Below are positions 1 to 64,000 of a stretch of DNA of 64,000 nucleotides, piece by piece. The DNA is taken from positions 1 through 64,000 of the forward strand of contig JAHITX010000096.1 of the NCBI GenBank assembly GCA_018817425.1, in the 5' to 3' direction. The notes below the pieces were generated by a model. The model did no database searches and was not told where the DNA came from. It saw only the letters and a list, made by a program, of their open reading frames with translations. The first letter of the stretch is position 1. Each line of letters opens with the position of its first letter. Source of the DNA: Pseudomonadota bacterium (GTDB taxonomy: Bacteria > Desulfobacterota > Desulfobacteria > Desulfobacterales > RPRI01). Both the position numbers and the translations under genes were made by a program.

Positions 1-1
1 G

Positions 2-1753
2 GGTGCGGTAGTAAATACGGCGGCTGGTCAGGTATTGACAAACGTAGCACTTGGAGCCGGGAATAAAACAAGTCTTGGTGCAGTTGACATGAAGGGAAGC
101 GATGTAAAAGGTGCTGTGATAAATACGGCAGCGGGTCAGGTGCTGACAAATGTCGCTTTAGGGAAAGATAACACTGCTAAACTTGGCTCTGTTGAAATGA
201 AAAACAGTGACCTTAAAGGAGCTATAGTTAATACTACAGCCGGACAAGTCGTAACTAACGTAGCTTTGGGAGCTGGAAATAAAGCTGAATTAGGCGCTGT
301 CACTATGAAGTCGAGCAGTATGAAAGGGGCTATTGTAAACACTACAATGGGTCAAGCTGTAACAAATGTTGCCTTGGGAAAAGATAATAAAGCCAGTCTC
401 GGTGCTGTAAATATGGAATCAAGCAGCATGAAGGGTGCTATTGTAAATACTACAATAGGTCAAGCAGTCACAAATGTTGCTCTTGGGGCCGGGAACAAAG
501 CCAGCCTCGGATCTGCCGATCTTAAAAATAGTGATGTGAAGGGTGCAATAGTAAATACTTCGATTGGAGCCGCCATAACGAACGTTGCTTTAGGTAAAAA
601 TAATAAAGCCGGGCTTGCTTCTGTAAATTTGGAAGGCAGTAATGTAAAGGGTAATATAATCAATACGGCAGCGGGCGGAGCGGTAACAAACGTCGCACTT
701 GGCAGCAATACCAAAGCAAGTTTATCTTCTGTTGATATGAAAAACAGCACTATGAAAGGAAACATAGTAAATACGGCAGCAGGTGGAGCCGTTACTAATG
801 TTGCTTTGGGCAGTAATTCTAAAGCAAGTTTGTCTTCTGTTGATATGAAAAACAGCACTATGAAAGGAAACATAGTAAATACGGCAGCAGGCGGAGCCGT
901 TACTAATGTTGCTTTGGGCAGTAATTCTAAAGCAAGTTTATCTTCTGTTGATATGAAAAACAGTACTATGAAAGGAAACATAGTAAATACGGCAGCAGGT
1001 GGAGCAGTGACAAACGTTGCACTTGGCAGCAATACCAAAGCAAACCTTTCATCAGTCAACATGGAAAACAGTACGATGAAAGGAAACATTGTAAATACGG
1101 CAGCAGGTGGAGCAGTTACTAATGTTGCTTTGGGCAGCAGATCCGAAGCAAACCTTTCGTCAGTAAACATGAAAAACAGTACTATGAAAGGAAATATAGT
1201 AAATACGGCAGCAGGCGGGGTCGTTACTAATGTTGCTTTAGGCAGCAGATCCGAAGCAAACCTTTCATCAGTCAACATGGAAAACAGTACTATGAAGGGA
1301 AATATCACAAACACAACTGTTGGCGGGGTGGTTACTAATGTTGCTTTAGGCAGCAATACTAAGGCGAATTTAGGTTCTGTGGATATGAAAAACAGCAGCA
1401 TGCAGGGAAATATTTCAAACAGAGCGGCAGGCGGAGTTATGACTAATGTTGCTGTTGGAAGTAATTCAAGGGCAAACCTTGGTTCGGTTGTTCTTGAAAA
1501 CAGTACTGTGCATGGCAATATTTCAAACAGAGTGAGCGGAGGTGTTGTAACAAATATTGCCGTTGGATCAGGAAGCGAAGCGAATTCGGGGTCTGTTGTT
1601 GTTAAGAATCGTAACATAGGAGGCGCCGGCACCAGCTCAGGAACAGGTCTTGTGATCAATGATACCAGGGTTCCTTTCGGTGGTATGGGTGTACATAACA
1701 CCAATGTTGCTATTGGAGGAACTTCAAATAAAAATTCAGTTGTTTACAAATAG
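2..1753 (+). CDS. 36-residue-repeat surface protein, curlin-like (5' partial)
   Basis: The frame is open to the left edge, so the start and any signal peptide lie outside the window. The visible part is almost entirely a 36-residue (108-bp) tandem repeat with consensus elements TNVALGS, KASLSSVDM, KNSTMKGNIVNT and AAGGAV. About 15 units are seen, and the central ones (roughly 700-1250) are nearly identical in DNA. The last ~50 residues leave the repeat and end in NSVVYK. Composition is rich in Asn, Ser, Gly, Ala and Val, with no Cys and few aromatics, as in curlin-type amyloid subunits and beta-solenoids. The next gene has the same 36-residue period, and a CsgG-like pore gene follows, so I infer an exported fibre subunit. 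A passive adhesin or ice-binding-like solenoid is the alternative. The repeat architecture is seen directly; the role is inference. Confidence 0.75.
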   Translation, partial: GAVVNTAAGQVLTNVALGAGNKTSLGAVDMKGSDVKGAVINTAAGQVLTNVALGKDNTAKLGSVEMKNSDLKGAIVNTTAGQVVTNVALGAGNKAELGAVTMKSSSMKGAIVNTTMGQAVTNVALGKDNKASLGAVNMESSSMKGAIVNTTIGQAVTNVALGAGNKASLGSADLKNSDVKGAIVNTSIGAAITNVALGKNNKAGLASVNLEGSNVKGNIINTAAGGAVTNVALGSNTKASLSSVDMKNSTMKGNIVNTAAGGAVTNVALGSNSKASLSSVDMKNSTMKGNIVNTAAGGAVTNVALGSNSKASLSSVDMKNSTMKGNIVNTAAGGAVTNVALGSNTKANLSSVNMENSTMKGNIVNTAAGGAVTNVALGSRSEANLSSVNMKNSTMKGNIVNTAAGGVVTNVALGSRSEANLSSVNMENSTMKGNITNTTVGGVVTNVALGSNTKANLGSVDMKNSSMQGNISNRAAGGVMTNVAVGSNSRANLGSVVLENSTVHGNISNRVSGGVVTNIAVGSGSEANSGSVVVKNRNIGGAGTSSGTGLVINDTRVPFGGMGVHNTNVAIGGTSNKNSVVYK

Positions 1754-1907
1754 CGTAATTGGCAAAAAACAAAAAAATGGTGGGTCTTTCTTTACAAATA
1801 ACTAATTATATGGTTTATGCCCAGTATATGCATAGGAAGGAGAAAATCACGACAAACAAAAATTTTATAAATGTAACTATTTCACAATAAATATGAGAAA
1901 TCATTCA

Positions 1908-1936
1908 CTGACAACAAAAATTTTATGAAGTATAAA
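1908..1936 (+). promoter_or_regulatory. sigma70-type promoter for the second repeat-protein gene
   Basis: CTGACA (1908-1913), a 17-bp spacer, then TATAAA (1931-1936), about 58 bp upstream of the ATG at 1994. The -35 differs from consensus at one base. A similar AT-rich block (ACAAACAAAAATTTTATAAA, near 1851-1870) lies some 60 bp upstream and may be a second site or a duplicated control element. Confidence 0.55.
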
Positions 1937-1993
1937 TAAACTTAAAACCGAGAGAAAAAAATTAACAACAACCAAACCAAGGAGGAATGTAAA

Positions 1994-2812
1994 ATGAAAA
2001 AAGCTTTATTAGTAGTAGGTATTGTTTTAATCAGTGGTTCATTGGCTTTTGCAGGTTCAGATGTTAAAGGCGCAATTATTAACAAATCTGATGTAAAGGG
2101 CGCAGCCAATATCGCTATGGGCAAAGGCGCAACAGCTGACATGGGTACAGTAAAGATGAAAGATTCCAGCTTAAAAGGTGCTATCATCAACCAATCCAGT
2201 GTAAAGGGTGCAGCAAATATCGCTATGGGCCAGGGTGCAAAAGCTCAGATGGGTACCGTTGATATGAACAAATCCAGTGTAAAGGGTGCTATAATTAATC
2301 AGTCCGATGTAAAGGGTGCAGCCAATATCGCTATGGGCAAAGGCGCAACCGCTCAGATGGGAACAGTAAGTATGGATAAATCTGATCTTAAAGGTGCTAT
2401 CATCAACAAATCCAGTGTAAAGGGTGCAGCTAATATCGCTATGGGCAAAGGCGCAACAGCTCAGATGGGTACTGTAAGCATGAATAAATCCAATGTAAAG
2501 GGTGCCATAATCAATCAGTCTGATGTAAAGGGCGCAGCCAATATCGCTATGGGCCAGGGAGCAAAAGCTCAGATGGGTACTGTTAGCATGGATCAATCTG
2601 ATCTTAAAGGTGCTATCATCAATAAGTCCAGTGTAAAGGGTGCAGCTAATATTGCTATGGGCAAAGGCGCAACAGCCAGAATGGGCACAGTTGATATGAG
2701 CAAATCCAGTGTAAAGGGTGCTATAATCAATCAGTCTGATGTAAAGGGTGCAGCAAATATCGCTATGGGTCAGGGCGCTGAATCCAATATGGGTTCTGTA
2801 GTGCTTGAGTAG
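1994..2812 (+). CDS. secreted 36-residue-repeat protein, curlin-like subunit
   Basis: A 272-residue protein with a Sec signal peptide (Lys-Lys then ALLVVGIVLISGSLAFA, cleavage near residue 20). The rest is about seven copies of a 36-residue repeat. Each copy contains SSVKGAANIAMGKGATAQMG, then a TVSMDKSDLKGAIIN-like stretch, so the S-x-[VL]-K-G-A-x-x-N motif occurs twice per unit. The pattern of regularly spaced Asn, Gly, Ala and Gln recalls curlin repeats (S-x5-Q-x-G-x2-N-x-A), but the period is longer. A good SD (AAGGAGG, 1979-1985) precedes ATG 1994. It has the same period as the upstream protein, so the two are probably paralogous major and minor subunits exported through the CsgG-like pore encoded downstream. 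Amyloid formation is inference. Confidence 0.75.
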   Translation: MKKALLVVGIVLISGSLAFAGSDVKGAIINKSDVKGAANIAMGKGATADMGTVKMKDSSLKGAIINQSSVKGAANIAMGQGAKAQMGTVDMNKSSVKGAIINQSDVKGAANIAMGKGATAQMGTVSMDKSDLKGAIINKSSVKGAANIAMGKGATAQMGTVSMNKSNVKGAIINQSDVKGAANIAMGQGAKAQMGTVSMDQSDLKGAIINKSSVKGAANIAMGKGATARMGTVDMSKSSVKGAIINQSDVKGAANIAMGQGAESNMGSVVLE

Positions 2813-2838
2813 TTGTTATGATGCTGTAATAAAAAATG

Positions 2839-2873
2839 TTACAAGGCTGCGGGAAATATCCGCAGCCTTGTAA
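2839..2873 (+). terminator. strong hairpin after repeat-protein gene
   Basis: A perfect 14-bp stem (TTACAAGGCTGCGG at 2839-2852 with its complement at 2860-2873) and a 7-nt loop, 27 bp after the stop codon. There is no long U-run, so it could be a terminator or an mRNA-stabilising stem that raises the level of the subunit message over downstream genes. Confidence 0.6.
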
Positions 2874-3086
2874 ACCGTAAACTCGCAAAATTATTAATAA
2901 CAAGATCAGTTAAAACAACAATTGTTTCAGGCCCTCCATATTTTTATCTTTATTATTTATAACGGATGTTTTATTATAACAAATAAATAGGTTTTACTAA
3001 ACTGTTAAATTACAACAAATTATGACAAACAACATCGTAACATTTTTAGGGGTAATCTGAATAACATATCAGATATAGGGGGGCAT

Positions 3087-3419
3087 ATGATCAAAAAATA
3101 TTTTATAATGTTTTGCTGTATAATGATCGTTCCTGTTTCATTTGCACAATATTGCCGGGGCGGTGATCTGGATGATGATATTTCAAAATACACTGATGAT
3201 TCTGTCAGTGCAGACGATGAATTGGGTAAAAAAGATAATAATATCAACTTCATTGTTCTTGATGCTATGGCAGCTGCTTCGAGGAAAGCCAGTAAAGGAC
3301 AACAGGCTGGAGAGAAGGATAGCAGCGGAGATATAACGGGTGATAAGAATGAGAACAGCGTCGTGGTAGGGCCTGGCACTCAGACTGGAAATATTTATAA
3401 TATTCAGGTTATGAAATAA
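3087..3419 (+). CDS. small secreted protein of the repeat-fibre locus
   Basis: A 110-residue protein with an N-terminal signal peptide (MIKKYFIMFCCIMIVPVSFA, cleavage near residue 20). The mature part is acidic, with DLDDDISKY and many Asp and Ser, a short Ala/Ser helix-like patch (DAMAAASRKAS) and a Gly/Asn-rich C-terminus, GPGTQTGNIYNIQV. A G-rich SD (AGGGGGG) precedes ATG 3087. I do not recognise a family. The position between the repeat subunits and the CsgG-like pore suggests an accessory such as a minor subunit, nucleator or chaperone (the place CsgB, E or F takes in curli loci), but no such domain can be read from the sequence. Confidence 0.6.
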   Translation: MIKKYFIMFCCIMIVPVSFAQYCRGGDLDDDISKYTDDSVSADDELGKKDNNINFIVLDAMAAASRKASKGQQAGEKDSSGDITGDKNENSVVVGPGTQTGNIYNIQVMK

Positions 3420-3494
3420 GCCGTGGCAGATTTTATTTAAGATAAAATAGCCGCAGCCGATAAAATGTAAATATATAATTTGAAAGAGGGGAAG

Positions 3495-4856
3495 ATGAGA
3501 TACATATTCCGGAATAATAAAGCCTGCAAGAAAATGCTAATCGTTTTGACTATTATGTCATTTTCCTTGCTTCTTGCTTCTTGTGCGTCAATTGATCCGG
3601 CCGATACAGATGTTCAACTTAAAACAGAGCCGCCGGCAGCTAAAATCACCTCATTTACGCAGGCCCTGGCAGACCTTGGATTAATGACTGAAATCTATAA
3701 TGTTGATGTTGTTAAAATACAGAGCAATCCTATAGGTGATAATACCGGCACATCGGGTTCTACCGGCGGAGAAATACCAAGAGATATAACCGAAATGCTA
3801 AAGAGTTCTCTTAATTCAATCGGTGGAAGAGTTACCTTTATTCCTTATGATCCGTCATTTATTCAAAACCAGATGGTAACCGGTTATTCGAATTTTGATG
3901 AAAAACTTATACCTGATATAGTAGTAAGCGGCGGTATTACAGAATTTGACAGGGGATTGGAAACAAGGGGTGACGGCACTGATGTCAGCGCCGGTGCTGA
4001 GTTTACCGGATTGCCTGATTACCTTCCATCAAAAGAAGTAAAGCTTAGATATGGTGATGCAGGAAAAACAGGCTTGGCCAGCATAACACTTGATTTTAAC
4101 CTTCTTGATTTCAGAACTATGGCAGGTGTACCCAGAATGAGTGCCGTGAACACCATGAGGGTATCAAAAGCCATGAATGAAAGGGAATTAGGAGTAAGCC
4201 TTTTTGGTCAGACATTCGGAAGAAAGGGCTCTATAAAGAAAGTTCAGGGAAGGCACCATGCGGTAAGACTTCTTGTTGAATTGAGTATGATCCAGATTGT
4301 TGGAAAATATAATGGACTTCCTTACTGGAGATTATTGGGCGACGATGCCATGCCTGATAAAGATGTAGAAAGTGCTGTAAAGAAGTTTTATTACAAATTA
4401 ACTGATTCAGACCGATTATTTAAAATTCAGGAATGGCTGTATCTCCATGGATATGATGTCGCACTTACCGGGCAGCTTGATAATGCAACTGTTGCAGCAT
4501 TAAAACAGTTTGACAGCAGTTTTAATAAAATAGATGCGGATTTATTCCTTAGAATATATGCATCAATTCCTATAAAAGAAAGTACATTAGGCAGAAGAAA
4601 CCAGTTAGATAGGATTATGAACCAGCCCGCAGAAGTGGTTGAGGCCAGTGCGCCTGTTCAACAGCCTGTACAACAGCAACAAGCTCAGGCACAAGCTTAT
4701 GTGGAACCTCAACAGGAAGTTGCCGCTGAACCAGCACAACAACCCGCTCCTGCCGTCTCAAAACAGCAACAGGCGGCTCCAGCTCCAGCTGCTGCAAGCG
4801 TTTCCAGGAGAAAACCAAATTCTATCGGCAGAATCCTTACAGATGAAGAATGGTGA
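3495..4856 (+). CDS. CsgG-like outer-membrane secretion lipoprotein with peptidoglycan-binding domain
   Basis: A 453-residue lipoprotein: signal peptide with lipobox LLASC (Cys ~30). A CsgG/HfaB-like domain follows over about residues 45-290. Recognisable elements are DIVVSGGITEFD (like the CsgG DIMLTGGI..YD), SITLDFNLLDFRTMAGVPRM and the VNTMRVSK strand, then the closing helix HAVRLLVELSMIQIV and the end strand NGLPYW. A PG_binding_1-like helix bundle (IQEWLYLHGYDVALTGQLD, about 310-350) and a Gln/Pro/Ala-rich tail follow. CsgG forms the nonameric outer-membrane channel for curli subunits; here the added domain could anchor the pore to murein. ATG 3495 follows GAGGGG; an in-frame TTG at 3480 is less likely. 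Repeat proteins upstream support a secretion role. The CsgG assignment rests on motif order, not on a search. Confidence 0.7.
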   Translation: MRYIFRNNKACKKMLIVLTIMSFSLLLASCASIDPADTDVQLKTEPPAAKITSFTQALADLGLMTEIYNVDVVKIQSNPIGDNTGTSGSTGGEIPRDITEMLKSSLNSIGGRVTFIPYDPSFIQNQMVTGYSNFDEKLIPDIVVSGGITEFDRGLETRGDGTDVSAGAEFTGLPDYLPSKEVKLRYGDAGKTGLASITLDFNLLDFRTMAGVPRMSAVNTMRVSKAMNERELGVSLFGQTFGRKGSIKKVQGRHHAVRLLVELSMIQIVGKYNGLPYWRLLGDDAMPDKDVESAVKKFYYKLTDSDRLFKIQEWLYLHGYDVALTGQLDNATVAALKQFDSSFNKIDADLFLRIYASIPIKESTLGRRNQLDRIMNQPAEVVEASAPVQQPVQQQQAQAQAYVEPQQEVAAEPAQQPAPAVSKQQQAAPAPAAASVSRRKPNSIGRILTDEEW

Positions 4857-5476
4857 TAAATATGGGCTTATGCTGCAGAGTGGGACTTGCCATAATTTTA
4901 TTCTTTGTAGTATGCCTTTTGACATCAGCTTTTGCCGGCAATAAGAAACTGGTTGATAAAAGAACCGTGGAAATGGATGGCCAGAATAAACAAATGGTCA
5001 GACAAATTCCAAATCTGCCGAAAAATGGAACAGTTGATGCGAAAGCGAGAGTTGTTAATGAAGGAGGAAGTCTGGTTTTCGATATATATCATGTCAAAAC
5101 CTCTGTTAAGGAAGAAAGTATAGATTTTAGCGGAAAACAGAAAAATAAAGAAACAAAAGAAGAAATAATTTCTGAGCCTGAAACAAATGCAGGAAATTCA
5201 GGCTCAGATGACAGGCAGCAAGAAACGGGAAGTAACGATATATCAAGTTCTGGTATGCAGGAAAACAATGATGACTTAAATGTTGCCTCTGAACAAAATA
5301 AAGAAGAGATAAATACAGAGTTAACTTCTGAGACAGACATAGAAGTTTCAGACTTAAGTGAAGCTCAGCAAGAAGTCACAAGTCAAGATGAGTCAGTGCC
5401 CAATCCTGATGGTGATGTTAAAAATGAGATAAATTTAAAGATTGAGCAGCCGGAAGAGACTCAACAGAATAATTAA
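4850..5476 (+). CDS. exported acidic protein with low-complexity tail
   Basis: A 208-residue protein overlapping the pore gene by 7 bp, so the two are probably translationally coupled; ATG 4862 is an alternative start that gives a cleaner signal peptide. A hydrophobic signal (GLAIILFFVVCLLTSAFA) is followed by AGNKK, the same junction as in the next exported protein at 5570. A compact part with NGTVDAKARVVNEGGSLVF and DIYHVKTSV (about residues 60-90) may be a small beta domain. The remaining ~115 residues are disordered, rich in Glu, Ser, Asn, Asp and Gln. No family is recognised. Location suggests a periplasmic or surface helper of the fibre system. Confidence 0.6.
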   Translation: MVINMGLCCRVGLAIILFFVVCLLTSAFAGNKKLVDKRTVEMDGQNKQMVRQIPNLPKNGTVDAKARVVNEGGSLVFDIYHVKTSVKEESIDFSGKQKNKETKEEIISEPETNAGNSGSDDRQQETGSNDISSSGMQENNDDLNVASEQNKEEINTELTSETDIEVSDLSEAQQEVTSQDESVPNPDGDVKNEINLKIEQPEETQQNN

Positions 5477-5569
5477 ATAAGTATTATTTGTTCGATCAAG
5501 TATATTGTTAAAAAGATAGATAAAGATGGCAATGAGTTTGAATTACTCCAAAAGGAGGAGGGAAGTTCT

Positions 5570-6313
5570 ATGGTAACCAGATGTTTTAAAAGTATTTTAA
5601 TTTTATTGATTTGTGTGATATTTTCAGCGCCTAACGTATTAGCCGGCAATAAAAAAATGATGGCTATCATGGCAGCAAAAAACGATGCGATGAGGGGGCT
5701 TACAGAACAGGTATATGGCCTGAAAATCCGTGCCAGCGAAGAAGTTAGAGATATGGCTGCGGACAGTTATGTCGGAAAAACCGATTCAAAAACATCGGCA
5801 GTCATGTCCGGAATTAAGATTTCAGACATAGCCTATGATTCAAAACAAGATATTGCAAGAGCCACAGCTACAATGACGGCCAACCAGATTGTAAATATTG
5901 AGGGGGCAGACGTTGCTTTAAGCGGAAAAGTTTTCAAGCATGTAGGCTTTGGGACAAGCTCTCCGGCTAATGCAGGCCCATTAAAGGCATTAAGGGCAGC
6001 ACAGATAGATGCCTATAAACAATTGGCGCAGCAGATTGCAGGATTTACACTTGAAAGCCAGACATCAGTTGAAAATTATATGCTTAAATCAGATTTTATT
6101 AAAACAAAAGTTCAGGCGTCTCTTGCTTTTGCCGAGATCGTTGATTTTGGATGGGATGAAGCCGGTGATGCTTTTGTAAAGATGGTTATCAGCATAGATG
6201 ATGTATCTGCGATGCTTGGAGAAGCTGTTGTAGGTGCAGGAGATAAATTCGAGGTTGAAGGCCAGGGTGCTCTTGTAGATGATTTCAGAAAATCCAAAGC
6301 TGCGAAAAAATAA
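5570..6313 (+). CDS. LPP20/FlgT-N-like periplasmic protein
   Basis: A 247-residue protein with a signal peptide ending in NVLAG, then a helix-strand pattern typical of the LPP20 / FlgT N-terminal fold. This pattern occurs twice: AAKNDAMRGLTEQVYGLKI (about 30-48) and ALRAAQIDAYKQLAQQIAG (about 140-158), each followed by strands (ATATMTANQIVNIEG; AGDAFVKMVIS). LPP20-domain proteins are often encoded beside CsgG-like proteins and in flagellar or outer-membrane assembly loci. A strong SD (AAGGAGGAGGG) lies before ATG 5570. Likely a periplasmic partner of the CsgG-like pore. The domain call is by eye. Confidence 0.6.
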   Translation: MVTRCFKSILILLICVIFSAPNVLAGNKKMMAIMAAKNDAMRGLTEQVYGLKIRASEEVRDMAADSYVGKTDSKTSAVMSGIKISDIAYDSKQDIARATATMTANQIVNIEGADVALSGKVFKHVGFGTSSPANAGPLKALRAAQIDAYKQLAQQIAGFTLESQTSVENYMLKSDFIKTKVQASLAFAEIVDFGWDEAGDAFVKMVISIDDVSAMLGEAVVGAGDKFEVEGQGALVDDFRKSKAAKK

Positions 6314-6390
6314 AATGGGATTGATCTGAAAAAGTTATAAAAGGTCTTATATCCGGCGATTATTACCATAACACTATGAACATTAATTAA

Positions 6391-6447
6391 AAAATTCCTC
6401 TTCTTAGTCCTTCGATATACGGGGGCATTGGGAAGAGGATTTTTTTT
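6391..6447 (+). terminator. rho-independent terminator
   Basis: TTCCTCTTC (6395-6403) pairs with GAAGAGGA (6432-6439) and is followed by a run of eight T. It closes the transcript that contains the CsgG-like and LPP20-like genes. Confidence 0.7.
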
Positions 6448-6485
6448 AACTAAATATTACTTCTATGATTAAAGGAGATCTTAAA

Positions 6486-6785
6486 ATGAAAGATAAGTTA
6501 TGGAAAGAAAGAATAAAATATTTTCTTTTGGGTATACTTGTTGTTACAGGAATAATGTTTTTAGCCGGTGCAGATTCTTTGAATCCACCTCCGCCTAATT
6601 ATGGCAGATTTCAAATATCTTCATGGGCAACTTCTCTTGGTGACAATTCAGGAGCTGTAGGAGCATTTGTTGTTGATACTATTACAGGTGAAACAAAAAC
6701 AGTTTATGGTAGAATTTATGGTAACCCCGGTGATGGCAAACTCATAAAAAATGAGTTGCGAAAACCCTTTATTGCTATAGAATAA
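6486..6785 (+). CDS. small membrane-anchored or exported protein, unknown
   Basis: A 99-residue protein. An N-terminal basic stretch (KDKLWKERIKY) precedes a hydrophobic segment (FLLGILVVTGIMFLAGA) that is a signal anchor or signal peptide. The soluble part has PPPPNYGRFQISSWATS and GAFVVDTITGETKTVYGR, which resembles a short beta-hairpin module in which a value is displayed with its metadata; I cannot name a family. ATG 6486 follows AAAGGAGA; the in-frame ATG at 6465 lies upstream of that SD and is rejected. It stands alone between two hairpins. Confidence 0.55.
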   Translation: MKDKLWKERIKYFLLGILVVTGIMFLAGADSLNPPPPNYGRFQISSWATSLGDNSGAVGAFVVDTITGETKTVYGRIYGNPGDGKLIKNELRKPFIAIE

Positions 6786-6834
6786 ACCCAATATAGGCTA
6801 ATAAAATTTTTAAAAGAATTTAAAACATTGTAAG

Positions 6835-6856
6835 AGCTGACTGGAAAGAGTCAGCT
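6835..6856 (+). terminator. short perfect hairpin upstream of the DUF2807 gene
   Basis: AGCTGACT (6835-6842) and AGTCAGCT (6849-6856) form an 8-bp stem with a 6-nt loop, 46 bp before the next start codon. There is no U-run, so it is a weak terminator or an mRNA 5' structure. Confidence 0.4.
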
Positions 6857-6902
6857 GAATCACTACAATTTATAAATACCTGATATAAGGAAAGGAGAAC
6901 AT

Positions 6903-7694
6903 ATGAAGGCAACTCACTATTATTTAATAATATTGTTTATTATTCTTTCCGTAATGTTATTGAGTGCAAATAAAGCTGATGCGAGCGGAATATCTATAAA
7001 TTTAGGTGATGGCAGCGCTAGTGATATATCAATTGATGGAGGTGTGGCGCAGTCAGGAAATATTTCAATTGATGGAGGTGTCGTAAGCTCTGGTAGTGGA
7101 GGCTGCGGAAGTGGTATTGAGGGGAATGGAATTGATAAGAAGGAAAAAAGAGTTGTATCTGAATTTAAATCTGTAGAGATAGACGGTGCCTTTAATGTTT
7201 ATATCGAATGTCAAAAGAAAAAAAGTATAGAGGTAAGGGGTGACAGCAATATATTACCCCATATCATAACAAGAGTCGTGGGAAATACTCTTCAAATTAC
7301 TTCAAATAAAACTATATGCCCGAAAAAATTGCTTGAAGTTAGGGTATCTGTAGACAATGTTGAAAAAATATTGGTTTCGGGTGCTGTTGATCTTTTAATT
7401 TCCGGAGTAAATAATAATGGCCTTGATGTTGAAGTTGATGGGGCAGTAGATGTAAAAGCATCTGGAAAAACAAAGAATTTAAAGCTTGATATATCCGGTT
7501 CAGGCGATATTAAAGCAAAGGAACTTAAAGCTGAAAATGTAGATGTAATAGTTAACGGAGCCGGCAATGCGATTATAAATGTTTCTAAAAAACTTAATGC
7601 TGAGATAAACGGTGCCGGTGATATTACTTACTATGGTAATCCAAAAGAAGTCGTTAAAGATGTTTCAGGGGTAGGCGATATTATCAAAAAATAA
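6903..7694 (+). CDS. secreted DUF2807 (GIN-domain, putative adhesin-like) protein
   Basis: A 263-residue protein. After a signal peptide (about 1-27) come two 12-residue repeats (DISIDGGVAQSG, NISIDGGVVSSG) and a Gly-rich linker. A DUF2807 domain follows (about 80-260), with the usual beta-solenoid-like runs: FKSVEIDGAFNVYIE near its start, LLISGVNNNGLDVEVDGAVD, LDISGSGDIKAKELKAENVD and LNAEINGAGDITYYGNP. DUF2807 proteins are exported and form right-handed beta structures; a function is rarely known. A strong SD (AAGGAAAGGAG) lies before ATG 6903. Its place at the end of the repeat-fibre locus and its own short repeats suggest another surface component. Confidence 0.75.
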   Translation: MKATHYYLIILFIILSVMLLSANKADASGISINLGDGSASDISIDGGVAQSGNISIDGGVVSSGSGGCGSGIEGNGIDKKEKRVVSEFKSVEIDGAFNVYIECQKKKSIEVRGDSNILPHIITRVVGNTLQITSNKTICPKKLLEVRVSVDNVEKILVSGAVDLLISGVNNNGLDVEVDGAVDVKASGKTKNLKLDISGSGDIKAKELKAENVDVIVNGAGNAIINVSKKLNAEINGAGDITYYGNPKEVVKDVSGVGDIIKK

Positions 7695-7825
7695 TATTAT
7701 ATTTTGTAAGTTGTAATTCAATTTACATGTTTTAATAACAATATCAATAAATAACCGCATATTGCATGCTTTTCGCTTTCATACTTTTATTTTAAGGTTG
7801 TTGATTCAGTAAAAACGTAAACGGC

Positions 7826-7854
7826 TTGACACCTGTAGGTGGAGTATGTTAGAT
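7826..7854 (+). promoter_or_regulatory. sigma70-type promoter upstream of the acidic-protein gene
   Basis: TTGACA (7826-7831), a 17-bp spacer, then TTAGAT (7849-7854), about 65 bp before the ATG at 7919. The -35 is perfect and the -10 weak. Confidence 0.5.
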
Positions 7855-7918
7855 TTCAAGTCATTGTGAGGACTTGTTTAATTCCCGTATTTTGAAAAAC
7901 CTAAAAATTGGGGGTGCA

Positions 7919-8482
7919 ATGGACGAAAAGGATAAATCGGGGCAAGAACCTTCTGAAAATGAACCTTTTAAAGACTCGGAATTGATGAGCCTTATTAATG
8001 ACTTAAAAAATTCCATAGATAGCGATGATGAAATCATTGAACTTACTGAAGATATGATAGTATCTTTGGAAGATGAAGTGATTGAACTTACAGATATTGT
8101 CGAAGCCGCTGGTACAGTTAATCCTGTTGGAAATGAACAGGAAATTGTAATGAAAGATCTTGAGGAAGATATAGTAGATTCTGATGAGTATATAAAAGAT
8201 GATTTTGCTGCTTCCTTAGGAATGGAAATTGAGAGTGAAATAGATTTAGCGGAGGAATTTGCTGAAAATAAAACATTTGATTTGGAAGAAGAATCCCCAA
8301 TAGGCTCAGGAACAATCAATGTATCGCCCCAACAGGTTGAAGCCGCGATTGAGCGGGTGGTCCAAAAAATATTGGGAGATAAAATTGATAGCATACTGAT
8401 TGAGGTAATAGAAAGGGCTGTTAAACAGGAAATTATAAGATTGAAAAATGTTCTTCGTGTTGATGAAAATGATTTTGATTGA
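7919..8482 (+). CDS. acidic cytosolic protein, possibly PopZ/DUF2497-like C-terminus
   Basis: A 187-residue, strongly acidic protein (runs such as DSDDEIIELTEDM and EVIELTDIV) without a signal peptide. The N-terminal three quarters look disordered. The last ~45 residues are amphipathic helices (AIERVVQKILGDKID, LIEVIERAVKQEIIRL), a layout seen in DUF2497/PopZ-like polar organisers and in small response-related proteins. The start was chosen at ATG 7919 behind GGGGGT; the frame continues upstream only to a TTG. It is followed by a terminator and then valS. The family call is weak. Confidence 0.5.
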   Translation: MDEKDKSGQEPSENEPFKDSELMSLINDLKNSIDSDDEIIELTEDMIVSLEDEVIELTDIVEAAGTVNPVGNEQEIVMKDLEEDIVDSDEYIKDDFAASLGMEIESEIDLAEEFAENKTFDLEEESPIGSGTINVSPQQVEAAIERVVQKILGDKIDSILIEVIERAVKQEIIRLKNVLRVDENDFD

Positions 8483-8611
8483 ACATAATTTTATATTTTC
8501 GCGGACATTTTTTTATATCAATTATTGATCTTAGCTTGTATCCATTACATTTTGTAAATGTCTTCCGGGTTCAGATAGGCAGACAGAATTGATTATTATA
8601 GATTTTTTAGA

Positions 8612-8645
8612 TACCCTGTAGCTCTTGCTGCAGGGTAGTTTTATT
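8612..8645 (+). terminator. rho-independent terminator
   Basis: TACCCTGTAGC (8612-8622) pairs with GCTGCAGGGTA (8627-8637) around a TCTT loop, followed by a T-rich tract. It separates the acidic-protein gene from valS. Confidence 0.7.
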
Positions 8646-8888
8646 TAGGGGCTTATATTTCGTTTTAATATAAAGTTAACTATTGCGTTACGAAGTTATA
8701 TTATTGTAAATAAAGGCTTATCGGTTTGTTAGCCTATTTGCTTGATTTCTGCTTTTTTCATCATTGCAGTTTACAGGTAAGAACAGTTCATTTTCTTGCT
8801 TTTTGCGTATTAAACTTTTATAAATCCGTCTGATTTGAAAATTACTATGAATCCGTCAGGATTTTATATATTATTTGGAGTATTGTTT

Positions 8889-11558
8889 ATGAGTTCAGAT
8901 TTACTTGAAAAGAGTTATGATCCTAAAGGTGTTGAAAAATACTGGTATGAATTCTGGGAAAAAGAAGAACTTTTTGCAGCCAGTGAGCAAAGTGATAAAA
9001 AAAGTTATTCAATAGTTATTCCTCCTCCTAATGTAACGGGTGTACTTCATATGGGGCATGCCCTTAATATCACTATGCAGGATATCCTGTGCCGCTACAG
9101 AAGATTGCGTGGAGATAATGTGCTTTGGATGCCGGGTACTGACCATGCCGGGATTGCTACACAAAACGTTGTCGAAAAGAAACTTGCCGCCGAAAATACT
9201 GACAGGCATAAACTCGGACGGGAAAAATTTATCGAGGCGGTTTGGGAATGGCGAAATCAATACGGAAGTGCGATCATCAATCAATTGAAACGATTGGGTG
9301 CTTCCTGTGATTGGAAACTTGAACGCTTTACCATGGACGAAGGCCTTTCAATTGCAGTTCGCAAAGTTTTTGTTCAGCTTTATAACGAAGACCTTATTTA
9401 CCGTGGCAATTACATAATAAACTGGTGCCACCGCTGTCATACCGCTCTTGCGGACCTTGAAGTAGAACATGAGGAAATCGACGGCCATCTTTATCATATA
9501 AGATATCCTTTCCCGGACGGATCAGGCAGTATTGTGGTTGCCACAACACGTCCTGAGACTATGCTTGGTGATACCGCGGTTGCTGTTAATCCTGATGATA
9601 AGAGATACCAGAACATAAAATCATCTTCGGTTATACTACCTGTTATAAACAGGCAGATTCCAATAATCAGAGATACTTATGTTGACATGACTTTTGGAAC
9701 CGGAGCCTTAAAAGTTACTCCTGCCCATGATCCCAATGACTTTGAAATAGGAAAACGCCACAGCCTTCCTGAAATTAAAGTAATTGATGATAACGGAAAA
9801 ATGACAGCAGATGCCGGAAAATTTGAAGGGCTTGACCGCTTTGAATGCAGAAAAGCTGTTGTCAAAGCTTTAGAAGAAGATGGGTTATTAGAAAAAATTG
9901 AGCCTATAAAACACAATGTGGGGCACTGCTACAGGTGCAAAACAATTATAGAGCCGAATTTATCAAAGCAGTGGTTTGTAAAGGTAAAGCCTCTTGCAAA
10001 AAAAGCAATTGAAGCTGTCGAAAATAAAAGAACAAGAATTGTGCCGGAAATGTGGACAAATACCTACTATGACTGGATGAATAATATACGAGACTGGTGC
10101 ATTTCCCGCCAGATCTGGTGGGGGCATCAGATACCTGCATGGACATGTGAAAAATGTCTTGATCTTGTTGTTGCAATGGAAGCGCCGGCAACATGCCCTA
10201 AGTGCGGATCCGGCAATCTTGTACAGGAGACTGATGTTCTTGATACATGGTTCAGCTCGGCTCTATGGCCCTTTTCTACTATGGGATGGCCGGAAGAGAC
10301 CAAGCTGCTTAAAACCTTTTACCCTACATCCGTTCTTGTTACAGGCTTTGATATACTTTTTTTCTGGGTAGCGCGTATGATGATGATGGGACTACATTTT
10401 ATGAATGATGTCCCGTTTAAGGATGTATATGTTCATGCGCTGGTAAGAGATGAAGACGGCAAAAAGATGAGCAAATCAAAAGGAAACGTAATTGATCCTT
10501 TAAACATTATTGATCAATACGGAACCGATTCTTTTCGTATGACACTTGCTGTTTTTGCCGCTCAGGGCAGGGATATTAAAATGTCGGAAAAAAGAGTTGA
10601 AGGTTACCGGCATTTTATAAATAAATTCTGGAATGCTGCCCGTTTTGCTCTTATGCATTTAACCCAAAATCAGTCTGAGTTAAAATTTGTGAGCATGTCT
10701 CTTCCCGATAAATGGATACTTGCAAGGCTTAAGAATGTAACTGATATTGTTGCAGACGCTATAGACAATTACAGGTTTAATGATGCGGCAAGTACTCTTT
10801 ACAATTTCGTATGGCATGAGCTATGCGACTGGTATCTTGAAGCCATTAAACCTTGTCTATACGGCCATAAAGGAGAAGAGAATAAAACTGCTACCTTAAG
10901 TGTTTTACAAAGGGTGTTTCATGATGTGCTTATTTTGCTTCATCCTTTCACACCCTTTGTAACGGAAGAAATCTGGCATAAATTCCCCGGAACACAAGGC
11001 TCGATAATGAAAGCAGTATTTCCTGCTGATGCAAATGATTTCAAATCTCTGTTATGCGATTCAATGGCAGAGCATAGCATGAATATTGTTATGGAGGTTA
11101 TTACCGGCATAAGAAATATTAAAGGCGAAATGAATATTGCGCCTTCAGCATCATTGGATGTGATTTTGCATTCGGAGAATGACTCTTTTAGAAGTATAGT
11201 TTCAGATAACGAAGATATTATTATTAATCTTGCAGGTCTTAAAACTTTTGTATCTGAAAAGTCAGGTGTAAGACCAAAGAAGGCAGCTACAACTGTAATT
11301 GGCGATGCAGTAATTTATGTTTTACTGGAAGATATAATAGACTTTTCCAAGGAAAAAGAACGCCTTGAAAAAGAACTTACAAAACTGAAAAATGAGATAT
11401 CCGGATTAATCAAAAAGCTTAACAATGAGGATTTTCTCAAAAAAGCCCCCGATGATGTAGTGGAAAAAGTAAAGGATAAACACAGTTTAGTACTGGCAAA
11501 ACAACAGAAAATTATTTCAAATCTTGAAAAAATGAAAAGTATTGAAGAAGAACAATAA
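8889..11558 (+). CDS. valS: valyl-tRNA synthetase
   Basis: An 889-residue class I aminoacyl-tRNA synthetase charging tRNA-Val in the cytosol. The HIGH motif reads PPNVTGVLHMGHAL (residues ~42-55) and the KMSKS motif GKKMSKSKGNVIDP (~530). TTRPETMLGD marks the CP1 editing domain and WCISRQIWWGHQIPAW the core. Two Cys pairs (CEKC, CPKC) near residue 430 probably bind zinc. A C-terminal coiled coil (KERLEKELTKLKNEI onward) is the usual ValRS tRNA-binding arm. Length is normal. ATG 8889 is preceded by TTGGAG; earlier in-frame starts are rejected because they add residues not seen in the family. It starts a short operon with nadC and the rhomboid gene. Confidence 0.97.
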   Translation: MSSDLLEKSYDPKGVEKYWYEFWEKEELFAASEQSDKKSYSIVIPPPNVTGVLHMGHALNITMQDILCRYRRLRGDNVLWMPGTDHAGIATQNVVEKKLAAENTDRHKLGREKFIEAVWEWRNQYGSAIINQLKRLGASCDWKLERFTMDEGLSIAVRKVFVQLYNEDLIYRGNYIINWCHRCHTALADLEVEHEEIDGHLYHIRYPFPDGSGSIVVATTRPETMLGDTAVAVNPDDKRYQNIKSSSVILPVINRQIPIIRDTYVDMTFGTGALKVTPAHDPNDFEIGKRHSLPEIKVIDDNGKMTADAGKFEGLDRFECRKAVVKALEEDGLLEKIEPIKHNVGHCYRCKTIIEPNLSKQWFVKVKPLAKKAIEAVENKRTRIVPEMWTNTYYDWMNNIRDWCISRQIWWGHQIPAWTCEKCLDLVVAMEAPATCPKCGSGNLVQETDVLDTWFSSALWPFSTMGWPEETKLLKTFYPTSVLVTGFDILFFWVARMMMMGLHFMNDVPFKDVYVHALVRDEDGKKMSKSKGNVIDPLNIIDQYGTDSFRMTLAVFAAQGRDIKMSEKRVEGYRHFINKFWNAARFALMHLTQNQSELKFVSMSLPDKWILARLKNVTDIVADAIDNYRFNDAASTLYNFVWHELCDWYLEAIKPCLYGHKGEENKTATLSVLQRVFHDVLILLHPFTPFVTEEIWHKFPGTQGSIMKAVFPADANDFKSLLCDSMAEHSMNIVMEVITGIRNIKGEMNIAPSASLDVILHSENDSFRSIVSDNEDIIINLAGLKTFVSEKSGVRPKKAATTVIGDAVIYVLLEDIIDFSKEKERLEKELTKLKNEISGLIKKLNNEDFLKKAPDDVVEKVKDKHSLVLAKQQKIISNLEKMKSIEEEQ

Positions 11559-11579
11559 CTTTTTTTGGGATGTTATAAT

Positions 11580-12404
11580 ATGCACTCATTAAAGCATCTG
11601 ATTCAAATCGCACTTGAAGAAGATATAGGCTCCGGTGATATTACCACGGATTATACTGTTGATCCGGAAATAAAAGGCAAAGGCATAATTGTTGCCAAAG
11701 AACCTCTTGTCATAGCAGGTCTTGATGTAGCCAGGGATGTTTTTACTTTTATCGATTCAGAAGTTATTTGCAGACCTTTTTTTAAAGATGGGAATTTGGT
11801 CAAAAACGGCGAAACAGTAATGGAGATTGAAGGAAAGCTTTGTGTTCTTTTAAAAGGTGAGCGCATTGCTTTAAATTTTCTGCAGCGTTTATCCGGAATT
11901 TCAACAAACGTTCGGTCATATGTCGAACTTTTTGATAATAAAAAAATCCGCCTTGTTGATACACGGAAAACCATACCTGGCTGGAGAGTTCTGGAAAAAT
12001 ATGCTGTCAGGGTAGGGGGTGCATATAATCATAGAATCGGATTATATGACGGTGTTTTAATAAAAGATAATCATATCGCCGCATGTGGCGGAATAAAAAA
12101 AGCGATTGAGCGTGTTCGCAATAAAATATCACATCTGATAAAAATAGAAGTAGAAGTTTCGGATCTTATTTCCCTAAAAGAAGCTCTTGCCGCAAAAGCC
12201 GATGTTATTATGTTAGACAATATGAATATCAGCCAGATTAAAGAGGCAGTGTCATTAATTGGCAAAAAAGCAATGGTTGAAGTTTCCGGCAATATTACAA
12301 AAGAAAACCTGAATTTGTATTCCGATACCGGGGTTGATATTATCTCAATTGGTGCTCTTACCCATTCAGCAAGAAGCATGGATTTAAGTATGCGTATTAT
12401 CTAA
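11580..12404 (+). CDS. nadC: nicotinate-nucleotide pyrophosphorylase (carboxylating)
   Basis: A 274-residue quinolinate phosphoribosyltransferase making nicotinate mononucleotide from quinolinate and PRPP in NAD synthesis. Signature blocks are ALEEDIGSGDIT (N-terminus), RIALNFLQRLSGI, LVDTRKTIPGWR (the DTRKT-x-PG-x-R active-site loop), YNHRIGLYDGVLIKDNH and ADVIMLDNM plus EVSGNI for the barrel. ATG 11580 is preceded by GGGA at 9-nt spacing. The stop overlaps the next gene by one base (TAATG), and valS ends 21 bp upstream, so the three genes are probably co-transcribed. Confidence 0.96.
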   Translation: MHSLKHLIQIALEEDIGSGDITTDYTVDPEIKGKGIIVAKEPLVIAGLDVARDVFTFIDSEVICRPFFKDGNLVKNGETVMEIEGKLCVLLKGERIALNFLQRLSGISTNVRSYVELFDNKKIRLVDTRKTIPGWRVLEKYAVRVGGAYNHRIGLYDGVLIKDNHIAACGGIKKAIERVRNKISHLIKIEVEVSDLISLKEALAAKADVIMLDNMNISQIKEAVSLIGKKAMVEVSGNITKENLNLYSDTGVDIISIGALTHSARSMDLSMRII

Positions 12405-13375
12405 TGATACCACTTCGTGACACAATAACTTCCAAAAACTATCCGGTAGTAAATAACACCATCATAGGCATTAATATAGTTGTTTTTCTTGTACAACTTT
12501 CCCAGGGACAAAATCTATATAATTTTGATTACTTATACGGCCTTGTGCCGGCACGTTATTCCGTACCCCATATTTCCACTAATTTTACAGCTATAGAGCA
12601 GTTGTTTCCTTTTATATCCTTCATGTTTTTACACGGAAGTTTTTGGCATATTCTGGGCAATATGTGGACACTTTATATATTTGGCGACAATGTAGAAGAC
12701 AGTATGGGGCCTTTTCGCTATTTTGTATTTTACATTGCATGCGGGCTGTTATCAGGATTGACACATCTTTTCTTTAATTATTATTCCAATTTTCCTACAA
12801 TAGGGGCAAGCGGGGCTATTGCAGGTGTGATGGGCGCTTATTTTATTCTTTATCCTAATGCAAAAATATTAACGCTGATTCCTATAATTATTATCCCATG
12901 GATTATTGAAATACCGGCCTTTTTCTTTCTGATTTTCTGGTTTTTCCTCCAGGTCTTAAATGCTGCCGGAAGCAGTGGACAAGCCGGAGGGATTGCATGG
13001 TGGGCTCATATCGGAGGGTTTTTATGCGGAATGATCTGGATAAAAATAATGTCAAAAATGCCGCAAATCGGTTTAACCGGAATGATCAAAAATCTGACAG
13101 GGAAGAAAAGAAGTCATAGGCTGCAAGTTATAAGGCCGGTCAGCACGGGAAATGATAACAATCTTTACGGCATTCTTAAAATTACTCCGCATGAAGCTGC
13201 AATGGGGACACAAAAAATTGTCAGCATATCACAGGGATTTAATAAAAAGCTCTATAAAGTTGTTGTGCCGGCGAGAGTTTCTGATGGGAGTATACTTAGA
13301 TTAAAAGGATTTAAGTATCAAGCAGAAAATGGCTTAAAAAGTGATTTGTTTCTTAAGATGGTTATAGAAGAATAA
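12404..13375 (+). CDS. rhomboid intramembrane serine protease fused to a DnaJ-C-like domain
   Basis: A 323-residue protein. Residues ~1-215 form a multi-pass rhomboid protease: HGSFWHILGNMWTLYIFGD (HxxxxHxxxN helix 2), GASGAIAGVMGAYF with the catalytic Ser, and WWAHIGGFLCG with the catalytic His, so it should be active. After a basic linker, residues ~245-323 resemble the substrate-binding half of DnaJ: NLYGILKITPHEAAMG, then KKLYKVVVPARVSDGSILRL, KGFKYQAENG and SDLFLKMVI, as in DnaJ's iPaGv.dGt.lRl.g.G. Without J-domain or zinc motif it may act as a client-holding module on the protease. Overlaps nadC by 1 bp. Confidence 0.85.
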   Translation: MIPLRDTITSKNYPVVNNTIIGINIVVFLVQLSQGQNLYNFDYLYGLVPARYSVPHISTNFTAIEQLFPFISFMFLHGSFWHILGNMWTLYIFGDNVEDSMGPFRYFVFYIACGLLSGLTHLFFNYYSNFPTIGASGAIAGVMGAYFILYPNAKILTLIPIIIIPWIIEIPAFFFLIFWFFLQVLNAAGSSGQAGGIAWWAHIGGFLCGMIWIKIMSKMPQIGLTGMIKNLTGKKRSHRLQVIRPVSTGNDNNLYGILKITPHEAAMGTQKIVSISQGFNKKLYKVVVPARVSDGSILRLKGFKYQAENGLKSDLFLKMVIEE

Positions 13376-13443
13376 CATCCAATAATCATTATTACTGTCC
13401 CATAAAAGAAATGCGGTTATCCGGTGCAAACCCAGAGTGTAAC

Positions 13444-13472
13444 TTGACATATAAGTTTGTTAATGCGATATA
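13444..13472 (+). promoter_or_regulatory. possible sigma70 promoter upstream of the corrinoid activase
   Basis: TTGACA (13444-13449) with GATATA (13467-13472) at 17-bp spacing; TATAAG two bases further on is an alternative -10. It lies about 120 bp before the start at 13592, in the only long gap before that gene. Confidence 0.4.
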
Positions 13473-13591
13473 AGAGACTAAAAAACATATATATTTTGGT
13501 TGCACCTGTTAATGGAAGCAGTTTGAAATAAATTGACAACATCCCGGAATCAGATTGATTTAAAAAAAATCACTACTCATGTGAATAACAA

Positions 13592-15466
13592 ATGCATAAG
13601 ACCGAGCAAGCCGTTGGGCTCTATAAAATTGATTTTGAACCTGTAGGCCGCAGAGGGCAATGCGATTCCGACAAGTCTCTTTTGGAATGTTCTCATCAGC
13701 TTGGAATCAATATTAAGAGCGTATGCGGAAGCCAGGGAAAATGCCGTTCCTGTAAAGTCAAAGTTATTGACGGGACAGTGTCAAAACCGACTCAAAGCGA
13801 AAAAGAAATATTTTCGAAAAAAGAGTGTGATGATGGTTGGCGTCTGGCCTGTAAAGCATATCCGTTAAGCAATTGTAAAATATACCTTCCTCCTGAATCA
13901 ATTACAGCTCCTCAGCGGACTCAGACAGAAGGGCTGGAAATTAATATTTTGCCGGAACCTGTCGTAAATTCTTATAAGGTTAGTCTTAGTCCACCCGCAA
14001 TGTCGGATCTAAGAGCTGATGCTGACAGGCTTTTGGAACTGCTTAATTCAACATATAATTTAAATTGTAACAAGATTGATATAGATGTTATGCGGAGTAT
14101 TTCCCCGAAACTGCGGGAATTAAACTGGATGTGCAATGTTTGTGTACGGGAAGACGAAGTAATCGGTCTGACTTTATCGGAGCGTAAACTTGGTCTTGCT
14201 GTGGATTTGGGAACAACTAAAATTGCAGGATATCTGGTTGATTTAGAAAACGGTAAAACACTTGCAGCCCAAGGTGTAATGAATCCTCAGATAGGTTATG
14301 GTGAAGATATTATTAGCCGGATCAACCATGCAATTCAGTCACCTGCCAAAGCATTCGATTTAAAGAATCTTGTAGTAAATTCCATAAACGAGATGGCAAA
14401 AGATTTATGTTCAAAGATAGATGCAAAATGTGATGAAATCATCGATGCAGTGATTGTAGGAAATACCGCGATACACCACTTACTTCTTAATTTACCGGTA
14501 AAACAACTGGCTGAATCACCTTTTATCCCGGCAGTAAAAAAAGCTTTGGATATAAAAGCCCGTGATGCCGGTTTGCAAATTGCCAAAGGTGCTTTTTTAC
14601 ATCTTTTACCCAATATAGCCGGTTTTGTTGGTGCTGATCATACTTCGGTATTGCTTTCAACTGATGCCGGAAATATCGAAGAAGTTGTGTTGATTATCGA
14701 TATCGGAACAAATACCGAAATTTCTTTGGTTGCAAACGGAGAAATTGTCAGCGCTTCATGTGCATCCGGTCCAGCATTTGAAGGAGGGCACATCCAATAC
14801 GGCATGCGCGCTTCAGCAGGAGCCATCGAAGATATTCTGATATTAGACGGAAATGTGCAGTATCAGACAATTGACGGGGCTCCACCTGCAGGGATCTGCG
14901 GTTCAGGTATTCTGGATGCATTGGCGCAACTTTATTCGGCAGGTATTATAGATAAAGGCGGCAGGATGTCTGAAGCATATCCTGGAGTGAGGTCAAACGG
15001 TAAATATCTTGAATTTGTTCTGGTAAGCGAAGAAAAAAGAAACGGGCAGGAAGCAATTGTTATTACTCAGAGTGATATAAGAGAATTGCAGCTTGCAAAA
15101 GCTGCTATCCGCACAGGGATTCAGCTATTACTGGAAGCTAAGGGCTGTGGTGAGGAAGATATTACCCAGGTAATCATTGCCGGAGCTTTTGGGAGTTATA
15201 TTAATATTGAGAGCGCTGTGGCAGTTGGATTGCTGCCGTTATTGCCTTATGAGCGTTTCAAACAGGTGGGAAATGCCGCCGGGATAGGGGCAAAGATGGC
15301 TTTAATATCTTCACGCAAACGACTGGAAGCTCAGACTCTTGCTCAAAGAGCACATTATGTCGAATTAAGCACAGTACCTGCTTTTATGCAGACTTTTATC
15401 CAGGCGGGTTATTTAGGAACATACAGATTGTCTTGTGGAAAGAGACTTGAAATTAACAAGGAGTAA
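13592..15466 (+). CDS. ATP-dependent corrinoid-protein reductive activase (RACE/RamA type)
   Basis: A 624-residue protein. Residues ~5-100 are a plant-type [2Fe-2S] ferredoxin domain: [10 protein letters not shown] (C-x5-C-x2-C) and a fourth Cys in [10 protein letters not shown] linker follows, then a DUF4445/ASKHA ATPase core: [16 protein letters not shown] (phosphate 1), [26 protein letters not shown] (phosphate 2), [12 protein letters not shown] and [13 protein letters not shown]. Such activators use ATP to reduce Co(II) corrinoid in methyltransferase systems (RACE, RamA, AcsV families). No methyltransferase or corrinoid protein lies nearby, so the partner is unknown. No strong SD is seen before ATG 13592. 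queF starts 5 bp downstream. Confidence 0.88.
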
Positions 15467-15471
15467 TAAAT

Positions 15472-15876
15472 ATGGCTAAAGCAAAAAAAATGAAACCAAA
15501 TTATGTAGCACAAAATCCTGATAGTATTAAATCAGATATATTAATTTCTATGGATTATAAATACAGGCAGAAAAGAGATATAGATATCGAAATAAAACAG
15601 CCCGAGTTTACTTCAGTATGTCCAATGACAGGCCTTCCGGATTTCGGCACTATAATTATCCGATACACACCCGATAAAAAAATTATAGAACTCAAATCCT
15701 TGAAATACTATCTGCTCCAATACAGAAACGTAGGTATTTTTTACGAGCATGTAGTAAATCAAATTTTAGATGATCTTGTAGAAGTGCTGAAACCAAAACA
15801 AATGGAAATTACAGGAGAATTTAGTGCAAGAGGTGGTATATTAACAAAAGCCGTTGCAGAATATAAGATGGGTTGA
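15472..15876 (+). CDS. queF: NADPH-dependent 7-cyano-7-deazaguanine reductase
   Basis: A 134-residue type I (unimodular) QueF, which reduces preQ0 to preQ1 in queuosine biosynthesis. The thioimide-forming Cys lies in [12 protein letters not shown] (residue ~50). The QueF motif is [15 protein letters not shown], followed by [15 protein letters not shown] with the Glu/His pair. Length fits the unimodular form. AAGGAG precedes ATG 15472. It immediately follows the corrinoid activase, probably in one transcript. A dispersed repeat begins 15 bp after the stop. Confidence 0.93.
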
Positions 15877-15890
15877 TGTGTAACTTATAT

Positions 15891-16009
15891 AGACTTTCAG
15901 ATAATTTTTTTGGCAAGGCCATAAGGAACCACCCTGAGTAAGACATACAGACCGTATGTCGTCGAAGGGTGGCGACTGATAACGCAGTCCAAAAACTTTA
16001 TCCGGAAGT
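15891..16009. repeat. MITE-like palindromic element, family A copy 1
   Basis: About 119 bp with imperfect terminal inverted repeats (AGACTTTCAGATAA at left; TTATCCGGAAGT at right). The inside is shared: GGCAAGGCC, CACCCTGAGTAAG, GAAGGGTGGCGACTGATAAC, GCAGTCCAAAA. The same element lies inverted at 32929-33049. Its right end overlaps the last codons of dusB. No coding capacity; probably mobilised in trans. Confidence 0.75.
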
Positions 16010-16969
16010 ATATAGGAAATCATAATATGAATTTATGATATCAATCGCTTCTTGCTCCGAAGTGATATGTTTTATGGATTCACGAAACTTTGCATTTGAA
16101 TCAAGCCCCTTAACAAACCAGCCAAGGCGGCTTCGCATCATAAAGCATGCCTGTTTTTCCCCGAAATACTCCGCATTTGCTTTTAGATATTCTTTCATGC
16201 AATTAAAACGTTGAGCCAAGCTTGCAGGAGGTAACGGCTCTTTTGCAATAAGAGCATTTATCTGCTGAAATATCATAGGATTGCCAATAGCTGCCCTGCC
16301 TACCATAACCGCATCGCAACCGGTTTGATTCAGCATCGAAACAGCATCATTTGCAGTAATAATATCCCCGTTTCCAATAACCGGAATGGATATATTTTCT
16401 TTTACTCTTGATATTAAAGACCAGTCGGCCACACCTCTAAAGCCCTGACTCGCCGTTCTGGGATGAACTGCAATAGCATCAATACCGCAATACTCTGCAA
16501 TCTTAGCTGTTGCCAGCGCTTGATCACCGGATTTGTCCCATCCGGTTCTTATCTTTATTGTAACAGGAATTTTAACGCTTTGTTTTATAGCTTTTAATAT
16601 AGCTTCGGTTTTGCCGGGCTCTTTCATAAGAGCAACACCAGCGCCTGTTTTTACGACTTTTTTAACGGAACAGCCGAAATTTATATCGATTATATCAGCA
16701 CCGGCAGATTCAACAATTATTGCAGCTTCTGCCATAATAAAAGGATCGGAGCCGAAAATCTGAAATGAAACAGGTCGTTCTTCAGGCAAAGAATCAAGCA
16801 TATTAAGGGTTTTTTGGGAACCATAGGTAATGCCGTTTGCACTTACCATTTCAGAACATACAAGGCCGCATCCGGCTTTTTTTGCGATAAGCCTGAATGG
16901 AAGGTTCGTTATGCCAGCCAGAGGAGCCAGAACTGTGTTGTTATCTATAATTATTGAGCCAATTTTCAT
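15998..16969 (-). CDS. dusB: tRNA-dihydrouridine synthase
   Basis: A 323-residue flavoprotein that reduces uridines in tRNA. Motifs: LAPLAGITNLPFRLIAKKAG (N-terminal FMN strand), DINFGCSVKKVVKTGAG (the catalytic Cys kept, but the usual following Pro replaced by Ser), KIRTGWDKSG, AVHPRTASQGFRG and VIGNGDIITANDA with VMVGRAAIGNP for phosphate binding. The C-terminal helical tRNA-binding domain is complete. The start overlaps the upstream AbrB-like gene by 4 bp (ATGA). The last four codons and the stop lie inside the terminal repeat of the element at 15891-16009, so that insertion appears to have reset the C-terminus. Confidence 0.93.
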   Translation of the reverse strand: MKIGSIIIDNNTVLAPLAGITNLPFRLIAKKAGCGLVCSEMVSANGITYGSQKTLNMLDSLPEERPVSFQIFGSDPFIMAEAAIIVESAGADIIDINFGCSVKKVVKTGAGVALMKEPGKTEAILKAIKQSVKIPVTIKIRTGWDKSGDQALATAKIAEYCGIDAIAVHPRTASQGFRGVADWSLISRVKENISIPVIGNGDIITANDAVSMLNQTGCDAVMVGRAAIGNPMIFQQINALIAKEPLPPASLAQRFNCMKEYLKANAEYFGEKQACFMMRSRLGWFVKGLDSNAKFRESIKHITSEQEAIDIINSYYDFLYTSG

Positions 16970-17196
16970 TTTTTCAGGGCACTATATAGCTTGTCAGCCT
17001 GCTCCGGGGTTATCCTATAAGCAATACGCTCATCATTACAAATCTCAATTGGGCATACTCCAGTCGGCCTCAATACAATGGCTCCGTCATATGAGGTATC
17101 AACCAGAAGCGACGTTTCGCCACTTATCCCTGCCTTATGCAAAATAGCCTTGGGTAACAAAACCTGTCCTTTCTTTCCTAATTTAACAAATTGCAT
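16966..17196 (-). CDS. AbrB/SpoVT-type DNA-binding protein
   Basis: A 76-residue protein with an N-terminal swapped-hairpin fold: FVKLGKKGQVLLPKAILHKA (the usual V-x-x-x-G-Q-h-x-h-P pattern), then SLLVDTSYDGAIVLRP. A short helical C-terminus ends ITPEQADKLYSALKK. Such proteins act as transition-state regulators or as antitoxins. No toxin gene is attached; it overlaps dusB by 4 bp, so it may regulate its own dusB transcript. Confidence 0.75.
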   Translation of the reverse strand: MQFVKLGKKGQVLLPKAILHKAGISGETSLLVDTSYDGAIVLRPTGVCPIEICNDERIAYRITPEQADKLYSALKK

Positions 17197-17233
17197 CTTT
17201 TTTCTTCGGCTAATCCGACCTCAATTGTTTATA

Positions 17234-17533
17234 CTATTTCTCAACGACCCTATTTTTCCAATAAGATGGTTTTCTACTGCAATGCATAACGGCTAATATT
17301 AGAATATAATTATCTTCAATTGTGTAAAGAATAGCATAGGGGAAACGTTTTGTTAGGCAGCGGCGCACATCTTCATCAATCACACGATACAGGGATGTAT
17401 TCTCAACTATTTTTTCAATTGCACATTCTATTTCAGAATAAAATGCTGATGCAAGCGATGAGCTGTTCTCAAAATAATAAAGTATAGCTTGCTCAAATTC
17501 AGCTCTTGCAGCTGGATGGAATGAATAGGTCAT
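17234..17533 (-). CDS. ParE/RelE-superfamily toxin
   Basis: A 99-residue protein starting YSFHPAARAEFEQAILYY, the first helix of ParE/RelE toxins, with CLTKRFPYAILYTIEDNYI and ILILAVMHCSRKPSYW for the central sheet and C-terminal strand. It likely poisons gyrase or cleaves mRNA when free. The start overlaps the antitoxin gene's stop by 4 bp (positions 17530-17533), the normal layout of such modules. Ends with YWKNRVVEK. Confidence 0.85.
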   Translation of the reverse strand: MTYSFHPAARAEFEQAILYYFENSSSLASAFYSEIECAIEKIVENTSLYRVIDEDVRRCLTKRFPYAILYTIEDNYILILAVMHCSRKPSYWKNRVVEK

Positions 17534-17757
17534 TTACAATCAAAAAGTTTTTGGATGCTTTGCATTGCCACATCACCTGGTATTGCTTTAACTCGACCGC
17601 CTCGTACTTCATCGCGTCGCTTTTTTGCCTCGATTAGCCAAATCTCATGAATTGACTCTTGATCAAGGCTCTCAACAAGTTTTTCAGCCAGCAAAGCTCT
17701 TGCTTCGCCAGATAAAGACATAGCTTTTGTAGCTAATTCTTCCACAGATATGTCCAT
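17530..17757 (-). CDS. addiction-module antitoxin (TIGR02574-like)
   Basis: A 75-residue antitoxin: VEELATKAMSLSGEARALLA, EKLVESLDQES, then IHEIWLIEAKKRRDEVRGGR, typical of the 'putative addiction module component' family, which pairs with ParE-type toxins. The start was set to ATG 17757 behind AAGGGGG; a longer reading adds residues without similarity. First gene of the module; overlaps the toxin by 4 bp. Confidence 0.85.
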   Translation of the reverse strand: MDISVEELATKAMSLSGEARALLAEKLVESLDQESIHEIWLIEAKKRRDEVRGGRVKAIPGDVAMQSIQKLFDCK

Positions 17758-17901
17758 AATATACACCCCCTTAAAAATCTTGTTTATTTTACAATAGCTT
17801 ATTTGTAGAATCAAGTATCTTCTATAGACTTTTGAATAAAGTTTTTATACTGTGTCATCAATCAATCGCTTCTACAATGCATAAACTTAGGGAAAATGGT
17901 C

Positions 17902-19521
17902 ATGACTGATATTTTGCTTATTCAACCACCCATCAGGGATTTTTATCTTACAGCAAAAAGGACTATTCCTTATGGGCTGGCATGTATAGCATCAGCACTT
18001 GATAAATCTGGTTTCTCAGTTGAGATATTTGACGGTCTTGCTACTTCAAAATCTCACAGAATTCAAGTTCCGGATGAGATGAGTTACCTTGATGAATATT
18101 ACGGCAAAGAAGATATATCTCCTTTTGCACTTTTTAACAGCTTCAAGCACTTTGGATACAGTTTTGAACATATAGCAAAAGAAGCGGCTAAAACCGGAGC
18201 CTTTCTTATTGGAATTTCATCTTTGTTTACGCCTTATGCAGAATATGCGCTGATGACAGCAGAAGCTGTTAAAGCGTCTAACCCTGATTGTAAAATAGTA
18301 CTTGGCGGTCATCACCCTACAGCTCTTTATAATAGTGTAATGGGAAACAGTGCGGTTGATTTTGTTATTCGTGGTGAAGGAGAAGAATCAATGACTCTTC
18401 TTGCTGCGGCTATTAAAGAAAAGAAAAGCCTTGATTTGATTTCAGGCATTGTTTATCGCAAAACAGACGGAAGCTTACATGTAAATAAACCTGCTTTAAT
18501 TGGCAATCTTGACAATCAACCTTTGCCTGCAATCGCTCTTTTAAAAAATAGTTTTTACAAAAGAGGAAAAAGTGCAAGCATAGTTATTTCTGCAAGCAGG
18601 GGTTGTCCTATGAAATGCTCTTATTGTTCCGTAAGCGCTTTGTCATATCTGAAATACAGGAAAAGAAGTATTGAATCAGTTTTAAGAGAGCTTGATAATA
18701 ATATAAACAAAAATGAAGCAGCTTTTATAGATTTCGAAGATGAAAATCTCAGCCTTGATAAAAAATGGTTCACAGAACTTCTTTGTGAAATAAAGGTTCG
18801 ATATAGCAAATCAGGGCTTGAACTAAGAGCAATGAACGGGCTGTTGCCCACATCGCTTGATGAAGAAATGATATGTCTTATGAAAGAGTCGGGCTTTAAA
18901 ACCCTTAATCTTTCCCTTGGTTCATCTTCATCAGAACAACTCAAAAGATTTAAAAGGCCGGATGTAAGAGAAGCTTTTGACAAAGTACTTTTATTTGCTG
19001 AAAAATATGACCTTAACGCAGTCGGGTATATAATTGCCGGAGCACCTTTCCAGGCACCGGAAAACTCGGTTTCGGATCTTTTATATCTTGCCGAAAGAAG
19101 AGTACTTGCAGGTGTTTCAATTTTTTATCCCTCTCCGGGAAGCAGCGATTTTGACCTGTGCAATAAGCTTGAAATACTTCCCGAAAAATATTCTTTAATG
19201 CGTTCAAGCGCTCTTCCCGTTTCGCACACAACAGTCAGAAAACAGGCAGTTACTATGTTAAGGCTTGGAAGAATATTAAATTTCATGAAATCGTTAATCG
19301 ACAGCGGATATAAAATACCTGAACCAGCGCCATTTATAGAAGAAGAAATTAAAGATAATAACCGAACCGACGCAGGTATAAAGCTTTTAAGTTGTTTCCT
19401 TTTTGATGCAAAGATAAGAGGAGTTGACAAAGAAGGCTCTATTTATGAGCACAGCATATGCGCCAAGACTGCCGGTTTGTTTGCTGAACAGATAATAAAA
19501 GTCGATTTGAAAGGATGCTGA
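17902..19521 (+). CDS. B12-binding-domain radical SAM protein
   Basis: A 539-residue protein. Residues ~1-190 are a cobalamin-binding-like Rossmann domain (ILLIQPPIRDF, YGLACIASALDKSGFSVEIF, IVLGGHHPTALYN, FVIRGEGEESM). The radical SAM core follows, with the cluster motif SRGCPMKCSYCSVSAL (C-x3-C-x2-C, ~235) and FIDFEDENLSLD. The C-terminal ~150 residues are helical. Substrate unknown; relatives include methylthiotransferase-like and anaerobic methylase/cyclase enzymes. ATG 17902 has better spacing from AGGGA than ATG 17896. The last ~93 codons are duplicated at 20288-20566. It stands alone between TA modules. Confidence 0.85.
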   Translation: MTDILLIQPPIRDFYLTAKRTIPYGLACIASALDKSGFSVEIFDGLATSKSHRIQVPDEMSYLDEYYGKEDISPFALFNSFKHFGYSFEHIAKEAAKTGAFLIGISSLFTPYAEYALMTAEAVKASNPDCKIVLGGHHPTALYNSVMGNSAVDFVIRGEGEESMTLLAAAIKEKKSLDLISGIVYRKTDGSLHVNKPALIGNLDNQPLPAIALLKNSFYKRGKSASIVISASRGCPMKCSYCSVSALSYLKYRKRSIESVLRELDNNINKNEAAFIDFEDENLSLDKKWFTELLCEIKVRYSKSGLELRAMNGLLPTSLDEEMICLMKESGFKTLNLSLGSSSSEQLKRFKRPDVREAFDKVLLFAEKYDLNAVGYIIAGAPFQAPENSVSDLLYLAERRVLAGVSIFYPSPGSSDFDLCNKLEILPEKYSLMRSSALPVSHTTVRKQAVTMLRLGRILNFMKSLIDSGYKIPEPAPFIEEEIKDNNRTDAGIKLLSCFLFDAKIRGVDKEGSIYEHSICAKTAGLFAEQIIKVDLKGC

Positions 19522-19546
19522 GATATAATAACCCCTTTCTTTTCTC

Positions 19547-19846
19547 TTATTCAATCTTCAGATTGGCGGCTCGCTCGTAAATACATTCGTATTCTCCCAT
19601 CTCAAATTCACGGCAAACCCATGGCCGATTCTCGTAAATATTACAAAGCATGGTGTTTCGGTCCAAGGCAGAACACCAGCCATCTTCCATCCGCTTCATG
19701 GTCATACCTCCCCACTTATCTATCTCAATAAAATTATCGGGAACTCCGGTATCGGTAATGAGCATTACTTCTAAACGGCAACAGCAGGCCTCGCAGTTTA
19801 CACAGGACACCTCGGAATCAGGCAGTGTTGTAAAATCGATTGTCAT
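19547..19846 (-). CDS. YkgJ-family cysteine cluster protein
   Basis: A 99-residue protein with the Cys pattern of the zinc/iron-chelating YkgJ family (PF03692): CVNCEACCCRLEV at the N-terminus, WCSALDRNTMLCNIYENRP in the middle (C-x8-C-x2-Y-x3-P), then VCREFEMGEYEC. Function unknown in general; thought to bind a metal or metal cluster. Convergent with the radical SAM gene (25 bp apart). No clear SD. Confidence 0.85.
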   Translation of the reverse strand: MTIDFTTLPDSEVSCVNCEACCCRLEVMLITDTGVPDNFIEIDKWGGMTMKRMEDGWCSALDRNTMLCNIYENRPWVCREFEMGEYECIYERAANLKIE

Positions 19847-19900
19847 AAATTACTTTTCATTTTTGATATAGGTCTCCTTATAACCACCTAACTCACGTTC

Positions 19901-20113
19901 TCATTTGACTTGTACACGGATTTTGTTTTCTCCAAATTCTACGACATCACCTGAAAAAATCTTTTTTCTTTTTCTGGTTTCGATTTTCCCATTTACTATA
20001 ACTTGACCTTCAGAAATCACATATTTAGCTTGACCGCCACTGTCGACCATATTTTCAAACTTCAAGATTTTATAGAGCTCAATTGGCTCTTCTGAAATTT
20101 TAATTTCTCTCAT
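19901..20113 (-). CDS. S4-domain RNA-binding protein (YbcJ-like)
   Basis: A 70-residue protein that is essentially one S4 domain: PIELYKILKFENMVDSGGQA, ISEGQVIVNGKIETRKRKKI and FSGDVVEFGENKIRVQV. Stand-alone S4 proteins of this size (YbcJ/YaaA type) bind structured RNA. The start was placed at ATG 20113; a GTG three codons upstream is possible. Neighbours are unrelated. Confidence 0.85.
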   Translation of the reverse strand: MREIKISEEPIELYKILKFENMVDSGGQAKYVISEGQVIVNGKIETRKRKKIFSGDVVEFGENKIRVQVK

Positions 20114-20287
20114 TTTACACACTCAGTCTTGATATAATTTGTATACGTATAATGTTAAAACTAATTTCTGCAAGGAACACAACATCCCCTTTATTCTTAC
20201 GCATTATACATGAAATTCATCCATGGTGGCAAAATAAAAATAGATAAGATCGATTCTTATAAGATTGCCCTGCTTATTAAAAGAAAT

Positions 20288-20566
20288 CAGGCAGTTACTA
20301 TGTTAAGGCTTGGAAGAATATTGAATTTCATGAAATCGTTAATCGACAGCGGATATGAAATACCTGAACCGGCACCATTCACTGAAGAAGAAATTCAAGA
20401 CAGTAACCGAACCGACACAGGTATAAAGCTTTTAAAGTGGTTTTTTTTTGATACAAAGATAAGAGGAGTTAATAAAGAAGGCTCTATTTATGAGCACAGC
20501 ATATGCGATAAGACTGCCGGTTTGTTTGTTGAGAAAATAAGAAAAGTCGATTTGAAAGGATGTTAA
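20288..20566 (+). pseudogene. duplicated C-terminal fragment of the radical SAM gene
   Basis: About 93 codons (QAVTMLRLGRILNFMKSLID through KVDLKGC) match 19243-19521 with few substitutions; the copy ends at the same stop position. The open frame runs upstream to 20210 through unrelated sequence, giving a nominal 118-residue ORF without the radical SAM core. Most likely a remnant of a segmental duplication. No start signal is convincing. Confidence 0.8.
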
Positions 20567-20584
20567 GTTATAACAAACGCATTT

Positions 20585-20872
20585 CTATATTTTCTTTTGA
20601 AGCAGTTTGTACGTTTCCTCGTAAATCTGTATACGAGGACCGACGGTGACTATTTCCACTTCTTTTTTCATAATGCGGTAAATAATCCTGAATCTGCTGA
20701 CGCGAAAACTTCGCAATCCGACCAATTCGTTACGCAGCAGCTTGCCGGTATGGGGATCTTCCAGGATTGCTTTAAGGCCCGACTTGATTTTGCTCTTTAG
20801 TTCCGGGTGCATTCCACGAATCAAGGTTGCTGTTTCATCCGGAATCCTCAGTGAATAAAGTTTGGGCTTCAT
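20585..20872 (-). CDS. RelE/ParE-family toxin
   Basis: A 95-residue toxin with LYSLRIPDETATLIRGMHP, then LKSKIKSGLKAILEDPHTG, LRSFRVSRFRIIYRI and EIVTVGPRIQIYEE, the strand-helix order and basic SFRVSRFRIIY strand of RelE mRNA interferases. It overlaps the Phd/YefM antitoxin gene by 4 bp. Ends close to the duplicated radical SAM fragment. Confidence 0.85.
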   Translation of the reverse strand: MKPKLYSLRIPDETATLIRGMHPELKSKIKSGLKAILEDPHTGKLLRNELVGLRSFRVSRFRIIYRIMKKEVEIVTVGPRIQIYEETYKLLQKKI

Positions 20873-21123
20873 AATTCCTCAAGAGTGTAAACCTTCGCCC
20901 GTTTAGCCTTCAAATCTTTCAAACCTTGTCTGATCTCAGACATCAAATCCGCATCCGAGATAATTCGGGATGTTTCTTTTATGCTTTCATACTCATCGGA
21001 ACTGATAATAACCGCCGCAGGACGACCATTTTTTGTCACGATGATCTCCTCGTCATTTGTATTTACAATATCCACAAGGGCGCTGAACTTCATTTTTGCT
21101 TCAGATAATGACATTATTTTCAT
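20869..21123 (-). CDS. Phd/YefM-family antitoxin
   Basis: An 84-residue antitoxin: MSLSEAKMKFSALVDIVNTN, EEIIVTKNGRPAAVIISSDE, YESIKET, the standard Phd/YefM DNA-binding half, followed by a helical toxin-binding tail (DADLMSEIRQGLKDLKA). ATG 21123 with GGAG 7 nt upstream; a longer start at 21162 is rejected. It should repress its own promoter together with the toxin. Confidence 0.88.
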   Translation of the reverse strand: MKIMSLSEAKMKFSALVDIVNTNDEEIIVTKNGRPAAVIISSDEYESIKETSRIISDADLMSEIRQGLKDLKAKRAKVYTLEEL

Positions 21124-21301
21124 AATATGACTCCAATTAAGATTAACCAAAATTCTGGTCAATTTAAGCCTAAATCTGTGAGTCTGTCAAGAAATGATTC
21201 GCAGGGGGATTATCATGTAAGTTTAACGGCAAACCACGGCTCTCAATTTATAAACAATCGGACGTAAAGCATAAAAACATAGACGTCCCTATTACTACTC
21301 G

Positions 21302-22282
21302 GTGAAAGTGGTTCAGGTCAATCCCATGCACACAAAGAAGGTAAAGGAATTAAGCGATAATTCTCCTTTAAAAACCGATGATAAAGATCCGCGGGTAATT
21401 GCAGATATTATACGATGGGGTCACGCGTTGAGCATAGTCATTCCTGAGGGTGATGCTGCGTATTTACGGAGGTTGAACAACTCGAGGGAGAGGCATGTAA
21501 GGGAACGGACTGCTCTTGTAAACCAGTTACAGCAATTGGTCTTTCTGTTGTTCCCCGAGTTTAAGAAAGTGATGAAAGACATAAAATGCCGGACACCGCT
21601 CTATCTCCTCAAGAAATATCCTACGCCGGACGCCATAAGTGTTTTGGATAAAAAACTTCTTGGCGAAGAGATGAGGAAGCGGAGCAGGGGCAAGTTTAAA
21701 GAGCAGCATGCGGATATGCTTATCAGCCTTGCCAAAAACACCATAGGGATCAGAGAAGGTATTTTGGGTCTCTCCATGGATATACAACACATTCTCGTTC
21801 AATTGGAGATGCTAAAAAACCTTATTTCCGAGATAGAGAGTGAAATGGAGATAACTCTCGGGAGGATAACCTATAGCTCAAAGCTGCTTTTCATAAAAGG
21901 GCTTGGTGTTGTATCTGTGGCAGGTATCATCGGAGAAATAGGAGATTTTAAAAAATTCAAGACACGCTCAGAGATCATGAAATTGGCCGGTCTTGATCTC
22001 TACGAGATAAGCTCCGGTAAAATGAAAGGACAGCGGAGGATCTCAAAAAGAGGGAGGAGTCTGCTCCGGAAGATCCTTTATTATACAGCGATCCAGACCA
22101 TAAGAAAGAATGGTATCATGTATGATTACTACACAAGGCTGACTAGTAGAGGCATGAAAAGGATGGTGGCCCTTGTTGCAGTTTCCAGAAAGCTATTGGG
22201 AATCATCTATGCGATTGTAAGGGATGACAGTGAGTATTCAATCAACTTTAAGAAAAAGCAGGTGATAAAAAAGGCTGCATAA
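21302..22282 (+). mobile_element. IS110-family transposase, 5'-truncated
   Basis: The 326-residue reading starts in the middle of the IS110 DEDD (RuvC-like) domain, at VVQVNPMHTKKVKELSDNSP and KTDDKDPRVIADI. The first ~90 residues with the first catalytic acids are missing; upstream in-frame codons reach a stop at 21272. The C-terminal Transposase_20 domain is intact: KLLFIKGLGVVSVAGIIGEI, KLAGLDLYEISSGKMKGQRR and ISKRGRSLLRKILYYTA. Likely inactive. Flanks show no clear target duplication. Confidence 0.85.
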
Positions 22283-22889
22283 GATATTATTACATAGGCG
22301 GGGAGATTATCGTTTTCTTCCATTGAGGCGCATAGCGACCTCCTCTTTCAGAATACATAACTCCCCGTCAACATCCTAATCCCAATTGAGCAAGGTAAAA
22401 GCGTTTCATGCGACTTTCAAATTACAAGGGTTGGATAGGATGTTCTCATAATGATGGGGAAAACCGCCTATGGAAAAACCTTTTATGGAATACGAAATAA
22501 AAAATATTTCTTGATTGGAATAAACAAGGAAGAAAGAATTTCACACAAGAAATAGTACTCCAAGATTAAAGCAACTCCTTCATACATTCTTCTTATCAAA
22601 GGTTTGGGTGAAACTGTGATATGTAAAAATATCTTAACCGAAAATTTAAAAAAAGTAAGCGTATTATGGCTTGAATTAAAAAAAAATGAATAACTAAAGG
22701 GCGCGCACTATCCCCCGGAAAAAGACCATCACGTGCAGATGGGGGTTGAAGTCCCAACTATTGGGATTTTTACCTAATAAAATGATGCCATCGACCTATA
22801 TACAAATCATACATAACGCTTATTTTATAAAAATAATACTTAAAAATAATGAACCGTACGTCATTTCCACTTATATAAAGGAGGTCGTT
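22283..22889. other. gene-poor stretch after IS110 remnant
   Basis: No convincing gene. It holds the probable 3' non-coding end of the IS110 element, then AT-rich sequence. A 27-bp block at 22611-22637 recurs at 27310-27336 with one mismatch. A good SD (AAAGGAGG) at the end belongs to the UspA gene. Confidence 0.5.
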
Positions 22890-23327
22890 ATGGATAAAGG
22901 ATTTAAAAGAATACTCTGTCCAACGGATTTTTCAGATTACTCCGCCCAGGCCCTCATAAAAGCTACCGGATTGGCTTCACTTTTTGGGGCAAAACTAATT
23001 GTCGCACACATTATCAGCAACCCTTTTTCAAGCATGTATCACGAAGGGTCAGAGAGCCTAAGAAAACTGAGTGACATCGTGACTAATGCGGAAGGAATGT
23101 TGAAAAAATTTACAGAAAAACATATATCGGATATACCAGTTACCATGAATGTAAAATACCATGAAAATATTTATGGCGGGATTATTGAGTGTGTAGAAGC
23201 CGATAAGGTGGACATGATCGTAATGGCCACCCGGGGGGTCACAGGTCCCAAAAGAGTATTTATGGGCAGTGTAACGGAAAGTGTCGTCAGAAGGGCCCCC
23301 TGTTCCGTGCTGGTGGTTCGTCCCTGA
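22890..23327 (+). CDS. universal stress protein, UspA family
   Basis: A 145-residue protein: FKRILCPTDFSDYSAQALIK (N-terminal strand and helix), GAKLIVAHIISNP, then the nucleotide-binding signature ATRGVTGPKRVFMGSV (G-x2-G-x9-G-S) and RRAPCSVLVVRP. ATP-binding type. ATG 22890 follows AAAGGAGG; the upstream extension to 22746 is not family-like. It may respond to stress or stationary phase; flanked by repeats on the right. Confidence 0.9.
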   Translation: MDKGFKRILCPTDFSDYSAQALIKATGLASLFGAKLIVAHIISNPFSSMYHEGSESLRKLSDIVTNAEGMLKKFTEKHISDIPVTMNVKYHENIYGGIIECVEADKVDMIVMATRGVTGPKRVFMGSVTESVVRRAPCSVLVVRP

Positions 23328-23410
23328 TATCTCTAACCCCGACTCAAACAGAAAGCCAGGGGTCAAGTCCGCTTTTGGCTCTTATTTTCCATATTAATAG
23401 AAAGAAAAAA

Positions 23411-23543
23411 GGGGTCAAATCTCCTATTAGCTCTTCTTTATTTTTGTGCTTTGAGCTTAACTGTGTAATTGTTATTCTTGACCACTATGCCCTATACAGC
23501 ACTGTTTTTTTCATCAATAAGAGCTAAGCGGAGATTTGACCCC
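23411..23543. repeat. MITE-like element, family B copy 1
   Basis: 133 bp bounded by GGGGTCAAATCTCC and GGAGATTTGACCCC, with inner arms TATTAGCTCTT and AAGAGCTAAGC. The same element is at 27146-27288 in the same orientation. A related partial end (AGGGGTCAAGTCCGCTTTTG) lies ~50 bp upstream at about 23359. The GGGGTCAAATCTCC palindrome type is common in REP/RAYT-related repeats of Desulfobacterota. Confidence 0.75.
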
Positions 23544-23637
23544 TTTATTATTCCGTTGCATTCCCATCAATAAGAGTTAGAAAATCAATTTTAAATCAGC
23601 TCCTCTTGGACCCCTTGTCTTCCAGACGATGGGATGT

Positions 23638-24357
23638 TCAGTTGGCGGAATAACGCGAAAACCTATTGAATTGTTTCCTTGCAAATCCAGTACCGATTAA
23701 TCCGGTCAGAATTAACAATAATGAGCTGGGCAGCGGAACGACATGGGCAGATACGCCATCAATCAGCAGTCCGGAATCACCATAATCATCAAGAACGTTT
23801 ACAACGCCAAAGGCAACTGTATGTAAACCCGGTGAACCAAGGCTTAGTGACATTGAATTAAATCCAGTTTCGCTTACAAAAAGGGTACTTGAACCTGTAA
23901 GGGTGGAATAGGTGTTGGCGAGACAGAGGAGTTGATTATCCAGCGTGACAAAAGCAAAATCATTTCCAATTGATTTGCCCGGTTCATCAGTAAGAAAATT
24001 CCATGCAAATGAAACTGTGCCCCCGGTAGTTGTAACAAAGGTTTGCTTGATTGCTGATCCGCCAAAAACAGGCTGGGCGGGATTTGTTAGTGTATTTAAC
24101 GTCCCCGTTGACAAGCCAAGGAATGTCTCCAGGTTTTCGGCTGATGATGCTCTTGAAGTTGATAGAACAGCTTGATACGCACCTTCTATCGGCCCACTAC
24201 CGTATATACTTCCTACCACAGATATATCACCAGCCGAGTTCCATCCGGTAAAGCCACCCGTCTCAAAACCACCATTTTGGATTAAATTGGCAGAGACAAC
24301 TTGAGAACAAAGTAAAATTACAACCACAACAATAAAAACCGATTTGAACATTTTCAT
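23638..24357 (-). CDS. PEP-CTERM-anchored secreted protein
   Basis: A 239-residue protein with an N-terminal signal (FKSVFIVVVVILLCSQVVSA), then ANLIQNGGFETGGFTGWN, the start of a carbohydrate-binding-like/DUF642-type beta-sandwich. The C-terminus is VVPLPSSLLLILTGLIGTGF followed by ARKQF, i.e. a PEP-CTERM-like VPLP motif, membrane helix and basic tail for exosortase sorting. No exosortase is in the window. An SD-like AAGGGGGC precedes the start. Likely exported and linked to exopolysaccharide. Confidence 0.85.
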   Translation of the reverse strand: MKMFKSVFIVVVVILLCSQVVSANLIQNGGFETGGFTGWNSAGDISVVGSIYGSGPIEGAYQAVLSTSRASSAENLETFLGLSTGTLNTLTNPAQPVFGGSAIKQTFVTTTGGTVSFAWNFLTDEPGKSIGNDFAFVTLDNQLLCLANTYSTLTGSSTLFVSETGFNSMSLSLGSPGLHTVAFGVVNVLDDYGDSGLLIDGVSAHVVPLPSSLLLILTGLIGTGFARKQFNRFSRYSAN

Positions 24358-24461
24358 AAAGCCCCCTTATAAATTTATTTATTTTCCTCTGGAATATCAA
24401 ACCGTAGCATCCACGGTCTAACTCCAAATAGATAGTTCAATTAATCAAGAAACTTTGGCCC

Positions 24462-25646
24462 TCAGAAGGAAAGTCCTTTCACGGTCATATTGATGCTATC
24501 ACCTTGGCGGACAGCCAAGCCCGCGTCCTCACAGTTCCAGGAACCGGTCAATGCCACAGACTCTCCTTGGATGATTACGGACTGTCTTGTGGATAGGTTT
24601 GTACATACGACCTTCTGTATACTCGTTCGCTTACTTATGCCGCCCAGACTCTCATCAGGACCGATGGCAATACTATTGACACCAATAAGGCCAGATATAC
24701 GTGCAACTACCGTATTGCTGGCTGCGTCAATAACCGAAACAGTCTGAGACGCTGTCGTTCCCACATAAATATGGGCGCCTGATTCATCTATTGCTACGCT
24801 GCGCGGCATACCGTCCGTCACGGGAATAGTGGAAACCACTGTATTGGTGGCCGTGTCGATAACTGATACAGTATCTGATAACCAGTTTGTGACATATACC
24901 CTTGTACCTGCCGGATTAACGGCTACATTCTCGGGATTGTTGCCTACGGGGATAGTTGCTACGACTGCTCCGGCAGACGTGTCTATGACGGAAACAGTAC
25001 CGGGTTTGTCTGTCGCCGACGAAATTGGCTCACCGTAGTTCACCACATAGGCACGAGTGCCGGACGGGCTCATAGCAACGCCAATAGGCGAGATACCTAC
25101 AGAAACAGTTCCAATTATTGTGTTTGTGGACGTATCAATCACTGCTACTAAGTTTTCTTCAGGAATCATCGCGTAAAGGCGAGTACCTGCCCTGTTAATT
25201 GCGATACCCATTACAGTATGCCAAGGCTGTGCAGTTATGGGAATTGTTGCCACGATTGAACGTGTGAGCGTATCCACAACAATTACGTCCCCGAAAGTAG
25301 AAGCATAAAGCTTCGTGGTCGCTGAGTTTATCGCGATGCCATGGGTTGCAGAAGTTGTTGATATTGTACCTATTATAGAATTAGCGCCTGTGTCAATCAC
25401 TTTGATCTCGGAACCTTCGGCTACAAAAACTCGTGTTCCTGCCTGGTTGACTGCGACACCTGTTGGCCAATTGTCAACGGGTATGGTTGCGGTTACCATA
25501 TTGGTAGCAGTATCCACTACCGAAACAGTATTCATGCCAAAATTGCCCATATAAGCATAGGACGCAGCCTGGGCTGATACAGCTATTCCGATAAAACATG
25601 TTAACACTGCGACAAGACATGAAAAGTACACCAATCTATTCATCAT
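24462..25646 (-). CDS. secreted YVTN-type beta-propeller protein
   Basis: A 394-residue protein with a signal peptide (to about residue 28, SAQAASYAYMGN). About eight ~42-residue propeller blades follow, of the YVTN/TIGR02276 kind: TVSVVDTATNMVTATIPVD, PTGVAVNQAGTRVFVAEGS, and so on through TVSVIDAASNTVVARISGL. The last ~65 residues leave the propeller. Such proteins are extracellular or periplasmic, and some are cell-surface adhesins. GGAGG precedes ATG 25646. Same strand as the PEP-CTERM gene, 104 bp away. Confidence 0.88.
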   Translation of the reverse strand: MMNRLVYFSCLVAVLTCFIGIAVSAQAASYAYMGNFGMNTVSVVDTATNMVTATIPVDNWPTGVAVNQAGTRVFVAEGSEIKVIDTGANSIIGTISTTSATHGIAINSATTKLYASTFGDVIVVDTLTRSIVATIPITAQPWHTVMGIAINRAGTRLYAMIPEENLVAVIDTSTNTIIGTVSVGISPIGVAMSPSGTRAYVVNYGEPISSATDKPGTVSVIDTSAGAVVATIPVGNNPENVAVNPAGTRVYVTNWLSDTVSVIDTATNTVVSTIPVTDGMPRSVAIDESGAHIYVGTTASQTVSVIDAASNTVVARISGLIGVNSIAIGPDESLGGISKRTSIQKVVCTNLSTRQSVIIQGESVALTGSWNCEDAGLAVRQGDSINMTVKGLSF

Positions 25647-26784
25647 TTGTTACCTCCATAATTATTAATGATATTTAACGACTTCGGGACAAACCAAGAA
25701 ATGGCCGAATAATATCTCCCAGAGGGATAAGAGTATATTAAACCATTCCTGCCATCTCACGAATTATTTACCCATGATCAGCTATCTTCATACAGGATCA
25801 GAATCCGTAGATTTGTCCTGAGTCCTTCCTTTGTTGGGCCGACCCCCAAAATGTAATCTTTATGGTCTCTTCCCACCTTATCCTGCTCACCTTTTCTGGC
25901 AATGAGAATCTCAAATCAGGTTGAGGAATCGACAAGCTGTTACAGAACTACTTTTTTTCAAAATTGAGAATCAATAAAACCAATAAGATACAAGCTCTTA
26001 AATGAGGAAAATCAGCATTCTGTACCAGCCTGTCGAGAAACTTATGCCAGTATCTGTACCGAAGTACTGCCATTAGCTCCGTTGTTGTCCATCGCGGAAG
26101 TTCTTCAAATCATCACAAGGCATCACCTCGCTTTTATAGTATGATAGAAGCCACCTATACCCCTCCTGCCTCGCACTCTTCTGAGATTTATACCAAAATA
26201 GCCATGAGTCAGCCCAACATTCTATTTATTAGATCATATAGAACGATAAATTATTTAGTTTTAAATCCTTACACCTTTACAGTATCCACATAGATTTCAT
26301 GTTTTTTCAGAATTTATTAAGAAGATACTTATGAAATATATGACGAACCAGTCCGATGATAATCAACTTATCTAAAAACACAAAAGCCCCATGCTTCATC
26401 TATCTGAAGATTGGGGCTTAGTTGTATCCGGTCATACTCAATCCTTTTAAAATTATAAAAATAGTATAATTTGAAATATGATAATGGATTATTTATTCCA
26501 GAAAATGCCAAAACGGCACAAATTGTATAATGAACAACAATATAAAGATTTGGCTAACATTTTGGATAAATTAAATCAATAGAAAAATAAAATAAAGGGG
26601 AAATCGGCACTCAAATAGAAGTAATTACGGAAGCAGGTGGCCACAGCCGGTTAAGCGGCCCGGGATGTTACAAAATCTGAAACCAATGGTTTATACTTCT
26701 GATATTTACGTTTGGATTTCATATTTTTTTATATATAAGACCTGGGTTTTCCGTATTACTAATGAGTTCTTAAGTCTATATACA
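25647..26784. other. 1.1-kb stretch without a convincing gene
   Basis: Translation in all frames is broken and I see no named domain. The left half may be decayed mobile DNA. A 34-codon reading (about 26478-26582, ending KDLANILDKLNQ) is too short to support. A hairpin is annotated separately. Confidence 0.4.
26384..26419. terminator. hairpin, terminator-like
   Basis: AAGCCCCA (26384-26391) and TGGGGCTT (26412-26419) with inner CTTCA/TGAAG pairing. No T-run on either side is strong. It could end a lost gene. Confidence 0.4.
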
Positions 26785-27145
26785 TCACTCGCTCAAAATA
26801 TAGACACATTCTGGATGTCGAAAGAATGAAGAAATTATTTTTGGCAACTTTTGAAGACGGCGTAGTTTATTAATTACCGCCCTTTTTAGCTGATCAGGAC
26901 CATTTACAGGTTGTATTCCAACGCCATTGTTTTTAGTGTGGTTCCATAACTGTTCAATAGGGTTCAAGTCAGGAGAATATGAAGGTAGTAAAAATATCTC
27001 TAAACGCCCATCAAATGAATCTATACAAGTTTTGACTTGTGAGTTGGATGACCATCCCAAATCAAAAATACTTTCTTATCATGACCATGCATAAGACGCT
27101 TCAAAAATTCACAAATTTTGGGAGCATTAACTGAGGAATAATAAA
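26785..27145 (-). pseudogene. IS630-family transposase fragment, frameshifted and truncated
   Basis: The downstream 91-codon part has the DDE end SYSPDLNPIEQLWNHTKNNG. The upstream part, in another frame, reads SSVNAPKICEFLKRLMHGHD then KKVFLIWDGHPTHKSK, the preceding catalytic-Asp block. A one-base change near 27015-27050 breaks the frame. The 5' side stops at the family B repeat at 27146, which probably inserted into or beside it. Non-functional remnant. Confidence 0.8.
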
Positions 27146-27288
27146 GGGTCAAATCTCCTATTAGCTCTTCTTTATTTTTTCTCTATTTTTGTGCTTTGAG
27201 CTTAATTGTGGAATTGTTATTCCTGACCACTATGCCCTATACAGCACTGTTTTTTTCATCAATAAGAGCTAAGCGGAGATTTGACCCC
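27146..27288. repeat. MITE-like element, family B copy 2
   Basis: 143 bp bounded by GGGTCAAATCTCC and GGAGATTTGACCCC and near-identical to 23411-23543, with a 10-bp internal expansion (TTTTTCTCTA). It abuts the IS630 fragment, so it marks an insertion into older mobile DNA. Confidence 0.75.
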
Positions 27289-27393
27289 TTTACCTTTACT
27301 TATTCAATCAAACTGTGATATATAAAAATATCTTAAATTGAGAAACAGCAAAGAAGTTGTCGATGTAACAAATTTTTTCCCCGGAAAAAACTG

Positions 27394-27437
27394 CAATTCA
27401 CCTACAACTGTTAAGTAGGAAACAGTTGTATGAATTG
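27394..27437. repeat. palindrome at the distal end of the cassette array
   Basis: CAATTCA (27394-27400) and ACAACTGTT (27404-27412) pair with AACAGTTGT (27421-27429) and TGAATTG (27431-27437). It lies just beyond the last attC-like site, and may be a terminator-like stem or the edge of the array. Confidence 0.5.
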
Positions 27438-27456
27438 AGGAATACGGATGGAAAGA

Positions 27457-27514
27457 GAGTAACGCCGAACTGTGCGGCGTCGCCCTTAGCGTCCGCACCA
27501 GTTATTTGTTGGGC
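27457..27514 (-). repeat. attC-like site 3 (end of cassette C)
   Basis: Read on the minus strand: R'' GCCCAAC (27514-27508), then AACTGGTGCGG paired with CCGCACAGTT (one extrahelical G), then R' GTTACTC (27463-27457). R'' lies inside the 3' end of the DUF4393 gene and is the exact complement of GTTGGGC at the start of the same cassette (28297-28291), as expected for a cassette excised as a circle. R' is a poor match to GTTRRRY. Confidence 0.65.
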
Positions 27515-28278
27515 TTTCCACTTTCGATGCAAGCGTTAATGAAATGTCGCCCAAACGATGTTAATTCTAACAACTCATATTCGGTATTAGAGACAGAGGC
27601 TCCGTAATCACCATGTCGATTGTATCCAGGTGGCTCATATTTGGCATCATTTCCAACCACATGTCTAAAAATGCGAAGGCGAATAAGGTTGTCCATATAA
27701 GTTTCAGACCCATCTAATTTTTTGACACCTGCTTCTTCACACCATTTTTTGAACTTTGAATCGACTGAATCTTTTGCATATCCTTCAACAGATGTGTCTT
27801 CAGATAAAGATGGCCATTTCTCATCGATTTTAGCAACGTATTGTAGTATCTTTGCTTCATCCGGCGTCAGTTGTTGAATGATTGATACAAATGAGGGATG
27901 GGCTGAGTTATCATCTGCATCCATTGCCGTTGCCAATAATGATGCATATAAATTTTTTAGATCTGGTTCATCTTTAGCGAATATTAATTGAAGCACAAGA
28001 GGTCCAGCAATGTTGAAGGGAGCTGCTTGAATTTTCTTTACCTGCTTTTTTGCAAGTATACTCGTAACACGGAATGAAAGCCATTCCTTGATTTGCTGGT
28101 AACCCCATACTCCTGCCTCTAATGGAGCAAGGGATATTTTTACGGCTTTTGCTATTACAGCAAGGCCTTCACCAACCTGCCTGACGGCTGGTTGGAGCAT
28201 ATCACGATATACCTCGGGTATCAGATCGCCAAGTCCCAGCGCCTTTGCCGCATCAATTATTTCTTTTTCTTGGTTCAT
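27502..28278 (-). CDS. DUF4393 / Abi-alpha-like protein, integron cassette C
   Basis: A 258-residue cytosolic protein matching the DUF4393 (Abi_alpha) pattern: a mixed N-terminal helix region (AKALGLGDLIPEVYRDML, PAVRQVGEGLAVIAKAVKIS), then LAPLEAGVWGYQQIKEWLSF, AAPFNIAGPLVLQLIFAKDE, LKNLYASLLATAMDAD and a Thr-Pro-Asp-Glu helix (QLTPDEAKILQYVAKIDEKW). Related proteins are annotated as abortive-infection components, usually without a shown mechanism. ATG 28278 is used; a TTG at 28296 sits in the recombination site. Last gene of a three-cassette array, with attC-like sites at both ends. Confidence 0.75.
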   Translation of the reverse strand: MNQEKEIIDAAKALGLGDLIPEVYRDMLQPAVRQVGEGLAVIAKAVKISLAPLEAGVWGYQQIKEWLSFRVTSILAKKQVKKIQAAPFNIAGPLVLQLIFAKDEPDLKNLYASLLATAMDADDNSAHPSFVSIIQQLTPDEAKILQYVAKIDEKWPSLSEDTSVEGYAKDSVDSKFKKWCEEAGVKKLDGSETYMDNLIRLRIFRHVVGNDAKYEPPGYNRHGDYGASVSNTEYELLELTSFGRHFINACIESGKPNK

Positions 28279-28290
28279 CTTTATCTCGTA

Positions 28291-28358
28291 GCCCAACGCC
28301 GCTTCTCACCAGAGCGGGCCGCCGTTTGGCCCGATTCTGGTGAAGAAGCATGTTATGT
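28291..28358 (-). repeat. attC-like site 2 (between cassettes B and C)
   Basis: Minus strand: R'' ACATAAC (28358-28352), left arm GCTTCTTCACCAGAATCGGG, right arm CCCGCTCTGGTGAGAAGC, R' GTTGGGC (28297-28291, perfect GTTRRRY). The arms pair along their length with two unpaired bases on one side, the extrahelical bases that integrases read in folded attC. R'' complements GTTATGT at the start of cassette B. Confidence 0.8.
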
Positions 28359-28365
28359 GTTCACA

Positions 28366-28842
28366 TTAGTCTAAGCGTTCCAAGTTTAAAAGTTTTTCGA
28401 TGGCCACTATCCGTTGCGATATTTCCTTTACGTTTGATGCTGCTTCCTCACCAATTTCGTGTACATAGGTAGATAGGCCCCGCAATCGCTTTGCTGCGAG
28501 TTTCACATTTTCTTTACATGGTAACTTACCAATAGAAATAAACGAAATTGCTTTGTAAAAGGGTATTGAATTAACTTTTTCTATCAATTCACATGAGTTT
28601 TTCAATATATCTTCAAATGCACGATCTGATTTTTCTGGCGTCCGGGATATTGACGTACTGATTGTAGCGGCGTGGTAAGCCAAATTGTATCTCACTGACC
28701 CAATCACCTTGTACATTTCATGTGTTGGCTCTATTATAAATTTAGAGATAACTTGGCCTAGTACATAGACAATAACTCCACCGCCGATAGTTAATGACGA
28801 TGTTATAAGTATTTTATCCAGTTCAGTCATAAACTTACTCAT
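28366..28842 (-). CDS. membrane-anchored protein of unknown family, integron cassette B
   Basis: A 158-residue protein with one N-terminal membrane helix (ILITSSLTIGGGVIVYVLGQ, about residues 11-30) and a cytosolic helical part of ~120 residues: IGSVRYNLAYHAATIS, KSDRAFEDILKNSCELIEKV, AAKRLRGLSTYVHEIGEEAA, KEISQRIVAIEKLLNL. No motif is recognised. The start is ATG 28842, a few bases after the cassette junction; GTG 28848 and ATG 28830 also fit. Proteins of this shape are frequent in cassette arrays. Its position between two Abi-type cassettes makes a defence role possible but unproven. Confidence 0.65.
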   Translation of the reverse strand: MSKFMTELDKILITSSLTIGGGVIVYVLGQVISKFIIEPTHEMYKVIGSVRYNLAYHAATISTSISRTPEKSDRAFEDILKNSCELIEKVNSIPFYKAISFISIGKLPCKENVKLAAKRLRGLSTYVHEIGEEAASNVKEISQRIVAIEKLLNLERLD

Positions 28843-28846
28843 TTGC

Positions 28847-28918
28847 ACATAACGAAAAGCTTACCGGATTGTGTGGAGCAAGGCGGAACACAATTCCGAG
28901 TAAAGCGCCAGGTTAGGT
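28847..28918 (-). repeat. attC-like site 1 (between cassettes A and B)
   Basis: Minus strand: R'' ACCTAAC (28918-28912, perfect RYYYAAC, covering the stop codon of the upstream gene), left arm GCTTTACTCGGAATTGTGT, right arm ACACAATCCGGTAAGC with unpaired bases on one side, R' GTTATGT (28853-28847). R'' complements the GTTAGGT that starts cassette A. Confidence 0.8.
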
Positions 28919-29665
28919 TTTGTATCGGTCATTGAATGTTGCTATTAAGAATAGAGAGAGAGCACCGGACAAATTAACTGCAAGCTCAGCATGCCGTGAT
29001 GCTGGACGAACAGGTGCTTTGCCTTTACCATGTGCATCACCTAGCCTGTTTCGCAAAGTCCCCAGCCCATTAACGATAGCAGAACACCCCCACAATATTT
29101 GTTTAAAAACGTCTTCTGTGTGCTGACTTGGTGATAGCGAAAGTTCACCAGCTGTTAGCTTGTATAGTTCATGTAATTCGATCTTATTGTTATCATATGA
29201 GATTTGCTGTTCGTCAAGTATATGTTTGCAGACTGTTTCAAGTAATGTTCGCGCTGCCGTTATTGCGCCCTCTGGGTCAGTTGTACGTCGTTCCAACGCG
29301 CGTTGCCATACTACATGTACCCCATCTGAATCGAACTGCTTTAGAATTTCGGATGTGGATTGATCTAGTGGGGCTCGATTTTTACCTTCCAAAAAATCGA
29401 GGATGGGGGTAAATTCTTGCCAAATATACGCACGGCGCTCCGCATAGGTGCCGTATTTATTTTTTATAAATGGCCAAAATTGATTTAACTCTCTATTTGT
29501 TCTTACAAACGATGGTAGAAGTTGCTTGTATGCAGAATTCTCTAATAAGTAACCTCTTAGTTCCGTATAATCACTACTTTTAGCTTGTTCACCTGTTGAG
29601 ATAGCAATAAGCATATTTTGCAGGGCTTGAATGCGTTCAATATCATTTGAAAATTCGTCAAGCAT
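28913..29665 (-). CDS. Abi_C-family abortive-infection protein, integron cassette A
   Basis: A 250-residue cytosolic protein. The C-terminal half fits the abortive-infection C-terminal family (PF14355): DPEGAITAARTLLETVCKHI, a helical hairpin with LHELYKLTAGELSLSPSQ, IVNGLGTLRNRLGDAHGKGK (RN-x-x-GDAHG) and a final hydrophobic helix. The N-terminal half is helical, with no named domain. ATG 29665 follows GAGGAT. First cassette after a consensus promoter, so it should be the best expressed. A role against phage is inferred from family and context, not shown. Confidence 0.78.
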   Translation of the reverse strand: MLDEFSNDIERIQALQNMLIAISTGEQAKSSDYTELRGYLLENSAYKQLLPSFVRTNRELNQFWPFIKNKYGTYAERRAYIWQEFTPILDFLEGKNRAPLDQSTSEILKQFDSDGVHVVWQRALERRTTDPEGAITAARTLLETVCKHILDEQQISYDNNKIELHELYKLTAGELSLSPSQHTEDVFKQILWGCSAIVNGLGTLRNRLGDAHGKGKAPVRPASRHAELAVNLSGALSLFLIATFNDRYKT

Positions 29666-29683
29666 AGAAATTTATCCTCAAAA

Positions 29684-29690
29684 ACCTAAC
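29684..29690 (-). other. cassette A junction (R' GTTAGGT)
   Basis: On the minus strand GTTAGGT, 19 bp before the cassette A start codon and the exact complement of ACCTAAC at that cassette's 3' end (28912-28918). It marks the 5' border of the array, where attI or a further attC would be expected. No L-arm pairing is obvious upstream. Confidence 0.6.
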
Positions 29691-29753
29691 AATTAATATA
29701 CGTAATATGCCTTATTTGATGCCGGTAACAAAATCTGTATGAAAAGTAGTTAA

Positions 29754-29782
29754 TTTATAAAGAAATTTATAGTTTTTGTCAA
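29754..29782 (-). promoter_or_regulatory. consensus sigma70 promoter driving the cassette array
   Basis: On the minus strand TTGACA (29782-29777), a 17-bp spacer, TATAAA (29759-29754), about 65 bp before the cassette border. It has the position of an integron Pc promoter. The -35 is perfect. Confidence 0.65.
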
Positions 29783-30197
29783 ATTTTCTGTGTGATATTC
29801 TGTAATTTCTATTTATTATTTCTTAACACGTATTACGTATAACACAGGATTTTGTCCAATTGATTTCATTTTCATTGATTACTGAATGAAACTTTGTAGA
29901 TCTAAGACATCTGCCGTGTTGCTGCTTTCAGGAAGCTGTCATTATCAAACATGTTATGCACAAATGTACAGTAGCAGTCGATCTTAAGAAAAAGGAACCA
30001 TGAGGGTCGATCTTAAATATTTACTATTCGACAGAAACGGCAGGTGGTAATTTTTTTCTTTAACCGCTTGTTTTAGGGAGGGTGGATGGAAAAATGGTAA
30101 AAACAGACCGGCTGCCCCTACAGAGTGCGGAAGAATCGCTAAGCAGTATAAGCTGGCTAAAATTTAAGGTGGCAGACACTGCCGCTATTTAACAAGA
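29783..30197. other. stretch upstream of the cassette array, no integrase
   Basis: No intI-like tyrosine recombinase frame is seen in the place where it would normally lie. A plus-strand GTTATGCACAAATG near 29953 resembles the cassette B start in reverse but has no partner. A ~31-codon reading near 30094 is not supported. Confidence 0.45.
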
Positions 30198-30422
30198 TTA
30201 TCTTTCTTTATAGGCGGTAACAAATTCGTCAACAGTAATACCGGCCTGACGGATAGCACTTCTGAGTGTTCCGATGGCAAGATTTTTATGTAATGGAATT
30301 GCGCATCCTCTGTCGTCCTTGCGCATGATGACATGGCTGCCTTTCTGGCGTGCTTCATAAAATCCAAGTTTTTTAAATATGTTAACGGCTTCCTTGCCTG
30401 AGATTCTCGGAAGTTCAGGCAT
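30198..30422 (-). CDS. hicA: HicA mRNA interferase toxin
   Basis: A 74-residue dsRBD-like toxin: PELPRISGKEAVNIFKKLGF, RQKGSHVIMRKDD with the catalytic His (GSH), and IPLHKNLAIGTLRSAIRQAG with VDEFV. It cleaves mRNA and is neutralised by HicB. ATG 30422 sits inside the end of hicB (8-bp overlap). Here hicB precedes hicA. Confidence 0.92.
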   Translation of the reverse strand: MPELPRISGKEAVNIFKKLGFYEARQKGSHVIMRKDDRGCAIPLHKNLAIGTLRSAIRQAGITVDEFVTAYKER

Positions 30423-30621
30423 GAACGGCAACCTCAAATGTTGTCATTATCGGTCGGTAAGTATGCTTCATGGGGAATTCTTCCAGATAAAGTTCTGTAG
30501 CTTCCTGAAGATTTTTCACTGCTTCTTCTATAGTTTCCCCCTGACTTGCTGTTCCCACCTCGGGACACAAAGCCACATAAAGATTTTCTTCTTTATGCAC
30601 GATAGCGGTAAATGTATTCAT
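30415..30621 (-). CDS. hicB: HicB antitoxin
   Basis: A 68-residue partial RNase H-like fold: FTAIVHKEENLYVALCPEVG, TASQGETIEEAVKNLQEATE, LYLEEF. It lacks the extra C-terminal DNA-binding domain of long HicBs. It overlaps hicA by 8 bp and should be co-translated with it. Confidence 0.92.
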   Translation of the reverse strand: MNTFTAIVHKEENLYVALCPEVGTASQGETIEEAVKNLQEATELYLEEFPMKHTYRPIMTTFEVAVHA

Positions 30622-30936
30622 TTGTTCACCCCATAAATGATTTTTTATCCCTGTGCAAGTTCTCCAAATTTTCTAATGAACCTTCTCTCCTTTTCTATCG
30701 TATCTCCCGCTAAAAATCAACCGGAAAGGAGGTGATGTAATTGGCTACATCCAGCCTTGAGACAATGGAAATTTTAGGGGGGGCGTTTTTTGTGTGCATG
30801 GAAGGTATTTATAGGAGGGGAAAAGGGTCTACTCAGCTTTTGGCTGTTGGGATTTTTTCTAACTTTTGTTTCCAAATCCCTATCCTTTTGAAATTATATT
30901 GATAATAGCATAAAATTACAACCTCGGTAAATTTTC

Positions 30937-30965
30937 TTGACAACAATTCAAACCGTATGTAAATA
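30937..30965 (+). promoter_or_regulatory. promoter of the trp operon
   Basis: TTGACA (30937-30942), a 17-bp spacer, TAAATA (30960-30965); TATACT at 30964-30969 is a more consensus-like -10 but with longer spacing. Transcription from here would include the Trp leader peptide that starts at 30994. Confidence 0.5.
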
Positions 30966-30993
30966 TACTAAAAAATTATTTGAAGAAAAACTT

Positions 30994-31089
30994 ATGAAAA
31001 AATATTTTAATAAAATAATTGTGGAATCGGGAAATAAAAATTGGTGTTGGCGGGCCTATGAAAGAAAGTTGCCTGCGAAGCCCTATTAA
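30994..31089 (+). CDS. trpL: trp operon leader peptide (attenuation)
   Basis: A 31-codon reading, MKKYFNKIIVESGN then KNWCWRAYERKLPAKPY, with Trp codons at 31042 and 31048 (W17 and W19) 12 codons before the stop. A short frame with clustered Trp codons, a promoter upstream, a terminator hairpin 30 bp downstream and trpE after it is the arrangement of trp attenuators. The SD (TGAAGA) is weak. Low charged tRNA-Trp would stall a ribosome at W17/W19 and free downstream RNA to form an antiterminator. The gene is below usual ORF-calling length. Confidence 0.85.
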   Translation: MKKYFNKIIVESGNKNWCWRAYERKLPAKPY

Positions 31090-31118
31090 TCTAATTATCT
31101 GATATAAAATAATAAAAC

Positions 31119-31160
31119 AAAGGATCGCGGACAACTTGAATGGTTTTGCGATCCTTTTTT
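31119..31160 (+). terminator. trp attenuator terminator
   Basis: AAAGGATCGC (31119-31128) pairs with GCGATCCTTT (31148-31157), followed by T. An alternative pairing can form between CCTGCGA (31072-31078, inside the leader peptide) and TCGCGG (31125-31130), which would disrupt the terminator. That competition is the expected switch. Confidence 0.75.
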
Positions 31161-31166
31161 AATTTT

Positions 31167-31201
31167 AAAGGGTCGTAAATAAAGTTTACGGCCCTTTTTT
31201 T
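31167..31201 (+). terminator. second tandem terminator in the trp leader
   Basis: AAAGGGTCGTAAA (31167-31179) pairs with TTTACGGCCCTTT (31185-31197) and ends in seven T. It lies directly after the attenuator hairpin and gives an extra barrier before trpE. Confidence 0.7.
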
Positions 31202-31277
31202 GTAGAGTTTATTTGAAAGTCTGTTTTATATAATATATACAAAGGGCATACGCGATATAGATATAAAAAAGTCAATA

Positions 31278-31419
31278 GAGCCACTTTCAAAACGTTTCAG
31301 TTTGGTCAAGCTCAAGGCGGGAGAAAATTTCAACCACAGGAATACATTTAGTATTTCGAGGATTGAAATTTGAGCCCAACGCAGAGATCGGCCAAAATGG
31401 GACGTTTTGAAACTGGCTC
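31278..31419. repeat. MITE-like element, family C, in the trp leader
   Basis: 142 bp with ~18-bp imperfect terminal inverted repeats: GAGCCACTTTCAAAACGT (31278-31295) against ACGTTTTGAAACTGGCTC (31402-31419). The inner arms also pair (AAATTTCAA / TTGAAATTT). Non-coding. It lies between the attenuator and the trpE start. Confidence 0.7.
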
Positions 31420-31447
31420 CATAAATTATAATATGTAAGGAATACCA

Positions 31448-32929
31448 ATGTTATTAAATCAATTTCCGGACAAAAAAGAATTTTGTGCTCTTTCTGAAAA
31501 GAGCAATGTTATCCCGCTTTGCGTGGAAATACTTGCCGATACCGAAACGCCGGTTTCTTTGCTGCGTAAATTTTACGATGGCAAAGGCCCGGTCTTTTTG
31601 CTTGAAAGTGTTGAAGGCGGAGAAAGATGGGGAAGATACAGTTTTCTGGGAACTTCGGCACGCAGCCATATATGCGTATTTAAAGATCATGTTGAAGTAA
31701 AAGAAAACGGTACGGTTAAAAAGATACCTCATGGAAATAAACCGCTTGATGTTTTAAGAGATATCATGAAGGATTACCGTCCTGCATCGCTTGCCGGGCT
31801 GCCGCGTTTCTGGGGAGGAATGGTCGGCTATCTTTCATATGAGATGGTTTCGTTTTTTGAGCCTGTTCCCTGCGTGGTACCTGATGATAAGCCACTTTCT
31901 CATTTTATAATACCGGATGAGATAATTGTTTTTGATAATATCCGAAATACGCTTCTTGGAATAAGCATCTGCTTTACAGATGATGATAAAGAGCCTGAGA
32001 TCTCTTATAATAAAGCAAAAGCACGTATAGAGGCGATGACGGAAAATATCAAAAAGCAGATTTCTTTTAATGATGAGGATTCGGTAAAAGGAAATTTTTC
32101 TCTTTATCCAAAGCAAAAACCGGAAATATTTTTAAATCATGTTGAAAAAACAAAAGAATACATAAGAGCAGGAGATATAATCCAGGCGGTTATATCCCAG
32201 CCTTTTATATGTGACGATGCTCCGGATTTCTGGACATTATACAGGGTGCAAAGATATATTAACCCTTCACCTTATCTTTTCTTTATGCACCTTGGAGATG
32301 TTGCTCTTGTTGGGTCATCACCGGAAACTATGGTAAGACTTGAAAACAGGGTGGCTACACTTCGCCCTATTGCCGGAACACGCAAAAGAGGAAACACAGA
32401 GCAAAAAGACAGGGCTCTTGCAGATGAACTTCTTTCCGATGAAAAAGAAAGGGCAGAACACCTCATGCTTGTCGATTTAGGGCGTAATGATCTTGGCCGG
32501 GTAGCGGAAACAGGCAGCGTACAGGTAACCGATCTTATGGTAATCGAGCGATATTCTCATGTAATGCATCTGGTTTCGAGCATAAACTGCGATCTTGAAA
32601 AAGAATACGATGCATGGGATCTTCTTGCTGCAACTTTTCCTGCAGGCACTTTATCGGGTGCGCCGAAGGTAAGAGCCATGGAAATCATAGCGGAACTTGA
32701 AAAAGAGCCGAGGGGGCCATACGGCGGAGCTGTTGGATATATCTCTTTTAACGGCAATATGGATCTGGCTATTACGATAAGAACCGCTTGTGTGGAAAAA
32801 GGAAAGCTTGTGGTAAGAGCTGGAGCCGGAATAGTAGCTGATTCAATCCCGGAAAGTGAGCTGAAGGAAACTGAAAACAAGGCTATGGCTATACAAAATG
32901 CATTACAGCTTATCCAAAAAAGTAAATGA
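31448..32929 (+). CDS. trpE: anthranilate synthase component I
   Basis: A 493-residue chorismate-binding enzyme making anthranilate with TrpG. Features: LLESVEGGERWGRYSFLGTS (N-terminal Trp-feedback domain), VISQPF and SPYLFFMHLGDVALVGSSPE, RPIAGTRKRG, DLGRNDLGRVAETGSVQV, GTLSGAPKVRAMEII and GAGIVADSIPESELKETENK. Length is typical. AAGGAA precedes ATG 31448. First structural gene of the operon; its stop codon shares a base with a MITE-like element. Confidence 0.97.
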   Translation: MLLNQFPDKKEFCALSEKSNVIPLCVEILADTETPVSLLRKFYDGKGPVFLLESVEGGERWGRYSFLGTSARSHICVFKDHVEVKENGTVKKIPHGNKPLDVLRDIMKDYRPASLAGLPRFWGGMVGYLSYEMVSFFEPVPCVVPDDKPLSHFIIPDEIIVFDNIRNTLLGISICFTDDDKEPEISYNKAKARIEAMTENIKKQISFNDEDSVKGNFSLYPKQKPEIFLNHVEKTKEYIRAGDIIQAVISQPFICDDAPDFWTLYRVQRYINPSPYLFFMHLGDVALVGSSPETMVRLENRVATLRPIAGTRKRGNTEQKDRALADELLSDEKERAEHLMLVDLGRNDLGRVAETGSVQVTDLMVIERYSHVMHLVSSINCDLEKEYDAWDLLAATFPAGTLSGAPKVRAMEIIAELEKEPRGPYGGAVGYISFNGNMDLAITIRTACVEKGKLVVRAGAGIVADSIPESELKETENKAMAIQNALQLIQKSK

Positions 32930-33049
32930 GACTTTCATATAAAATTTTTGGACTGCGTTATCAGTCGCCCCCCTTCGACAGCGTACCAACTGTACGCTTT
33001 ACTCAGGGTGGCTTCTTCTGGCCTTGCCAAAAACATTATATGAAAGTCT
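32929..33049. repeat. MITE-like palindromic element, family A copy 2, between trpE and trpG
   Basis: 121 bp with 14-bp terminal inverted repeats AGACTTTCATATAA and TTATATGAAAGTCT, inverted relative to the copy at 15891-16009. It fills almost the whole trpE-trpG gap; its first base is the last base of the trpE stop codon. trpG keeps its own SD downstream. Confidence 0.8.
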
Positions 33050-33072
33050 ATTAATATACCGGAGGATCGGAA

Positions 33073-33642
33073 ATGATTTTAATGATAGATAATTTTGATT
33101 CATTCACATATAATCTTGTTCAATACTTAAGACAACTTGGGGCTGATGTTAAAGTTATAAGAAATAATGCGGCGACATTGGATGAAATTATAGTATGGAA
33201 TCCATCCGGTATTGTTATATCTCCGGGACCGGGAAGGCCCGAATCGGCAGGGATTTCGATGGACGTGATCAAGCATTTTACGGGTAAAATACCTGTTCTT
33301 GGCGTATGTTTAGGCCATCAGGCTATAGCTGCGGTTTTTGGCGGTGATATCGTTTCGGCAAAAAAGCTTATGCACGGAAAAGTTTCTTCTGTCACATCCG
33401 ACGGGAAATCAATATACAAGGGAATTGCCAACCCTTTTAAAGCTATGCGCTATCATTCTCTGGCCGTATCAAAAGAAACTCTGCCTTCATGTTTTGATAT
33501 AACCGCCGAATCGGAAGAAGGAGAGATTATGGGGATAAGGCATAAAAGCCATAAGACTGAAGGGGTTCAGTTTCACCCGGAATCTATTATGACTTCTGTT
33601 GGAAAACGTTTATTAAGAAATTTCCTAAACAGCGTAGACTAA
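33073..33642 (+). CDS. trpG: anthranilate synthase component II (glutamine amidotransferase)
   Basis: A 189-residue class I amidotransferase giving ammonia to TrpE. Motifs: MIDNFDSFTYNLVQYLRQLG, ISPGPGRPESAG, VLGVCLGHQAIAA (catalytic Cys), MHGK for the oxyanion region and GVQFHPESI with the His/Glu pair. CGGAGG precedes ATG 33073. Not fused to trpD or trpE. Confidence 0.97.
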   Translation: MILMIDNFDSFTYNLVQYLRQLGADVKVIRNNAATLDEIIVWNPSGIVISPGPGRPESAGISMDVIKHFTGKIPVLGVCLGHQAIAAVFGGDIVSAKKLMHGKVSSVTSDGKSIYKGIANPFKAMRYHSLAVSKETLPSCFDITAESEEGEIMGIRHKSHKTEGVQFHPESIMTSVGKRLLRNFLNSVD

Positions 33643-33654
33643 CAGGGAGCGGGG

Positions 33655-33733
33655 GCAAGATACAACCCCCTGGCCCCCTTTGTTAAGGGGGAATCTTTTT
33701 GTAGGGGCGGGTTCGTAACTCGCCCGATAGCTC
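33655..33733. repeat. palindromic repeats between trpG and trpD
   Basis: A CCCCCTTTGTTAAGGGGG stem, then GGCGGGTTCGTAACTCGCC, a second palindrome. These G/C-rich stems in an AT-rich genome are dispersed-repeat-like and may modulate the downstream message. trpD has its own SD (AAGAGG). Confidence 0.6.
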
Positions 33734-33749
33734 ATTAAGAGGAAAAACA

Positions 33750-34766
33750 ATGTTTAAAGAAAGCTTGAAAAAGATAATAGAAAGAACGGATCTTGGTGAA
33801 GAAGAAATGTTTCAGATGTTAAGTGAAATTTTTTCAGGAAACATAACGGATGCACAAATAGGAGCCTTTATGGCTGCACTTGCCACAAAGGGTGAAACTT
33901 TTGAAGAACTTGCCGGAGCAGCTTCTGCTATGCGTAAAAAAGCGCGGCGTATCCAGGCAACTGCAAAAACCGTTGTTGATACATGCGGCACAGGAGGAGA
34001 CGGCGCCAGTACTTTTAACATTTCGACAACAAGCGCTTTTGTTGTAGCAGGTTCCGGTGTAACTGTCGCAAAACACGGAAACCGTTCCGTTTCAAGCAAG
34101 TGTGGAAGCGCCGATCTCCTTGAGGAACTTGGCATCAAGCTGGATACTGCGCCTGAAATAGTAGAAGAAGCCATACAGGAAATCGGGATCGGCTTTCTTT
34201 TTGCCCCTCTTTATCATGAAGCCATGAAATATGCGGCGAAAGCAAGAAAAGAGATCGGCTTAAGAAGCATATTTAACATGCTTGGCCCTCTTACCAATCC
34301 GGCATCTGCAAATTATCAGATCCTGGGTGTTTATGCTCCTGAGCTTACGGAAATGTTCGCCCAGGCACTTCGTATTCTCGGTGTAAAAAGAGCATTTGTG
34401 GTTCACGGGCATGATGGTCTTGATGAGATTTCAATTTGTGCCCCTACAAGAATATCCGAGTTAAATGATGGCTTGATTCGAACTTATGATATTGATCCTG
34501 AAGATTTTTTCGGTAAAACGGCTAATGCCGGTGATCTTATTGGTGGTACAGCTTCCGATAATGCCCAGATTACGAAAAACATTTTAAACGGAGAAAAAGG
34601 GCCTAAAAGAGATATTATTCTTATAAATGCTTCTGCTGCTCTGGTTGCGGCGGGGAAAGCTGCAAACCTAAAAGAAGGCATAAAGCTTGCCGAAATATCT
34701 ATTGATTCAGGTGCTGCCAAATCAAAACTCGAATCTCTGGTTCGCTTTACCCAGGAAAACGGATAA
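33750..34766 (+). CDS. trpD: anthranilate phosphoribosyltransferase
   Basis: A 338-residue enzyme joining anthranilate and PRPP. Motifs: DTCGTGGDGASTFNISTTSA (PRPP loop), VAKHGNRSVSSKCGSADLLE, GIGFLFAPLYHEAMKYAA and GLRSIFNMLGPLTNP. Stand-alone form, normal length. The TAATG junction overlaps trpC by one base. Confidence 0.97.
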   Translation: MFKESLKKIIERTDLGEEEMFQMLSEIFSGNITDAQIGAFMAALATKGETFEELAGAASAMRKKARRIQATAKTVVDTCGTGGDGASTFNISTTSAFVVAGSGVTVAKHGNRSVSSKCGSADLLEELGIKLDTAPEIVEEAIQEIGIGFLFAPLYHEAMKYAAKARKEIGLRSIFNMLGPLTNPASANYQILGVYAPELTEMFAQALRILGVKRAFVVHGHDGLDEISICAPTRISELNDGLIRTYDIDPEDFFGKTANAGDLIGGTASDNAQITKNILNGEKGPKRDIILINASAALVAAGKAANLKEGIKLAEISIDSGAAKSKLESLVRFTQENG

Positions 34767-35566
34767 TGGATTTTTTAACAAAGATAGTTGAGCATAAAAA
34801 AAGTGAAGTTAAAGCCTGCAAAAAAAATGTTTCAGAAGAAAGACTTCGCGATCAGGCACAAAATATTAAAAGACGCCCTTTTTTACAAAAATTTATAAAG
34901 CCAGGGCCTTCCGGTGTTAATATAATAGCCGAGATTAAAAGAGCTTCACCCTCAAAAGGAGTATTATGCCCCGATCTTGATCCGGCAAAATATGCCAAAG
35001 GATATGAAGATGGCGGTGCGGCGGCAATATCGGTTTTAACCGATAAAAAATTTTTCATGGGAAATCCGGATGATCTTATTGCAGCAAGAAAAGCATCGTC
35101 TCTTCCGGTTTTAAGGAAAGATTTTTTGATATCATCTTATCAGATATATGAAGCAGCGGCTATGGGAGCTGATGCGGCACTTCTTATCGTAAGGATTCTT
35201 TCTTTAACACAGCTTAAAGATTATATTGCGCTTTGTACTGAATTGAATCTCGATGCGCTTGTTGAAGTTAATTCTGAAAAAGATCTTGAAGCAGCATCAG
35301 AGGCGGGAGCAAAACTTATCGGAATTAACAACAGGAATTTAAGCTCCTTTGATACCGATATAAAAACCGCAATGAGTTTGTCTTCTCTTTTAAACGCAGA
35401 TCAGATCGCAGTTGCGGCAAGCGGAATAACGAACCGTAAAGACATTGAAAAAAATCTTTCTTTTGGAGTATTTAATTTTCTAATTGGTGAAAGCATTGTA
35501 AAAGCTGATGATCCGGCTGTATTTTTAAAGTCTCTAATGAAGCCGGGAAAAGATGAATTAATATAA
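34766..35566 (+). CDS. trpC: indole-3-glycerol phosphate synthase
   Basis: A 266-residue TIM barrel forming indole-glycerol phosphate. Signatures: NIIAEIKRASPSKGVLCPDL (catalytic Glu/Lys), VLTDKKFFMGNPDDL, LPVLRKDFLISSYQIYEAAA, LVEVNSEKDLEAA, IGINNRNLSSF and AASGITNRKDI. One-base overlaps with trpD and trpF. Not fused to trpF. Confidence 0.97.
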   Translation: MDFLTKIVEHKKSEVKACKKNVSEERLRDQAQNIKRRPFLQKFIKPGPSGVNIIAEIKRASPSKGVLCPDLDPAKYAKGYEDGGAAAISVLTDKKFFMGNPDDLIAARKASSLPVLRKDFLISSYQIYEAAAMGADAALLIVRILSLTQLKDYIALCTELNLDALVEVNSEKDLEAASEAGAKLIGINNRNLSSFDTDIKTAMSLSSLLNADQIAVAASGITNRKDIEKNLSFGVFNFLIGESIVKADDPAVFLKSLMKPGKDELI

Positions 35567-36255
35567 TGATAGAACAAATTAACAGCACAAACAATCTTAG
35601 CAATAAACCCCAGATAAAAATCTGTGGCATCACAAGAGTAAGTGATGCAGTTTCATGTGCAAAGCTTGGAGCAGATGCATTGGGATTTGTTTTTTATCAA
35701 AAAAGCCCAAGATATATTGCTCCGGACGCAGCGCGTGAAATATCACAGGCTTTGCCTAAAGAAATTAAGAAGGTCGGGGTTTTTGTTAATGAAAGTTTTT
35801 CTTCAATAATGAATACTGCCAAAAAAAGTGGTCTTTGTGCCGTTCAGCTTCATGGTAATGAAACACCTCAGCTTGTGGCTGATCTTTGCAAAGAAAACCT
35901 GATTGTGATAAAAGCTCTTTTTATTGAAAAAAGTCCTTTAATTGAAGAAGTAAATGATTACAAGGCTTCGGCATTTATCGTGGAATATGGCAAAGGTGCT
36001 CTTCCGGGCGGAAATGCACTTTCGTGGGAATGGGAAAAAGCTAAAATAGTAGGTGAAAATTATCCACTTATTTTGGCAGGTGGTCTTTCGCCGGATAATA
36101 TACAAACAGCAATATCTCTTTGCAGCCCTGATGCGGTTGATATCAGCTCGGGTGTTGAATCTTCTTACGGGATAAAGGATATCGAAAAAGTAAAATCTTT
36201 TATAAGCATTGTATCAGGATGCATGCTTACAAAAACAACAAGGAGAATATTTTGA
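35566..36255 (+). CDS. trpF: phosphoribosylanthranilate isomerase
   Basis: A 229-residue isomerase. [20 protein letters not shown] has the catalytic Cys; [43 protein letters not shown] and [15 protein letters not shown] (with the catalytic Asp) follow. The C-terminus is ~15 residues longer than the minimal enzyme and ends in TGATG, overlapping trpB. Confidence 0.95.
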
Positions 36256-37487
36256 TGAACTCTTTAACAAACAAAGAATCTCTTGCAGGCGGTTTTGCTC
36301 CTTTAAAAACCGTACCATGTCCTGATACAAACGGACATTTCGGGATTTACGGAGGGCGTTATGTCGGTGAGACTCTGATGCCTGCTCTCCTTGAGCTTGA
36401 AGAAGCATATAACAAAATCACGCCGAATGAAAAATTCAAAAAAGAATTGGACGATCTTCTTGCCCTTTATGCAGGCCGCCCCACGCCTCTTTTTTATGCA
36501 AAAAGATTGAGCGAACATTTAAAAGGCGCATCCATATATTTAAAGCGCGAAGACCTTGCGCATACGGGAGCCCACAAGATTAACAATACGCTCGGCCAGG
36601 CGCTTTTAGCCAAATGGATGGGGAAAAAGAAGGTAATTGCCGAAACCGGAGCAGGGCAGCATGGTGTTGCAACTGCAACAGTAGCAGCTCTTTTCGGAAT
36701 GGAATGCAAGATCTTCATGGGAACCGAAGATATAAAAAGACAGGCTCCTAATGTTTTACGTATGAAGCTTCTTGGGGCAGAGGTTGTACCTGTAGAATCA
36801 GGAACAGGCACACTCAAGGATGCTATGAATGAAGCTATGAGATATTGGGTTGGAGCAGTTGTTGATACTTTTTATATAATAGGTTCTGTTGCCGGCCCTC
36901 ATCCGTATCCCGCGATGGTACGTGATTTTCAGATAATAATTGGAATAGAAGCAAGACAACAGATCATGGAGCAAACCGGCCGCCTTCCGGATCTGCTGAT
37001 TGCCTGTGTCGGAGGAGGAAGCAATGCTATGGGCCTTTTCTTTCCGTTTATAGATGATCCGGTTGAAATGATAGGTGTCGAAGCTGCCGGTAAAGGTATT
37101 TCTACCGGAAAACATGCTGCAACCCTTGGCGAAGGTTCTGTAGGAGTACTGCACGGGTCGAAATCATATGTACTTCAGGATGAAAACGGGCAGATCGTTG
37201 AGGCTCATTCAATATCCGCCGGTCTTGATTATCCGGGGGTCGGTCCTGAACATTCTTTGTTTAAAGATGTAAAAAGAGCAAGCTACGTTTCTATAGATGA
37301 TGATCAGGCACTTAATGCTTTTAAAACCCTTTGCAGGCTTGAGGGAATAATACCTGCTCTTGAAAGTTCCCATGCGCTTGCTTTTGTAATGGAGCAGGCA
37401 CCGCGTATGAAAAAAGAAGAAATTATAATCGTTAATCTTTCAGGCAGAGGTGATAAGGATCTTGGGATTGTTTCAACGATAATTTAG
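36255..37487 (+). CDS. trpB: tryptophan synthase beta chain
   Basis: A 410-residue PLP enzyme of the TrpB1 type: [40 protein letters not shown] (PLP Lys in HTGAHK), [24 protein letters not shown] (phosphate site) and [22 protein letters not shown] 36255 overlaps the trpF stop by one base and has AGGAGA upstream; a start 12 codons earlier would overlap trpF further and is not family-like. Works with TrpA, condensing indole and serine. Confidence 0.97.
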
Positions 37488-37490
37488 GCT

Positions 37491-37545
37491 GTAGAGACGC
37501 AAGATTTTGCGTCTCTACGGGATTTGTAGGTGCGGGTTAAAAAAC
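37491..37545. repeat. palindromic repeats between trpB and trpA
   Basis: A perfect 12-bp-arm palindrome GTAGAGACGCAA/TTGCGTCTCTAC (37491-37518), a type found widely as a dispersed repeat in bacterial genomes, then a weaker GTAGGTGCGGGTT / AACCACCT stem. It could act as a weak terminator or RNA stabiliser in the operon. Confidence 0.65.
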
Positions 37546-37574
37546 CACCTGTATTGAAGGAGAATTAAGAACAA

Positions 37575-38378
37575 ATGAAGACAAATAGAATTGATAAAGC
37601 ATTTGATGCCTTGAAACAAAAAAAAGAAAAAGCCCTTGTCGGATTTCTTTCGGCAGGAGATCCGGATCTTGATACTTCACTTAAAATAATTGAATCGATG
37701 TGTAAAGCAGGGCTTGATATTTTAGAACTCGGCATTGCTTTTTCCGATCCTACGGCTGATGGGCCGGTGATCCAGAGATCTTCTGCTCGTGCTCTTAAGC
37801 AAGGCATAACTATCAAAAAAGTTATGGAAATGACAAAAAAAATCAGAACATTTTCAGATATTCCCATAATTCTTTTCAGCTATTATAATCCTATACTTTC
37901 ATATGGCGCAGAAGCATTTTATAACGATTCTATTTCTGCCGGTGCAGACGGAGTTCTTGTTGTTGATCTTCCTCCTGAAGAATCAGATGAAATGACTTCA
38001 AAATGGCCAGGAAATGAACTTGCCCTTATTCGTCTTGTAGCACCTACTACTCCACTTGAAAGAATGAAGAAAATTGCCGAATCAGCTTCCGGATTTTTAT
38101 ATCTTGTTTCAAAAACAGGTGTTACAGGAAGCGACGGGCTTGATACGGGAGAAGTTACTTCTAATTCCAAAAGCCTTGGTTCTGTAACTAATCTTCCCAT
38201 ATGTGTCGGATTCGGAATAAGCGAGCCGGAAGATGTAAGAAAAATTGCACCGGATGTAGACGGAATAGTCGTAGGAAGTGCTTTTGAGCGTATAATTGAA
38301 GAAAATTTGGATAACCCGAATCTTGACGCAATACTAGGTGAAAAAGTCAGTAGGCTGAAAGCGGCAACAAGGTTATAG
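37575..38378 (+). CDS. trpA: tryptophan synthase alpha chain
   Basis: A 267-residue TIM barrel cleaving indole-glycerol phosphate. Motifs: ALVGFLSAGDPDLDTSLKII, ILELGIAFSDPTADGPVIQ with the catalytic Glu and Asp (the usual Pro before Phe is Ala), LFSYYNPILSYG, DGVLVVDLPPEES, LVAPTTPLERM, YLVSKTGVTGS and VGFGISEPEDV. Last gene of the trp operon; convergent and adjacent (1 bp) to the HIT gene. Confidence 0.96.
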   Translation: MKTNRIDKAFDALKQKKEKALVGFLSAGDPDLDTSLKIIESMCKAGLDILELGIAFSDPTADGPVIQRSSARALKQGITIKKVMEMTKKIRTFSDIPIILFSYYNPILSYGAEAFYNDSISAGADGVLVVDLPPEESDEMTSKWPGNELALIRLVAPTTPLERMKKIAESASGFLYLVSKTGVTGSDGLDTGEVTSNSKSLGSVTNLPICVGFGISEPEDVRKIAPDVDGIVVGSAFERIIEENLDNPNLDAILGEKVSRLKAATRL

Positions 38379-38711
38379 CTACTTCTTCCATCCGCCTATA
38401 AGATGCAGATGAAGATGGAATATAACCTGACCGCCGCCTTTTTCCACGTTGAAAAGGAGTTTGTAACCTGATTTCGAAACTGATTCTTTTTCGGCCATCA
38501 TTTTTGCGGTCATAATCATTTCGGATACGATTTTTGCGTCATTTTCAGTTAAATCGTTTATACTTCTTATATGCCTTTTAGGTACAATAAGAATATGTAC
38601 AGGCGCATGCGGGTTAATGTCTCTGAAGACAACAAGGTTGTCGTTTTCAAAAAGAAAGGTGCTCGGAATTTCTCCTTTTACAATTTTACAGAAAATACAA
38701 TCAGGTTCCAT
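38379..38711 (-). CDS. HIT-family (HINT-like) nucleotide-binding protein
   Basis: A 110-residue protein: PDCIFCKIVKGEIPSTFLFE, VFRDINPHAPVHILIVPKRH, then the triad GQVIFHLHLHLIGGWK (H-x-H-x-H). HINT enzymes hydrolyse AMP-conjugates such as adenosine phosphoramidates. The start is set to ATG 38711, whose SD GGAGG lies inside the possible longer reading from 38726. Confidence 0.92.
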   Translation of the reverse strand: MEPDCIFCKIVKGEIPSTFLFENDNLVVFRDINPHAPVHILIVPKRHIRSINDLTENDAKIVSEMIMTAKMMAEKESVSKSGYKLLFNVEKGGGQVIFHLHLHLIGGWKK

Positions 38712-38890
38712 ACGGTTATCCTCCATAGACTAATCGAGACTTTGCATAAAATCCGATCAGATTTGGCATCCTAAAATTATTTCAAACTTTTTACTACCTC
38801 TTTCAGTATTAAATTTTTGTGCAGGGGTCAAGGTTAAACGCTATAAAACAAAGTTTACGATATATTTTACACAAGCGACCTGTGATGCTA

Positions 38891-39196
38891 TCAGCTATCT
38901 TTTTCCTTGAAGGGAATCACATTTACAGTGAGTCCATCCACATCCTGGATAACCACTCTATCCCCTGCCGACAGGAGAAAATCGCTTTCAGCTCGCCACA
39001 ACTCTCCATTTACAAAAAGCTGTCCTTCAGATTCCCGCCAGTATTTAATTACACCTGTTTTTCCCAACATTGCCTCTGCTCCGCAAACGGATTTTTTCTT
39101 TCGGTCTTTAATAAACCAGATCATAGGAAAAATCACATGCTCTATAAACTCGAACAGCAGGAATCCGATTACCAAAATAAATATTATCTTTTTCAT
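38891..39196 (-). CDS. NfeD-like small membrane protein
   Basis: A 101-residue protein with one N-terminal membrane helix (IIFILVIGFLLFEFIEHVIF) and a C-terminal OB-fold like NfeD (LGKTGVIKYWRESEGQLFVN, GELWRAESDFLLSAGDRVVI, VDGLTVNVIPF). Short NfeD proteins act with stomatin/prohibitin-like partners at membranes; none is adjacent. ATG 39196 chosen; a GTG 4 codons upstream is possible. Confidence 0.8.
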   Translation of the reverse strand: MKKIIFILVIGFLLFEFIEHVIFPMIWFIKDRKKKSVCGAEAMLGKTGVIKYWRESEGQLFVNGELWRAESDFLLSAGDRVVIQDVDGLTVNVIPFKEKDS

Positions 39197-39343
39197 ATCA
39201 GATTCCACTTAGTCAACAATCAAGTGCCCCACAGCCAGCACCAGAATAATCAAAATAAAAATAAATTTTCGGTATTTTTTTTCATTTTAGGCCGTTACTA
39301 ATTGGATTAAATCTGTGATTATATTACAGAGTCAGGCCCAGAT

Positions 39344-40411
39344 TTAGTGATCCCTATGATGGCTTGAATGGTGATCGTCTCTTTCGTAATGCCGCCTTTC
39401 ATGATGCTCTTTACGATAGCCTATCAGGAAAACAAAACATAGTGAGATTATCAAAAAAATGAGAGCCACAATATAAATTGCCCTTTTCCTGAGACCAGAG
39501 GTGCTAAAAACAGAGGTACTCTTTGGAATATAAGATTTTTTGAATTTAAACCGGAAATAATGATTATAATTCCAATAGCTTTCTGTAGCCTTAGCAAGCG
39601 AATCCAAAACCGGCATTATCTTTTCGGGCAAGATTTTCCGCTTCATGTCGTTGGAGATTTTAAGCTTGGTACTGGTTTCGCGTCTATCATAAATATCATG
39701 TTTTTCCGTTGTAATTTTATCGCTTGATAACTTTATCTTTTCTTCATTTACGTTTTTTCCGGCTTTACAATCATGAAGTGAAAGTGTGGGGCAGTAATAT
39801 CTCGTCTGGTCCCATTTCGGAAGTTGCTTTAAATTAGCAATAAATTGTCGTTTATCCAAGCTGGATTGATCGGTTTGCCATGATCCTATGAATAAAATAT
39901 CTTCTAAAACAATACAATCACCACTTTGTGCGGTATTTGGGCCTGCATATGTTTTCCAAAAAATTTTACCATCTGTTTTCTTAGTTATTTGATATCGCTC
40001 AAGCCTGAAAGTAAGATTTTCTTTCATACTATCGGCAGAAATATTATTCAAACTCTGATCGGAATTTTCAGAATATAGTTCACCTTTTTTATTGATACCC
40101 CGATCGAACGTCCATAATATCATTTCTTCTTTAGCAACTTTCTTGCCGGTATCACATTTGCATACTTCAACGTTATCACAATAATATTTCGTCTTAAGCC
40201 AATCAGGAAATCGTTTGAGTTGATCCATAAACTCTAATTTCAAAAAGCCGTCGCGCTGGTTTTCAGGTGGACCAATAAACAGGATAATACCCTTCTTAAA
40301 GCATATTCCTTCCTGTAGCGCACCTAAGCCGAAATGGGCTTCCCATCTCAACTCACCACTTCTGGATTCAATGATTTTGTAATTACCCAATTTATAAATA
40401 CTTACATTCAT
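39344..40411 (-). CDS. tail-anchored protein with a duplicated domain and His-rich tail
   Basis: A 355-residue protein (a TTG start at 40468 would add 19). Two related ~85-residue units: near the N-terminus IIESRSGELRWEAHFGLG, IILFIGPPENQRDG, LKRFPDWLKTKYYC and KCDTGKKV; then ITKKTDGKIFWKTYAGPN, DILFIGSWQTDQSS, LKQLPKWDQTRYYCPTLSLH and DCKAGKNV. A linker, one membrane helix (AIYIVALIFLIISLCFVFLI) and a tail with HHERRHYERDDHHSSHHRDH follow. Family unknown. The tail may bind metal. It follows the diheme cytochrome gene by 67 bp on the same strand, suggesting a joint role. Confidence 0.65.
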   Translation of the reverse strand: MNVSIYKLGNYKIIESRSGELRWEAHFGLGALQEGICFKKGIILFIGPPENQRDGFLKLEFMDQLKRFPDWLKTKYYCDNVEVCKCDTGKKVAKEEMILWTFDRGINKKGELYSENSDQSLNNISADSMKENLTFRLERYQITKKTDGKIFWKTYAGPNTAQSGDCIVLEDILFIGSWQTDQSSLDKRQFIANLKQLPKWDQTRYYCPTLSLHDCKAGKNVNEEKIKLSSDKITTEKHDIYDRRETSTKLKISNDMKRKILPEKIMPVLDSLAKATESYWNYNHYFRFKFKKSYIPKSTSVFSTSGLRKRAIYIVALIFLIISLCFVFLIGYRKEHHERRHYERDDHHSSHHRDH

Positions 40412-40478
40412 TTTTTCCCAACGACAAAGTGCATAAACAAATTTATAATCATCATTATATCTTGCCAAGCAACAGGAT

Positions 40479-41051
40479 TTATTTTGGAATATTTACATTA
40501 TCATCATCATAGATTCCTTTTTCAGCAGTTGTATGGCAGGCTATACAGTCGGATATTGAGCCGATAGATTTTCGCTTAAACACATCCATACTGATTTCAT
40601 GGTGTTTTCTCTGAATATATAAAATATCTGTGATCCTTTGTGGTGTTTGGTTGCCTATGCATTTCATAATCTTTGCAGATATTTTTGAAGATGAATGATC
40701 TGCTGCATTGGCTTTAAGATATTTTGCAATTGCATCTTTTGCGTCAGGATCAAGATCGATAGCCTCCCCAAAATGGTCTTCAGAGCTGTTTAGAATTTTA
40801 TCCCATGAACCGGATGGTAATAGTTCCGGCTGATACGCGAAATGGCAGGCTCCGCAACTTTCTTTGTATGTTGGGTTATTAACTGCCACCAGATTGTCTT
40901 TACCGGCATGCTCAGAATGATTTCGCTCCCTTTTTCGGTGTTGCCTCTTTCCTCTATGATCGTCGTCATCAGCAAAGGCGGTAGAAAAGACCCCGTTTGC
41001 CATAAGTAAAAATGCCAATAAAAAAATAATCCATTTATGCATTCTGTTCAT
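40479..41051 (-). CDS. periplasmic diheme cytochrome c
   Basis: A 190-residue protein: signal peptide (WIIFLLAFLLMANGVFSTAF), a His/Arg/Asp-rich linker (DDDDHRGKRQHRKRERNH), then two CxxCH haem sites, CGACHFAYQPELLPSGSWD and CIACHTTAEKG. Layout and the SGSWDKILNSSEDHFGE segment fit the dihaem cytochrome c family (DHC, PF09626). Probably an electron carrier linked to a membrane cytochrome b not seen here. AAGGAG precedes ATG 41051. Confidence 0.85.
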   Translation of the reverse strand: MNRMHKWIIFLLAFLLMANGVFSTAFADDDDHRGKRQHRKRERNHSEHAGKDNLVAVNNPTYKESCGACHFAYQPELLPSGSWDKILNSSEDHFGEAIDLDPDAKDAIAKYLKANAADHSSSKISAKIMKCIGNQTPQRITDILYIQRKHHEISMDVFKRKSIGSISDCIACHTTAEKGIYDDDNVNIPK

Positions 41052-41229
41052 AAATTAGCTCCTTTCTAAGATGTGTGTTATTCAAATAAATTAATTAACA
41101 TACCGGCATCCTAATATATACATTTAACAGTTAACATCTATGGTTAACACAGGTATTATTAAGATTTTAATAAAAGCAGAATCAGCATACAAACTAGTTG
41201 TGTATAAAATTAAGTAGATATTTTTTAGA

Positions 41230-41625
41230 TCAACAGAGAATGGAAAGGTTTTGCAAATAAATGGGTGGTGATACGATAGTTTTAAAGGTATAAAATGAGT
41301 CAAAGTCCTCAATGGCATGATAAATTGAAGTATAATCTAAATGAGAAAACAGGATGAACTCAGCATAAAAGATTTTTATATTAAACATCTGGGTTTTTGT
41401 GTTGGGTGCTTTGAGCATTTGCCCATTTTCCAGATTACAACTCTTGCACAGGTTGCCCATGCATCGCATGTGAAACAGAATATTTGTCTTTTTCTTCGAT
41501 ACAGGGGAAAAACCATTAAAGCAGGTATTCCCGCAGAAACAGGCATCTGCATATACGCTGCTTGTGCAAAAAATCAGTAGCAGGAATAAGGTTGTTAATA
41601 TCCTATTTAATTTGAGATTTTCCAT
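41230..41625 (-). CDS. small secreted Cys-rich protein, unknown
   Basis: A 131-residue protein with a signal peptide (LKLNRILTTLFLLLIFCTSS, cleaved near VYADA), then CFCGNTCFNGFSP and RCMGNLCKSCNLENGQ, a cluster of seven Cys, then an ordinary C-terminus. No family is recognised; the Cys clusters suggest disulfides or a metal site. ATG 41625 is chosen to give a normal signal; a longer reading to 41673 exists. Upstream of the cytochrome gene on the same strand with a 178-bp gap. Confidence 0.5.
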   Translation of the reverse strand: MENLKLNRILTTLFLLLIFCTSSVYADACFCGNTCFNGFSPVSKKKTNILFHMRCMGNLCKSCNLENGQMLKAPNTKTQMFNIKIFYAEFILFSHLDYTSIYHAIEDFDSFYTFKTIVSPPIYLQNLSILC

Positions 41626-41851
41626 AATGACTATACCATCATGCCCATAACTTTTATTATGTTTAAAAAACATTACCTCAACCGGCAGTTATGTTGCAAT
41701 AAAAATATTTTGTGTTTGCTGGAGTCTTATGGCAATTGCTGTAACTGTAATATGTTAAAACAAAATTCCCATTGACCATAAACCGGCTTTAATCTATATA
41801 GTAATAATAATCGCTATATTATTTGTTAAAATATATAAAAAGGAAAAAACT

Positions 41852-42319
41852 ATGGGAAGAGTTCTGATTGTTGATGATGAAGAAGAAATACGTAGTATTC
41901 TTGCTGAGTTTTTAACCACTATGAACTTTGAGGTAGTTACTGCTATTGATGGGCATGATGCTTTATACAACCTTCAGAAAAGCAATTTTGATTTGGTAAT
42001 ATCAGATCTTGTTATGCCGAATATGGATGGATTAGAACTTCTGAAAAAAGTTTTAGACATTGATGATAAAATAGTTTTTGTCATGATTACCGGGCATCCT
42101 ACCGTTAAAACAGCTGTAGAAGCTATAAAAGCTGGGGCTTACGATTATATTACTAAACCTTTCCGGTTTGATGATGTTCAGCTTAGAATCAATAGAGCAT
42201 TTGAAAAAAAAGTATTGAGCGACCGTTTAAAAAATTCCAAAGGTATCACTTGGGCTTTGCTTCTTTCAATACCCATATGGTTAATCTTGGGGATACTTTT
42301 AGCATCCTTCCTGCGATAA
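41852..42319 (+). CDS. response-regulator receiver domain with C-terminal membrane helix
   Basis: A 155-residue protein: RVLIVDDEEEIRSILAEFLT (acidic pocket), VISDLVMPNMDGLELLKK with the phospho-Asp, FVMITGHPTVKTAVEAIKAG with conserved Thr, and YDYITKPFRFDDVQLRI with conserved Lys. Instead of an output domain, the last ~25 residues are one hydrophobic helix (ITWALLLSIPIWLILGILLA). AAGGAAAAA precedes ATG 41852. No kinase is adjacent. It may place a phospho-relay receiver at the membrane. Confidence 0.85.
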   Translation: MGRVLIVDDEEEIRSILAEFLTTMNFEVVTAIDGHDALYNLQKSNFDLVISDLVMPNMDGLELLKKVLDIDDKIVFVMITGHPTVKTAVEAIKAGAYDYITKPFRFDDVQLRINRAFEKKVLSDRLKNSKGITWALLLSIPIWLILGILLASFLR

Positions 42320-42407
42320 CAAATGCTGAAATTATTCGAATCTGACACGAGTTATGAGGTGACCTGGAAGATGAATAAAATATGAGTTACTCAAAGCTTT
42401 TTATAAT

Positions 42408-44198
42408 TTATACTGTTCTTTTAAAAAATTTCTCAAGTTCCTTTATTGAGAATTTTATCCATGTGGGGCGACCATGTGGGCAGTAAGACGGCATTTTGCA
42501 ATCATCTAACTGATCTAATAACGCGCTTATTTCCTTATCGGAAAGATTTTGGCTGGCTCTTATTGCACCATGGCATGCTATAAGTTTTATAAGCTCATCC
42601 GATGTTTTTTCAACTCCGGGGGCAAAACCTGTTTCAATTAATTTTTCTACTGTTTCAATGATAATGGTTTTAACATCTTTATCTGCAATAAAAGCCGGTA
42701 CGGACTTTACGGCAAAAGCATTACCTCCGAATGGTTCCACCTCGAATCCGGCCTTTTGGAAATCCGGCAACAATTTTTCAAAAACCGTTGTTTCTCTATA
42801 CCCAAATTCTATAACTTCCGGAACAAGAAGAATCTGTACGGAATATCTGAATGAATCAGCACTTTTTTGAATCTGTTCATAAAGGATGCGTTCATGGGCG
42901 GCATGCTGATCTATAAGAAATAATCCTTCAGCCGATTCACAGATTATATATGTTTCGTGAAGCTGCCCTAATACTCTTAAATCTTTAAATTGCTTCTTTT
43001 CCCAAAGCTTTTCCTGGAAATCGGAGCTAAGCTTTTGTTTGCTGTTTTCTACATGAGGCGTAATATCTTTTACTTTCAAATCAGGGGCAGCTTTGCTTTG
43101 AACAGAAACCTCTTTTGCGGCAGGCTGATAAAAATTCTTGGGTTCAAAAACGCTTGCCGGTTCAGCTTTTTGATCTTTTAGTATAAAATCTGTGTTGTGT
43201 TTTTTAAAAGGGTCCAACAGATCCAGCGTTTCTTTTACCGCGTTTTTAACAGCTTCATGAATTTTATTTTGGTCTGAAAAGCGGACTTCATTTTTTGCAG
43301 GATGAACGTTAACATCAACTTCATTATAGGCAACGTTTAAGAAGATAACCGCAACAGGAAACTCTCCTTTGATCAGTCTTGATGCATATCCTTCAATGAG
43401 GGCATGCTGAACCACCCGATCACGCACAAGCCGGCCGTTAACATATATGTATATCCCGCGGGTCGTACGTTTTTTTACCATCGGAGAAGATATCCAGCCT
43501 TTAACAGATATATCCCCATTTGAAAAACCAAGTCTGTATAAATTGCTTTTTGTTTCTTTCCCTAGTATCTCTTCTATTCTTACTGTAGAATCAGTTGATG
43601 AAAGCAGATTATAAAGAGTTTTTCCATTATGAAGAAGTTTAAAGTGAATATCCGGATGGGCAAGCGCCATAGTAGAAATTACATCTGTGATATGCCCCAT
43701 TTCAGTTTCTATTGATTTTAAAAATTTTCGTCGTACCGGGGTATTAAAAAAAATATCCTTAACCGAAATCATTGTACCTTCGGGAGAGCCTTTATCCTTT
43801 ACAGATATTAGTTTGCCGCCTTCTATTTTTATCTCAATGCCGGTATCGGATTTTTCATTTTGAGTTACAAGTGAAAAACGTGAAATAGAAGCAATGCTTG
43901 GAAGTGCTTCGCCCCTGAATCCAAAAGTATTTATTGAAAAAAGATCCTCATCATTTTCTATTTTGCTGGTGGCGTACCTTTCAATTGATAGCAGGGCATC
44001 ATCTTTTACCATACCCGTGCCGTTATCCGAAACCCTTATGAGAGATTTCCCTCCTTTTTCAATTTCAACAAGAATACGTGAACTTTTGGCATCAAGAGCA
44101 TTTTCAACAAGCTCTTTTACGACTGAAGCCGGACGTTCAACTATTTCACCTGCGGCGATTTTGTTTGAAATATTTTCAGGAAGTATTCTTATTGGCAT
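42408..44198 (-). CDS. mutL: DNA mismatch repair protein MutL
   Basis: A 596-residue GHKL ATPase/endonuclease: IAAGEIVERPASVVKELVEN, DNGTGM, GFRGEALPSIASISR, NTPVRRKFLKSI. The C-terminal half has the endonuclease motif DQHAAHERILYE (DQHA-x2-E-x4-E) and the ACHGAIRA and CPHGRP metal-site elements, so it should nick DNA as in bacteria lacking MutH. It lies downstream of gatA and a small ORF on the same strand. Confidence 0.97.
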   Translation of the reverse strand: MPIRILPENISNKIAAGEIVERPASVVKELVENALDAKSSRILVEIEKGGKSLIRVSDNGTGMVKDDALLSIERYATSKIENDEDLFSINTFGFRGEALPSIASISRFSLVTQNEKSDTGIEIKIEGGKLISVKDKGSPEGTMISVKDIFFNTPVRRKFLKSIETEMGHITDVISTMALAHPDIHFKLLHNGKTLYNLLSSTDSTVRIEEILGKETKSNLYRLGFSNGDISVKGWISSPMVKKRTTRGIYIYVNGRLVRDRVVQHALIEGYASRLIKGEFPVAVIFLNVAYNEVDVNVHPAKNEVRFSDQNKIHEAVKNAVKETLDLLDPFKKHNTDFILKDQKAEPASVFEPKNFYQPAAKEVSVQSKAAPDLKVKDITPHVENSKQKLSSDFQEKLWEKKQFKDLRVLGQLHETYIICESAEGLFLIDQHAAHERILYEQIQKSADSFRYSVQILLVPEVIEFGYRETTVFEKLLPDFQKAGFEVEPFGGNAFAVKSVPAFIADKDVKTIIIETVEKLIETGFAPGVEKTSDELIKLIACHGAIRASQNLSDKEISALLDQLDDCKMPSYCPHGRPTWIKFSIKELEKFFKRTV

Positions 44199-44266
44199 AT
44201 AGATTATAAAGGGTACCAGGATTCGAGGGTTCCAGGGTTTATTTTCTTCTCATTTGGGGGTAATCC

Positions 44267-44440
44267 CTATTTATTCTGTAAAAAATTAGAAAGATATTCC
44301 GTATCGATGGGAGTAAGATCAAACTTCAGGCATGCTTCTTCAACAAGTTTTGCCCGACTTTTTCCCGTCTCGTATTTTAAAGTTTCCGAAATCCACTTTA
44401 CTGCTTTTCTTAAATTTTCGCCTTCCGGCTGTATGCTCAT
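44267..44440 (-). CDS. 57-residue conserved-looking small protein between gatA and mutL
   Basis: A complete short frame, MSIQPEGENLRKAVKWISET then LKYETGKSRAKLVEEACLKF and DLTPIDTEYLSNFLQNK, with SD AGGGA 8 nt before ATG 44440. It is predicted helical and basic-acidic mixed, with no signal. It starts 24 bp after gatA and ends 68 bp before mutL on the same strand, which supports co-transcription. I recall similar small proteins beside gatA in Desulfobacterota, but cannot verify. Function unknown. Confidence 0.75.
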   Translation of the reverse strand: MSIQPEGENLRKAVKWISETLKYETGKSRAKLVEEACLKFDLTPIDTEYLSNFLQNK

Positions 44441-44464
44441 AATTTATTCCCTTTCACACTTTTA

Positions 44465-45928
44465 CTATTCAATCTTTGGTTTTCGTTTATGAAAGTCAGT
44501 TGCCTGTTCGAAATTATAGGCAGTTTTTAAAAGTACTTCTTCGTTAAAATGCTTCCCCAATATCTGCAACCCTATAGGCAGACCGCCTGACGAAAATCCA
44601 CAAGGAACGGATATGCCGGGTATCCCGGAAAGGTTTGCAGAAAGCGTAAAAATATCTGAAAGATACATTGTAAGCGGGTCTTCCGTTTTTTCTCCTATCT
44701 TAAATGCGGGAGTTGGCGCTACAGGAGAAAGAATTACGTCGCAAATCTCAAATGCCTTATTAAAATCTTCGGTGATCAGAGTACGTACCTGGGATGCTTT
44801 TTTATAGTAAGCATCATAGTATCCTGCCGACAGACAATATGTTCCGATAATTATACGACGCTTTACCTCCGGCCCGAAACCTGTTGATCGTGTATTTTTA
44901 TACATCTCAATGAGATTTTTTGCATCTTGATCTCTGAACCCATATTTTACACCATCAAAACGGGCAAGATTGGAGCTTGCCTCTGAAGGGGCAATAACAT
45001 AATAAGCCGGTACTGCATAGTCGGTATTGGGGAGCGAAACATCAACACATTGAGCGCCAAGGTTTTCAAGTACCTTTCTTGCGTTTGTTATTGCTTCTGA
45101 TACTTCCGGATCAAGACCTTTTACTGTGTTATATTCTTTCGGTATTCCTATTTTTATACCGTTTAAGCCTTCGTTTAAAAATGAAGGGTAATCCGGAACA
45201 TCTTTTGGAACGGATGTTGAATCCGAAGGGTCATAACCTGAAATTACTCCGGCAAGAATGGCGCAATCAGTAACATCTTTTGTAACAGGGCCAATTTGAT
45301 CAAGTGAAGACGCAAAAGCAATCAGCCCGAAGCGTGAAACCCTTCCATATGTCGGCTTCATCCCCACAACACCGCAGTGTGAGGCAGGCTGACGAATAGA
45401 TCCGCCCGTATCCGAGCCAAGAGAACCTATGCACATATCAGCAGCAACAGCAGCGGCTGATCCCCCGCTGGAACCTCCGGGAATTCTGCTCAAGTCCCAT
45501 GGATTCCGGGTAAGCTTGATGCCTGAGTTTTCATTCGATGAACCCATGGCGAACTCATCCATATTTGATTTTCCTACTATTACTGCTCCGGCTTTCTTAA
45601 GCATGGATATAACTGTAGCATCATAAGGCGGGATAAAATTATCCAGAATTTTAGAAGCACATGTTGTGCGTATTTTTTTTGTGCAGATAAGATCTTTTAC
45701 AGCTATAGGGATGCCGGTAAGTTTTGCTATATTGCCTTTTGATATAGCTTCATCTGCAAGCTTTGCTTCTTTAATTGCAGAATCCGAGGCTATGGTAATA
45801 TATGCTCCGACTTTTTCATCAACTTCAGCAATCCGGCCAAGAACCGCTTTTGTGAGCTCCATAGAAGATATCTCTTTGCTCTTTAACAGATCATGCGCTT
45901 TTTTTATGGTTAATTCGTGCAGTTTCAT
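44465..45928 (-). CDS. gatA: Asp-tRNA(Asn)/Glu-tRNA(Gln) amidotransferase subunit A
   Basis: A 487-residue amidase-signature enzyme. The Ser-cisSer-Lys triad is carried by [11 protein letters not shown] (Lys) and [20 protein letters not shown], with [20 protein letters not shown]. It supplies ammonia to the GatB transamidation site. gatC lies 5 bp upstream; gatB is not in the window. Confidence 0.97.
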
Positions 45929-45933
45929 TTTGG

Positions 45934-46221
45934 CTATCCCACTACTTTCGGAACTAAAAAATTTCCGTTTTCTTTTTCAGGAGCATTTTCCAATAGCGCA
46001 TCCCTTTCAATGTTTTGCTTTATTTCGTCATCTCTGAAAGCATTTGTCAGATTAATCGCATGAGAAGTAGGCGGCACACCCTCAGTATTTATATTATTAA
46101 GTGTTTCAATATATTTTAATATGTCATCAATCTGAGCAACGAATTTTTGAATGGATTCTTCATCCATATCAAGACGGGCAAGATTAGCCACATGTATAAT
46201 ATCATCTCTGGTTATTTTCAT
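45934..46221 (-). CDS. gatC: Asp-tRNA(Asn)/Glu-tRNA(Gln) amidotransferase subunit C
   Basis: A 95-residue Gat[21 protein letters not shown], the family start, then [20 protein letters not shown] and the C-terminal belt (REN-like [30 protein letters not shown]). It wraps GatA and GatB. Directly upstream of gatA. Confidence 0.96.
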
Positions 46222-46231
46222 AATATTTAAC

Positions 46232-46942
46232 TCATTTTGTTACAATTATTCCATTAAATTTATCTTTTTTCAGTTTGATAAGGATAGTTTCAGCCCTTGC
46301 TCTATCGCCAAACTCGCCGATCCTTACTCTGTGCCACATCCCTCTTCCTTTAATTTCTGCCGAAGATCTGTATGCCGAATAACCTTTTTGGGTGAGCTCT
46401 CCAACCATTTTCTCTGCATTTTCTTGATCTTTAACTGAAGCAACCTGAATTGTAAAAACCTGCCCGGCAGCCTTCAAAGGCACAGAAGGCTCATTAGTAA
46501 TGACTTTTTTTTCGGTCTTTGCAGATTCCGGCTCTTTTGGAGAAGAATCTATACGTTCCTGGCCTGAGGAAGGAATTGCATCCCGTTTCGGAACAGCTTT
46601 TATTTTAATGCTTTCCGGCAATTCCTTTGTGCTGCTCAGATCCTCATAAAAATCCAGATCCTGTTTGCCGGAAGAAGTAAGTCTGTCCATTAAAACATTG
46701 ATCTTTGTCATTACTTCTTCTTTTTCCTTGGCAATGGTGTCTTTAACCTCTACTATGATATCTTTTTTCATATTCTTTATATCAAATTGTATAGGCGCAG
46801 TTCCTCTTCCAACCATAATACCCAGTATAAACATCCATCCGAAAATAATAAGAAAAATAACAAACCACTTTATTGTTTTTTTACGAGTCAGGATAAGATA
46901 AGGGCTTTTTTCATCGGTAAACTTTTTTGTTTTTTCTTCCAT
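46232..46942 (-). CDS. SPOR-domain inner-membrane protein
   Basis: A 236-residue protein: short cytosolic N-terminus, one membrane helix (WFVIFLIIFGWMFILGIMVG), a periplasmic coiled-coil linker, and a C-terminal SPOR domain (FTIQVASVKDQENAEKMVGE, GYSAYRSSAEIKGRGMWHRV, RIGEFGDRARAETILIKL). SPOR domains bind denuded septal peptidoglycan, so a role at division is likely. GGAGGG precedes ATG 46942. Between argS and gatC, all on the same strand. Confidence 0.9.
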   Translation of the reverse strand: MEEKTKKFTDEKSPYLILTRKKTIKWFVIFLIIFGWMFILGIMVGRGTAPIQFDIKNMKKDIIVEVKDTIAKEKEEVMTKINVLMDRLTSSGKQDLDFYEDLSSTKELPESIKIKAVPKRDAIPSSGQERIDSSPKEPESAKTEKKVITNEPSVPLKAAGQVFTIQVASVKDQENAEKMVGELTQKGYSAYRSSAEIKGRGMWHRVRIGEFGDRARAETILIKLKKDKFNGIIVTK

Positions 46943-47004
46943 AAATTGATCCCTCCATAAAAAGTAACTTTTCAAATGTCTTTATGCTTACATGCCAAGT
47001 ATTT

Positions 47005-48669
47005 TTACATTATTTCAGGAGCGCTTACCCCAAGCAGACCAAGACCGTTTCTTATTACTTTTTTTATTGCAAACACAAGGAATAACCTGTTTCTTGCTAT
47101 AACCGGATCATCAGAAAGAACTCTGTGTTTATTATAATAGCTATGAAAGGAGGCAGCAAGATTCATAAGATAATATGTTATGCGGTGCGGCTCAAGGAGC
47201 TCTGCGCTTGATCTCACAACCTCCGGATAGGCGGATAATGTTTTTAAAATCTGGATTTCTTCCGATTCCTTTAAACTAAATACATGCTTGTCATCCCATT
47301 TAAGCTCATTTATTCCAAGCTCATCCGCCTTTCTTAATATACTTGAAATTCTTGCATGCACATATTGAACATAATATACAGGATTTTCGTTTGACTTTTT
47401 CTTTGCAAGTTCCAAATCAAAATCAAGATGACTCTCAAAATGGCGAGTTAAAAATATAAATCTGGCTGCATCAGATCCTACCTCTTTGATTACGTCTTCC
47501 AGAGTAACAAACTCGCCGGATCTTGTTGACATAGCAACTGGTTCGCCATTTCGTAAAAGATTTACAAGCTGGATCAAAATTACATTGAACTGTTCCTTTT
47601 GTCGTCCCGAAGCTTCGATTGAAGCGCAAATACGCTGAATATACCCATGGTGGTCGGCACCCCATACATCTATTATGCGTTCAAATCCGCGTTCAAATTT
47701 ATCCATATGATAAGCAATGTCTGATGCAAAATATGTGGTAAGGCCATTGTTTCTTATAGTAACACGATCTTTTTCATCCCCGTATTCCGATGTTTTAAAC
47801 CAGAAGGCCCCATCTTTTTCATAGATAATTTTTTTGTTTTTAAAATCTTCTATTATGGAATTAACTTTTCCTGAATCAAAAAGACTTTGTTCGCTATACC
47901 AGTTGTCAAATTTTACACCAAAAAGATCAAGGTCATTTTTTATACCGGCGAGTATATCGTCAGCCGCAAAATGCGCACAAAACATTATTGCTTTATCTTC
48001 GGGTTCATCAAGCAGGCTGGTTGGTTGTTCCTGTTTCATTTTCAGGGCTATATCCCGAATATAATCTCCCTGGTAGCAATCATCGGGGAAATCAACTTTT
48101 TCATTATGCAATTCTTTGTATCTCAAATAGACAGAACGCCCAAGAGTGTTAATCTGTCTCCCGGAATCGTTGATATAATATTCCCGCTCGACATTGTAGC
48201 CGCAAAACAAAAGAATATTTGCGATACTGTCTCCCACAGCGGCCCCTCTTCCGTGCCCTACATGAAGAGGTCCGGTCGGATTTGCACTTACAAACTCAAC
48301 CTGAACTTTTTTGTTTTTTCCTATATCACAGGAACCGTATTTTTCATCTTTTTCGTAAATTATCTGCAAAACAGAATGCCACGCGCAGGGATTTATAAAG
48401 AAGTTTATAAAACCCGGTCCTGCGATTTCAATTTTTTCAATAACACTTTTTGTGTTTTCCATTTCACCTGAAATAACTTCAGCGATTTTCCTTGGAGACA
48501 TTTTTTGTGTAGAAGCCATAACCATTGCAAAATTTGATGAAAAATCGCCATGTGCAGAAATTTTCGGTTCTTCGATAGTAACGGATGGGAAGTTATTCGA
48601 ACTTAGTTTGTTTTTATCGAAAGCTTTTTTTGCAGCAGAAAGTATAAGATCAGAAAGTATATGTTTCAT
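47005..48669 (-). CDS. argS: arginyl-tRNA synthetase
   Basis: A 554-residue class I enzyme. [20 protein letters not shown] is the HIGH region. The KMSK position reads [18 protein letters not shown], the MSTR variant common in ArgS. An N-terminal Add1 domain and a C-terminal anticodon-binding DALR domain with ALK-type helices ([34 protein letters not shown]) are present. Normal length. First gene of the argS-SPOR-gatCA-mutL strand. Confidence 0.97.
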
Positions 48670-49003
48670 TTATAATTTATTTTGCCTTTTTAAATAGAGA
48701 GTGCCCTTACAGATGAAAACTAAAGCAAAGGTGTTTTATTTTTTAAGCTATAGTTTAATTCATAGATTTATTCAATTAATATTTCAACTTTATTCTATTT
48801 ATCCGTTCATATGTTAAGTAATTTTTTATAGCATTAATGGGGACTTGCATGGATTTTTATATGCCATGTTTTGGCTTGACATATACGATGATTTGGGATA
48901 CGCCTATCAGTCAAAGATTTAATCTGGAGTAATAATTGGTAATCTGTTATCCGTTGTATTGATGCGGAGAGCTTCAAAACATTTAAGTATAAGGAGCAAA
49001 GAA
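48670..49003. other. intergenic region between divergent argS and HMGCS-like gene
   Basis: An AT-rich 330-bp gap that must hold promoters for both directions. No clear consensus -35/-10 pair was singled out. The SD AAGGAG for the plus-strand gene lies at its right end. Confidence 0.4.
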
Positions 49004-50413
49004 ATGGTAGGGATAACGTCTTACGGGAGCTACGTCCCCCTTTGGAGAATGGGCGGTAAGGCAATGGGCATGAGAACTGAAAGAGCCATTGCCTGTTTCG
49101 ACGAGGACAGTTTAACGATGGCAGTAGCGGCCGGGGAAAATTGTCTGAAAGGCTCCGACAGAGCCTCAATTGAAAAAGTCTTTTTTGCCTCAACAACCTT
49201 TCCTTACAAGGAAAAACAAGCTGCGACCGTTATAGCTGCTGCCTGTGATCTTCCGCAAGGAATTGGTACTGTCGATATTGCAAATTCCCTGAAAGGGGGA
49301 ACATCAGCACTTTTGTCAGCGTTTGACGCTGTTGCTGCAAAAAGTGTGAAAAAAGCTTTGGTTGTTGCAGCCGATACTCGGATAGGGCTTCCTATGGAGC
49401 AACATGAGCGCATATTTGGTGATGGAGCGGCAGCGTTTGTAATAGGTGACACTGATGTGGCTGCCGAAATAGAGGCGAGCTATTCGGTTTCATGCGATAT
49501 ACTTGATATATGGCGTACCCAGGATGATAAATTTGTTCGATTCTGGGAAGCTCGTTTCGGTCTAACAGAGGGCTATAATAAAATTGCCCCTCAGGCAGTT
49601 GCTGGTCTTCTGAAAAAAACTAATCTTCAACCTTCCGATTTTACAAAAATAGTATTTTATACACCGGATCCTAAAAGCTCGGCAAAGCTGGCAAAAAAAC
49701 TCGGTTTTGACCCTGCTACCCAGCTTCAGAATCCAATGCTTGACGTTCTTGGTAATACAGGAACATCTTTTGCTCTTATTCAGCTTGCAGCAGCGCTTGA
49801 TGAAGCTAAGCCCGGAGACAGGATACTTGTTCTTGGTTATGGAGACGGGGCTGATGCCATAGCACTTAAGGTAACCGATCAGATTGATAAAATAAGAAAT
49901 AAAAATGGTGTAAAAGCACATCTTGAATCCAAAAAGATGATTCCTGCATACACCACTTATCTTATATGGCGCGGGCTTCTCAACCCTGAACATGAGAAGA
50001 TTTATTACTCAAATTACCAGGAAAACACTGCTGTTCCTGCATTGTACCGTGAACGCAGCAGGATTATGAGGCTTTGCGGAAGCAAATGTAAGCCATGTGG
50101 GGTTGTTCAGTTTCCTCCCGAGCGGGTCTGCGTAAAGTGTGGTTCCGTGGATCAATATGATGAAGTAAAATTATCCGATAAAAAGGCCACAGTATATACT
50201 TATTCGATGGATTTTATGAGTATGGTTGATCAACCGTGCGTTTTGCCAGTTGTCGATTTTGAAGGCGGCGGCAGAGCGGAAGTATATATGACGGATAAAG
50301 ATGTTAAAGAAGTCAAGGTGGGGATGGAAGTTGAGATGACCTTCCGGAAGATATTCTTTGATGAGGGGATTTATCACTATTATTGGAAAGCCATGCCTGT
50401 GCGGTTTTTGTAA
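49004..50413 (+). CDS. HMG-CoA-synthase-like protein fused to a DUF35 zinc/OB domain
   Basis: A 469-residue protein. Residues ~1-320 have the thiolase/HMG-CoA-synthase fold: ITSYGSYVPLWRM, VDIANSLKGGTSALLSAFDA, KKALVVAADTRIG, ERIFGDGAAAFVIGDTDV and NPMLDVLGNTGTSFALIQ. At the site of the HMGCS nucleophile (A-C-K-A-G-T in archaeal enzymes) it reads S-L-K-G-G-T, so the Cys appears replaced by Leu96. Residues ~345-469 are DUF35: rubredoxin-like CKPC and CVKC, then an OB fold. A thiolase gene follows at once, as in archaeal thiolase/HMGCS/DUF35 complexes and BbsA-BbsB. Likely a thiolase partner rather than an HMG-CoA synthase. ATG 49004 follows AAGGAG. Confidence 0.82.
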   Translation: MVGITSYGSYVPLWRMGGKAMGMRTERAIACFDEDSLTMAVAAGENCLKGSDRASIEKVFFASTTFPYKEKQAATVIAAACDLPQGIGTVDIANSLKGGTSALLSAFDAVAAKSVKKALVVAADTRIGLPMEQHERIFGDGAAAFVIGDTDVAAEIEASYSVSCDILDIWRTQDDKFVRFWEARFGLTEGYNKIAPQAVAGLLKKTNLQPSDFTKIVFYTPDPKSSAKLAKKLGFDPATQLQNPMLDVLGNTGTSFALIQLAAALDEAKPGDRILVLGYGDGADAIALKVTDQIDKIRNKNGVKAHLESKKMIPAYTTYLIWRGLLNPEHEKIYYSNYQENTAVPALYRERSRIMRLCGSKCKPCGVVQFPPERVCVKCGSVDQYDEVKLSDKKATVYTYSMDFMSMVDQPCVLPVVDFEGGGRAEVYMTDKDVKEVKVGMEVEMTFRKIFFDEGIYHYYWKAMPVRFL

Positions 50414-50438
50414 CAAAATATATTAGGGAGGAATAAAT

Positions 50439-51614
50439 ATGGAAGGAATCAAAGATAAAGTCGCTATTATAGGTATGGGCTGCACCAAGTTTGGGGAGCT
50501 TTGGGACAAGAGCCCGGACGACCTGGTGCTTGAATCCTGTATGGAAGCGATTGAAGATGCCGGAATCGATAAAAAGGAAATACAGGCAGGTTGGCTCGGA
50601 ACAGTGACTACGGGAAATTCAGGGACTATACTTACCCGTCCTTTGAAATTGGACTATGTGCCTGTTACCCGCGTGGAGAATGTTTGTTGCAGTGGAACCG
50701 AAGCCATAAGAAATGCTGCTTACGGAGTTGCATCAGGAGCATATGATATTGTTTTAGCATGCGGTTTGGAGAAATTAAAGGACCATAATTCAGGCTTTAA
50801 CTGGGCTCGTATGCCTCCTGATTACAGCAGGGTAGATGTAAGGACAGCGCCAGCACAGTTCTTTGCCAAATTAGCCACAAGATATTTTCATCATCATGGG
50901 CTCAGCCTGGAGGAAGGTAAAACACTGCTCGCCAGAATAGCGGTTAAGAATCATCACAACGGAACGATGAGTCCAAATGCTCATCTTAGAAACGAAATAA
51001 CCATTGAGACAGTATTAAAGTCCCCTATGATAGCATATCCGTTGAGTCTATATGATGCCTGCGGCATAAGCGATGGTGGATCTGCTGCTATCCTTACAAC
51101 ACCTGAGATAGCAAAGAGTCTCAAAAAAGATTATATATTAATAAAAGGGTTTGGGGTAAGCAGCGGCAGCGGTCAACCGTTTCTTTCAACTGATTATGAC
51201 TTCTTGCACATGGAAGAAAATCTCAGAGCAGCTGCGGCCGCATATAAAGAAGCAGGCATAAAAGATCCCCATGAAGAGATAGATATTGCTGAAGTACATG
51301 ATTGTTTTACTATTCATGAGCTATTTATTTATGAAGACCTTGGGTTAAGCCATAAGGGAGAAGGAAAAAAAGATGTTGAGGAAGGCCGTTTTGCATTAGA
51401 TGGGGCTTTGCCTGTAAATACCGATGGCGGTCTCAAATGCTTCGGGCATCCTCTTGGGGCAAGCGGTATAAGAATGGTTTATGAGTTATACAATCAGCTT
51501 CTGGAGAAGGCCGGCCCGCGTCAGGTAAAAAATGCCAGAATAGCATTAAGCCATAATTTGGGGGGCGTACCCGGATCAAATTGCGCTGTGGCTATTTTTG
51601 GTCGTAACAATTGA
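50439..51614 (+). CDS. thiolase (SCP2-type, acetyl-CoA acyltransferase family)
   Basis: A 391-residue thiolase-fold enzyme. Nucleophilic Cys in RVENVCCSGTEAIRNAAYGV; EVHDCFTIHELFIYEDLGL and NTDGGLKCFGHPLGASGIR give the His/Cys catalytic set. Likely cleaves or forms a beta-ketoacyl-CoA. Similar non-classical thiolases work with a DUF35 subunit (acetoacetyl-CoA thiolase of archaea, benzoylsuccinyl-CoA thiolase BbsB). It begins 25 bp after the fused HMGCS-DUF35 gene with SD AGGGAGG. Substrate not determined from sequence. Confidence 0.9.
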   Translation: MEGIKDKVAIIGMGCTKFGELWDKSPDDLVLESCMEAIEDAGIDKKEIQAGWLGTVTTGNSGTILTRPLKLDYVPVTRVENVCCSGTEAIRNAAYGVASGAYDIVLACGLEKLKDHNSGFNWARMPPDYSRVDVRTAPAQFFAKLATRYFHHHGLSLEEGKTLLARIAVKNHHNGTMSPNAHLRNEITIETVLKSPMIAYPLSLYDACGISDGGSAAILTTPEIAKSLKKDYILIKGFGVSSGSGQPFLSTDYDFLHMEENLRAAAAAYKEAGIKDPHEEIDIAEVHDCFTIHELFIYEDLGLSHKGEGKKDVEEGRFALDGALPVNTDGGLKCFGHPLGASGIRMVYELYNQLLEKAGPRQVKNARIALSHNLGGVPGSNCAVAIFGRNN

Positions 51615-51655
51615 TGAGCTTTTGATAAAGCCGCCACAACATGTTTTTAAAAATT

Positions 51656-51696
51656 AAGGAATCTGACCTTTTATTACTTAAAAGTCAGATTCCTTT
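51656..51696 (+). terminator. terminator after the thiolase gene
   Basis: AAGGAATCTGAC (51656-51667) pairs with GTCAGATTCCTT (51684-51695), extended by CTTTT/AAAAG inside, and followed by T. It ends the two-gene unit. Confidence 0.75.
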
Positions 51697-52674
51697 AATA
51701 TTAAAGCTAAATAATTACTTGTTGCAAATTTTTTTTATAGATGATAATTATATAAAAAAATAAATAGTCGAAAAGGGGAAGATATACTGTCATCCCGGGG
51801 GAGATAGGCAGATTTAAAATTCGACAAAAGCAGTTTCAGGATGCGTATCTTTACTGGCTGTTGCTGAATAATAATTTCAGTGCATCCTCCTTAATAAATT
51901 CCTAAGAAATAACTTGACATAGCTTCCAAGATGAGGATATGGAATCACGTCTATTATTTTATCAGAAAATTTTTACATTATCACCTTGCTTAATATTAAA
52001 CAAAAAATTTCTTAAAAGAAGCAGTCCATAATACTTATGGATCTTAAATATATATAGAACATCTTCTTGAAAATGTTTATACCCGAAATTTACGATAACA
52101 AAAAAATCGTTAGAAGTGTTTTGTTTCAAATGGCAGCGATTATGCCATCTTAATATATTTCTATAAGCTGTAGCCTTCTAAATATGTGTGCTTACAAAAA
52201 AAACTGCTCTTTTAAAAGCATTGCTTAATAGGCTCTTTTGTTAAGGCTGGCCAGGGTCAAAAGAACATTGTGTATTTTGCTAGTTATTTTGTAATTATAT
52301 TAAGGTAATATAAAATAACACCTACTTGTTGTATCCTTAATTAGATACGGTTCCTTTTTTACTTCTCTATATCAAAATACCAAATGTTCTATGTTTAGAT
52401 GTTTGTGCTGCTTTTGCTATGCTGTTCAGTTGACACTAGTAACCAATTTCAGTTTTTTTGGTAACAAACTTAAAATAATCGATTTAAAATTTCCAGACTT
52501 TTGAGAAATCAGCATATTTTAGTACTACGATTATTAAGAGTAGTATTGTAATTTTTGTGAAGTATTGTCTGAATATCTGGTGATTATTACATGGGTTACT
52601 ATCGGAATTTCGGTGATTTTTATGGTGGTTAGTATGAAGATTTCAATAATACTAAAGTTTTGGGGGGTTGAAAA
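51697..52674. other. 1-kb intergenic stretch before the RND gene
   Basis: AT-rich, no coding frame with family features; a 63-codon minus-strand frame at 52534-52725 overlaps the RND start and is rejected. It probably carries the promoter and upstream control region of the exporter cluster, but no clear operator was identified. Confidence 0.45.
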
Positions 52675-55086
52675 ATGGTAGAAGAGAAACAAGACAATAT
52701 ATGGAAAAAACTTATTCAATTTCAACTCAGGTACAAGTTTCCGATTTTAGCTGCTGTTGTGCTTATAACAGCTTTTTTTATTTATCAGATTGCCTTTAGA
52801 GTCACAATAACAACAGACTTTTTTGAGCTTTACCCGCCAAAACATCCTTATATTCAACTTTATAAAGAATACCGCAGCATGTTCGGAACTGCAAATGTAA
52901 TGAGCATGGTTTTAGAGGTAAAAGACGGGGATATTTATAATCCAAAAACAATTAAAAAAATTGACCACATAACCAAACAAATTCTTTCAGTAAAAGGGGT
53001 GGATCCCTTGCAGGTCATGTCTCTGACCCATCCAAGATTAAAAAACTTTGGTGTGGGCAGTAATGCTATTTCTATTGGATCTATAGTGAAGGTTTTGCCT
53101 GAAAGTCCGGAAGATTTAAGAGCCATTAAAGAAAAGATTTACAGCAATGAGGGAATCCGTGGCGTGTATGTTACCATGGATGATAAGGCTACATTGATTA
53201 ACGCCGGGTTTTGGGAAGAAGGCCTTGATCTTAAGAATCTTTACAATGAAATGCAAAGAATAAAAAGCGAATCTGAAGATGCCAACCACAAGCTTTATAT
53301 TACAGGCTATCCCATGCTTTATGCCTGGATAGCAAGCTTTACTCCCAAGCTATATTTGATCTTCATTTTTACAGGCTTGATTCTGATGACAATGCTTATA
53401 TATTATTTCAGAACCATAATAGGTGTAGTGATACCCATTATATCCGGTTTGTTAAGCGCTATATGGGGGCTGGGTTTTGCCGGTGTGATGGGATATAATA
53501 TTGATCCGCTTATATTGGTTATTCCCATGCTGCTTTCCGCAAGAGCTATAAGCCATTCCGTACAGTGCCTGGAACGTTATCATGAGGATTATTTACTTTA
53601 TGGCGACAAGGAAACAGCTATAATTAAGTCTTATGCCTATCTGTATAAACCTGCAATCGTATCTATCGTTACTGACGGTTTAGGAGTTCTCACCATTGTC
53701 GTATGCACCATACCTCTTATGCAAAAGCTTGGTATTATCGGAAGTTTTTGGATTATAAGTATTTATATAAGTGTTGTCCTTCTTAATCCCATACTGGTTA
53801 CTTTCTTTCCCTCTCCGAAAACAAATGTGAAATCTCAACAGCCCGTGCTTGAGAATGGTAATAATTCTGATGGTGTCCGGCAAGCCGGTGGAAGCCGATC
53901 CGGAGATGCGGCATATCTCGTAGCCTGTAAGTTTTGTACCTCTTTTTCCGTTTCCTGGAAAAAATGGGCCAGTGTAATTTTTATGCTGGTGGTCATCGTT
54001 GTCGGAGGAATCATAGCAACTATTCACATTAAAGTAGGAGATACAAGCGCCGGAAAAGCTATTTTGTATGACGATCATCCGTACAATGTTGCGGCAAAGA
54101 AAGTAAATACTCAGTTTATTGGCGCAAACCAAATGGTAGTCGTTGCCGAAGGCAAGAAAAAAGGAGCAATTGCAAGTGCCAAAGCTATGAAAACACTTGA
54201 AGATATGGGAGTTTATGCCGTTTCAAACGTACCCACAGCCGGTGGGGCTCTTACGATTGCCGATATGACTAAAATGGTTTTCAAGGTGTTTCATGACGGC
54301 TACCCGAAGTGGTTGCTTTTGCCGGAAGATCCTAACCATATCGAACAGGTTTTCCGACTTGTGGGCGGTTCATCAACTGGCGGAGAAATGGATAAATACA
54401 TATCAAGAGATTATACCAACGCCACAGTAATTATCTTCTTTCGTGATTATAACAACAAAAGTATAAAGAATACAATTTCCATTCTTAACAAGTATATTAC
54501 TGAACATCCGGTGGAACAGGTCAACTTCCGGTTAGCCGGCGGCATTTTAGGCATTCTTGCAGCAGTGAATGAAGAGGTTGAGTATTCATATTGGGTAAGC
54601 ATGATTGCTATTTTTTTACTGACTTTTATTCTTTGCAGTTTGACTTACAGATCATTTACCGCTGCATTGATTCTTATTCTGCCTTTAGCCTGTTCCCAGG
54701 TTTTATGCGACTGGTTTATGCTTGCAATGAATATTGACCTTAATATCAGTTCATTGCCCGTAGCCGCTGTAGGAGTAGGTGTTGGAGTCGATTATGGCCT
54801 CTACATTCTAAGCAGGCTTGCGGAGGAATACCGCTGGCAGGGAGACTATGAGGCAGCTCTTTTCACAGCTATTAATACCACCGGAAAAGCTGTTATTTTT
54901 ACAGCAACCTCTCTTATCGGAGGAATAGTCCTCTGGATTTTTTCGGATATGAAATTTCAATCCGAGATGGGAATGCTGCTATGCTTTCTCATGTTTTTCA
55001 ACATGCTTGGTGCTCTAATCTTTATACCAGCTATGGTTGCAGTTATAGGCCCGGAGAGAACCATAAAAAAATATAAAGTCGATTAA
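52675..55086 (+). CDS. MMPL/RND-family transporter
   Basis: An 803-residue membrane protein with two six-helix halves. Helix 1 (FPILAAVVLITAFFIYQIAF), a large periplasmic loop (ITTDFFELYPPKHPYIQLYK onward), then SFTPKLYLIFIFTGLILMTM and GVVIPIISGLLSAIWGLGFA. The second half repeats the order, with SSLPVAAVGVGVGVDYGLYI and GKAVIFTATSLIGGIVLWIF. MMPL/HpnN-like RND proteins move lipids or hydrophobic compounds. A Ycf48-like gene follows by 34 bp, then DUF1302/DUF1329, a set often found together in hydrophobic-substrate clusters. Start ATG 52675 behind GGGGGG. Confidence 0.9.
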   Translation: MVEEKQDNIWKKLIQFQLRYKFPILAAVVLITAFFIYQIAFRVTITTDFFELYPPKHPYIQLYKEYRSMFGTANVMSMVLEVKDGDIYNPKTIKKIDHITKQILSVKGVDPLQVMSLTHPRLKNFGVGSNAISIGSIVKVLPESPEDLRAIKEKIYSNEGIRGVYVTMDDKATLINAGFWEEGLDLKNLYNEMQRIKSESEDANHKLYITGYPMLYAWIASFTPKLYLIFIFTGLILMTMLIYYFRTIIGVVIPIISGLLSAIWGLGFAGVMGYNIDPLILVIPMLLSARAISHSVQCLERYHEDYLLYGDKETAIIKSYAYLYKPAIVSIVTDGLGVLTIVVCTIPLMQKLGIIGSFWIISIYISVVLLNPILVTFFPSPKTNVKSQQPVLENGNNSDGVRQAGGSRSGDAAYLVACKFCTSFSVSWKKWASVIFMLVVIVVGGIIATIHIKVGDTSAGKAILYDDHPYNVAAKKVNTQFIGANQMVVVAEGKKKGAIASAKAMKTLEDMGVYAVSNVPTAGGALTIADMTKMVFKVFHDGYPKWLLLPEDPNHIEQVFRLVGGSSTGGEMDKYISRDYTNATVIIFFRDYNNKSIKNTISILNKYITEHPVEQVNFRLAGGILGILAAVNEEVEYSYWVSMIAIFLLTFILCSLTYRSFTAALILILPLACSQVLCDWFMLAMNIDLNISSLPVAAVGVGVGVDYGLYILSRLAEEYRWQGDYEAALFTAINTTGKAVIFTATSLIGGIVLWIFSDMKFQSEMGMLLCFLMFFNMLGALIFIPAMVAVIGPERTIKKYKVD

Positions 55087-55120
55087 ATCTACAAGGCGAA
55101 AAAAGGGAGAAGAAAATATC

Positions 55121-56125
55121 ATGAATAAGGTAAGAAATTTCATTACTCCAATATTACTATTAACTGCGCTATTATACCTTTTCCCGGATAGTGTTTTTGC
55201 TGAAAGAAAGGCCGGAGTTGGCGTCCCACACATACTTTCTGAATGTTTTATTGATGCAAAAGAAGGTTTTGCTGCCGGACTCAGAGGAACTATCTTTCAC
55301 ACAGAAAATGGTGGCATGAATTGGGAAAAGCAGGAAATTTCCACAGATACTCCCCTTTTATCCATATCATTCTGTAATTCCAAAACCGGGTGGGTAGGCG
55401 GCAAATCCGGAGCTATTTTTAAAACGGAAGACGGAGGAAAGATCTGGGCAAAACAATCTTTACCTAAAAAAAGGCATGTTTTTGCTGTAAAAGCCCTAAC
55501 TCCTCAAAAATGCTGGGCAGTTGGCGATTGGGGGGCTATTTTTTACACACAAGACGGAGGAAAAACCTGGGAAGATAAAACACTGCCTGAAGATTTGATA
55601 CTTTACAGTATTGATTTCAAGGGGGAAGATACCGGATGGATTGCAGGTGAGTATGGTACGATATTGCATACGGTTGATGGCGGTATCAACTGGACTAACC
55701 AAACGTCAGGTACAATAAATTCACTTTTTGATATTTCATTTTCCTCACAACAACAGGGTGTGGCTGTTGGCTTGAGTAATACTATTTTAAGAACTGAGGA
55801 CGGGGGCAGTACGTGGCAAAATATTAAAATAGACGCATTGAGTATGCAAGAAAATACTCGATCACTGTATAGTGTTAAATTAAGGGATAATAATGGGATT
55901 GCAGTAGGTGACCGAGGCTGGATTATTACAAGCAATGATAGTGGCAAAACATGGAAAGTCTTGCCTGTACCACTAGATGTAAGTCTTTTCTGGTTTGCTG
56001 ATGTTGAATTGCTTGATGGCGCAAATGCTATTATGCTGGGAATGCGATCCGTATGTATCATGATAGAAGATAATCAAATGAAGTTAATGGGGTTTATGCC
56101 CAATATTATTCCTATTAAAAAGTAG
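55121..56125 (+). CDS. exported Ycf48/BNR-repeat beta-propeller protein
   Basis: A 334-residue protein with a signal peptide (to about residue 27, FAERK). At least six blades of the Ycf48-like type follow: FHTENGGMNWEKQEIS, GWVGGKSGAIFKTEDGGKIW, CWAVGDWGAIFYTQDGGKTW, GWIAGEYGTILHTVDGGINW, GVAVGLSNTILRTEDGGSTW, GIAVGDRGWIITSNDSGKTW. A periplasmic scaffold; relatives beside RND and DUF1302/1329 genes are thought to help hydrophobic-compound transport. GGGAGAAG precedes ATG 55121. Followed by a decayed transposase. Confidence 0.87.
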   Translation: MNKVRNFITPILLLTALLYLFPDSVFAERKAGVGVPHILSECFIDAKEGFAAGLRGTIFHTENGGMNWEKQEISTDTPLLSISFCNSKTGWVGGKSGAIFKTEDGGKIWAKQSLPKKRHVFAVKALTPQKCWAVGDWGAIFYTQDGGKTWEDKTLPEDLILYSIDFKGEDTGWIAGEYGTILHTVDGGINWTNQTSGTINSLFDISFSSQQQGVAVGLSNTILRTEDGGSTWQNIKIDALSMQENTRSLYSVKLRDNNGIAVGDRGWIITSNDSGKTWKVLPVPLDVSLFWFADVELLDGANAIMLGMRSVCIMIEDNQMKLMGFMPNIIPIKK

Positions 56126-56184
56126 AATATCGACCGCTATCATTTCATAAACTATAGCACCCGGCTGTAAATATTTTCGCTGAA

Positions 56185-57090
56185 ACGCCAGCGCCCAAAT
56201 CACAAGGTGATAGACCTTTGAAAATGTCTTTCGAAGACGCATTAAAAGCATTAATCTTTTTTTACATAGAAAGAGCATACTTTGGGCCGTCATCTTGTTT
56301 AAGTTTTTAAATAAGATGACTTTGTTCGATAAAATATCACTCCTAAAGATGGCATAGAGAAAAGCAGTTTTTTTGAGGCAATCAATAATATGGGGCTGAA
56401 ACAACTGCAATATATCCATAAAATATTTTGTATCGAAGCATCTAATACTTTCCCAAATCGGCGTCCTGACTTGGGAGAACATATAGTTTTTGATGGTTCG
56501 CTAATCGATGTCGTGCCTTCAATGGCCTGGGCGGATTGTCGGAAAAACTCAAAAAAAGACAAAATCCTTCCCGGCTTTAACATAAAAAAAAGAATTCCTT
56601 CAAAAATTTATTTTACTAACGGCAATGGAGCTGAAAGACCTTCCTTCAGTCAGATACTTTCTCCTGACCAAACAGGTGTAAGTGATTGTGGTTATCAGAA
56701 ACATGCCGGATTCGATTCTCTCCAGGCCGAAGGCAAGAGTTTTGTGATTCGGATTAAGGCTGATACGATCAAAACCCTGATTCATAAATAGGATGATATA
56801 AATGCCGACAGCATTGTTTTTGCCTGATGTAAACATCACCTGCGGGTTTACTATCTCATTGCAAGAAGCCAGTATGGACTAATGGTGAATATTCTCAGAA
56901 CCTATCTTGCTCCTTGCTGTTTATTGCTACCTAACGCATGGAAAGCGGGTCAGCATCAAAAGAGTACGGTAATTACGAATACGAGCTTTGTGATTCCGAA
57001 AGTTCTGCAGATTCTTATTTTTTCAAAGAACAAAAACACTTTCGGTGATAAGCAAAAACCTAACCGGACATCAGTGAATTTAAAAAAAGA
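56185..57090 (+). pseudogene. decayed IS4-family transposase
   Basis: Fragments in shifting frames: SQGDRPLKMSFEDALKALIF near 56200-56260; KEHTLGRHLV then stops; GIEKSSFFEAINNMG near 56350; the DDE core FDGSLIDVVPSMAWADCRKN and TNGNGAERPSFSQILSPDQT (56390-56791); and the C-terminal HHLRVYYLIARSQYGLMVNI near 56835. Several in-frame stops and shifts. It sits between the Ycf48-like and DUF1302 genes, so the cluster was probably split by an old insertion that has since decayed. Confidence 0.75.
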
Positions 57091-57163
57091 AAGGAGGTGC
57101 AAAGAGTTTCAACTAACTGAATAATAAATTTATTTAAGAAACTTAAATTTAAGGAGGAAAGGT

Positions 57164-58948
57164 ATGAGAAAGAGAAGATGGGGTGAAACAGGCTTATGTT
57201 TTTTAGTCGCACTGGCAATATTGGCATTTTTCTCTCCAATTGCTGTGGCTCAAGTAACTAGTAGCTTTCATGGTTATCTGGAATCTAATTTTGTTGTGCG
57301 CGATGTAAATGGTATGCAGTACGGTTTTTTTGACGAAGCCTATGGAGTACAACAGAGAAATACATTAAAGTTTGATGTTGACGTTGATCCTGATATGGAT
57401 CTGGGCCCTTTTAGAGTTGAAAAAGTCCATTTAACCTTCAGGGGTGCTTATGATTCAATTTTTGATCTTGCTGCGCACAGATATAATATTACAGAAGATT
57501 TAGGTGCTTCCAGATTCGATTATGGCGAAGAAGACATCCGCTTTGAGTCTGATTTAAGAGAAGCTTTTATTGATGTTGCCTATAAAGGCGGGATGGGCAA
57601 CAGGGCTTTCATAAGAGCAGGAAGACAGATAGTTTCCTGGGGCGAAGGTCAGCTTGAAACCCTTAATGATGTTATCAACCCCCCCGACCAGTCTTACCAG
57701 ATGTTTTTCCAGAATCCTGATGATGTAAAAACCCCCCTCTGGATGGGCCGGTTAAATTTCGATTTGCCGCGTTTTGCAAGAACCAGTATTAATTTTGATT
57801 TATTGTGGGTTCCTGATATCAGGCCTACCCAGCTTGCACCAATGGATAGTGTGACCGGAGAGCCAGGTGGAATGGAGTCACCTTATATGAGTCCTTTGCC
57901 ATATGCTTTTTTAGGTCAAAAAGTGCAACAAGCTGGAACTTATTTTTACAGTGATACAAGTACTCCTTTTTATACGGGAGGATCTCCTGATGCTTATCTG
58001 AATTTCCTAGATAGTATGGTACCAGGAACAAAAGCAGCCCTGTTAGCACCGACAACAATTCTTAATGGAGCAACAATGAGGCAGGATGTTCCCACCAACA
58101 ATAATGAATACGGTGGAAAAGTATCGGCACAGATCGGAGACAGATTCAGTCTTTCCCTGCTTTATTTCAGGGATGTGGTCAATGAAGGTGGTATGGACAT
58201 TAAATGGAATGAGGCCATTTTGCCAGGTGGTGCCATGCCTGCAAGTATTGACTCGGTTACAATTACCCATAATAAACAGCATGTTTATGGCGGTTATTTC
58301 AGTTACCAAATGCTTTTGGGTCGCTTTGAGGCTGTTATAAGAGGTGAGGTTTCACATTACACCAAATATCCTATAGCATCGTTTAATAAAGCATTTACTG
58401 TTAATGGGGTTGAGCTTTCGACCATGTCGCCAGTTTGGAATGGTAATGAATATCAATCTAATGGGGATGGAACAGGAATATCTCATGCATATGTTTATAA
58501 ACCGGTCACAAAGACAATGCTTGCGATTGACAAAGATCTGCGTTTAAAATGGATTTCTCCTCATGATCTTACAAGAGTCACTTTTGAGTGGTTGCATACT
58601 ACCATAAATGAATGGCATGGCAGTGACGGACTGGATCAAGCACAAATAGGTGTATTAAATGCTGATCGTGAAAACATCCGGGAACAGGATAGCTTCTATC
58701 TTCAGGTAATGACAAACTGGTGGGCCAGCAAACTTGCTCCAATGGTTGTTGTAGCCTGCACCCCCGGAAAACATGGAGAGGGTACAACATGGATGCTGCG
58801 TCCTTCCATTAAATGGACTATAACTCCAAACTTTTATACCGAAGCAGTACTTCAGGCCTTTATGGGAGACGATTGGGCAAGTTACGGATTCGGCAGATTT
58901 GTAAAGAAAGCGAGTGAGGCATCCATTAAAGTAGGATATGAATGGTAA
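57164..58948 (+). CDS. DUF1302 outer-membrane-type protein
   Basis: A 594-residue exported protein with a signal peptide (to ~30, VALAILAFFSPIAVAQ). DUF1302 features: LESNFVVRDVNGMQYG, YDSIFDLAAHRYNITEDLG, AFIDVAYKGGMGNRAFIRAG then RQIVSWGEGQLETLNDVINP (the conserved R-Q-x-x-x-W-G segment), RFARTSINFDLLWVPDIRP. It ends in an aromatic strand (SIKVGYEW), consistent with a beta-barrel. DUF1302 proteins occur with DUF1329, Ycf48-like and RND proteins in lipid/steroid-type clusters. AAGGAGGAAAGG precedes ATG 57164. Confidence 0.88.
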   Translation: MRKRRWGETGLCFLVALAILAFFSPIAVAQVTSSFHGYLESNFVVRDVNGMQYGFFDEAYGVQQRNTLKFDVDVDPDMDLGPFRVEKVHLTFRGAYDSIFDLAAHRYNITEDLGASRFDYGEEDIRFESDLREAFIDVAYKGGMGNRAFIRAGRQIVSWGEGQLETLNDVINPPDQSYQMFFQNPDDVKTPLWMGRLNFDLPRFARTSINFDLLWVPDIRPTQLAPMDSVTGEPGGMESPYMSPLPYAFLGQKVQQAGTYFYSDTSTPFYTGGSPDAYLNFLDSMVPGTKAALLAPTTILNGATMRQDVPTNNNEYGGKVSAQIGDRFSLSLLYFRDVVNEGGMDIKWNEAILPGGAMPASIDSVTITHNKQHVYGGYFSYQMLLGRFEAVIRGEVSHYTKYPIASFNKAFTVNGVELSTMSPVWNGNEYQSNGDGTGISHAYVYKPVTKTMLAIDKDLRLKWISPHDLTRVTFEWLHTTINEWHGSDGLDQAQIGVLNADRENIREQDSFYLQVMTNWWASKLAPMVVVACTPGKHGEGTTWMLRPSIKWTITPNFYTEAVLQAFMGDDWASYGFGRFVKKASEASIKVGYEW

Positions 58949-59055
58949 CCCTTTTGTTTTATTGATTGAGGATCGTATTAGCTGTTGTTAAAGCGTTGTC
59001 AGGCAAGACATGAAATAACAATTGGATTTTATTAATAAAACCAAAGGAGGAAAAA

Positions 59056-60375
59056 GTGAGAATAAAATTAATACGAATCACTAAGTACTTGGGTTTATCG
59101 CTGCTTTCTTTGTTTGTTCTTCTCCTGGAAATCGGAAGTTCCTTACAGGCTATGGATTTACCAAAAACCATAGATAAAACTAACTGTTCTCAATATAAAG
59201 ACATTCTGCTTCCTGCTATGTACCGGGCTATTGACAGGGGCGACTATATTGTTACACCGGGAAAAATCAATTTCGAATATAAACATACCAACAGCTTTTT
59301 AGCTGCCAGCGCAAAGAATGGAGGGAAATTTGATATAACTCCTGATGGAGATTTGATTGATAAACGCACCGGGAAATACCCGGAAAATGTTTACGGTTTT
59401 CCTTTTCCCAACATTGATTTAAAAGATCCGAAGGCCGGGGCAAAGATAATATATAACTTCAATTTCCAGAGGTACCGTTTTTTGGCCACAAGAGAGGGAA
59501 TCCGTGTTATGTGGATAGACAAAAATGGGGAAGAACGTTATATTCAAGGCTTGGATTCCCGCCTTTATATGAATGGCCGCCCGCCCGGTCAGGAACTAAA
59601 CAATCCGGACAAGGTTCTGACTTACGAATTTCAAAGAGTTTTGGAACCGATGGGTATGAAAGGGACCAACACATTGGGCTACATTTATATGGATCAAAGG
59701 CAGGATAGCAATTATGCCTATGTTCCAGCCATCCGAAGGATTCGGCAAACCGGCTCAACAACGAGGTCCGACCCTTATATGGGTTCTGATTCATGGCTGG
59801 ATACAAATTACGGGTGGGGTGGGAAAGACAGAACCATGAAATGGAAGTATGTTGGTGAGAAAACAATACTTGTTTCTTTTACCAGTTCCGATATGATCCC
59901 AATGCAGGAATTTCCTGATGGAAGTACGCACAGGGCGTTTCCCTATACCGGAACTCACTTACAATTCGGCTTTGACGATCCAAACTGGAAAGGAGCCACC
60001 TGGGCACCTCAAAATATTATCTATGTTCCAAGAAAAGTATGGATTGTTGAACAGATGCCTAAAGATCCGTATTATAATTGGGGGCTGCACGTAAATTATA
60101 TTGATCAGGAAACTTATGTCACATGGTACAAGGAGGTATATGAAAAATCAGGAGATTTCCGTACATGGATTACTTTACCAATGCACTACAGTGAAAGCCC
60201 TAGCGGTAAAAACAATGTAGGGGATCATGATGCTATGCTTTATATAGATGAAAAAGCGCGTCATGCTACAAGTGTAAACCGATCAGCACATCCGGAAGAA
60301 TTCCTGTATATGCCTGCTTCAAAACTGGACCCTAGCTTTTTTAGCGTGAATAATTTTTTGTTGTTGTCTAAATAA
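59056..60375 (+). CDS. DUF1329 exported protein
   Basis: A 439-residue protein starting at GTG 59056 behind AAAGGAGGAA. Signal (LSLLSLFVLLLEIGSSLQAM), then the DUF1329 core: YRAIDRGDYIVTPGKINFEY, YGFPFPNIDLKDPKAGAKII, DKVLTYEFQRVLEPMGMKGT, YAYVPAIRRIRQTGSTTRSD, GSDSWLDTNYGWGGKDRTMK and YRAW-like terminal parts. The family is outer-membrane-lipoprotein-sorting-like (LolB/LolA-type fold) and may carry hydrophobic molecules. Neighbour DUF1302 gene 108 bp upstream. Confidence 0.88.
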   Translation: MRIKLIRITKYLGLSLLSLFVLLLEIGSSLQAMDLPKTIDKTNCSQYKDILLPAMYRAIDRGDYIVTPGKINFEYKHTNSFLAASAKNGGKFDITPDGDLIDKRTGKYPENVYGFPFPNIDLKDPKAGAKIIYNFNFQRYRFLATREGIRVMWIDKNGEERYIQGLDSRLYMNGRPPGQELNNPDKVLTYEFQRVLEPMGMKGTNTLGYIYMDQRQDSNYAYVPAIRRIRQTGSTTRSDPYMGSDSWLDTNYGWGGKDRTMKWKYVGEKTILVSFTSSDMIPMQEFPDGSTHRAFPYTGTHLQFGFDDPNWKGATWAPQNIIYVPRKVWIVEQMPKDPYYNWGLHVNYIDQETYVTWYKEVYEKSGDFRTWITLPMHYSESPSGKNNVGDHDAMLYIDEKARHATSVNRSAHPEEFLYMPASKLDPSFFSVNNFLLLSK

Positions 60376-60393
60376 CAACCCTCCATATTGCTC

Positions 60394-60421
60394 ATCGGGA
60401 AAGTGCTATCACTTTCCCGAT
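60394..60421. terminator. perfect hairpin after DUF1329 gene
   Basis: ATCGGGAAAGTG/CACTTTCCCGAT with a CTAT loop, 18 bp after the stop codon. No T-run, but a very stable stem. Confidence 0.65.
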
Positions 60422-60438
60422 GTTCTAAAGAGATTATC

Positions 60439-60490
60439 TAAAAAATAAACAGGCCAAAGGCTATATGCTTTTGGCCTGTTTATTTTTTAG
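60439..60490. terminator. bidirectional terminator between DUF1329 and etfA
   Basis: CTAAAAAATAAACAGGCCAA pairs with TTGGCCTGTTTATTTTTTAG; A/T tracts on both sides make it work in either direction. It lies between convergent genes. Confidence 0.8.
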
Positions 60491-60515
60491 TAGTTGTAAA
60501 ATTTATGTTTGGAAT

Positions 60516-61532
60516 TTAACTTCTGATTCTCTTTTTCAATTCTTTGATAAGCGCCATGCACAACTGATTTGTATCGGCAACAATAGCTACATCCGCCTTT
60601 TTCATCATGGTTGCATTGGGATTTTTATTTACAGCTATAATAAGCCCGGCATCCCGTATGGCAGCTGTATGCTGGATTGCACCACTGACTCCGAAAGAAA
60701 AAAGAACATCGGGGTTAATATGTTTTCCGGCCTGGCCTACCAGAAGTTCGGGATCTGCCCAGTCTGAATAAACTACAGGACGGGTGGCACCCACTTCTCC
60801 ACCTAAAAGCCTTGCCAGTTCAAAAAGTTTTTTAAATCTGTTTTTACCTCCCATGCCCCGCCCGCCGCACACAACAACGTCTGCCTCTTCTATCCTCTGA
60901 CCGCGATGCGGTTTTCTTTGATATTGAACAATCCTCAATCTCTCTTTTGGCAGATCTTTTGGCAGAGGCAGCTTTATCACTTCACCTTTGCGTTCATAAT
61001 CATGTGGAATTTCCTGAAACATGCCTGGCCGCACCGTTGCCATTTGCGGCCGTTTTTCGGGTGTAATAATTTCGGCCAGCAGATTGCCTCCGAAAGCTGG
61101 AGCTGTTTGTACCAGAATTCCCTGATCATCTATGTCCAGGCCCACGCAATCAGCAGTCAGCCCTGTCCCAAGGCGTTTTGCTATTCGTGGCGCAAATTCT
61201 CTTCCAAAAGTTGTGGCTCCTACCAGTATAATATCCGGTTCATACTCTCTGGCCAGTCTTTCCATAAGAGAGATATAAATTTCCATGCTGTATTTTTTTA
61301 AAGAGTTGTGCTCAATCACATATACTTTATGGGCTCCGTGGGCAATATATTCACTCACATACTCATCCAGATTATGGCCGAATATAACCGCACAAACTGA
61401 AGCTCCGGTTTTGGCAGCAAGATCTCCTGCTCTTGAAAGAAGCTGCAAAGTAACTCTTGTTTGAAAATAGTTTCTGTAATCACCAAAAACCCAAATATCC
61501 TTTACTTTTGCTGTTTGTGCTTTCTTCTTCAT
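60516..61532 (-). CDS. etfA: electron transfer flavoprotein alpha subunit
   Basis: A 338-residue subunit. N-terminal part (VFGDYRNYFQTRVTLQLLSR, DIILVGATTFGREFAPRIAK) and C-terminal FAD domain: VVCGGRGMGGKNRFKKLFEL, GATRPVVYSDWADPELLVGQ, then AGKHINPDVLFSFGVSGAIQH and IIAVNKNPNATMMKKADVAI. FAD is held by these loops. Overlaps etfB by 4 bp. Passes electrons from the neighbouring acyl-CoA dehydrogenase to a membrane acceptor not seen here. Confidence 0.93.
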   Translation of the reverse strand: MKKKAQTAKVKDIWVFGDYRNYFQTRVTLQLLSRAGDLAAKTGASVCAVIFGHNLDEYVSEYIAHGAHKVYVIEHNSLKKYSMEIYISLMERLAREYEPDIILVGATTFGREFAPRIAKRLGTGLTADCVGLDIDDQGILVQTAPAFGGNLLAEIITPEKRPQMATVRPGMFQEIPHDYERKGEVIKLPLPKDLPKERLRIVQYQRKPHRGQRIEEADVVVCGGRGMGGKNRFKKLFELARLLGGEVGATRPVVYSDWADPELLVGQAGKHINPDVLFSFGVSGAIQHTAAIRDAGLIIAVNKNPNATMMKKADVAIVADTNQLCMALIKELKKRIRS

Positions 61533-62353
61533 TTTTCCTGCTCGTATGCTTTCAAATCTTTTTTAATTGCACCACCGATTTTTCGTCCGAATTTGTCTAA
61601 AAGTTCTTCAGCTATTTTTTTTGCTGGACCTTTCATCTCAATATTCTTTTTCTCAGAACATGGTGAATAGACTTTCAATATTCTTGTGGGAGAATCTTTT
61701 GTACCAATAATATTAAGCTTAAGATCATCAGCATCTAATGTAATAATATCGCATTTGTCGTAAGCATCCTGAATCCCAGATAGTGGTACATAACGCGGCT
61801 GGTAGTGGCTGGTAGTCACTGTAACCAAACCAGGCAGATCCATTTCCATTGTTTCAAGAAAATTATCGGACAAACGCTTCATGCGAAGAATATTTTCCTT
61901 AAGTTCAAGCCACTCAACATAAGCCGCGCCAGGGATTTTCAGTTCCTCGGCAAGTTGAGGCCCAACCTGCGCAGTCTCACTATCGCTTGTATGGCAACCG
62001 CACAGGATAATATCGAAATTCGAACACTCTTTTTCAATAGCACGAGCCAGGATAAAAGATGTCATGAAGGTGTCGGCTCCTGCCAAACGCTTGTCAGTAA
62101 GCAGTATGCAGCGATCAGCACCAATTGCCATGGCTTCTCTGAGTACTTCTTCCGCCATCGGAGGGCCCATTGTAATAGCAGTTATATGACCGCCATGTAA
62201 ATCTTTTAAGCGCAATGCCGCTTCAAGAGCATGATGGCAGGCCGGATTCATCATGCCTTCCGCCAGATCTCTCTTCAAGGTACCTGTACGCGGATCCCAA
62301 TTTAGTTCCGATACCATAGGCACCTGTTTTATGCATACAATCAATTTTAACAT
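61529..62353 (-). CDS. etfB: electron transfer flavoprotein beta subunit
   Basis: A 274-residue subunit: VCIKQVPMVSELNWDPRTGT, NPACHHALEAALRLKDLHGG, ITAITMGPPMAEEVLREAMA, DIILCGCHTSDSETAQVGPQ and the beta signature ENILRMKRLSDNFLETMEMD. Overlaps etfA by 4 bp and starts 8 bp after the acyl-CoA dehydrogenase gene, so the three form one operon. Confidence 0.94.
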   Translation of the reverse strand: MLKLIVCIKQVPMVSELNWDPRTGTLKRDLAEGMMNPACHHALEAALRLKDLHGGHITAITMGPPMAEEVLREAMAIGADRCILLTDKRLAGADTFMTSFILARAIEKECSNFDIILCGCHTSDSETAQVGPQLAEELKIPGAAYVEWLELKENILRMKRLSDNFLETMEMDLPGLVTVTTSHYQPRYVPLSGIQDAYDKCDIITLDADDLKLNIIGTKDSPTRILKVYSPCSEKKNIEMKGPAKKIAEELLDKFGRKIGGAIKKDLKAYEQEK

Positions 62354-62361
62354 TTTCTTCT

Positions 62362-63510
62362 CTACGTTGGTTTTGAAAGCAAAGAACGCGCTATTACCAT
62401 GCGCTGCACTTCGCTGGTTCCTTCATAAATCTCAGTAACTTTTGCATCCCTGAAATAGCGTTCCACATCATATTCTTTACTGTAACCATATCCGCCATGA
62501 ATCTGGACAGCAAGGCCGGTTACACGTGAAGCCAGCGTACTGCAATATAATTTAGCCATTGCAGCTTCTGCACCAAAAGCCTTTCCTGAATCTTTAAAAA
62601 CACAGGCTCTGTATAAGAGTAAACGGGCGGCATCAATTTCGGTTGCCATGTCCGCAAGATAATTTTGAATAGTCTGGAAATTACTTAACGGTTTTTTAAA
62701 TTGTTGCCGTTCTTTTGAATATTTAAGAGCATCATCAAAAGCTGCCTGTGCTATGCCCAAAGCCTGGGCGGCGATGCCTATACGGCCTGAATCAAGTGTA
62801 GAAAGTCCGATCTTCAGACCATCTCCTTTGCGTCCGAGCAAATTGCTTTTTGGAACCCGGCAATCCTCAAAAAACAGAGAAGAAACAGGATTAGCCCGCA
62901 TACCGCACAAGTCTTCAATTTCTCCTACAAAAAATCCGGGCGTATTTTTTTCTGCTATTAGCACGCTGCTTGTACTGCGCTGATTTTCCGAATCGGTTAT
63001 AGCGAAAATAAGAGCTGAACCGCAGATTCCACCATTTGTAACAAATATTTTGGTGCCGTTAATAACATAATCATCGCCGTCTTCAACTGCAGTGGTTTCA
63101 ACTCCACCTGCATCAGAACCTGCGTTTGCTTCGGTAAGGCAAAAAGCACCAATTATTTCTCCGCTTGCAAGTGGCGGTAAAAATTTTTCTTTTTGTTCTT
63201 TGGTTCCAAATTGTGCAATGGGATTAGTTCCCACACTGTTATGAACAGTTATGCAAAGCCCCATGGCAGCACAAACACGTGATATCTCCTCGATAACAAT
63301 TGCATAACTGATACTGTCCATCTCGGCTCCACCGTATTTTCTTGGAACCTGAAGGCCGAAAAAATTTAATGCCCGCATTTTTTCGACTACTTCCACTGGG
63401 AAACGCGCATTCTGATCAATTTCATGAGCAATAGGGCCAAGTTCTGTCTCAACAAATTTGCTCACGGTTTTACGCACAGTTTTATGTTTTAAACAGGGAT
63501 TAAAATTCAA
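62362..63510 (-). CDS. acyl-CoA dehydrogenase
   Basis: A 382-residue flavoenzyme. LGPIAHEIDQNARFPVEVVE (N-terminal helices), GAFCLTEANAGSDAGGVETT (FAD/substrate loop), ILIAEKNTPGF-like beta domain (SSVLIAEKNTPGFFVGEIED), YSKERQQFKKPLSNFQTIQN and TEIYEGTSEVQRMVIARSLL with the catalytic Glu (YEGT). Introduces the 2,3-double bond in a CoA thioester and hands electrons to EtfAB. Start chosen as TTG 63510 (reads MNFNP) behind GGAGGG; a GTG at 63567 would add 19 unlikely residues. Substrate specificity cannot be read from the sequence. Confidence 0.94.
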   Translation of the reverse strand: MNFNPCLKHKTVRKTVSKFVETELGPIAHEIDQNARFPVEVVEKMRALNFFGLQVPRKYGGAEMDSISYAIVIEEISRVCAAMGLCITVHNSVGTNPIAQFGTKEQKEKFLPPLASGEIIGAFCLTEANAGSDAGGVETTAVEDGDDYVINGTKIFVTNGGICGSALIFAITDSENQRSTSSVLIAEKNTPGFFVGEIEDLCGMRANPVSSLFFEDCRVPKSNLLGRKGDGLKIGLSTLDSGRIGIAAQALGIAQAAFDDALKYSKERQQFKKPLSNFQTIQNYLADMATEIDAARLLLYRACVFKDSGKAFGAEAAMAKLYCSTLASRVTGLAVQIHGGYGYSKEYDVERYFRDAKVTEIYEGTSEVQRMVIARSLLSKPT

Positions 63511-63712
63511 AATACCCTCCGATTTTTCCCCGGCTATGCCAATTGCTATAAAACCAGGATTGATCACTTACACAAATACAAACAACAATTATGTTTTAAA
63601 AAAATATACCCTAAAACTACAAAACAGCCAATAGTGCTGCTGATAAAAAATTGTTTAGTTAACTTAAAAGCTGCAAAAAATCAAGCCCCATTATAAACTC
63701 TGCGTTAAGAGT

Positions 63713-64000
63713 CTATAATATTTCAACTATTTCAAATTCCTGTAAATGATATTCATGTTCCGGATATATTACAATTTGTCTTCCTATCATTTTTTCAAGT
63801 GAGCTTATAAGATGGCTTTCTTCCACATGAAGAAGCTCTGCTATTTCCGGGTGAACATGTAAAGCAACTTTGCTGCCGGCCATATCAAGAGATTCCCTTT
63901 GAATTTCTCTGTAAATATTATAACAAATAGTTTGCTTGGATAAAAGCTTCCCTTCTCCCTCACAGTAGAAACAAGGTTCGGAAAGAGCCTGTATCAATGG
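63713..64000 (-). CDS. ribonuclease G/E-like protein, C-terminal part (partial)
   Basis: The frame runs off the right edge. The visible ~96 C-terminal residues read PCFYCEGEGKLLSKQTICYN (C-x2-C-x-G-x-G, the zinc-link region of RNase E/G), then YREIQRESLDMAGSKVALHV, HPEIAELLHVEESHLISSLE and GRQIVIYPEHEYHLQEFEIV. This end fits RNase G, which processes 16S rRNA 5' ends and mRNA. The catalytic S1 and DNase I-like parts are outside the window. Confidence 0.85.
   Translation of the reverse strand, partial: PLIQALSEPCFYCEGEGKLLSKQTICYNIYREIQRESLDMAGSKVALHVHPEIAELLHVEESHLISSLEKMIGRQIVIYPEHEYHLQEFEIVEIL

Follow-up and report, generated by a model that had tools for sequence, protein, structure and literature searches.

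CsgG is best known from curli. Does a CsgG-type lipoprotein encoded beside genes for 36-residue-repeat proteins serve a surface fibre of another kind? The question is raised by a gene set at the start of a 64,000-nucleotide stretch of a Desulfobacterales contig, JAHITX010000096.1 (here called the window). Every gene that a preliminary description of this DNA had named was found, at the positions listed in Table 1. The accessible part of one earlier report terms CsgG-profile matches outside curli loci likely paralogues (PMC3521004). We consider it probable that the present locus is a CsgG-type outer-membrane export and assembly system for a long-repeat beta-solenoid fibre; the pairing of a pore relative with 36-residue-repeat proteins looks like an undescribed route to surface fibres.

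Table 1 Features of the gene set, in window coordinates
Feature	Position	Strand	Remark
RepA, large 36-residue-repeat protein	2..1753	+	5' end cut by contig start
RepB, exported, seven 36-residue repeats, predicted beta-solenoid	1994..2812	+	
Stem-loop, 14 pairs, just 3' of repB	2839..2873	+	possible attenuator or mRNA stabiliser
Small exported protein, DLDDGIS family, proposed adaptor/nucleator	3087..3419	+	
CsgG-fold (predicted) outer-membrane lipoprotein, proposed pore	3495..4856	+	
Helical domain of pore protein, aa 304-376	4404..4622	+	beyond CsgG-aligned part
Pore C-terminal tail GRILTDEEW, after Q/A/P-rich linker	4827..4853	+	
Exported protein, no assigned role	4850..5476	+	overlaps pore gene end
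LPP20-like exported protein, proposed periplasmic ring or cap under pore	5570..6313	+	
Small protein with one N-terminal membrane segment	6465..6785	+	
Exported DUF2807 protein (head GIN domain)	6903..7694	+	last gene of conserved set

Two adjacent repeat genes open the set, as the preliminary description had reported: their motif starts are spaced 36 residues apart without exception, and TRF detects 108-nt arrays in them. The first is indeed a repeat gene, although what the window holds of it is incomplete. The rest lies on contig C61 (L017:8417-8965), whose end is identical to the window's first 139 bases and on which the gene begins with an apparent signal peptide 0.7 kb behind secA. The joined RepA frame comprises 720 amino acids with 18 motif starts and lacks Cys and Trp. 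Mature RepB contains no aromatic residues, Pro, or Cys. AlphaFold is prone to confident solenoids for regular repeats, and the predicted RepB model is such a beta-solenoid (pLDDT 93, pTM 0.86), with strands that come back every 36 residues; Foldseek gave no match for this model at E ≤ 0.001. We infer that one repeat would form one solenoid layer, held by Asn, Gly, and Ala ladders.

A beta-solenoid need not polymerise. RepA and RepB could instead be adhesins, each folded into a pentapeptide-like or autotransporter-like beta-helix; export through the pore would be compatible with this reading, which we regard as unlikely. The top VIA-align match of RepB is the autotransporter beta-helix Vag8 (7akv; Z 15.8, rmsd 2.8, 183 residues), and among PDB chains the RepB profile finds pentapeptide-repeat proteins (best E 1.7e-4). 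RepA as a whole exceeds the cut-off of Pfam pentapeptide PF00805 (31.6 versus 20.2 bits), with no single stretch passing, whereas RepB has no PF00805 match in the Pfam search and touches two NCBIfam pentapeptide models (1.5e-7 and 1.2e-6, two passing stretches each) far below their cut-offs. Against a non-polymerising helix, the repeats fill RepB from residue 25 to the C terminus and leave no sequence for a C-terminal cap, a period of 36 cannot be divided by five, and Foldseek of the RepB model lists pentapeptide proteins no better than E 0.12. Pfam and NCBIfam also returned names such as flavodoxin, CsgE, Staphostatin_B, Hirudin, and DUF4172 for the repeat proteins; these were set aside as repeat artefacts, and in most of them not one stretch passes by itself. 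A CsgE match of the L064 repeat protein, over the cut-off and again with no passing stretch, is read in the same way. The pentapeptide matches are the exception among these names and are retained as a rival.

The preliminary description had called the 3495-4856 product a CsgG-type lipoprotein. The fold holds as a prediction, while the Pfam CsgG score (PF03783) is 13.1 bits, below the gathering cut-off of 20.8 bits; 7 of 48 family members match PF03783 at E ≤ 0.01. The lipobox Cys30 is unchanged in 48/48 aligned members. All 25 Foldseek matches of the pore model at E ≤ 0.001 are CsgG chains, from 8 entries (best 1.8e-9, TM 0.46 by target length). VIA-align superposes the model on CsgG with Z 15.6 over 213 residues (rmsd 6.8), and hhalign aligns the protein with E. 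coli CsgG over 237 columns (P 3.1e-5, probability 72.9%). Four long strands of the model lie at the positions of the CsgG membrane hairpins. The loop that matches the CsgG constriction loop is shorter in this family and aromatic in only 6/48 members; the gate must therefore differ from that of CsgG.

The same fold is common to PelC and FlgT, so the lipoprotein could be a periplasmic ring or scaffold and no pore at all, with the repeat proteins reaching the surface otherwise or staying periplasmic. An LPP20/FlgP-like partner is present, and 4/62 loci have a TolC/HlyD/ABC-type export set nearby. We nevertheless hold this to be very unlikely: the long strands of the model are placed like membrane hairpins, CsgG aligns better than FlgT (Z 11.6) or PelC (Z 10.5), and BLAST clusters place no TolC-type set near the remaining 58 loci. 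Passage of RepA and RepB through the pore candidate stays the reading that we prefer.

What the pore delivers might still be an anchor and not a free fibre. In Caulobacter, according to the accessible part of PMC6707917, the holdfast system HfaABD uses the CsgG-like HfaB for surface anchor proteins, and here too a CsgG-like protein is paired with proposed surface proteins. By analogy, the repeat proteins would remain on the cell surface, holding exopolysaccharide or matrix. The helical domain at residues 304-376 of the pore protein, with a weak match to PG_binding_1 below the cut-off, could fix the pore to the wall, and distant pore relatives touch the HfaB model NF037935 (NCBIfam) weakly (L041, E 0.006, 15.7 bits; L099, E 0.066, 12.4 bits; cut-off 300 bits). 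However, the profile search of the window pore against HfaB that had been suggested returned no match at E ≤ 1, and the partner proteins differ from those of Hfa. Moreover, no polysaccharide gene occurs among the ten recurring or semi-recurring neighbours scanned, and repeat number is variable among relatives, reaching 37 domain hits in one ORF. Anchoring seems to us rather improbable, and we retain the fibre as the favoured product.

In related genomes, the repeat genes and the rest of the set are linked, as expected. Among 291 genomes of the order, the one that holds the window included, the pore was detected in 27, the repeat in 22, and both in 20 (hypergeometric P 5e-23, uncorrected for relatedness). 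The repeat but no pore was detected in G008 and G009, and the reverse holds for seven genomes; in G005, the repeat match lies on a contig other than the pore's. More widely, pore relatives occupy 62 distinct loci in several phyla. A repeat gene lies near the pore in 39/62 of these by HMM and in 47/62 after BLAST joins divergent repeats, which rules out an artefact of a single metagenome bin. Duplicates occur among the locus labels (L037 = L060, L039 = L088), two genomes contribute two loci each (L075/L096 and L076/L094), and L101 includes a masked stretch. By record title, the carriers are sulfate and metal reducers, Nitrospirota, an anammox bacterium, and gammaproteobacteria, mostly as metagenome bins. 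Geomonas sp. Red32 (L054) has the pore gene together with repeat and 3087-type genes.

The pore protein differs from curli CsgG also in its extra C-terminal domain and tail, and that tail co-occurs with a particular neighbour. The 5570-6313 product had been described as LPP20/FlgT-N-like. Its LPP20 part is borne out by PF02169 (32.5 versus 25.9 bits), while FlgT_N is unmatched; 10/17 members of its family match the LPP20 profile at E ≤ 0.001. Searched against the PDB, its profile retrieves lipoproteins (best 2.5e-6) and weakly matches chains named FlgP (0.0011 and 0.0019). Unlike FlgP, it is encoded outside a flagellar locus and is proposed to serve an export pore. An LPP20/FlgP-like gene follows 39/39 testable pores with a GRxLxxx[ED]W-type tail, in practice one that ends in EW or DW, versus 1/22 tailless pores, the single case being divergent, or 1/20 without L097 (a fragment) and L098 (a split frame). 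Such tails occur only alongside an LPP20-like gene. Two weaker LPP20-profile matches lie further off from the tailless pore of L051, at 135 bits (on the other strand) and 86 bits. L074, which ends at a contig edge, was left out of both this table and the tree test. On the tree, where LPP20 matches were counted only over 300 bits and L054 (162 bits) was scored as absent, tail and LPP20 state are concordant in 47/47 rows, with just three independent pairs on supported branches (sign p 0.25). The LPP20/FlgP-like protein perhaps takes the place of CsgE, as a periplasmic ring to which the tail of the pore would dock.

A second candidate partner is the DLDDGIS-family product of 3087-3419, which is present in 53/62 pore loci by HMM. 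Its gene stays next to the repeat gene; L059 and L068 have both kinds of gene grouped behind the pore set. The protein ends in a weakly repeat-like NSVVxGxGxxxxGxI module, and hhalign of the 3087-type family against the repeat gives a weak likeness (14.4, where the highest of 100 column shuffles scored 12.8). It is perhaps an adaptor or nucleator.

Among the three small proteins that the preliminary description took to be exported, the 6465-6785 product departs from that claim: by eye, it has a single N-terminal membrane segment and not a clear cleavable signal. It contains a conserved region (GRYQISxW...GAFVxDTxTGETKxVY), and its true start is probably at 6486. The 4850-5476 gene (24/62 loci, BLAST cluster) evolves fastest among the genes compared, and the DUF2807 gene is likewise present in 24/62 loci. 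By our own script, which did not include 6465-6785, dN/dS against the nearest relative, G006, is well under 1 throughout: repA part 0.13, repB 0.07, 3087-3419 0.15, pore 0.11, 4850-5476 0.33, LPP20-like 0.10, and DUF2807 0.18.

The stem-loop behind repB has no U-run on the + strand and is therefore not a classic terminator. Among six sequences within the genus, 5 of its 14 pairs are changed on both sides. A strong hairpin follows the repeat gene in 30/32 gaps tested, versus 1/30 after the 3087-type gene, in a test against mononucleotide shuffles that covered gaps of 40 to 450 nt at 31 loci and counted L068 twice through overlapping frames; the failures in an earlier pass were L077 and one L068 frame. 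Elsewhere, gaps fell below all 20 shuffles in 5/11 repeat-repeat, 3/27 pore-LPP20, 9/13 LPP20-6465, 3/9 6465-DUF2807, and 3/13 LPP20-DUF2807 cases. An Rfam search of positions 1-12000 gave no match, and promoter-like sites are no commoner than the shuffle range (30 versus 25.3, sd 5.2). The hairpin may keep the subunit mRNA in excess over that of the export genes.

How does the set compare with known fibre systems? Curli of E. coli likewise combine a CsgG-fold lipoprotein with exported repeat proteins predicted as beta-solenoids, but the curlin repeat is about 23 residues long according to the accessible part of PMC10192328, not 36. CsgE and CsgF, which the preliminary description could not recognise, were each found in 0/10 genus genomes, as was the curlin repeat PF07012, with E. 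coli positive as the control; five of the ten genomes are at least 90% complete and at most 5% contaminated. The FapC repeat of Pseudomonas Fap fibres, at 35-40 residues (PMC12392863), is of similar length and has, in register with the locus repeat, an NxAxGxGN kernel; the kernel scores of three FapC repeats were reached by 12, 14, and 17 of 2000 shuffles. In contrast to FapC, the next conserved Asn of the locus repeat is shifted by one place, the repeats are tandem without long linkers, and the export protein is CsgG-type, not FapF-type. We did not adopt FapC homology: the kernels are alike, yet the RepB profile, RepA, and the unit profile retrieve no FapC chain in the PDB at E ≤ 10. FapC and CsgA are both absent from the 50 VIA-align matches listed for RepB, an absence that carries no weight against either. 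Pentapeptide-repeat proteins share weak profile similarity with RepA and RepB but lack the period of 36 and the occurrence with a CsgG-fold pore. Cable-bacteria fibres gave no match among the literature entries listed, nor did ANME partner adhesins as far as the accessible part of the source describes them. Among the matches listed from the titles and abstract starts of open-licence PMC literature, we did not find this gene set described.

Together, these observations are consistent with a route in which signal peptides would take RepA and RepB across the inner membrane, after which the proteins would traverse an oligomer of the CsgG-fold lipoprotein unfolded and stack on the cell surface as beta-solenoids. 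The 3087-3419 protein would fill the role of CsgF or CsgB, and a ring of the LPP20/FlgP-like protein, tethered by the C-terminal tail of the pore, that of CsgE. It is possible, though we propose it only tentatively, that the locus represents a separate CsgG-type fibre class spread over several phyla, in which a tail-docked LPP20/FlgP-like ring replaces the CsgE gate, the DLDDGIS protein replaces CsgF/CsgB, and a beta-solenoid of 36 residues per layer is stacked end to end into the fibre.

The locus suggests a further use of the CsgG fold, for a different surface protein that has a gate and an adaptor of its own. The GRILTDEEW tail and the LPP20-like protein make a concrete prediction of peptide-protein docking, and RepB offers a very regular predicted beta-solenoid.

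The window covers the initial 64 kb of contig C96 of a 5.1-Mb genome assembled in 147 contigs, and the gene set in its first 7.7 kb lies entirely on one strand (see the table). The start of the window is identical to the last 139 bases of another contig, C61, where the start of repA was found 0.7 kb downstream of secA and appears to begin with a signal peptide. When the two contigs are joined, RepA is 720 amino acids long, with 18 motif starts and every spacing equal to 36; this repeat number may have been changed by assembly.

Features of the gene set in the window and related features elsewhere
Feature	Location	Strand	Remarks
RepA	2-1753	+	5′ end missing
RepB	1994-2812	+	
Small exported protein (3087-type)	3087-3419	+	
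Pore candidate	3495-4856	+	
Exported protein (4850-type)	4850-5476	+	
LPP20-like protein	5570-6313	+	
Small protein, single membrane segment (6465-type)	6465-6785	+	
DUF2807 protein	6903-7694	+	
FecR-domain protein	L018:8871-9977	-	Contig C73, same genome
Split pore gene, G004	L036:10296-11662		Contig shared with L095
CsgG-domain and FlgT/FlgO-like genes	L034:9489-14842; L038:1254-4000		
HtrA-like protease	L034:7194-8714	Same as cluster	Contig shared with L045; 10 other loci
FHA/von Willebrand A/kinase neighbors	L082:3822-15138		Similar in L081, L083-L086, L089, L091; Pfam on L082 only, others by clusters
Efflux/HlyD/ABC set	L064:12309-15895		Similar in L065, L067, L075; Pfam on L064, others by clusters
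Tandem 3087-type genes	L073:219-943		

The repeat has the consensus KGxVxNxxxxxxxxNxAxGxxxxANxGSVxxxNSxV; G2, N6, N15, G19, and A24 are each conserved in at least 98% of 404 repeat units. RepB is modeled as a solenoid (pLDDT 93, pTM 0.86) with strands recurring every 36 residues, and each repeat would form one layer; confident solenoid models of regular repeats call for caution. Foldseek with this model returned no solved structure at an E value of ≤0.001, the top VIA-align match was an autotransporter beta-helix (Z, 15.8), and the RepB sequence profile matched pentapeptide-repeat chains (1.7 × 10−4). The repeat shares an NxAxGxGN kernel with the Pseudomonas fiber protein FapC; 12, 14, and 17 of 2,000 shuffles score as high, and we treat this sequence resemblance as a lead only. 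About three copies of the repeat also end a FecR-domain protein of the same genome, and similar frames (230 to 371 amino acids) with repeat matches lie off the pore's contig in 9 of 10 genus genomes, the FecR domain having been checked in the C73 protein alone.

The pore candidate scores 13.1 bits against the Pfam family of CsgG, the curli export pore, under the 20.8-bit cutoff. Its AlphaFold2 model, for which 48 proteins were aligned (mean pLDDT 80.5, pTM 0.71), nevertheless matched CsgG in all 25 Foldseek matches at an E value of ≤0.001, the best of these having a TM-score of 0.46 by target length. VIA-align superposed 213 residues (Z, 15.6) at an rmsd of 6.8, indicating that the pieces are differently arranged, and 237 columns of the profile could be aligned to E. 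coli CsgG (P = 3.1 × 10−5; probability, 72.9%). The lipobox cysteine is kept in 48/48 pore proteins. Unlike E. coli CsgG, the pore protein has an extra helical domain (amino acids 304 to 376) weakly resembling PG_binding_1, a low-complexity linker, and a C-terminal GRxLxxx[ED]W-type tail (GRILTDEEW in the window), which ends 33 of the 48 proteins. Its loop is also 5 residues shorter at the site of the Tyr/Asn/Phe constriction residues named in PMC7304575; 6/48 family members carry an aromatic residue there. The source genome contains 10 further CsgG-domain matches, and some relatives carry more CsgG-domain and FlgT/FlgO-like genes beside the cluster. In one genome, G004, the pore gene consists of two overlapping frames, reflecting either a frameshift or an error in sequencing.

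A single scan of named genomes yielded 60 loci; L038 and L041 brought the number of distinct loci compared to 62, several of them cut by contig ends. A repeat gene lies near the pore gene in 39 by HMM and in 47 once eight divergent repeat proteins linked through BLAST are counted; HMMs detected the 3087-type protein in 53, an LPP20-like match anywhere within the locus in 41, and the 6465-type, 4850-type, and DUF2807 proteins in 37, 25, and 24, respectively. Among 291 genomes of the order, including the source genome, the pore occurs in 27, the repeat in 22, and the two together in 20 (P = 5 × 10−23, ignoring relatedness). The gene set is rare at phylum scale: the pore was found in 4/198 genomes, two of these matches being weak, and the repeat in two, the source genome and G147, where it adjoins the pore. 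CsgE, CsgF, and curlin repeats were each found in 0/10 genus genomes, with positive E. coli controls.

Neighboring genes vary. In 11/62 loci, an HtrA-like protease with Trypsin_2 and PDZ domains is encoded within 6.5 kb downstream of the cluster; none is among the ORFs listed for window positions 1 to 12000. Divergent (Desulfobulbus-type) loci are flanked, partly or wholly, by an FHA sigma-54 activator, an FHA-ABC transporter, a von Willebrand A protein, and a protein kinase, which perhaps regulate the locus. Elsewhere, the pore is followed, at a distance of a few kilobases, by an outer-membrane efflux protein, an HlyD-type protein, and an ABC ATPase.

The tail of the pore protein is found together with the LPP20-like gene. 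Among 61 loci with downstream room, 39 have both, 21 neither, and none the tail without the gene; the remaining locus, L054, lacks the tail but carries a divergent LPP20-like gene. On the tree, each changes 5 times, and they agree in 47/47 rows; because just 3 independent pairs fall on supported branches, the sign test (P = 0.25) could not reach significance. Against the PDB, the LPP20-like profile matched lipoproteins (best, 2.5 × 10−6), among them chains named FlgP (0.0011 and 0.0019), a protein described as ring-forming in PMC12222027.

Some 15 nt downstream of the repeat gene is a strong stem-loop that beats all 20 mononucleotide shuffles in 30/32 gaps. The same holds for 1/30 gaps separating the 3087-type gene from the pore gene and for 3/27 separating the pore gene from the LPP20-like gene; a stem-loop is also present in 9/13 LPP20-to-6465 gaps. 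Comparison of six members of the genus shows two-sided changes in 5 of the 14 pairs; paired cells make up 98.8%, versus at most 46.4% when slid. On the plus strand, the window stem-loop has no U-run.

The 3087-type proteins form a DLDDGIS family, for which Pfam gave nothing better than 0.013 across 32 members and the PDB nothing better than 0.085. Where the repeat genes lie behind the pore set (L059 and L068), the 3087-type gene is still beside them, and the family scores 14.4 against the repeat profile (maximum of 100 column shuffles, 12.8). The simplest guess is an adaptor or nucleator. At one locus, the second of two tandem 3087-type genes carries two SVxLxxGxKVKGD modules.

The rival explanations are not weighed as mutually exclusive; further literature cited is PMC3521004, PMC6707917, PMC10192328, PMC10553843, and PMC12392863. 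We propose that the repeat proteins would be secreted and would polymerize, that the hairpin would favor expression of the fiber subunit, and that the LPP20-like protein may act as a ring and the 3087-type protein as a nucleator. The gene set fits a CsgG-type export pore with a long-repeat fiber subunit and both a gate and an adaptor of other descent.
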